Shown here piece by piece: positions 1-23,443 of a stretch of DNA of 23,443 nt; the stretch's first letter is position 1; the number at the start of each line of letters is the position of its first letter. The DNA is from a virus, in IMG/VR virus record IMGVR_UViG_3300001850_000318, positions 1-23,443 of that record; one strand, given 5' to 3'. Position numbers and translations under genes: made by a program. Under the pieces are notes generated by a model. It worked only from the letters and a program-made list of their open reading frames with translations. It had not been told where the DNA came from and did no database searches.

Positions 1-234
1 AATTGAGGCAGCAGCAAGATTACCGATTGCTGCACCAGATGACAAATGATTGTTACTTATCTGACCAGAAGCAATATTGCCAGAAGTAACGCTGTTATTG
101 GCAAGTAATGAGTTGCCAATTGAGGCAGCAGCAAGATTACCGATTGCTGCTCCAGATGACAAATGATTGTTACTTATCTGACCAGAAGCAATATTACCGG
201 ATAGAATTCCACCATTAGAAATGTGTATTGCTCC
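1..234 (-). repeat. 117-bp direct repeat inside the decoration-fibre gene
   Basis: The sequence from position 1 recurs from position 118 with very few differences, a 117-bp (39-codon) period that keeps the frame. Each unit encodes IASGQISNNHLSSGAAIGN followed by LAAASIG. The array continues off the left edge, so the copy number is unknown. Confidence 0.85.
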
Positions 235-1038
235 AATAGTATAAGGAGCAATTTTTCCTGAAGTCACCGCATTGTCTTCAATATCAGCGTTGATTACTGC
301 TCCTGAAGCAATATGATTAGCCGTAATTGAACCAGAAGCGATGTTGAAACTTGCGACTCCACCAGAACTGATATGAACGCTTCCAATAGCGCCGGATGCA
401 ATTTTACCTGAAGTCACAGCACCGTTAGCAATATCTCCAGCAATGATTGCGCCAGATGCTATAAGATTTGCCGTGATAGCTCCAGATGCAATCATGTTTG
501 TTGTGATTGATCCAGCAGCAGGTAAAGTTAATTCACGATTGCTATATGGTGAATATTTACCAGAAATTAAACGAATTCTAATTTTTGTGGTAGGAGCAGC
601 AGAATAATCTGCAATAACGAAACCAATTGCATTCTCAGGACCAGTTGCAACTTCAACCTTTTTAGGATCACCAACAACACCTTGAACAAGTGTGCCAAAT
701 GAATATGTCGCACTATCACAATTTGCGTTGTAAATGACTTCTGTGTTTACAGTTATGCCATAAAATGAATCACCAAGAAGTGCTGGAAAGCTAGGATAAC
801 CACCAGTTGAGTTCCAAGATGTGTGAGTTTGAATTGCTACGCCAGCAAAACTTGCTGCAATTGCTCCTGCTGTATCATTAACGCCTGCTTCAATGACATC
901 AAAAGGAATAATTGTATTGTCATTTTTATAACAAACAAAATCACCAATACTGATTTCTGTTCCTACTGGAGCAGCAAGAACAACTCCAGCATTCGCAAAC
1001 GGGAGAATAATGTCATTTCCATTGAATGTTTTACCCAT
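1..1038 (-). CDS. Capsid decoration-like protein with fibre-like SG-repeat tail (3' end outside window)
   Basis: This reading frame is open from an ATG at 1038 to the left window edge (346 codons), so the C-terminus is missing. Residues 1 to about 160 form a Gly/Ala/Val/Thr-rich beta-type domain, with stretches such as VGTEISIGDFVCY and GTLVQGVVGDPKKVEVA, that resembles small head-decoration proteins of the DUF2190 kind. Its place directly after the portal gene fits that role, as in lambda-like head modules. From about residue 180 it changes to short repeats built on IASG(Q/A)I and VTSGNIASG, the same style as the long fibre at 15067-20109. I infer a virion surface protein with a projecting fibre. 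The start follows an AAGGG about 10 nt upstream. The family match is from memory and is only moderate; the repeats are directly visible. Confidence 0.75.
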   Translation of the reverse strand, partial: MGKTFNGNDIILPFANAGVVLAAPVGTEISIGDFVCYKNDNTIIPFDVIEAGVNDTAGAIAASFAGVAIQTHTSWNSTGGYPSFPALLGDSFYGITVNTEVIYNANCDSATYSFGTLVQGVVGDPKKVEVATGPENAIGFVIADYSAAPTTKIRIRLISGKYSPYSNRELTLPAAGSITTNMIASGAITANLIASGAIIAGDIANGAVTSGKIASGAIGSVHISSGGVASFNIASGSITANHIASGAVINADIEDNAVTSGKIAPYTIGAIHISNGGILSGNIASGQISNNHLSSGAAIGNLAAASIGNSLLANNSVTSGNIASGQISNNHLSSGAAIGNLAAASI

Positions 1039-1062
1039 AATGATTTACCCTTTGCAAAATTT

Positions 1063-2565
1063 TTAGACTGTCTTTTCTTTATTATCATCATTTTTTTGTT
1101 GCTGTTCACGCAAAGAAGCGAAGTTCTCTTGTTCCTTACGCCAATCAACACCAATTTCGGCTGCAATTGTCTGAGGACTCTTGATGCCCATTTCTAAATA
1201 AGTCTTGTTAAGCTGACTTTCTTTAAGATATTCTCTTGTCTCCACACTTGGAGCAACAAGTTCAACTTTCAAGTTATATTGCTTGTAATTGATAGGAATG
1301 AGATCAGCTACAGCAAAATTTTGAATCACCGCTGTCATTATTTTCTGGACTGTCTCCTTGAAATCTTTCTGTTCTTTTAACACAGATCGCAAAAACGGGC
1401 TTTCTGTAGTCAAAGATGATGCAAAATTGATTGAATCTCCTTTACCACTAATCAACCATTCTGGAGCATTCCACCTGCGTCCACATTCACGAAGACACAT
1501 ATTCAATGCTTCAATGTATGAACCAACATTTCCTGCACTTGGCGGGTCTTTGTATTCCAACGCTTTTGGCATATCAAGAATCGTTCCAGCAGCATAAAAA
1601 CCATTGCCGGAAAAAGCACTAGATGCAGCCCATTGAGGATAAGGAGGAGCAGCATTCGTATTTTGACTATCAATGAAATCTTGAACTTGTGACTGTGTAG
1701 CAGCAGCGTGTTGACGAATAAATGCCACAGAACTTTGAATTGTACTCAAAGTTGTAATGTTTCTAGCCAATTTTGCTGCATTCATGAACGCCAAACCTGT
1801 ATCAAAGATAAAACATGGCAATCCACGCTTCATCGCAGCAGTAACGCCCTTTTTGTCATGAATGATCTCATCTGCATCAACAAACTCAACTGAAGATGCC
1901 TCTTTACTGCCTCGATACATATAAACGCCATATCCAAGCACAGTCTGAGGATCATCTGGCTCACATACAACACCCATGCTAGCAGCTAAAATGTCATGAT
2001 CAGGAGGAATTTGAATATGCTCAGGCTCAATTGTCCTTAATTTCAAAAAACCATCCTTCTGAGGAAACTTTCTAAGAAAATACTCACCATCTACTATTCC
2101 ACGCTGATATAACTCAACCTGTAATGTATCAAAATTGTTCTTCATCCACCATGTTTGTAACAATTCATCAACCAATTTAGTCAAATCATCATCATCAGAA
2201 CTGACCGTATAGGTAATTCCACCAGCACCGAGTACATATGAACTCAATCCATTCAAAATACCAACAGCATATGGATTTGTCTGTGCAATATATCGTGAAT
2301 TTGCAATATATGTTAATTGATCGGCTAAACTATAAACATAAGGAAAGTTAAGACCATTATTACGATCACTTGTATTAGCGATGGGAGCAAATGCGTTATA
2401 ACCCATCGAAGTGGTGACTGAACGGTTATAATAATCCGTCCAGAGCATATTCGGTCCCCAAAGACCGCCGGAATCAGCAACATAACCTTCTTTTATTGGC
2501 TTAGTCTTTTCTTTTGAAGTATTGCCAAAAAAGTAATTCCTCATGTTCTCATAAAATGTCGCCAT
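1063..2565 (-). CDS. Phage portal protein (lambda-type family)
   Basis: The 500-residue length is normal for a portal, the dodecameric ring through which DNA enters and leaves the head. The middle contains a typical portal stretch: VEFVDADEIIHDKK (about 226-239), then an RGLP turn (about 248) and a long helix with IQSSVAFIRQHAAAT. Further on come the WNAPEWLISG segment (about 364-373) and a helical, Gln/Lys-rich C-terminus. The ATG at 2565 has an AGGAG six bases upstream. The decoration-like gene follows 24 nt downstream in transcription order, the usual portal-to-head order. No capsid protease or major capsid gene is in the window; they probably lie beyond the left edge. I am confident of the portal assignment but not of the exact subfamily. 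Confidence 0.88.
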   Translation of the reverse strand: MATFYENMRNYFFGNTSKEKTKPIKEGYVADSGGLWGPNMLWTDYYNRSVTTSMGYNAFAPIANTSDRNNGLNFPYVYSLADQLTYIANSRYIAQTNPYAVGILNGLSSYVLGAGGITYTVSSDDDDLTKLVDELLQTWWMKNNFDTLQVELYQRGIVDGEYFLRKFPQKDGFLKLRTIEPEHIQIPPDHDILAASMGVVCEPDDPQTVLGYGVYMYRGSKEASSVEFVDADEIIHDKKGVTAAMKRGLPCFIFDTGLAFMNAAKLARNITTLSTIQSSVAFIRQHAAATQSQVQDFIDSQNTNAAPPYPQWAASSAFSGNGFYAAGTILDMPKALEYKDPPSAGNVGSYIEALNMCLRECGRRWNAPEWLISGKGDSINFASSLTTESPFLRSVLKEQKDFKETVQKIMTAVIQNFAVADLIPINYKQYNLKVELVAPSVETREYLKESQLNKTYLEMGIKSPQTIAAEIGVDWRKEQENFASLREQQQKNDDNKEKTV

Positions 2566-2614
2566 AATGATCTCCTATTTTAATTATCTATGCATTAGAA
2601 TAAAATAATTTTAC

Positions 2615-2863
2615 CTAAAATGTTCCGCCAGTTATCATTTTTACATTGTGCCATTTGCTATCACTTATATAATATTGCAATAAATTACCATCTGTTGGCA
2701 TGGAAATGTTAACATCAGGCAAGTCAGCAAGATTAGGCTTAGGAAAATTTGAGATTGTCGCTTTGTAGGCGATTTCTGTGGTCGGATCAGCCACAATCAA
2801 AAGATCAGTACCGGCTAAAGGCAAACTCCTAGCGGGTAAAGCGGGAACTGTTTTAACGCTCAT
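2615..2863 (-). CDS. Small 82-residue virion-associated protein
   Basis: The start is placed at the ATG at 2863 because GGAGG lies eight bases upstream; a further upstream ATG at 2878 would put that SD inside the gene. The protein carries the motif LADLPDVNISMPTDGNLLQY followed by SKWHN. This 'L.DVn...P.DGq.L.y....kW.n' signature is common in phage tail-fibre and head-fibre adaptor segments. The N-terminus (SLPLAGTDLLIVADPTTEIAYKA) resembles the opening of many phage fibre proteins. It sits between the cysteine-rich 585-residue gene and the portal. The role is inferred from the motif and position. Confidence 0.65.
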   Translation of the reverse strand: MSVKTVPALPARSLPLAGTDLLIVADPTTEIAYKATISNFPKPNLADLPDVNISMPTDGNLLQYYISDSKWHNVKMITGGTF

Positions 2864-2904
2864 TATTCTTTCCTCCAAGAGATGACATCTATACTCGTCT
2901 ACCC

Positions 2905-4662
2905 CTAAATCATCGGCAATTCGTAGCGATCACAAGTAACACAAGTTTTCAATGTTTCGTCCATTTTAGTAGTGATTACTTTGCACTCACCGAATACTTC
3001 GCATGAGTAAATATTTGATCCACCGCCAGCACAACCACAAGTTGAATCTTTCCTGATTGGTTGAATACTTCTATATTTGCATGGATTTTTGTACTTTTTC
3101 ATTACATCTGCTTGATGCAACATTTGTACTTGTTCTGGTGTTTTTGATTCCATTTTTACAACAGTTGATGTATTAGGAACATAAACATCTGTATATGGAA
3201 TATTATCAGGCAATGGTTCTTCTCTATCTTGTGTGAATATTTCTGGTTCAGTTACAATCAGATTGCTAGAATCAAGATTGTTATAACCAAGAACATTCAA
3301 TGAATCTGGATCAACGAGAATGCCCTTTTTCTTGTAGTAATCAGGATCAAAGATGTTAGGCGGATTAACGCCGACAACGCAATTAGTTGCTGCTATTACG
3401 GCAGGAAAAGCTAACCCATATAGAGTTACTACTGGCTGTCCTAAACAATCACCAAAACTCAATTTAGCAACATAATGACCAGATGAATTATAAAAATATG
3501 ATGAATAGTTAACTGTGCTTGGTTGAGCGACATACCAAATATTTTCTGTAGTTGTCTCACGGATGCAAACACATGGAGAACGCTTATTGATGCTTTTAAT
3601 TGCGATTTGATATTGATATTGAGTGAAGTCAAGTCCGTTCACATCGCTTTGAGTCACGCCTGTTTGTATTTGTTGCTTATTTACGCTGTTATAAAAGTTT
3701 CCTGTGCCTTCATCCTCATGTTCACATCCAAGAGTCAGCAAGTAAACGCAATCCCCTGCCGGATTAGGAGTTATGGAATAAATTGGTGGTAAAATTCCAA
3801 AAGGATCATATTGAATGCTTCCATTAAGACATCCAGCGCCGTAAGTACAACCTGCAATAGGTTGAGGGGCAATATTAACACCTAGTTGAACCCATTTAGG
3901 ATAAAATGTGTCTGGTATCAATGGTTCAATATAAGCTGCGAAACAACCGAAAGTTCTCCAACCGGCATTAAGGCTGCAATCCACATCACCATATCTTTCT
4001 GCTCTGCCATTGCATCCAAATTTGCGTGGATAAAGAATCAATTGTGCATCTATATATTGAAAATCTAATGGACAAGTTTCTGAATAGCATTCTGGCAAAG
4101 GTTGTAGAGTGGGAGAGCCAACAATCGGTCCTGAAGTGATAAATGTTTGTGGTTGATTACGATCTAATGTCTTACTTGTTGCATCTTTTTTCATGTCAAA
4201 TGTATAAGTGCAACAATCAACATATTGTCCAAAGCCGGTATAAGGAACAACATCGGAAGCAGGAACCAAACGCTCTACTTTTAGTGTTATATGTAAAATT
4301 GGTTCAACACTATCAACAACCATTGTGCAAGTAAATCTAAGTGTCAATCCAAGTTCTGGTGATGCTAATGGAGGAGTTGAAATAAGAGCGTAACTATTTT
4401 GACCTTGCCAAACTCCTTCAGTTCGGTCTTGTGTGCATCCCAAAGTAACTCCCACTACGGGATAATTGGAAAAATATCGACTTAACTGGAGACCAGTAGA
4501 TGGGCAATTAGGTGAATACTTATACATTGAAAAATTAAATGAACCAATTTCAAAACTCCATGCCAGCGGAGTACAAACAAGACTGCATTCATAAAATACA
4601 GGATAAGCCCATTTTGAATCAGGGGCGCATACATTCCTAGCCTCTGCAAATGTAATCGTCAT
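2905..4662 (-). CDS. Cysteine-rich 585-residue probable virion protein
   Basis: I do not recognise the bulk of this protein. It is rich in Cys, Tyr, Pro and Thr with little helix-forming sequence, suggesting a beta-rich virion protein stabilised by metal or disulfides. The last 60 residues form a compact Cys module: Cys at about 528, 542, 544, 554, 560, 574 and 577, with CGC, GGG, IYSCEVFGEC and CVTCDRY segments. A similar C...CxC...C....C...CxxC tail occurs, as far as I recall, in proteins of planctomycetes and phages, but I cannot verify this. The ATG at 4662 overlaps the previous stop by 4 nt (ATGA), so translation is probably coupled. It could be a baseplate, tail-tip or head-surface protein. 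Confidence 0.75.
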   Translation of the reverse strand: MTITFAEARNVCAPDSKWAYPVFYECSLVCTPLAWSFEIGSFNFSMYKYSPNCPSTGLQLSRYFSNYPVVGVTLGCTQDRTEGVWQGQNSYALISTPPLASPELGLTLRFTCTMVVDSVEPILHITLKVERLVPASDVVPYTGFGQYVDCCTYTFDMKKDATSKTLDRNQPQTFITSGPIVGSPTLQPLPECYSETCPLDFQYIDAQLILYPRKFGCNGRAERYGDVDCSLNAGWRTFGCFAAYIEPLIPDTFYPKWVQLGVNIAPQPIAGCTYGAGCLNGSIQYDPFGILPPIYSITPNPAGDCVYLLTLGCEHEDEGTGNFYNSVNKQQIQTGVTQSDVNGLDFTQYQYQIAIKSINKRSPCVCIRETTTENIWYVAQPSTVNYSSYFYNSSGHYVAKLSFGDCLGQPVVTLYGLAFPAVIAATNCVVGVNPPNIFDPDYYKKKGILVDPDSLNVLGYNNLDSSNLIVTEPEIFTQDREEPLPDNIPYTDVYVPNTSTVVKMESKTPEQVQMLHQADVMKKYKNPCKYRSIQPIRKDSTCGCAGGGSNIYSCEVFGECKVITTKMDETLKTCVTCDRYELPMI

Positions 4663-5828
4663 GCTCTCACCGCCACTTGTAACTGATGCAATGGTATTCT
4701 CATTAACTTAGTAGTTTCATCATATAAATTGCAATCTATTTCTACATACATATTCTCAAATGGACAATTAAAAAACAAATAAGGATTAAATGGTGTGTTT
4801 GTGGAATTAACAGGATCATATGACCCAGCACCATCAAGAAAATCCGTATACCACCACCAGCGCATTTGTGCTATTCTTGGACTTTTTATTCCAACTCCAG
4901 ACAAATATATCCATAATTCAAATGATAAAAATTGTTTTGATGTGACAAGATATGGATAAGGTGGTTCTAATGCGCCACTATCAATATAAGTGTAATCATA
5001 TTCAGGTATTTGTGGGCTTAAAACACCAGCATAATTAAAGAATCCTTGAAATCCTAGTCCATCAAATTGTCCTAGCAACACACCAAGTTTATTTCTAACA
5101 TTCATCGGATTGCAAAATGGAATGAAATTAGCTTTGTAAGCAGTTTGTGTTTTATCAAAAGATGGCGCAGGACCATCATAATGAGCATCTTCATAATATG
5201 TTTCACCAAGTAATGGTTGATCAATTGGATTGCACCATAGAGGCGATGCTGGCATTAAATTGGCAAGCCATCTTCTCTCATATTCCAAAGTATTGTCGCC
5301 TACTGTTGCATATTGCCATTGAACATTATTGAGATTCATTAAGGGAAAAAGTTTTTGATTTCTCTTATATAAACGCTGAAAACAACTTGCATAACTAAAT
5401 TTTGGTCCAGCAACATCGTAAAATTCTGGAATAATTCCTAACGGATTTGGAAAATAATCTGGATTAGGAATAGTTACAGGATTCCAAGCAGATAATTCAG
5501 TAAAATCAAAATACCATGTAGGGTCAACAAATTCATTGATTGAACTTTTTCCCCATAAGATACTATTTGGTTTCTTAGTCCATTGAGGAACTCCATCAAT
5601 ATTCGGATGACCTCGCAATTTACTACAAGGTATAATCAGATTCTTTGTCGCATCAGTTGGGTCGCACAATCTTGGTCTATATCCAGTTGCAGTTGGAAAA
5701 CCATCTCCTAAGAAAGGAGATTTTGTAGAAAACATGATATCCATGCTAATTACGGGGAAAGGATCACCGGCTGGTTTTGGTCCGCTAATCCAACAATCCC
5801 CTTTTAATAGTTGTGCAGTCTGTGTCAT
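4659..5828 (-). CDS. 389-residue probable structural protein of unknown family
   Basis: I do not recognise a family. The protein is rich in aromatic residues and proline (for example RWWWYTDFLDGAG near residue 323), has few long helices and no signal peptide or membrane segment. It lies in a run of four genes joined by 1-4 nt overlaps: it overlaps the 160-residue gene upstream by 4 nt and the 585-residue gene downstream by 4 nt. This packing and the nearby portal gene suggest a virion component. A Shine-Dalgarno sequence is not obvious, fitting translational coupling. Confidence 0.7.
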   Translation of the reverse strand: MTQTAQLLKGDCWISGPKPAGDPFPVISMDIMFSTKSPFLGDGFPTATGYRPRLCDPTDATKNLIIPCSKLRGHPNIDGVPQWTKKPNSILWGKSSINEFVDPTWYFDFTELSAWNPVTIPNPDYFPNPLGIIPEFYDVAGPKFSYASCFQRLYKRNQKLFPLMNLNNVQWQYATVGDNTLEYERRWLANLMPASPLWCNPIDQPLLGETYYEDAHYDGPAPSFDKTQTAYKANFIPFCNPMNVRNKLGVLLGQFDGLGFQGFFNYAGVLSPQIPEYDYTYIDSGALEPPYPYLVTSKQFLSFELWIYLSGVGIKSPRIAQMRWWWYTDFLDGAGSYDPVNSTNTPFNPYLFFNCPFENMYVEIDCNLYDETTKLMRIPLHQLQVAVRA

Positions 5829-6307
5829 ACATATGTCACTTGGTTAATTGTTATTGTTGATGCTACTGTGTTTCCCATCCCGTCATCATAAAGATAATTG
5901 CTAGTCATATTGAAGTTGTAATCACCTCCAGCGATGTGACTGCAACTCCATGTCTTACTTTGTTCCAATCCGTATGAGAAAATTTGCATAAGTTGATAAT
6001 CACTACCGTCAATACTTGGACAGTCATATCTTAAATTCAAATACAAATAAATAAAGAATCCAGTTGATGCCGTATATAAAAAAATTGATCCAAGTGTTGG
6101 GCATCCATCTCCAACTAAGTTAAATGTAATTGGAGTAACACCAGCAGGACAGCCATCAGGAAAAGTAGGAGTTCCAGTAACAGTACAGGTATAGAATCCT
6201 GAAAAAGACAAAGGAGGAACATTAAATCCGCAACAAGGATATGGTCTTGGTAATGCAACTTCACTTATCGCATTATTGTCATGACAATTAAAAGATGTCG
6301 TAGTCAT
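5825..6307 (-). CDS. 160-residue cysteine-containing probable structural protein
   Basis: The family is not recognised. The protein has paired and spaced cysteines (YPCCGFN, FYTCTVTG, DGCPAG, GDGCPTL, YDCPS, WSCSH) and an overall beta-type composition. The sequence resembles a compact secreted-type or virion surface domain, but no signal peptide is present. The start codon overlaps the preceding stop by one base (TAATG), and its own stop overlaps the next ATG by 4 nt, so it is probably translated by coupling. Its cysteine use matches the 585-residue neighbour, suggesting both belong to the same particle structure. Confidence 0.68.
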   Translation of the reverse strand: MTTTSFNCHDNNAISEVALPRPYPCCGFNVPPLSFSGFYTCTVTGTPTFPDGCPAGVTPITFNLVGDGCPTLGSIFLYTASTGFFIYLYLNLRYDCPSIDGSDYQLMQIFSYGLEQSKTWSCSHIAGGDYNFNMTSNYLYDDGMGNTVASTITINQVTYV

Positions 6308-6741
6308 TAGTTATACACCACATATAAAATATTTCCAATACATTGAACTGAATCGATACCTCCTGCACTTGTTCCTTTACTCATTACTTCCCATAATTGG
6401 AAATAATCGCTAGGCGTGTCCATTCTTTTTGATATGTAGTAAAATTGATTTACTTGAAATGTCTCATTTGCTTTAGAGCCGATGAGTGGATTGGTCAACA
6501 AAGTACCTTTGTAGCCGTCTAATTTATCTTGTGGGCGACCATAAGGATCAACTTCTTGTTCGATCCAAGCTGCTGCATTCCACATGATTGCTGGTTGACC
6601 GACTTCATATTGCAGGTTTATTGAACCTATTGCTGTAGTTTTTACCCAAAGAACATCTTTATTCTTGACTGTTATGTTGTTGTAATCCGGTGTTGTCTGG
6701 ATTATTGTGTTCCTTGTGTCCGATGTCGTCAGTCTTTGCAT
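6307..6741 (-). CDS. 144-residue protein of unknown function in the virion operon
   Basis: The family is not recognised. It is a soluble, mixed alpha/beta-looking protein with an N-terminal stretch rich in Thr, Asn and Ile and a middle part containing YYISKRMDTPSDYFQLWEVM. The start at 6741 has AAGGAGAG about eight bases upstream, a good SD. The first 83 nt of the gene lie inside the 3' end of the RusA-like gene in a different frame. It is the first of four genes joined end to end, so it probably belongs with the downstream structural proteins. Confidence 0.7.
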   Translation of the reverse strand: MQRLTTSDTRNTIIQTTPDYNNITVKNKDVLWVKTTAIGSINLQYEVGQPAIMWNAAAWIEQEVDPYGRPQDKLDGYKGTLLTNPLIGSKANETFQVNQFYYISKRMDTPSDYFQLWEVMSKGTSAGGIDSVQCIGNILYVVYN

Positions 6742-7192
6742 CTTCTCTCTCCTTTAATGATTGGAAATCGTATAATTCCTTATATTTGTGCTTGCTAGGC
6801 TGCTTGTTTTTTACCTTTGCAATATGCATTTCACGAATATAAATCTCACATTCAGCCTTCTTCAAATCACCTTCATATGATATATTTATTTTTCTGACCA
6901 CATTCTTATTATCATCCTCAATATATCCAGACCTGACTAGCTGATCCAGTAATGCTTTGATTCTGTTATCAATGTCAAAATCACCACGAATTCCCTTACC
7001 ACCCCAAAAACGAATACTTACGCATACATTGTTAAGAAATCTGGTTGGTTTGAATTCCTCAAATTTGACATGATTTGTTCTTTTCCATTTCGTGTAAGCA
7101 TTGCTAGGACACAATCCAGCATTCTTTCTTCTTCTCTTGTATAAATTCCATATAGACGGTGGAACATCAATGTGTGGAATAACTATTTTCAT
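6659..7192 (-). CDS. rusA: RusA-like Holliday junction resolvase
   Basis: The family cuts four-way DNA junctions, helping to resolve branched phage DNA before packaging. The RusA active-site pattern is visible: D71-F-D73-I-D75-N76, then K79, then IEDDNKNV with D93/D94, matching the three acidic residues and the lysine of RusA enzymes. The segment after that (VRKINISYEG...AECEIYI) fits the closing strand. E. coli RusA is about 120 residues; this protein has 177, with a hydrophilic tail of about 55 residues beyond the fold. The end of that tail overlaps the next gene by 83 nt. The ATG at 7192 follows GAGGG. It is the first gene of the left operon. Confidence 0.85.
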   Translation of the reverse strand: MKIVIPHIDVPPSIWNLYKRRRKNAGLCPSNAYTKWKRTNHVKFEEFKPTRFLNNVCVSIRFWGGKGIRGDFDIDNRIKALLDQLVRSGYIEDDNKNVVRKINISYEGDLKKAECEIYIREMHIAKVKNKQPSKHKYKELYDFQSLKEREDAKTDDIGHKEHNNPDNTGLQQHNSQE

Positions 7193-7263
7193 GATTTTTG
7201 CCCTCTATTTTTATTGTCGCTTTTATTCACGCCTCCAAAATTGACCTATAATGCGTTTTTAAT

Positions 7264-7303
7264 GCGATCTTGAGGCAATGGGCACCTTTGCCAATTTAAT
7301 CGC
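7264..7303 (-). promoter_or_regulatory. Two-tier inverted repeat in the leader of the resolvase operon
   Basis: An outer GCGAT/ATCGC pair encloses an inner TTGGCAA/TTGCC(t)CAA pair with one bulged base and a nine-base loop, giving about 12 base pairs. It lies about 70 nt upstream of the resolvase start, in the 215-nt gap that precedes the long minus operon. It may be a leader RNA structure or an operator. No convincing minus-strand promoter could be assigned here. Confidence 0.4.
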
Positions 7304-7364
7304 TTTTAGAGGCATCTAATAAACAATGTGACAAAGCGAATAAGAACAGCTTAAAAAACTGCTC

Positions 7365-7394
7365 TTGACATAATTATTTTTTTCATGATAAAAT
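7365..7394 (+). promoter_or_regulatory. Plus-strand sigma-70-like promoter facing the sigma gene's 3' end
   Basis: TTGACA at 7365-7370 and TAAAAT at 7389-7394 are separated by 18 nt, a near-consensus promoter. It points right, antisense to the sigma-factor gene whose stop codon is at 7408. Just to its left is an imperfect hairpin (7342-7366) whose stem is complete only as minus-strand RNA, where one pair is G-U. Confidence 0.45.
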
Positions 7395-7407
7395 ACAGAT
7401 TTGTTTT

Positions 7408-7950
7408 TTATTCATCAAAGAAATATGATTTGAGGCTGTCACGGAGCAATTCATAAGACAAATTTAATTGTTGATGAACGATGTTTCGAGTTAATTTGAG
7501 TTCTTTGCAGACTTGGTTAATATTATGATCAAAGAAAGTGAAATAACCAAGAATGATCTTGGCGACAATTGGTAATTCATCAATATTCTTTCTGATGATT
7601 TCTTCTTGTTCTTTGATAAGTAATAGGCGAATGGGATCATCCTTTTCATCACCCATGTCAAAATTGTCTGGAATCGCAACAGTTTTAATGTTCTTTTTAT
7701 TATTTGATCTATTAAATGTGTCTAAAGCAGACCAATTAGAATGTAAATGTAAAAAAGTAGTAATACGAGAACGAGTTGAATCGTAGCGCAGCATCTTGTG
7801 GCATAACGCAAGATAAATTTCTTGCAAAATATCCTCATTTATTGGCTTTCCTTTAAGCGAATGTTTAATTACAGCAATATTCTTCTCCATTTTTTCCCTA
7901 CTTTTTTCAGTAAGTCTCGCTTGTTTCTTATTTTTCTTTTCACTAGACAT
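7408..7950 (-). CDS. Phage sigma-70-like factor (regions 2 and 4)
   Basis: Such factors redirect host RNA polymerase to phage promoters. Residues about 38-85 show a region 2 pattern: EDILQEIYLALC, then YDSTRSRITTFLHLHSNW and a basic NRSNNKKN stretch. The usual 'f.tWl' core is TTFLH here. After an acidic linker, residues about 121-172 resemble region 4, with INQVCKELKLTRNIVHQQL as the helix-turn-helix and a final helix. Length (180) is typical of small ECF-type factors. The N-terminus (1-25) is strongly basic. The start at 7950 follows AGGGGG. The AT-rich region upstream (7951-8037) has a TATATATGAT box on the minus strand but no clear -35. Confidence 0.78.
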   Translation of the reverse strand: MSSEKKNKKQARLTEKSREKMEKNIAVIKHSLKGKPINEDILQEIYLALCHKMLRYDSTRSRITTFLHLHSNWSALDTFNRSNNKKNIKTVAIPDNFDMGDEKDDPIRLLLIKEQEEIIRKNIDELPIVAKIILGYFTFFDHNINQVCKELKLTRNIVHQQLNLSYELLRDSLKSYFFDE

Positions 7951-8037
7951 TTTCCCCCTTAATTTTCAACCTATCATATATACGCAGCAGACTACCCATT
8001 TTAACAACGATTTATAAAATTTTTTGTTTGTAAATTG

Positions 8038-8068
8038 AAAAAAATAAGCAGTCAGATTTACTGACTGC
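8038..8068 (-). terminator. Intrinsic terminator of the 8098-8976 small-gene operon
   Basis: On the minus strand GCAGTCAG and CTGACTGC (8048-8055 and 8061-8068) form an 8-bp perfect stem with a five-base loop. It is followed by TTA and a run of seven T (8038-8044). It lies 30 nt after the stop of the 110-residue gene. Confidence 0.85.
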
Positions 8069-8097
8069 CTACTTATTGAACATTTAGTGCTTAGTTG

Positions 8098-8430
8098 CTA
8101 TAGTAAGTAATAATCATATATCGGTGAACCAACTTCCGGTAATCTTTTATTCTTTCGTACATAATAAACTAATGCTGCATCCATGATTTCATCAACTATT
8201 TTGCTATTATATGATAGCACAATGTTACCCGTGACATTGTGTAGATTATATTTTTTGATGTAAGGCATGATTAAGTCATGAATCCTAGCATCTGACTGAC
8301 TCGCATAGATATAGCCATGTGGTGTTTTAATTTCACGATATCTATTCAATTCTGTCTGTTCAACAAGTTTATTGCCGACATAGTCATCTGATATAAAATA
8401 GACGGATATTTTATTTTCAATGTTAATCAT
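8098..8430 (-). CDS. 110-residue protein of unknown function
   Basis: The family is not recognised. It is a soluble protein with a Tyr-rich composition (IYDYYLL end) and a middle helix (SQSDARIHDLIMPYIKKYNL), without Cys clusters or membrane segments. The start at 8430 has GGGAG five bases upstream, and that SD overlaps the stop of the small membrane protein gene before it, so the two are co-translated. It is the last gene of a four-gene minus operon closed by the terminator at 8038-8068. Confidence 0.65.
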   Translation of the reverse strand: MINIENKISVYFISDDYVGNKLVEQTELNRYREIKTPHGYIYASQSDARIHDLIMPYIKKYNLHNVTGNIVLSYNSKIVDEIMDAALVYYVRKNKRLPEVGSPIYDYYLL

Positions 8431-8439
8431 TTTTCTCCC

Positions 8440-8577
8440 TTAGCGAAACATTTCTAGAAATTGTGCTGTTCTGTAATTGACATCATTACGAGAATCGAAG
8501 CAATGCACTATAGTAACAGCAGCAATAATTGCTATTGCAATGATGCCAGTCATCATAATTTTATTTTCATCTTTCAT
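8440..8577 (-). CDS. 45-residue single-pass membrane protein
   Basis: The start is placed at 8577, where AAGGAG stands eight bases upstream; a longer frame from 8628 would lie mostly inside the neighbouring gene's end and lacks an SD. The protein has one hydrophobic segment (MMTGIIAIAIIAAVTIVHCF, about residues 8-27) flanked by a charged N-terminus (KDENK) and a polar C-terminus. No function is evident; small inner-membrane proteins in phage early operons often affect host envelope or lysis, but that is only a possibility. Confidence 0.6.
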   Translation of the reverse strand: MKDENKIMMTGIIAIAIIAAVTIVHCFDSRNDVNYRTAQFLEMFR

Positions 8578-8587
8578 TTTTTTCTCC

Positions 8588-8833
8588 TTATTTAGTCGAA
8601 AATTCAATAGGATTATCCATTTCATCATATAATCCTAATCCAATAGTAGGATCATATTGGATGTAAATTTCTTCTTGTGTATCTTGATTGATTACTTCAA
8701 CAAAATCTCCATCTGTAAATGGAGTTTTGTATTTCTTCACATTGTATATAGTTTTCTTAGTGACAAAAGTAAAAGGTTTGTCACCCATTTTTTTAGCTTC
8801 ATTCCAAATGCGAATCATCGTGAACATAGTCAT
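8588..8833 (-). CDS. 81-residue protein of unknown function
   Basis: The family is not recognised. After a short helix (IRIWNEAKKMGD) the sequence is mostly short beta-type strands (FTFVTKKTIYNVKKY, DFVEVINQ, EEIYIQYD), suggesting a small beta-barrel-like domain. Its ATG overlaps the stop of the 48-residue gene upstream by 4 nt (ATGA), and 10 nt separate its end from the start of the next gene. It is the second gene of the small minus operon. Confidence 0.62.
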   Translation of the reverse strand: MTMFTMIRIWNEAKKMGDKPFTFVTKKTIYNVKKYKTPFTDGDFVEVINQDTQEEIYIQYDPTIGLGLYDEMDNPIEFSTK

Positions 8834-8976
8834 GTGTTATCCTCTTTGCCGTCCTTATCATAGGGGAATTTTTCCAACTTGTCTAGCAAACTTTCCATTC
8901 TCTGATTCATTTTTTTCAATCTCAAATCAATAGATTCTAATAGTTTGATGGTTTTCACTAAAAGTAAATCATTCAT
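8830..8976 (-). CDS. 48-residue predicted coiled-coil protein
   Basis: The ATG at 8976 has GGAGG five bases upstream, the strongest SD in this operon, and the stop overlaps the next ATG by 4 nt. The protein is almost a single amphipathic helix with heptad spacing of Leu/Ile (VKTIKLLESIDLRLKKMNQR, continuing to LEKF), then a charged tail. It is the promoter-proximal gene of the 8976-8098 operon. The function is unknown; oligomerisation is likely from the heptads. Confidence 0.65.
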   Translation of the reverse strand: MNDLLLVKTIKLLESIDLRLKKMNQRMESLLDKLEKFPYDKDGKEDNT

Positions 8977-9034
8977 ATGTACCTCCAGAGTATGTAGTTA
9001 TCGGTATTTTGGGATAATTTGAAAAAAAAATACA

Positions 9035-9093
9035 TTGACTTTCGGAAAAAACTAGGCTAATCTAAAAATACGAAACCCGACCTAAGTTGTCGG
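9035..9093 (+). promoter_or_regulatory. Promoter-hairpin module 1
   Basis: TTGACT (9035-9040), a 17-nt spacer and TAATCT (9058-9063) form a sigma-70-like promoter. Thirteen nt later CCGAC (9077-9081) and GTCGG (9089-9093) pair around the seven-base loop CTAAGTT. A transcript starting about 7 nt after the -10 box would carry this hairpin near its 5' end. The unit reads into the 109-codon plus-strand gene. Three further copies are at 9625, 12586 and 23171. Confidence 0.72.
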
Positions 9094-9132
9094 CAGGATA
9101 GCATCATTTTTTCTTGAATGACGCAGGTAATC

Positions 9133-9447
9133 ATGACACTCGAACAATGGCATCTGCGGTCTGACATTGAGAGGCTTCTTGTTTATCTCGGTGTTGATAA
9201 GCCTTTATACAAAAAAATATGTGCTAAGATAAAGAGTGATATATCGTGTATGGAAGAAGTAAAGAAGATATTATTGGCTAAGTATTACGAGAAGTTACAA
9301 AAAGCGTATCAGTTCCCTTTATTTGGCAAGATAGCTGCCAGATGTATGGTGGCAGATTTCTGTAACGATAGGATAAATTATCTGAATTTCCGTTCATACA
9401 AAGATGATAAACCGTATACTATTTTTGGCACGGAGTCGGAATCGTAA
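9133..9447 (+). CDS. Unknown protein of about 104 residues, first plus-strand gene
   Basis: The family is not recognised. The protein is helical and basic, with YLGVDKPLYKKICAKIKSDI and EEVKKILLAKYYEKLQKAY segments followed by a Cys-containing part (ARCMVADFCNDRIN). The start is uncertain: the ATG at 9133 has an AGG six bases upstream, whereas the upstream in-frame ATG at 9118 has no SD, so 9133 was chosen (9118 would add five residues). It is driven by promoter-hairpin module 1. Its 3' end overlaps the convergent 62-residue gene by 29 nt. Confidence 0.6.
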   Translation: MTLEQWHLRSDIERLLVYLGVDKPLYKKICAKIKSDISCMEEVKKILLAKYYEKLQKAYQFPLFGKIAARCMVADFCNDRINYLNFRSYKDDKPYTIFGTESES

Positions 9448-9607
9448 CTACGCCGTCTTGTGGGATTGTTGCATACATTTTCTGGAAATCATCGAGACTG
9501 ACGACTATCGGTTGTTCTGCGTCTAGATTGCGAATAAAGCCGATCATGTGGTGGCTGGCGAGGTTGGTTACGGCGATGGTGCCGAATGGATGATTGCGGT
9601 CGCTCAT
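9419..9607 (-). CDS. 62-residue protein of unknown function, GC-rich gene
   Basis: The start is set at the ATG at 9607 with AGGAA about seven bases upstream; an upstream TTG at 9631 is less likely. The protein (MSDRNHPFGTIAVTNLAS..., ending TIPTPCQK) is not recognised; it looks like a small mixed-fold soluble domain. Its base composition is visibly richer in G and C than the surrounding genes, suggesting later acquisition. It overlaps the plus-strand gene by 29 nt at the 3' end. The region upstream of its start carries the -35 box of promoter-hairpin module 2 on the other strand. Confidence 0.55.
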   Translation of the reverse strand: MSDRNHPFGTIAVTNLASHHMIGFIRNLDAEQPIVVSLDDFQKMYATIPQDGVVTIPTPCQK

Positions 9608-9624
9608 TTTTTGTTCCTTTTCCC

Positions 9625-9683
9625 TTGACAAATTATTTTACTAAAGCTAAACTAAAAACAAGGAATCCGACCTTAGTTGTCGT
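9625..9683 (+). promoter_or_regulatory. Promoter-hairpin module 2
   Basis: TTGACA (9625-9630), 17 nt, TAAACT (9648-9653), then 13 nt and the hairpin CCGAC/GTCGt (9667-9671 and 9679-9683) with loop CTTAGTT. Only the outermost pair is lost. The hairpin overlaps the stop codon of the opposite-strand 222-residue gene (9673-9675), so a transcript would run antisense through that gene towards the primase-like gene. Confidence 0.7.
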
Positions 9684-10341
9684 CTCCTAATTGATTAAGT
9701 TGCACGGACAATGTATCTATTATAGACTTTAGTTTTTTTATTGACAATTTTCTTAATTTTGTATTACTGCCGTAGTTTAGGAAATGATCTCCTTCGATCA
9801 TACATGGTTCAATTCCGGTCACTCTGTAATACATATATAGTGCTGCAACGAATAATTCTTGAAATTTGAGTCCTTTGCCAGCTTGTGAACAAATCTGTTT
9901 AATGACGAAAATAAACTGTTCTGTGAATGTGCCTTCATCGGTAAAGCAAAATTGATGGAGATCATAATAAGAATCCATGAATAATGGTTTTTGAATGTCG
10001 CCGTTCCAATCAAGTTCTGTTAATTCTATTTCGCTAAGATATCGCAAGAATCTTTTTAGAGTATGTTGATAATGTTGTTTATGTATTGTTGTCAATTTTT
10101 TATCTTTTACACAATAAGCATGACAAATTCTTAATTCTGCTAAACTTTCTATACTTTTGAAATCTGACTCATTGACATAAAGTATGACTGTTTCATGTTT
10201 ATTTTGACTATCACAATATCTTATGATATGTTCATCTATATAACTTGGTTGAATGTCAGTAAAACCTGCAAAGACAATATCAAGTTTACTTTTGTGGCAT
10301 AGTCTTGGTAGCTGGTCAAAGAAATGGTTCATGTATTTCAT
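9673..10341 (-). CDS. 222-residue protein of unknown function
   Basis: The family is not recognised. Features seen: an N-terminal part with strands LDIVFAGF and ETVILYVN, suggesting an alpha/beta fold; a central segment with several His and Tyr; and a basic helical C-terminus (TKLRKLSIKKLKSIIDTL). There is no membrane segment. The ATG at 10341 follows GAGG with a seven-base A-rich spacer. It stands alone on the minus strand between plus-strand early genes and has the plus-strand promoter-hairpin module 2 across its stop codon, so it could be under antisense control. Its start faces the primase-like gene divergently. Confidence 0.65.
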   Translation of the reverse strand: MKYMNHFFDQLPRLCHKSKLDIVFAGFTDIQPSYIDEHIIRYCDSQNKHETVILYVNESDFKSIESLAELRICHAYCVKDKKLTTIHKQHYQHTLKRFLRYLSEIELTELDWNGDIQKPLFMDSYYDLHQFCFTDEGTFTEQFIFVIKQICSQAGKGLKFQELFVAALYMYYRVTGIEPCMIEGDHFLNYGSNTKLRKLSIKKLKSIIDTLSVQLNQLGDDN

Positions 10342-10355
10342 TTTTTTACCTCATA

Positions 10356-10517
10356 ATGGTATCTATGCCTATGACAAGATTATTTTCGGTTGTTTTTGCA
10401 TTTGGATTTGGTTATTGTAAAGTCTTATGGGACAATGAGTTATTCTTTCGGATGCAAGAATATGGACTGTTTACTGATTCAGTAATTGGTTCCAGAAAGA
10501 AATTTGGTGTAGATTGA
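10356..10517 (+). CDS. Possible 53-residue membrane-anchored protein
   Basis: A plus-strand frame with ATGs at 10356, 10365 and 10371 ends at 10517. It encodes a hydrophobic N-terminus (RLFSVVFAFGFGYCKVLW) and a polar tail ending SRKKFGVD, which looks protein-like. No SD precedes any of the three ATGs, and the region is the divergent leader of the 222-residue gene, so this may be chance. Its stop overlaps the -35 box of the promoter for the primase-like gene. Confidence 0.3.
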   Translation: MVSMPMTRLFSVVFAFGFGYCKVLWDNELFFRMQEYGLFTDSVIGSRKKFGVD

Positions 10518-10542
10518 CAAACAGAATGAAACAAAATTATTT
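10514..10542 (+). promoter_or_regulatory. Probable promoter of the primase-like gene
   Basis: TTGACA at 10514-10519 is a perfect -35 box. A 17-nt spacer leads to TTATTT (10537-10542), or 18 nt to TATTTT, both moderate -10 boxes. The start codon is about 40 nt further on. The promoter lacks the CTWAGTT hairpin of the four modules but is followed by an SD-burying hairpin. Confidence 0.5.
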
Positions 10543-10558
10543 TGAAAAATTGAAGCAT

Positions 10559-10580
10559 CTCCACTAGATAAGAGTGGAGG
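10559..10580 (+). promoter_or_regulatory. Hairpin hiding the Shine-Dalgarno of the primase-like gene
   Basis: CTCCACT (10559-10565) pairs perfectly with AGTGGAG (10573-10579) around a seven-base loop. The 3' arm contains the SD (GGAGG, 10576-10580) four bases before the ATG, so the closed hairpin should block ribosome binding. A homologous leader precedes the mini-sigma gene at 12811-12832. Confidence 0.7.
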
Positions 10581-10584
10581 AAAA

Positions 10585-12651
10585 ATGAACAGAACATTAG
10601 ATCAACTCAATAGAATTGGAAAGACAGTAAAGTCTGGTACAAGAGCAATCAAGAAGTATCACATACTAGACGGCAACAAAAACAAAATCTGGTATGATGC
10701 TCTTGTTAAGAATTACAAAACTAACGAGACATATAAGACAAGAAAGCCTCTCATTGTTTCGGCATATGATGAGAGCAAAGCTATTGACTTGCCAGACTAC
10801 AAGAAATCCTGTTTTGCGCTTTACAATTTCTTTGTGCCTCATCAATTAAAGCAATTTATTGTTCGCTGGTGTGATGAAAGCAATTGGAACACACTTGGCG
10901 TTACAAAAGGAAATATATTTGAGCTAACTGATTATTGGACTCATATTACAGGCAATGAAGAAGGCAAAGAATGTTTTCTGAGTCGTACTGAACAAAAGAA
11001 GTTAAAAGAGGCAAATAAACGATTGCCAAAAGAAATTGTCATTAACGGAAGTGAAGTCAGATTTGGTTTAATTGCCAATAACTTGGATGAAAAGTATTCA
11101 TTCTTAAGCATTGATGTCGATACAAGCCGAGATATTGATGAAAATCATGGCAGAACAATGCGTGAAACGGCATTGGAATTACATAACTTGTTTTATCACA
11201 AAGACTTAGGTGATTCTAATGTTAAAAGAATGATTCCGCAAAACATTAGTAAGCAGTCAGTTCAATATTTGTTAGTTTTAAGTAAACCGATGTCGGTTCG
11301 TGATATTCAGCAATTAGCGAATGATAGAATTTCTGGAATGAAGAATCGTGATCGCATTGATTTTATATCACCGAATATCAAAAAGGGAATGAGATTACCG
11401 TTTGATCGGTCTCGTCCTTGTTGTTTGTTTGGTAATTTGCTTCAATATTATGACATTTGTGACATTGAGAGCGCATTGTGGGATGATGATGCTGAGTTGA
11501 CTATAACTGAAGATTGTTATGATTGGATGTTAGATTGGGGGTTCAGAGCGCACAATGTTTCAATTCCTAGTGTTATTCATCAGGTTGATGAGCGAAAAGA
11601 TGAAGTTGTAAGTGCTGCTAATGAAGTTGATTTGTTTGATGAGACTATGATTGAGGAAGTTTGTTCAGTTGTTACGCCAAGTAAGCGTGGCAATTTTAGG
11701 AGCAATTGGTACAGCGATGTTCGCTACTTTATGGCGACAGGTCGCAGCAATACTTATGTTGGTCACAGCAACACGACAATGTCATTTCATTATCTTTCTG
11801 GCGTTGCAAAGTTACTGATGGCATATGGGCACAATCATTCTTACATTGCTGATTGGCTGTGGAAGTCCGTTTTAGTGCAAAGATTTGATTTAACTCATGC
11901 TGAAATAGAAAACATTGTTGAAAGAGCATGGTTGTACGACAAAGAAAACACAATGATGAAGAAGATTGTGAAGAATAATCCAGAATATTCGAATAATATG
12001 TTGCGTCTGGTAGAGACTGGCATGGCGACATTTACTAGTTCTGCCATCGAAGGCAAAGTATTGCAAATCCTCAAAGATGTTCAATTTATGGAACATATTA
12101 AGGGGAACAACAATATCAATGATGTTGCGAAGCTTGTGTCAGTCGTTATCTACAAGGCTTTTAACGGTGTAGGCATAACGAACAACTATATCAAGGCTGT
12201 GATTGAGAAAAATAATTTAGCCATTAACAAGTCACACGATTACATTACAGCTTTTATTTCTGCATTGGCGAAGACAAGATTGGTCCATCGCACATTTACG
12301 GCTTCCAGTAAACATCTGCGTTCTAAATACGAGATTGGCGAAGCAATTAGGGAGTTGATTGCTGCTGTCGATGCTATGGCAGAAGAATTGGCTACCATTG
12401 ATTGTAACGAATTAGCTCCTGTCGTGACGCAAATAATTGATGTTCGCAAAAAGATCAATGCATCTGAAAAACCAAATATGTTGGATTGTGTTGATCTCTG
12501 GTTGTCTTGCGCACATTTTTGTCTGATGGTAGAAAAGAATGAGATCATGGATCAGAAAGTGAGACGGATTAACAAAAAATTATCATTGACTTTGTCGCCA
12601 AGTAAGTTAGTATGCAAAAGTAACCCGTCCTTAGTTGACGGCTGCCGATAA
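10585..12651 (+). CDS. Archaeo-eukaryotic-type primase-like replication protein (AEP/PrimPol-like)
   Basis: This 688-residue protein probably primes phage DNA synthesis. Residues 171-179 (YSFLSIDVD) resemble AEP motif I, with metal-binding D177 and D179. Residues 222-232 (SKQSVQYLLVL) sit where motif II (SxH before a strand) is expected, but with Gln227 in place of His. Residues 256-273 (DRIDFIS, then KKGMRLPF) match motif III, with D259 and the typical RLP stretch. Around 400-470, YGHNHSYIADWLW and LTHAEIENIVERAWLY resemble a PriCT-type helical domain. The C-terminal 190 residues look winged-helix and helical. No Walker A motif is visible, so a helicase must be elsewhere. The assignment is from motifs only. 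Confidence 0.6.
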   Translation: MNRTLDQLNRIGKTVKSGTRAIKKYHILDGNKNKIWYDALVKNYKTNETYKTRKPLIVSAYDESKAIDLPDYKKSCFALYNFFVPHQLKQFIVRWCDESNWNTLGVTKGNIFELTDYWTHITGNEEGKECFLSRTEQKKLKEANKRLPKEIVINGSEVRFGLIANNLDEKYSFLSIDVDTSRDIDENHGRTMRETALELHNLFYHKDLGDSNVKRMIPQNISKQSVQYLLVLSKPMSVRDIQQLANDRISGMKNRDRIDFISPNIKKGMRLPFDRSRPCCLFGNLLQYYDICDIESALWDDDAELTITEDCYDWMLDWGFRAHNVSIPSVIHQVDERKDEVVSAANEVDLFDETMIEEVCSVVTPSKRGNFRSNWYSDVRYFMATGRSNTYVGHSNTTMSFHYLSGVAKLLMAYGHNHSYIADWLWKSVLVQRFDLTHAEIENIVERAWLYDKENTMMKKIVKNNPEYSNNMLRLVETGMATFTSSAIEGKVLQILKDVQFMEHIKGNNNINDVAKLVSVVIYKAFNGVGITNNYIKAVIEKNNLAINKSHDYITAFISALAKTRLVHRTFTASSKHLRSKYEIGEAIRELIAAVDAMAEELATIDCNELAPVVTQIIDVRKKINASEKPNMLDCVDLWLSCAHFCLMVEKNEIMDQKVRRINKKLSLTLSPSKLVCKSNPSLVDGCR
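12586..12641 (+). promoter_or_regulatory. Promoter-hairpin module 3, inside the 3' end of the primase-like gene
   Basis: TTGACT (12586-12591), 16 nt, TAGTAT (12608-12613), then 11 nt and CCGTC/GACGG (12625-12629 and 12637-12641) around loop CTTAGTT. The middle stem pair is T-A where modules 1 and 2 have A-T. The copy is coding: it encodes the last residues of the primase-like protein (NPSLVDG). Confidence 0.6.
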
Positions 12652-12684
12652 ATAATATAATTTTAGAAAAATATCAAGATTGAC

Positions 12685-12712
12685 TTGAAAAAATTATTGT
12701 TGTCATTATAAT
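12685..12712 (+). promoter_or_regulatory. Promoter of a short RNA upstream of the mini-sigma gene
   Basis: TTGAAA (12685-12690), a 16-nt spacer and a perfect TATAAT (12707-12712). The expected start near 12719 lies only about 65 nt before the end of a strong terminator. Confidence 0.6.
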
Positions 12713-12718
12713 ATAGGT

Positions 12719-12783
12719 GTCTGCTGTTTCGTTCGTTCTTTCTCCATCACCCGCTAGTCGAAAGATTAGCGGGTGATTTTTTT
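12719..12783 (+). ncRNA. Candidate small RNA or attenuated leader of about 65 nt
   Basis: The 65 nt between the TATAAT promoter and the end of the intrinsic terminator contain no gene. The 5' half is U- and pyrimidine-rich and mostly unstructured; the 3' half is the terminator hairpin. It could be a free-standing small RNA or an attenuator leader for the mini-sigma gene 54 nt further on. The start point is inferred from promoter spacing. Confidence 0.45.
12747..12783 (+). terminator. Strong intrinsic terminator with GNRA-type tetraloop
   Basis: TCACCCGCTA (12747-12756) and TAGCGGGTGA (12767-12776) pair perfectly for 10 bp. Three more pairs (G-U, U-A, C-G) close a GAAA tetraloop. Seven T follow (12777-12783). 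It ends transcripts from the primase-like gene and both promoters upstream. Confidence 0.92.
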
Positions 12784-12810
12784 ATTTATCAAGAAAAAAA
12801 ATTAAACATA

Positions 12811-12832
12811 CTCCACTACATACAGTTGGAGG
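12811..12832 (+). promoter_or_regulatory. Hairpin hiding the Shine-Dalgarno of the mini-sigma gene
   Basis: CTCCACT (12811-12817) pairs with AG(T)TGGAG (12824-12831) with one bulged T and a six-base loop. GGAGG (12828-12832) is in the 3' arm, four bases before the ATG. The sequence closely matches the leader of the primase-like gene, including the A-rich stretch before the ATG. Confidence 0.62.
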
Positions 12833-12836
12833 AAAA

Positions 12837-13100
12837 ATGACTAATAGAGAAATTTATGATACTAACATCAGAGCCATTTATCATGCAGCACACACATATA
12901 GCAGCAGATTTCACGATAGAGAAGACTGGTTACAGATGTGCGCTTTAAGATGTTTGCAATATTTACATTGTTATAGCGAAGATAAAGGTAAATTTTCAAC
13001 ATGGGTTCATTATGTGATCAAAAACTTTCGAGATTATGAAGATAATAGAAAATCAAACAAATTGTTCAAAACAAATTACGATTGGAAAAATCATCGATAA
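12837..13100 (+). CDS. Mini sigma factor: sigma-70 region 2 only
   Basis: The 87-residue protein fits sigma region 2 along most of its length: a first helix (IRAIYHAAHTYSSRF), then D30-W-L-Q33 at the usual 'DL.Q' position, CYSEDKGKFSTWVHYVIKNF (45-64) matching the '-10 recognition' core with W56, and D66 and N70-R71 following. A basic end (KSNKLFKTN) follows. There is no region 4, so it cannot contact a -35 box in the standard way. It may work with another subunit, with the other sigma-like protein, or as an anti- or co-factor. Its translation is probably limited by the leader hairpin and its transcription by the terminator at 12747-12783. Confidence 0.7.
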   Translation: MTNREIYDTNIRAIYHAAHTYSSRFHDREDWLQMCALRCLQYLHCYSEDKGKFSTWVHYVIKNFRDYEDNRKSNKLFKTNYDWKNHR

Positions 13101-13157
13101 TTATGTTGGACATAAGTCCAGACTAATTAAATAACTTCATAAATAAATTATAACTTT

Positions 13158-13191
13158 AAGCCGCTGTAGTTTCGATTACAGCGGTTTTTTT
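13158..13191 (+). terminator. Intrinsic terminator after the mini-sigma gene
   Basis: CCGCTGTA (13161-13168) and TACAGCGG (13177-13184) form an 8-bp stem with an eight-base loop, extended by AAG against the T run (13185-13191). The T run overlaps the stop codon of the convergent large terminase gene. A smaller TGGAC/GTCCA hairpin (13107-13120) lies just after the mini-sigma stop. Confidence 0.9.
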
Positions 13192-14689
13192 ATGCATACG
13201 CCGCACTAGAATTAACAACTTCTATCAACGCTCTGATTGCCATTTCGCAAGAATCGGCTGGATCATCGAATTGTATTTGTGGATACATCTTGATATTATT
13301 GACCAAAATTTCATTCATGCTTGATTTATAAAATAATATATTAGGCAAAAATTGTGCTAATCTGAGGATTCTTGTTTCCTTTTTGACTGTGTTATTGATG
13401 CCAAGAAGTCTGGTATAGATACCAGATCGCAGCAATGCGTCATTAAGGGGATTGAGCAAGAGACTTTGAAAATTGTTCTTTTCGATTGTAATGGCATCTG
13501 GCTTGTGCTGCATAGCAAGAGCGCAGATTCTTTGAATGAGTTCGTCTACTTTGCATCTTTCGTGATAAGAATCAATGTAAATCTTTTTAGTTCGTGGACA
13601 GCGCATTGCGATTGTGATGCTACTGTAGTCAGAGTTTTTACTATTACCGAGTGCTGGATCAATTGAAATGACACAAGCTTGTCTCATGTCTCTTGGCAGC
13701 ATAAGATCGGTATATTGTGGAATGAAATTGAATGCAAGGTTTCCAATTGCGACTGGATTTTGCAGATAAAGACAGTTAAATTCTTGTAGTCCAATAGATT
13801 CTTTAGTTTTGTTAAGTTCATCTATTGGAAATTTATCTGCCCATAGTGATTCATCAGTTTTAACATGCAGATCAGGATAATCTTTGTCTGCGATTGCTGG
13901 CAATTTAATTTCTTGCCATTTGTCTCCAGTTTTGTTTTGTAAACAAGTACCGATGATGTCATTTGGATGAAAGCGTGTGCCGACAAGAATAACTTTACTA
14001 TTGATATCATCTAATCGTGTTCTTGCCACATTCTGATACCATTCTATTACTTTATTGCGAAAAGCATCAGAATCAGCTTCATTACGATCTTTATGTAAGT
14101 CATCACATATAAGATAATGAGCGCCGAAGCCGGTTAATGAAGAACCAACACCTACTCCTTTTATTGAGCCTGATTTTTTGAATGAATCATCAGGATTTAC
14201 GAGTTCTGTGAAATCTTGTCGTGCGATAAAATTGCGATCCATTTTTGTAGGTATGATGCTTCTTGGGAATAAAATCTTATATTCTGGACTGCTCATTACT
14301 CGCAGTACATCACGCATATTCTTGTTAGCTAATTGTTGACTATATGATGCTAGAACAATGTTATAAAATGGATTTATGCCAAGAAGGAAAGCTGGCAACA
14401 ATCTGCTGCATAGTTCACTTTTTCCCCATCGTGGAGGACACGATAAAGTGAGGAAATAGTCACCAGTAAACATGGCTTCAATTTCTTTAATGATTTTGCA
14501 ATGAAAAGGACTTATGTAAAAATCTGGTTTGACAAATTTGATAAATTTAGAAAATTTAGTTCTTGCTTCTTGTCTTCTACGAATTTCGGAATCAATATGG
14601 ATTCTCTTCTGAGTTCGCATATATCGATCCAGCAATCCACGATCTGGATGAAAAAATTCTCTTAGTAAATTTCGTGCGCCTCTACTCAT
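13190..14689 (-). CDS. terL: Terminase large subunit (ATPase plus nuclease)
   Basis: This is the DNA-packaging motor. The ATPase domain has a Walker A-like SCPPRWGKSE (about 83-92), a Walker B YLICDDLHKD (about 192-201) and the coupling motif VILVGTRFH (about 243-251). The RNase H-like nuclease domain has VISIDPALG (catalytic Asp about 344), ITIEKNNFQ (Glu about 403) and FDDPADSCEMA (Asp about 475-479). The roughly 499-residue length is standard. The start is taken as the ATG at 14689, two bases after the small-subunit stop; a TTG at 14695 overlapping that stop is the alternative. It converges on the plus-strand terminator. Unusually, the portal gene is more than 10 kb away. Confidence 0.93.
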   Translation of the reverse strand: MSRGARNLLREFFHPDRGLLDRYMRTQKRIHIDSEIRRRQEARTKFSKFIKFVKPDFYISPFHCKIIKEIEAMFTGDYFLTLSCPPRWGKSELCSRLLPAFLLGINPFYNIVLASYSQQLANKNMRDVLRVMSSPEYKILFPRSIIPTKMDRNFIARQDFTELVNPDDSFKKSGSIKGVGVGSSLTGFGAHYLICDDLHKDRNEADSDAFRNKVIEWYQNVARTRLDDINSKVILVGTRFHPNDIIGTCLQNKTGDKWQEIKLPAIADKDYPDLHVKTDESLWADKFPIDELNKTKESIGLQEFNCLYLQNPVAIGNLAFNFIPQYTDLMLPRDMRQACVISIDPALGNSKNSDYSSITIAMRCPRTKKIYIDSYHERCKVDELIQRICALAMQHKPDAITIEKNNFQSLLLNPLNDALLRSGIYTRLLGINNTVKKETRILRLAQFLPNILFYKSSMNEILVNNIKMYPQIQFDDPADSCEMAIRALIEVVNSSAAYA

Positions 14690-14691
14690 AA

Positions 14692-15063
14692 TCAATCACC
14701 ATTATTGGCGTAAGATTGCAACTCCTCATCTGATAGAGTAGGTATATCATGAATTGTTGGTTTCTTAAATCCTTTTTCGCCTTCATCTATTTCTTGTTTT
14801 AGGGTGAAAAGAATTGCCCATTGTTCATCATTTTTTACTGCTTGACTCAATTTATTTTGTGCAAGTAGCTGATTCCATTTCTTAAATTTATTCATGATAA
14901 TGCGAAGGTTGCGGTTTTCTGTACAATGACGCAACAAAGATCGCAGAGGAATTTGCAGCAATTCTGCGCTGGCGATAAGGTCGCCATCAGTCTGAGCTAA
15001 AGCTTTTTTAATCGCTGGAAGAGTTAATTTCGGTTTCCACTTTTCTCTTTTTTTCTTTTCCAT
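14692..15063 (-). CDS. Terminase small subunit candidate with Fis-like helix-turn-helix
   Basis: The 123-residue protein precedes the large terminase immediately, the normal place for the DNA-recognising small subunit. Residues about 13-50 (LTLPAIKKALAQTDGDLIAS, then AELLQIPLRSLLRHC) resemble a Fis-type helix-turn-helix: a helix, TDGD in place of 'gGN', AAxxLgI and a second helix. The N-terminus is very basic (MEKKKREKWKPK). The middle forms helices with QLLAQNKLSQAV, and the C-terminus is acidic. The stop of the tail-fibre gene is three bases before its ATG; the SD is weak (GGGAT). Identity as small terminase rests on position and the helix-turn-helix. Confidence 0.68.
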   Translation of the reverse strand: MEKKKREKWKPKLTLPAIKKALAQTDGDLIASAELLQIPLRSLLRHCTENRNLRIIMNKFKKWNQLLAQNKLSQAVKNDEQWAILFTLKQEIDEGEKGFKKPTIHDIPTLSDEELQSYANNGD

Positions 15064-15066
15064 TTT

Positions 15067-18000
15067 TTATCCCATTTGTGTTGCATGAATACGGTAAAGA
15101 GCATATTGCAATGTGCCAGACAAAGTATTTCTTTCTTGTGGATACGCATAATTATATCCGAGAACACCTTGAGTATGAGCCATTTGCGCTCCTTGATATT
15201 CTGTTGTTGCACTAGTTGTATATATTGCAGAATATGCACCGGCAGCAGCATTAGTCGTTGCATCTAGTATGCTAAATCCTGTTCCAGCCGTTCTAGCCAC
15301 GCCTCCCCATATGCTAAGAGTACCACCGACTCCAGCAACAGATTGCACCCAGAATATTTGATTGCCAGATGTGTTATTCCATATTCTTGCTACTGTTGAT
15401 GAATATGTGTGACTTGTTGAGTCTGTGTTAAACAACGGTCTTGGAACTTGGTTGTCGTAGTTTGCAATATAACGGCTTATTAAAGTGTCTTCTGTTGTGG
15501 TAGGAGAAGAAGCACGAATTGTGCCGATCAATCTCTTTGTATTATCAGTAGACAACACATAAGTGCCATTTTTATATGTTAATGTATCTGCTCTTACATT
15601 ATCAGTTGTCCAAGCAGTAGAAAATGTAAGTTGTGGATTTACGCCGTTCGGGCTTGCGTAAATGTCATATAGTTTTCCACTTGTTAAACCAGTAATAGCA
15701 AGAGAAACACAAGTTCCAGATGTGTTATATAATTGCCAAGATGAACCATTCCACAGACCAATATTATCGCCAGTATATGGATTGAGATAGATTGTACTTT
15801 GTGATGCTTGGTCAGTAGATGTTATTGATACGCCAGATTGAACGCCTATTCGGAAATCATTGATACGGGTAATACTATTTCTTATTTCATTTCCTACATG
15901 AAACCAGCCAATCTGTCCAGATGCTATTGCTCCACTTGTAATTGCTCCACTTGTGACTGAAAATAGTCCAACAGTACCAGATGCTGTTGGGGCAAAAGAT
16001 TTATTGCCATAAATTCCAGATGTTACATAAATGTTTTTGAAACTTGCATTTTGTGGGAATTGTCTACCTATATACAGATTGTCAATTTCTCCAGCCCATT
16101 CACATTTTAATGTGATTCTTCCTCTAGATGGAGATCGATAGCCGGTTGCACTACTGGTACTTGGAACGATGACAATGGCATCTGCACCGACACAAATTCC
16201 ACCATAGCTTATTGATGGAGCAGTCCATCCACTCGGGGTTGACAAACCACCCTCAATGTATCTTTCTGCTGCCGTACTACCACCAGTTAATGGTAACAAT
16301 AAGAATTGTCCACCATAATAAATAGGATACCATGTATTGGTAATTGCGGTTGTAAATGCAGTCCAATTTAATCCATCATAAGAAATATATTGAGTTGTAC
16401 TTGCACTATTTGTAATAAGGAAAATTCCATTGCCATAAATGATATATTGCGCTGTGATCGCTGCTGGCAAATAAGCTGTTGTAAATGTACCTGATCCATC
16501 CCATATTTGTATTTGATCAGTTGATCCTGATTGAATGAAGATATATTTTCCTGCTCCATACGCAACATCTTTCCAGTTACCTGCCGCTGGAGTTGGCATT
16601 GTCACTTGAGTAAAATCTCTGGCAGTAAGATGACTACTTGCCCAAACACCCGTAGTCGCCGTCCTTACACCAAGAGCAACGCATTTCGTACCAACACTTC
16701 TTATGTTATAAAGCGTATCGAATATTGGACTTGAAATTGCATATGTCGTAAAATTGATTCCATCATAACTGTAATAATCAACACTAAGACCGCCATCTTG
16801 AACGATAACCCATGTCCCCATGCTCTCAACATAGACAATTTTTTTATTTCCAGCGTAAACAGTACCAAAAACAGAACAATTAGACCAATTTATTCCATCA
16901 TAGCTATAAACAGGTGCATTTGTTCCAGAGTCTACGGCAACATACATATTCATTCCTGCTGCAACATCAGTCCATGTCCTTGTTGCCGGAAGAGTGACAG
17001 CAACCCAATTGAAACTTTCACCACCAATAAAATTGTTCAAATGATCAGTCACAATAGTTGACTGTGTTGTCAATTGTTGGAAATTAAGAGTTCCAGAAGA
17101 AATAATTCCACTATTTATGTTTAATTGATTCCATTGTAATGCTGTTCCATTTAGCTGAAGAAAGTATCCAGATGTAGGTGTAGTGCTTCCTAAGTGATAA
17201 GTTCCAATTTGTCCGCTGGCAATTGATCCGCTAATTACACTATTAGCAGAAATATTACCACTATTGATTGAATTTACATTTATGTGACCGCTGCGGACTA
17301 CTCCAGATGATAATGAATTAAGTCCGATCTGACCAGAAGCAATAATTCCAGATGTTATGCTATTTGGAGCAAAATGTCCGCTATTGACAATTCCGCTTGC
17401 AAGATTGAATGTGTTAATTTGTCCACTTGCGATTGCACCACTTGCTATAGAAGCAGGTGCATAATGTCCGCTATTGACAATTCCGCTTGCAAGATTGAAT
17501 GTGTTAATTTGTCCGCTTGCTATTGCACCGCTTGCAATTGAAGCGGGTGCATAATGTCCGCTATTGACGATTCCACTTGCAAGATTGAATGTGTTAATTT
17601 GACCTGATGCAATTACACCGCTTGCAATTGAATTGGCAGCTATATGACCGCTATTTACAGCATTCGCAGATAAATGATATTGTCCTATTTGACCCGATGC
17701 AATGCTGCCACTAACAACAGAGTTGTTACCAAGATAGCCACTTGTAACTTGTCCTGAAGTTAAACTTGTTGTAGGAAGTGTTGACCAAGTTAATGCCAAA
17801 TTTTGATTCAACATTAGGAAATAACCTGATGTTGGTGTAGTGCTTCCGAAATGGTAAGTTCCAATTTGACCAGATGCTATACTACCACTAATAACAGAAT
17901 TTGCACTAATATTTCCACTATTTACAGCATTTGTTGTTATATGTCCGCTGTTTACGATTCCACTTGCAAGATTGAATGTGTTAATTTGTCCGCTTGCTAT

Positions 18001-20109
18001 TACACCGCTTGCAATTGAAGCGGGTGAATAATGTCCACTATTGACAATTCCGCTTGCCAAATTAAATCTGTTAATTTGACCTGATGCAATTACACCGCTT
18101 GCTATAGAAGCGGGTGCATAATGTCCGCTATTGACAATTCCGCTTGCCAAATTAAATCTGTTAATTTGACCTGATGCAATTACACCGCTTGCTATAGAAG
18201 TGGGTGCATAATGTCCGCTATTGACGATTCCACTTGCAAGATTGAATGTGTTAATTTGTCCGCTTGCTATTGCACCAGAATAAATAGAATTATTGCTAAG
18301 ATGATATCGTCCTACTTGTCCGCTTGCTATTGCACCGGAATAGACAGAATTAGCGCTAAGATGATATTGTCCTACTTGTCCTGATGCGATACTCCCGCTT
18401 ACAACAGTATTGTCACCTAAATAACCAGATGTAACTACACCTGATGTAAGTGAAAATCCTGCACTTGGAACAATCCAATCAAAAAAAATTCCATCTGTAG
18501 TAAGTATGTATCCACTAGTTGGCGCAGATATTGTACCAAGATGATATTGTCCTACTTGTCCGCTTGCTATTGCACCGGAATAGACAGAATTATCACTAAG
18601 ATGATATTGTCCTATTTGTCCAGATGCAATGCTTCCACTTACAACACTATTGTCTCCCAAATAACCAGATGTAACTACACCTGATGTAAGTGAAAATCCT
18701 GCACTTGGAACAATCCAATCAAAAGAACTTCCATCTGTAGTAAGTATGTATCCACTAGTTGGGGCAGATATTGTACCCAGATGAGGTTGTTGTATTTGAC
18801 CTGATGCTATTGCACCGGAATAAACAGAATTGTCTGATAGATGATACTGACTGATTTGTCCAGATGCAATGCTTCCACTTACAACACTATTGTCTCCCAA
18901 ATAACCAGATGTAATTATACCTGAACTCAAAGAAAAAGTAGACGGGACAACAATCCAATCAAATGCATTTCCATCTGTAGTAAGTATGTATCCACTAGTT
19001 GGCGCAGATATTGTACCAAGATGAGGCTGTTGTATTTGACCTGATGCAATATTACCAGAATAAACAGAATTATCGCTAAGATGATATTGTCCTAGTTGTC
19101 CTGATGCTATTGCACCGGAATAAACAGAATTATCTGATAAGTGATATTGTCCTAGTTGTCCTGATGCTATTGCACCGGAATAAACAGAATTATCGCTAAG
19201 ATGATATTGTCCTAGTTGTCCTGATGCTATTGCACCGGAATAAACAGAATTATCTGATAAGTGATATTGTCCTACTTGTCCTAATGCTATTGCACCAGAA
19301 TAAACAGAATTATCTGATAAGTGATATTGTCCTACTTGTCCTGATGCGATACTACCGCTTACAACACTATTGTCTCCCAAATAACCAGAAGTAACTACAC
19401 CTGATGTCAATAAAGTTCCAGCATTTGGAATAATCCAATCAAATGCATTTCCATCTGTAGTAAGTATGTATCCACTAGTTGGGGCAGATATTGTACCCAG
19501 ATGAGATTGTTGTATTTGTCCTGATGCTATTGCACCAGAATAAACAGAATTATCTGATAAGTGATATTTTCCTACTTGTCCTGATGCTATTGCACCGGAA
19601 TAAACAGAATTATCGCTAAGATGATATTGTCCTAGTTGTCCTGATGCTACTGCACCAGAATAAACAGAATTATCTGATAAGTGATATTGTCCTACTTGTC
19701 CAGATGCAATGCTTCCACTTACAACAGCATTATCTGCAATCATTCCTGATTGAACGCAACCAGAAGACAGAGAAAAAGGTATCGCCCAATCAAATTGTGT
19801 TCCATCAGTAGTTAATACAGCGCCAGATGTTGGTGATGTGATTGTTCCAAGATGAGGTTGTTGTATTTGTCCAGATGCGATATTACCACTTACGACAGCA
19901 GAATCTCCAATCATACCGCTGGTAATAGCACCACTCCCGATTAAGGGAGTGGCATAAGGATTGACTAAAACATTGACGCTGCCAGATAGTACGCCACCGA
20001 CATACAGAATCTTGCCATCAACATCAGTAGCCAGTTCTCCCGTATAGAGAGACGCTGGCACATTACCGCTGCTGGTGCTAAATTTATTGATAATCGTAAT
20101 ATCTGGCAT
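15067..20109 (-). CDS. 1680-residue repeat-built tail fibre protein
   Basis: This is probably the host-binding fibre. Residues 1-57 resemble fibre attachment ends (SLYTGELATDVDGKILYVGG). About 58-1030 is a very long shaft of repeats on SGxIASGQ(I/V), in three types: a 20-residue YHLSDNSVYSGAIASGQ unit, a 30-residue INTFNLASGIVNSGHYAP unit, and 40-residue inserts with GYILTTDG and FDWIV. About 1035-1330 has repeated GxGxYV...YSYDGINW motifs, suggesting a beta-propeller. About 1418-1680 (NDFRIGVQSG, TIYLNPYTGDNIGLWNGSSW, then TEDTLISRYIANY and VPRP) matches a C-terminal domain common in phage fibres. The ATG at 20109 follows GGAG. It precedes the terminase genes, three bases from the small subunit. 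Confidence 0.9.
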   Translation of the reverse strand: MPDITIINKFSTSSGNVPASLYTGELATDVDGKILYVGGVLSGSVNVLVNPYATPLIGSGAITSGMIGDSAVVSGNIASGQIQQPHLGTITSPTSGAVLTTDGTQFDWAIPFSLSSGCVQSGMIADNAVVSGSIASGQVGQYHLSDNSVYSGAVASGQLGQYHLSDNSVYSGAIASGQVGKYHLSDNSVYSGAIASGQIQQSHLGTISAPTSGYILTTDGNAFDWIIPNAGTLLTSGVVTSGYLGDNSVVSGSIASGQVGQYHLSDNSVYSGAIALGQVGQYHLSDNSVYSGAIASGQLGQYHLSDNSVYSGAIASGQLGQYHLSDNSVYSGAIASGQLGQYHLSDNSVYSGNIASGQIQQPHLGTISAPTSGYILTTDGNAFDWIVVPSTFSLSSGIITSGYLGDNSVVSGSIASGQISQYHLSDNSVYSGAIASGQIQQPHLGTISAPTSGYILTTDGSSFDWIVPSAGFSLTSGVVTSGYLGDNSVVSGSIASGQIGQYHLSDNSVYSGAIASGQVGQYHLGTISAPTSGYILTTDGIFFDWIVPSAGFSLTSGVVTSGYLGDNTVVSGSIASGQVGQYHLSANSVYSGAIASGQVGRYHLSNNSIYSGAIASGQINTFNLASGIVNSGHYAPTSIASGVIASGQINRFNLASGIVNSGHYAPASIASGVIASGQINRFNLASGIVNSGHYSPASIASGVIASGQINTFNLASGIVNSGHITTNAVNSGNISANSVISGSIASGQIGTYHFGSTTPTSGYFLMLNQNLALTWSTLPTTSLTSGQVTSGYLGNNSVVSGSIASGQIGQYHLSANAVNSGHIAANSIASGVIASGQINTFNLASGIVNSGHYAPASIASGAIASGQINTFNLASGIVNSGHYAPASIASGAIASGQINTFNLASGIVNSGHFAPNSITSGIIASGQIGLNSLSSGVVRSGHINVNSINSGNISANSVISGSIASGQIGTYHLGSTTPTSGYFLQLNGTALQWNQLNINSGIISSGTLNFQQLTTQSTIVTDHLNNFIGGESFNWVAVTLPATRTWTDVAAGMNMYVAVDSGTNAPVYSYDGINWSNCSVFGTVYAGNKKIVYVESMGTWVIVQDGGLSVDYYSYDGINFTTYAISSPIFDTLYNIRSVGTKCVALGVRTATTGVWASSHLTARDFTQVTMPTPAAGNWKDVAYGAGKYIFIQSGSTDQIQIWDGSGTFTTAYLPAAITAQYIIYGNGIFLITNSASTTQYISYDGLNWTAFTTAITNTWYPIYYGGQFLLLPLTGGSTAAERYIEGGLSTPSGWTAPSISYGGICVGADAIVIVPSTSSATGYRSPSRGRITLKCEWAGEIDNLYIGRQFPQNASFKNIYVTSGIYGNKSFAPTASGTVGLFSVTSGAITSGAIASGQIGWFHVGNEIRNSITRINDFRIGVQSGVSITSTDQASQSTIYLNPYTGDNIGLWNGSSWQLYNTSGTCVSLAITGLTSGKLYDIYASPNGVNPQLTFSTAWTTDNVRADTLTYKNGTYVLSTDNTKRLIGTIRASSPTTTEDTLISRYIANYDNQVPRPLFNTDSTSHTYSSTVARIWNNTSGNQIFWVQSVAGVGGTLSIWGGVARTAGTGFSILDATTNAAAGAYSAIYTTSATTEYQGAQMAHTQGVLGYNYAYPQERNTLSGTLQYALYRIHATQMG
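17370..18280 (-). repeat. 90-bp direct repeats in the fibre gene
   Basis: A 90-bp unit (30 codons) encoding the INTFNLASGIVNSGHYAP type recurs several times, for example from 17400 and again from 17950, with a few silent or single-residue changes between copies. Several copies are nearly identical at DNA level. Confidence 0.85.
18291..19720 (-). repeat. 60-bp direct repeats in the fibre gene
   Basis: A 60-bp unit (20 codons) encoding YHLSDNSVYSGAIASGQ plus a linker is repeated in tandem, most densely at 19080-19380 and 19560-19700. Some copies alternate between two variants (ATGATATTGT and GTGATATTGT beginnings), which suggests duplication of two-unit blocks. Confidence 0.88.
18421..19500 (-). 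repeat. 120-bp direct repeats in the fibre gene
   Basis: A unit of about 120 bp occurs four times, starting near 18421, 18661, 18901 and 19381, spaced by multiples of 60 bp. It encodes the SGYILTTDG...FDWIV insert and its flanks. Copies differ at only a few bases. Confidence 0.85.
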
Positions 20110-20121
20110 CTCGTCTCTCCA

Positions 20122-20661
20122 TTATTTATTTTTGCGAGGCAACGGATAAATATCTCCAATTTTCAAATTATATGTGTCAACTGTAAATAGATGATCATTA
20201 CTTGGATCAACTTCACCTTTGCGCCACAATTTTGCAAACTTAAAATAATCATCCTTTTTTATATAACCAAGTAGGTAAACTTTACTTGGATTATCAAAAT
20301 CTTTGGGTATCTCTGATGAAACTCGACAAAAAATGTATGTATCACATTTTTGTTTTGTATTATATGCTGCAATAGAGCAATCATAATCTACAGTCGGGAA
20401 ACCATTACACCACTTAGTTTTTACATCTATCTTATTTTTGCCGTAAATAATATCATAATCATAAGAATTACTTGATTCCCATTTGCTGCCAGCAAGATAT
20501 TTATGTATTGCAATTTCGCCTAAAAATCCGGTTAAATTACCTTTGCCTTGAATGATAGAATTTTTTAATACTCCCATTTTTTCAGCTTTTTCTCTACAAA
20601 TTGCAATTTCTTCTGGCGATGGTGTAAAAACAATAAATCTTTCGTCATCAAAATTAAACAT
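20122..20661 (-). CDS. PD-(D/E)XK-like nuclease family protein
   Basis: The 179-residue protein shows the layout of small PD-(D/E)XK nucleases: a helix with GNLTGFLGEIAIHKYL (Glu49), a strand with YDYDIIYG (Asp70), and KIDVKTK (Asp79-Val-Lys81), giving E...D...DxK. The following strands (YDCSIAAYN, DTYIFCRV) and a GYIKKDDYF segment fit the fold. The 'GEIA...D...DVKTK' arrangement is common in phage and restriction-type endonucleases. The substrate is unknown: host DNA breakdown, DNA repair or defence are all possible. The ATG at 20661 follows GGAGG. It heads the transcript nuclease-fibre-terminase after the terminator at 20751-20780. Confidence 0.7.
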   Translation of the reverse strand: MFNFDDERFIVFTPSPEEIAICREKAEKMGVLKNSIIQGKGNLTGFLGEIAIHKYLAGSKWESSNSYDYDIIYGKNKIDVKTKWCNGFPTVDYDCSIAAYNTKQKCDTYIFCRVSSEIPKDFDNPSKVYLLGYIKKDDYFKFAKLWRKGEVDPSNDHLFTVDTYNLKIGDIYPLPRKNK

Positions 20662-20692
20662 ATTCCTCCATTAACTGGTACTTAAGAGTTTA

Positions 20693-20710
20693 TGTGAACT
20701 GATATTCACA
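20693..20710. promoter_or_regulatory. Palindrome upstream of the nuclease gene
   Basis: TGTGAA and TTCACA are separated by six bases, a perfect 6-bp inverted repeat about 30 nt before the nuclease start and after the terminator. It could be an operator for the nuclease-fibre-terminase transcript. I could not place a convincing promoter in this gap. Confidence 0.35.
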
Positions 20711-20750
20711 AAGGTATATATGCAAACCTCATATTTATTTTCGATTTTCT

Positions 20751-20780
20751 AAAAAAAAGAGCCGGAATGAACCGGCTCTT
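20751..20780 (-). terminator. Intrinsic terminator of the 21042-23161 cluster
   Basis: On the minus strand AAGAGCCGG pairs perfectly with CCGGCTCTT (20757-20765 and 20772-20780) around a six-base loop. The 3' arm ends in a run of eight T (20751-20758). It lies about 25 nt after the stop of the 78-residue gene. Confidence 0.92.
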
Positions 20781-20805
20781 GTTTAATTATTGTTATTTTT
20801 ATAAT

Positions 20806-21042
20806 TTATCGTAATTTTTCGTTAATTCTTGTGTGGATATCGTCAACTTTCATATTCAGCGTTGCCAAGCTATTGCCAAAATTTTTCAGCGAATCTATAG
20901 CAGTATCAAGTAATTCTAAATGTTTTTTTGTAAGTGGTTCAATTACTTTTTTTGCAAGATATTTACTTGAATGGATAATGCCATAACCAGCACCCATAAT
21001 AATGATGCCAAGCAATCCAAATTGGTAAAAAGTATTTTCCAT
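20806..21042 (-). CDS. 78-residue membrane protein with coiled coil
   Basis: An N-terminal membrane segment (FGLLGIIIMGAGYGIIHSS, about residues 8-26) is followed by a basic stretch (KYLAKKVIEPLTKK) and a long amphipathic helix (HLELLDTAIDSLKNFGNSLA) to the charged end. This layout is common in small phage proteins near virion or lysis genes and could be a holin-like or membrane-anchor protein, but no family-specific motif is visible. GGAG stands eight bases before the ATG, and the gene is 10 nt after the 395-residue gene. It is the last gene before the terminator. Confidence 0.65.
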   Translation of the reverse strand: MENTFYQFGLLGIIIMGAGYGIIHSSKYLAKKVIEPLTKKHLELLDTAIDSLKNFGNSLATLNMKVDDIHTRINEKLR

Positions 21043-21052
21043 TATTTCTCCA

Positions 21053-22240
21053 TCATTGATAAATAGCTGAAAACCAGCGTGGATCAGAAAATATCACTTG
21101 CATCGGTGCGCTGGCATATGTCAATCCAAGTCTCCCATCTTTAATTTTGCCTGTAGATGCATTAAAATCTTCTGCTCTAATGATCGCAATTGCTTTATCA
21201 CTTGCTGCTCGTTTGAACAAATTATGCCCAGCAAAAATTTGATTCAAGTTTGTTTTTTGAACATTTGAATAATCTTCGGTAATTGTGTCATATCGATAGG
21301 AAAAAACAAATTCAATGTCGCATAACAAATTTTCTTTGAAGAAATATCGATTCCCATTAAGCGGATCGGCTATAATTTCTGCACTCGTTATTGTTGCTTG
21401 ATTATACACCGCTGTTGTTGCAAATGATTCTAACAACAAAGAACCGGCTGGAAAACCATAAAATTTGCTGTTATTTATTCTTCCAACAAATTCTTCAGCA
21501 GCAACTTTGTATTTTATACCTGTCAATGAATCATATCCATTTTGAATAAAATAAGGCACCATATGCCATTTAAGCTTTACATTAGCTGTTTTATAAATTT
21601 GTTTATACATTCCTGTACTTGCTGATCTCAAATTTGGAACAGAAAATTGTGGATTGTTAGGAGCATAAAATGATGAACTACCTACATCCATTGTCAAAAA
21701 TTCAGCTTTCGGTTCATAAGTCAAAGTTGTATATCGAAAATATTCCGGCATACAATTTGTAAAAACATATGCTCTTTGATTAACATCTACAAAACTAACG
21801 CTGAAAGCACGATCTTTGATGAAATTATCATCAGCAACAATGTAAGGTTTAGGCTCAAAATTTACATTTACATCATATTCAAAATATTCAGGATATGTAG
21901 GAAATGGCTGTGCTGTATAATGTTTACCTGCACCGAGAGTATAAAATTCGTTATCAATATTCCTTGTATACTGTTGACCCGTAATTTGAGCAATACTAGT
22001 GGCATAAGTGAACGGAAATTGTGGATGAGCGAGTGGTGTTTCTCGGGCAATGCCACTAAATCCATCATTCCTCAAACTATTGAAGCCTAATGAATAATAC
22101 AAAAATTCATTGAGTTTTTGTGGTCCAACACGATAAGATTGAGTAAGACTACCTCCACCATGAGAGAATCCCATAGAATCTGGAGATGTACTTCCAGTAG
22201 TCTGCGGAATCGCATTAAACCATGATGGTTTATCAGCCAT
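21053..22240 (-). CDS. 395-residue probable virion protein of unknown family
   Basis: I do not recognise a family. The protein is beta-rich with many Tyr, Phe and Asn (YFEYDVNVNFEPKPYIV, ECR-like clusters absent) and no membrane segment. A stretch near residue 345 (NLNQIFAGHNLFKR) recalls the 'GHN' turn seen near the end of some phage baseplate or tail proteins, but this is weak. The N-terminus (SWFNAIPQTTGSTSPDSMGF) is low complexity and flexible. It follows the 59-residue membrane protein by one base and is followed by the 78-residue gene. A tail or receptor-contact role is a guess from composition. Confidence 0.65.
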   Translation of the reverse strand: MADKPSWFNAIPQTTGSTSPDSMGFSHGGGSLTQSYRVGPQKLNEFLYYSLGFNSLRNDGFSGIARETPLAHPQFPFTYATSIAQITGQQYTRNIDNEFYTLGAGKHYTAQPFPTYPEYFEYDVNVNFEPKPYIVADDNFIKDRAFSVSFVDVNQRAYVFTNCMPEYFRYTTLTYEPKAEFLTMDVGSSSFYAPNNPQFSVPNLRSASTGMYKQIYKTANVKLKWHMVPYFIQNGYDSLTGIKYKVAAEEFVGRINNSKFYGFPAGSLLLESFATTAVYNQATITSAEIIADPLNGNRYFFKENLLCDIEFVFSYRYDTITEDYSNVQKTNLNQIFAGHNLFKRAASDKAIAIIRAEDFNASTGKIKDGRLGLTYASAPMQVIFSDPRWFSAIYQ

Positions 22241-22241
22241 A

Positions 22242-22421
22242 TTAGTAGGTTCCTTTGTGACAATTACATTCTTTATAAATAATGGTTGGTTTCATGTTAT
22301 CTTTTACTTTTTTTAATTCTTCTGTCACAGGATCATTCCACATGGCAACTGCAAATCCAAGAATTACTCCAAATGCTGGCAGCAAAGATAAACCGATTTT
22401 CAGGAAAAAGTTATCATTCAT
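22242..22421 (-). CDS. 59-residue single-pass membrane protein
   Basis: The start is set at the ATG at 22421, with AAGGAG about eight bases upstream; a frame from 22463 would lie inside the previous gene. Residues about 6-28 (FLKIGLSLLPAFGVILGFAV) are hydrophobic, followed by a charged linker (EELKKVKDNMK) and a short CNCH end. The ATG overlaps the zinc-finger gene's stop by 4 nt. It could be a small membrane anchor, spanin-like or holin-accessory protein; nothing decides this. Confidence 0.65.
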   Translation of the reverse strand: MNDNFFLKIGLSLLPAFGVILGFAVAMWNDPVTEELKKVKDNMKPTIIYKECNCHKGTY

Positions 22422-22603
22422 TTCTTTTTGCTCCTTCTTAATCGCCTGAATATACAATTGCAAACTATGTTTTTCTTTAAGTTGAAATCTTTACACTTTT
22501 TGCTACAAAACCGTCTTCTTACTTCTTTTGGATTTTTCTTATCATAAAAAAATAATCTTTCACAAACAGGACACTTTCTTCTTGCACGATGACATGGTTT
22601 CAT
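22418..22603 (-). CDS. 61-residue zinc-finger-type protein
   Basis: Cys11, Cys14, Cys33 and Cys37 form CPVC-N18-CSKKC, with the helix after CSKKC, matching a small zinc-binding finger like those in phage and HNH-associated proteins ('C.vC...F........rfCS..C'). It is very basic (RRR, KKK, RRLRRSKKK), so it probably binds nucleic acid. Its ATG overlaps the stop of the DUF6496-type gene by 4 nt and its stop overlaps the next ATG by 4 nt, so all three are translated together. No independent SD is clear. Confidence 0.7.
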   Translation of the reverse strand: MKPCHRARRKCPVCERLFFYDKKNPKEVRRRFCSKKCKDFNLKKNIVCNCIFRRLRRSKKK

Positions 22604-22779
22604 TTCTTCTTCTTAGATTTTTTAGCCTTAGCTGGTCCTTTTTTGCCAACAGCCTTACTAGCTTTCCGAGCAACATTCAAGGCAATGGCTACCGCTTGCT
22701 TCTTTGACTTGCCAGCAGCCATTTCTTTCTTAATGTTGTGACCGATAGTCTTTTTGCTATAACCCTTTTTAAGTGGCAT
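22600..22779 (-). CDS. Small basic phage protein, DUF6496-type
   Basis: This 59-residue gene encodes MPLKKGYSKKTIGHNIKKEM, then AAGKSKKQAVAIALNVARK and a lysine-rich end (KAKKSKKKK). It matches the pattern of the short DUF6496-type proteins found in many phages and metagenomes ('MPLKKGkSkk.is.Ni..em.aGk..kQAvAIAl'), whose function is unknown. The ATG at 22779 follows GAGG about six bases upstream. The lysine-rich tail suggests nucleic-acid or capsid-interior binding. It is co-translated with the zinc-finger gene by a 4-nt overlap. Confidence 0.85.
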   Translation of the reverse strand: MPLKKGYSKKTIGHNIKKEMAAGKSKKQAVAIALNVARKASKAVGKKGPAKAKKSKKKK

Positions 22780-22789
22780 AATTCACCTC

Positions 22790-23161
22790 TTATTGTAAGA
22801 ATTTGAGTTTATAAATTCCGTGCTTAGTATCTGAAACAATGTCTTCAAGCAAATTGACCAAGTGACCATTTTTAGACATGTCAGACGCATAGTCGTCTTT
22901 CATCTCTTGTACAACAGTCAAAAAGTCATCTTCAAGATATTCAACAATGTCTTCTGGCTTCACGGGAGTGACAGAAAATCCTTTGATTTCCAAAAGACCA
23001 TCTGTTTGGACAATCTCGACAAAGCTGTCAAAATGATCAAGCATTGCATCATAAAGACCATTAAGAGCCTTATGGGCTGCATAAGAAGTAGTTTTCAAAT
23101 GAGCAATGTGAAGAATGTCACGACATGAAAGAAGCACAGAAGCGAAATCGGATGGTTTCAT
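22790..23161 (-). CDS. Ferritin-like DUF5856-type protein
   Basis: The 123-residue, mostly helical protein carries the family pattern HIAHLKTTSYAAHKALNGLY (residues 18-37), followed by DAMLDHFDSFVEIVQ. In DUF5856-type phage proteins the His/Asp/Glu positions resemble the metal-binding helices of ferritin/Dps folds. The rest (EDIVEYLEDDFLTVVQEMKD, then KNGHLVNLLEDIV) fits the closing helices. The role in phages is unknown; metal binding or DNA protection are possible. The ATG at 23161 follows GAGG. The -35 box of plus-strand module 4 begins 10 bases before its start codon, so the two could compete. Confidence 0.72.
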   Translation of the reverse strand: MKPSDFASVLLSCRDILHIAHLKTTSYAAHKALNGLYDAMLDHFDSFVEIVQTDGLLEIKGFSVTPVKPEDIVEYLEDDFLTVVQEMKDDYASDMSKNGHLVNLLEDIVSDTKHGIYKLKFLQ

Positions 23162-23170
23162 AGTTACCTC

Positions 23171-23228
23171 TTGACAAATCTAAAAACATAAACTAAACTA
23201 AAAAAAGTAACCCGTCCTAAGTTGACGG
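23171..23228 (+). promoter_or_regulatory. Promoter-hairpin module 4
   Basis: TTGACA (23171-23176), 17 nt, TAAACT (23194-23199), then 12 nt and CCGTC/GACGG (23212-23216 and 23224-23228) around loop CTAAGTT. It reads right, antisense to the minus-strand gene at the window edge; its target is outside the window. Confidence 0.72.
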
Positions 23229-23347
23229 ATAATTACCTCAAAAAAAAATAGCTGGCTGAAATACTGACGCTGTTAATCTTCGTATTTCATTTTACGGCGA
23301 ACCGGAGCAGGAAACAGCAAAAACGCCCGCCACTTGCCGTCACCAGC
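23229..23347. other. Intergenic region with a run of nine A and a GC-rich patch
   Basis: No gene with a start codon is seen in this gap. A run of A at 23238-23247 reads as T on the minus strand and could be the tail of a terminator for the edge gene, though no clean stem lies before it. The part at 23295-23345 is notably richer in G and C, and on the minus strand the frame of the edge gene stays open for 24 codons beyond its stop. Confidence 0.4.
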
Positions 23348-23443
23348 TTATGCCAAAATGTATTTAAGAGCCAATTTAAGCAAAAACATAATCGCAGCAG
23401 AACTCAATATTCCCTTTTTAATACTGTCAATATTAGGATCGCT
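23348..23443 (-). CDS. C-terminal 31 residues of a membrane-type protein (5' end outside window)
   Basis: The frame enters at the right edge and stops at a TAA at 23348-23350. It ends with SDPNIDSIKKGILSS, then a hydrophobic stretch AAIMFLLKLALKYILA, a short membrane-type helix at the C-terminus. Too little is visible to name it. Confidence 0.45.
   Translation of the reverse strand, partial: SDPNIDSIKKGILSSAAIMFLLKLALKYILA

Follow-up and report, generated by a model that had tools for sequence, protein, structure and literature searches.

A Duplicated Leader Predicted to Hide the Shine-Dalgarno Sequences of Two Neighbouring Genes in an Orphan Phage

Sequestration of the Shine-Dalgarno (SD) sequence in a local hairpin has been described for the T4 genes e, soc, 49 and I-TevI and for mobE of Aeh1 (PMC3014915, PMC2988022). 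In T4, the SD is hidden on long early transcripts and late promoters remove the 5' arm (PMC3014915, PMC2988022). The T4 gp43 and RegA operators are RNA sites located beside or over the SD of replication genes (PMC3014915). A quantitative yardstick is provided by the MS2 coat hairpins, for which stabilities of -7.9, -9.5 and -10.3 kcal/mol go with full, 20% and 4% expression, respectively (de Smit and van Duin data, in PMC9894550). SD-hiding leaders have been described for individual genes; one leader fronting two neighbours in an orphan phage would represent a small regulon controlled at translation.

The window analysed here is the whole 23,443-base stretch of the virus record IMGVR_UViG_3300001850_000318. 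It corresponds to positions 9629-33071 of IMGVR_UViG_3300001839_000026 (39,353 bases), with 13 differences, all within the first 129 bases, and has a GC content of 37%. Nearly all genes, including those for terminase, portal, tail, RusA-like and sigma-like proteins, are on the minus strand; the plus strand carries an ORF at 9118/9133 and the two genes that concern us, which are listed below with their leaders.

10545..10588, plus strand: leader copy 1, with arms 10559-10565/10573-10579, SD GGAGG at 10576-10580, AAAA and ATG at 10585 (repeat comparison, folding)
10585..12651, plus strand: 688-aa ORF with no family or structure match
12797..12840, plus strand: leader copy 2, with arms 12811-12817/12824-12831, a bulge at 12826, SD GGAGG at 12828-12832, AAAA and ATG at 12837 (repeat comparison, folding)
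12837..13100, plus strand: mini-sigma gene, encoding an 87-aa sigma region 2 protein (Pfam PF04542; PHROG 1740)

The phage is an unclassified orphan, and its sole other copy found is the longer, near-identical contig, which was the only match when IMG/VR was searched with the 688-aa protein, mini-sigma and TerL. Alignment of TerL led to 80 distant contigs, in which the other matching window proteins were the portal (in 4) and TerS (in 1); both leader genes are absent from all 80. The 688-aa gene had no match in phage and genome collections, and protein searches of these collections and IMG/VR returned no relative carrying a diverged leader. Another feature of the window is a 1680-aa protein (15067-20109, minus strand), probably a tail fibre, which consists largely of SGAIASGQ-type repeats and has many internal DNA repeats.

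The original prediction had named the product of the first gene a primase-like protein. This label is still a guess, as family and PDB searches and the predicted fold gave no match: Pfam, PHROGs and PDB searches were empty or weak, and the single-sequence fold was unusable (pLDDT 37). The sigma assignment of the second gene, on the other hand, was upheld by Pfam Sigma70_r2 (PF04542, E 1.4e-8) and by PHROG 1740, sigma factor (E 5e-4). A further sigma-like gene of 180 aa is found at 7408-7950 on the minus strand (sigma PHROG match, E 1.3e-6), so that the phage carries two sigma-like genes, this one and the plus-strand 87-aa gene with region 2 only.

The two leaders are homologous at the coordinates originally given, and the direct repeat is longer than the 26 bases first claimed: 44 nt can be aligned without gaps at 77% identity. 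Folding of both leaders bore out the proposed pairing of CTCCACT with the SD arm. Copy 1 is predicted to form a perfect 7-bp stem with a 7-nt loop (-10.0 kcal/mol); in the predicted fold of copy 2, this stem carries a single bulged T (12826) and closes a loop of 6 nt (-6.6 kcal/mol). The AAAA spacer between GGAGG and ATG is present in both. In these predictions, each SD is paired in a stable local helix adjoining the start codon, and on a longer mini-sigma transcript the predicted fold is unstable between contexts. The pattern CTCCACTN4-12TGGAGG occurs at just two sites in the window, the two leaders, and in none of 100 shuffles.

Burial of the SD singles out the same two genes. Its opening energy is 9.96 kcal/mol for the 688-aa gene and 7.53 kcal/mol for mini-sigma, ranking first and second among the 44 gene starts of the 39-kb contig. 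The third value, 5.72, belongs to a minus-strand gene and is the highest on that strand, in agreement with the earlier remark that no minus-strand gene inspected has such a leader. However, when upstream bases were shuffled with the SDs kept fixed, two or more gene starts reached at least 7.5 kcal/mol in 44% of trials; hairpin strength alone is therefore not beyond chance. The surprising part is the sequence common to both leaders, i.e., their shared origin, and not the hairpins. With the SD and ATG set aside, the leaders agree at 20 of 27 positions, more than any other of the 946 leader pairs (the runner-up has 17), with a shuffle p of about 1e-5, or about 0.01 once the 946 pairs are allowed for. 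The two copies agree at 7/7 positions of the 5' arm and at 14/14 of the stretch from SD to ATG, TGGAGGAAAAATGA, whereas the loop region has drifted to 5/10 and the 14 bases upstream to about 9/14. Conservation of the arm amid such drift points to selection on the arm, two copies being a thin basis for this reading.

We consider it probable, although far from certain, that the leader pair is a translational throttle acting in cis and present in duplicate, a type of control familiar from phages. A single leader sequence would have been duplicated upstream of two genes on the plus strand; on either mRNA, the 5' arm CUCCACU would fold back onto the strong SD GGAGG, and ribosomes would have to melt this local hairpin before initiation. 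The throttle would be strong for the 688-aa gene, with its perfect 7-bp stem, and mild for mini-sigma, with its bulged one. By the MS2 coat yardstick, -10.0 kcal/mol should throttle and -6.6 barely; the SD being stronger here, the throttling expected of both leaders may shift, and for mini-sigma the weaker hairpin may be fully compensated by the strong SD. We infer that the hairpin is formed in vivo, where it would reduce initiation, and that selection has kept it. Of the original prediction, the part in which a shared hairpin hides the SD thus stands, on folding, SD burial rank and duplication; the other part, in which a protein or RNA opens the hairpins and so controls both genes in concert, gained no direct support. 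Moreover, since the hairpins differ by more than 3 kcal/mol, the leaders would not be expected to respond alike. We also considered an RNA thermometer and rejected it: predicted SD burial hardly changes between 10 and 60 C, and the SD core is still paired at 50-60 C in both predicted folds, so the SD would not be freed within the physiological temperature range. An Rfam search gave nothing above the gathering score.

The same arrangement can be sought in other viruses. In an IMG/VR scan, CTCCACTN5-8AGTGGAGGN3-6ATG was found in 19 stretches from about 8 unrelated sequence groups, against 2 stretches for a control pattern whose 5' arm had been scrambled. Several of the 19 are not followed by a real gene, and much of the excess over the control could be due to other kinds of palindromes. 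Judged by sequence pattern, the hairpin arrangement appears to recur in unrelated phages, as would be expected of a generic solution. In nine IMG/VR contigs (L022, L024-L027, L032, L034-L036), a perfect CTCCACT-AGTGGAGG SD hairpin fronts a 181-aa ORF, whose product we take, as an impression, to be an HNH or zinc-finger type protein; this hairpin is unchanged across two versions with different upstream flanks.

A second repeated element was found, a promoter followed by a hairpin, in six copies over the 39-kb contig. The copies are as follows.

9035-9093, plus strand: cassette copy in the window
9625-9683, plus strand: cassette copy in the window
12586-12641, plus strand: cassette copy in the window, TTGACT ... 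CCGTCCTTAGTTGACGG, lying within the 3' end of the 688-aa gene and directed towards mini-sigma
23171-23228, plus strand: cassette copy in the window
38887-38945, plus strand: cassette copy in IMGVR_UViG_3300001839_000026
1847-1791, minus strand: cassette copy in IMGVR_UViG_3300001839_000026

The cassette reads TTGAC[A/T]-16/17-(-10 box)-AAAA...AAC-CCGWC-CTWAGTT-GWCGG, with a -10 box such as TAAACT and the hairpin 39-42 nt after TTGAC; the match score drops from 35 to 13 after the sixth copy. At pair 4 of the stem, three copies have A-T and the other three T-A; pair 2 varies among C-G, T-A and T-G, and the loop is constant. Such covariation fits a hairpin at the 5' end of a transcript better than a simple operator, though relatedness among the copies weakens the count. 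Elsewhere in IMG/VR the pattern was not matched, and GTDB genome contigs yielded a single chance-like match; this match, in the Leptospiraceae contig L122, was set aside, as the contig has no gene in common with the phage and roughly one such hit would be expected by chance. Apparently unique, the repeated cassette may be a more unusual regulatory feature of this phage than the SD-hiding leaders.

Several other explanations for the leader pair deserve consideration. The repeat might be a recent copy that regulates nothing, with the hairpin arising as a side effect of a strong SD that lies beside a C-rich stretch. The 44% of shuffle trials giving hairpins as strong, together with the absence of comparative evidence of constraint, speak for it; nevertheless, the arm is intact while neighbouring positions drifted, and SD burial rank and pair similarity independently pick the same two genes, for which reasons we regard it as unlikely. 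One leader on two genes is also what a common regulator would need, and both loops carry A-x-A-T-A. A phage or host protein binding the hairpin at a loop of the form A-S-AUA could repress or open both leaders, as T4 gp43, RegA and MS2 coat protein do on their sites, but no candidate regulator was identified, the loops match at only 5/10 positions and differ in length, and the stems differ in stability; the chances of this reading seem slim to us. Slimmer are those of a promoter switch of the kind documented for T4 e and I-TevI (PMC3014915, PMC2988022), in which the SD is hidden on long transcripts and a proximal promoter yields short, translated ones without the 5' arm. Several promoter-like sites do lie upstream of both genes, yet a scan for sigma70-like promoters, read by eye, found none starting inside either 5' arm. 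The following site keeps the hairpin, its start being predicted about 9 nt upstream of it.

10514..10543, plus strand: sigma70-like promoter TTGACA-18-TATTTT before the 688-aa gene (consensus scan, 10/12; such matches are common by chance in AT-rich DNA)

With that start, ~9 nt of transcript would precede the 688-aa leader hairpin, as in the other cassettes. The dyad CTCCA-N11-TGGAG could be a DNA operator, or it might protect the mRNA as a 5'-terminal hairpin, with SD hiding incidental in either case, and the outer 5-bp arms CTCCA/TGGAG are indeed spaced by an identical 11 bp in both copies. However, no DNA-binding candidate was found, copy 2 is not near a transcript start, and the exact placement over the SD would be left unexplained; of all the explanations weighed here we give this one the least credence.

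The last explanation concerns the space between the two genes, which contains the following.

12685..12712, plus strand: promoter-like TTGAAA-16-TATAAT (consensus scan, 11/12)
12719..12784, plus strand: putative short RNA or attenuator leader of about 65 nt, with ~27 unpaired pyrimidine-rich bases followed by a terminator (inference)
12746..12777, plus strand: intrinsic-terminator-like hairpin of 14 bp followed by a T run (U7) (sequence scan)

A small RNA made from this unit could repress both genes together by pairing with their SDs and start codons, with a UCUCCA element that covers the SD being common to the leader hairpin and the RNA. The layout is suggestive: an 11/12 promoter, 27 unpaired bases and a 14-bp terminator with U7. 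The unpaired 5' part, GUCUGCUGUUUCGUUCGUUCUUUCUCCA, is predicted to form 25 pairs over 28 positions with the SD-start region of the 688-aa gene (-26.3 kcal/mol), a stronger duplex than at any other of the 44 gene starts. Dinucleotide-shuffled seeds did as well at this start in 11/1500 cases, at the mini-sigma start in 92/1500 and at both together in 1/1500. Since it pairs over the SD and start codon, the putative RNA would close both starts and not open them. On the other side, a pyrimidine-rich seed finds some SD easily (some gene start reached -26.3 in 266/1500 shuffles), three non-self sites in the genome pair more strongly with the 5' end of the RNA, the mini-sigma start (-18.4 kcal/mol) is only ninth of 44, and the candidate was noticed after seeing a fold. 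We therefore consider repression by such an RNA quite unlikely, if a little less so than control by a common protein. A more elaborate version, in which the RNA encoded between its two targets pairs across both starts and the duplicated leader is kept so that the state of the SD is controlled only by this RNA or its lack, is more doubtful still, although it ranks above the promoter switch; if true, it would be a compact switch made of RNA alone, linking a putative replication gene with a sigma-like protein. The 12719-12784 unit could just as well be a mini-sigma attenuator or simply a terminator. Pairing in cis of 12719-12745 with the mini-sigma SD was tried as well and rejected, as it appeared in one fold only and vanished with 15 more bases.

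Read as a cis-acting throttle, the leader pair finds its closest counterparts in T4 e, soc, 49 and I-TevI and in Aeh1 mobE, with which it shares a local stem over the SD in a DNA phage mRNA, predicted in our case, and leader-specific control of single genes. Unlike the T4 e/I-TevI type, no late promoter that would remove the arm was seen in the sigma70-like scan, and a single homologous leader stands before two adjacent genes. The layout of the gp43 and RegA operators, an RNA site next to or over the SD, corresponds to the model of the original prediction; those operators act through a known repressor protein, and none was identified for the leaders of this phage. As in the MS2 coat gene, the hairpin includes GGAG and its stability falls in the same range, in which stability sets translation in MS2; in contrast to that RNA phage, whose start codon is inside the hairpin, AAAA-AUG here lies outside the stem.
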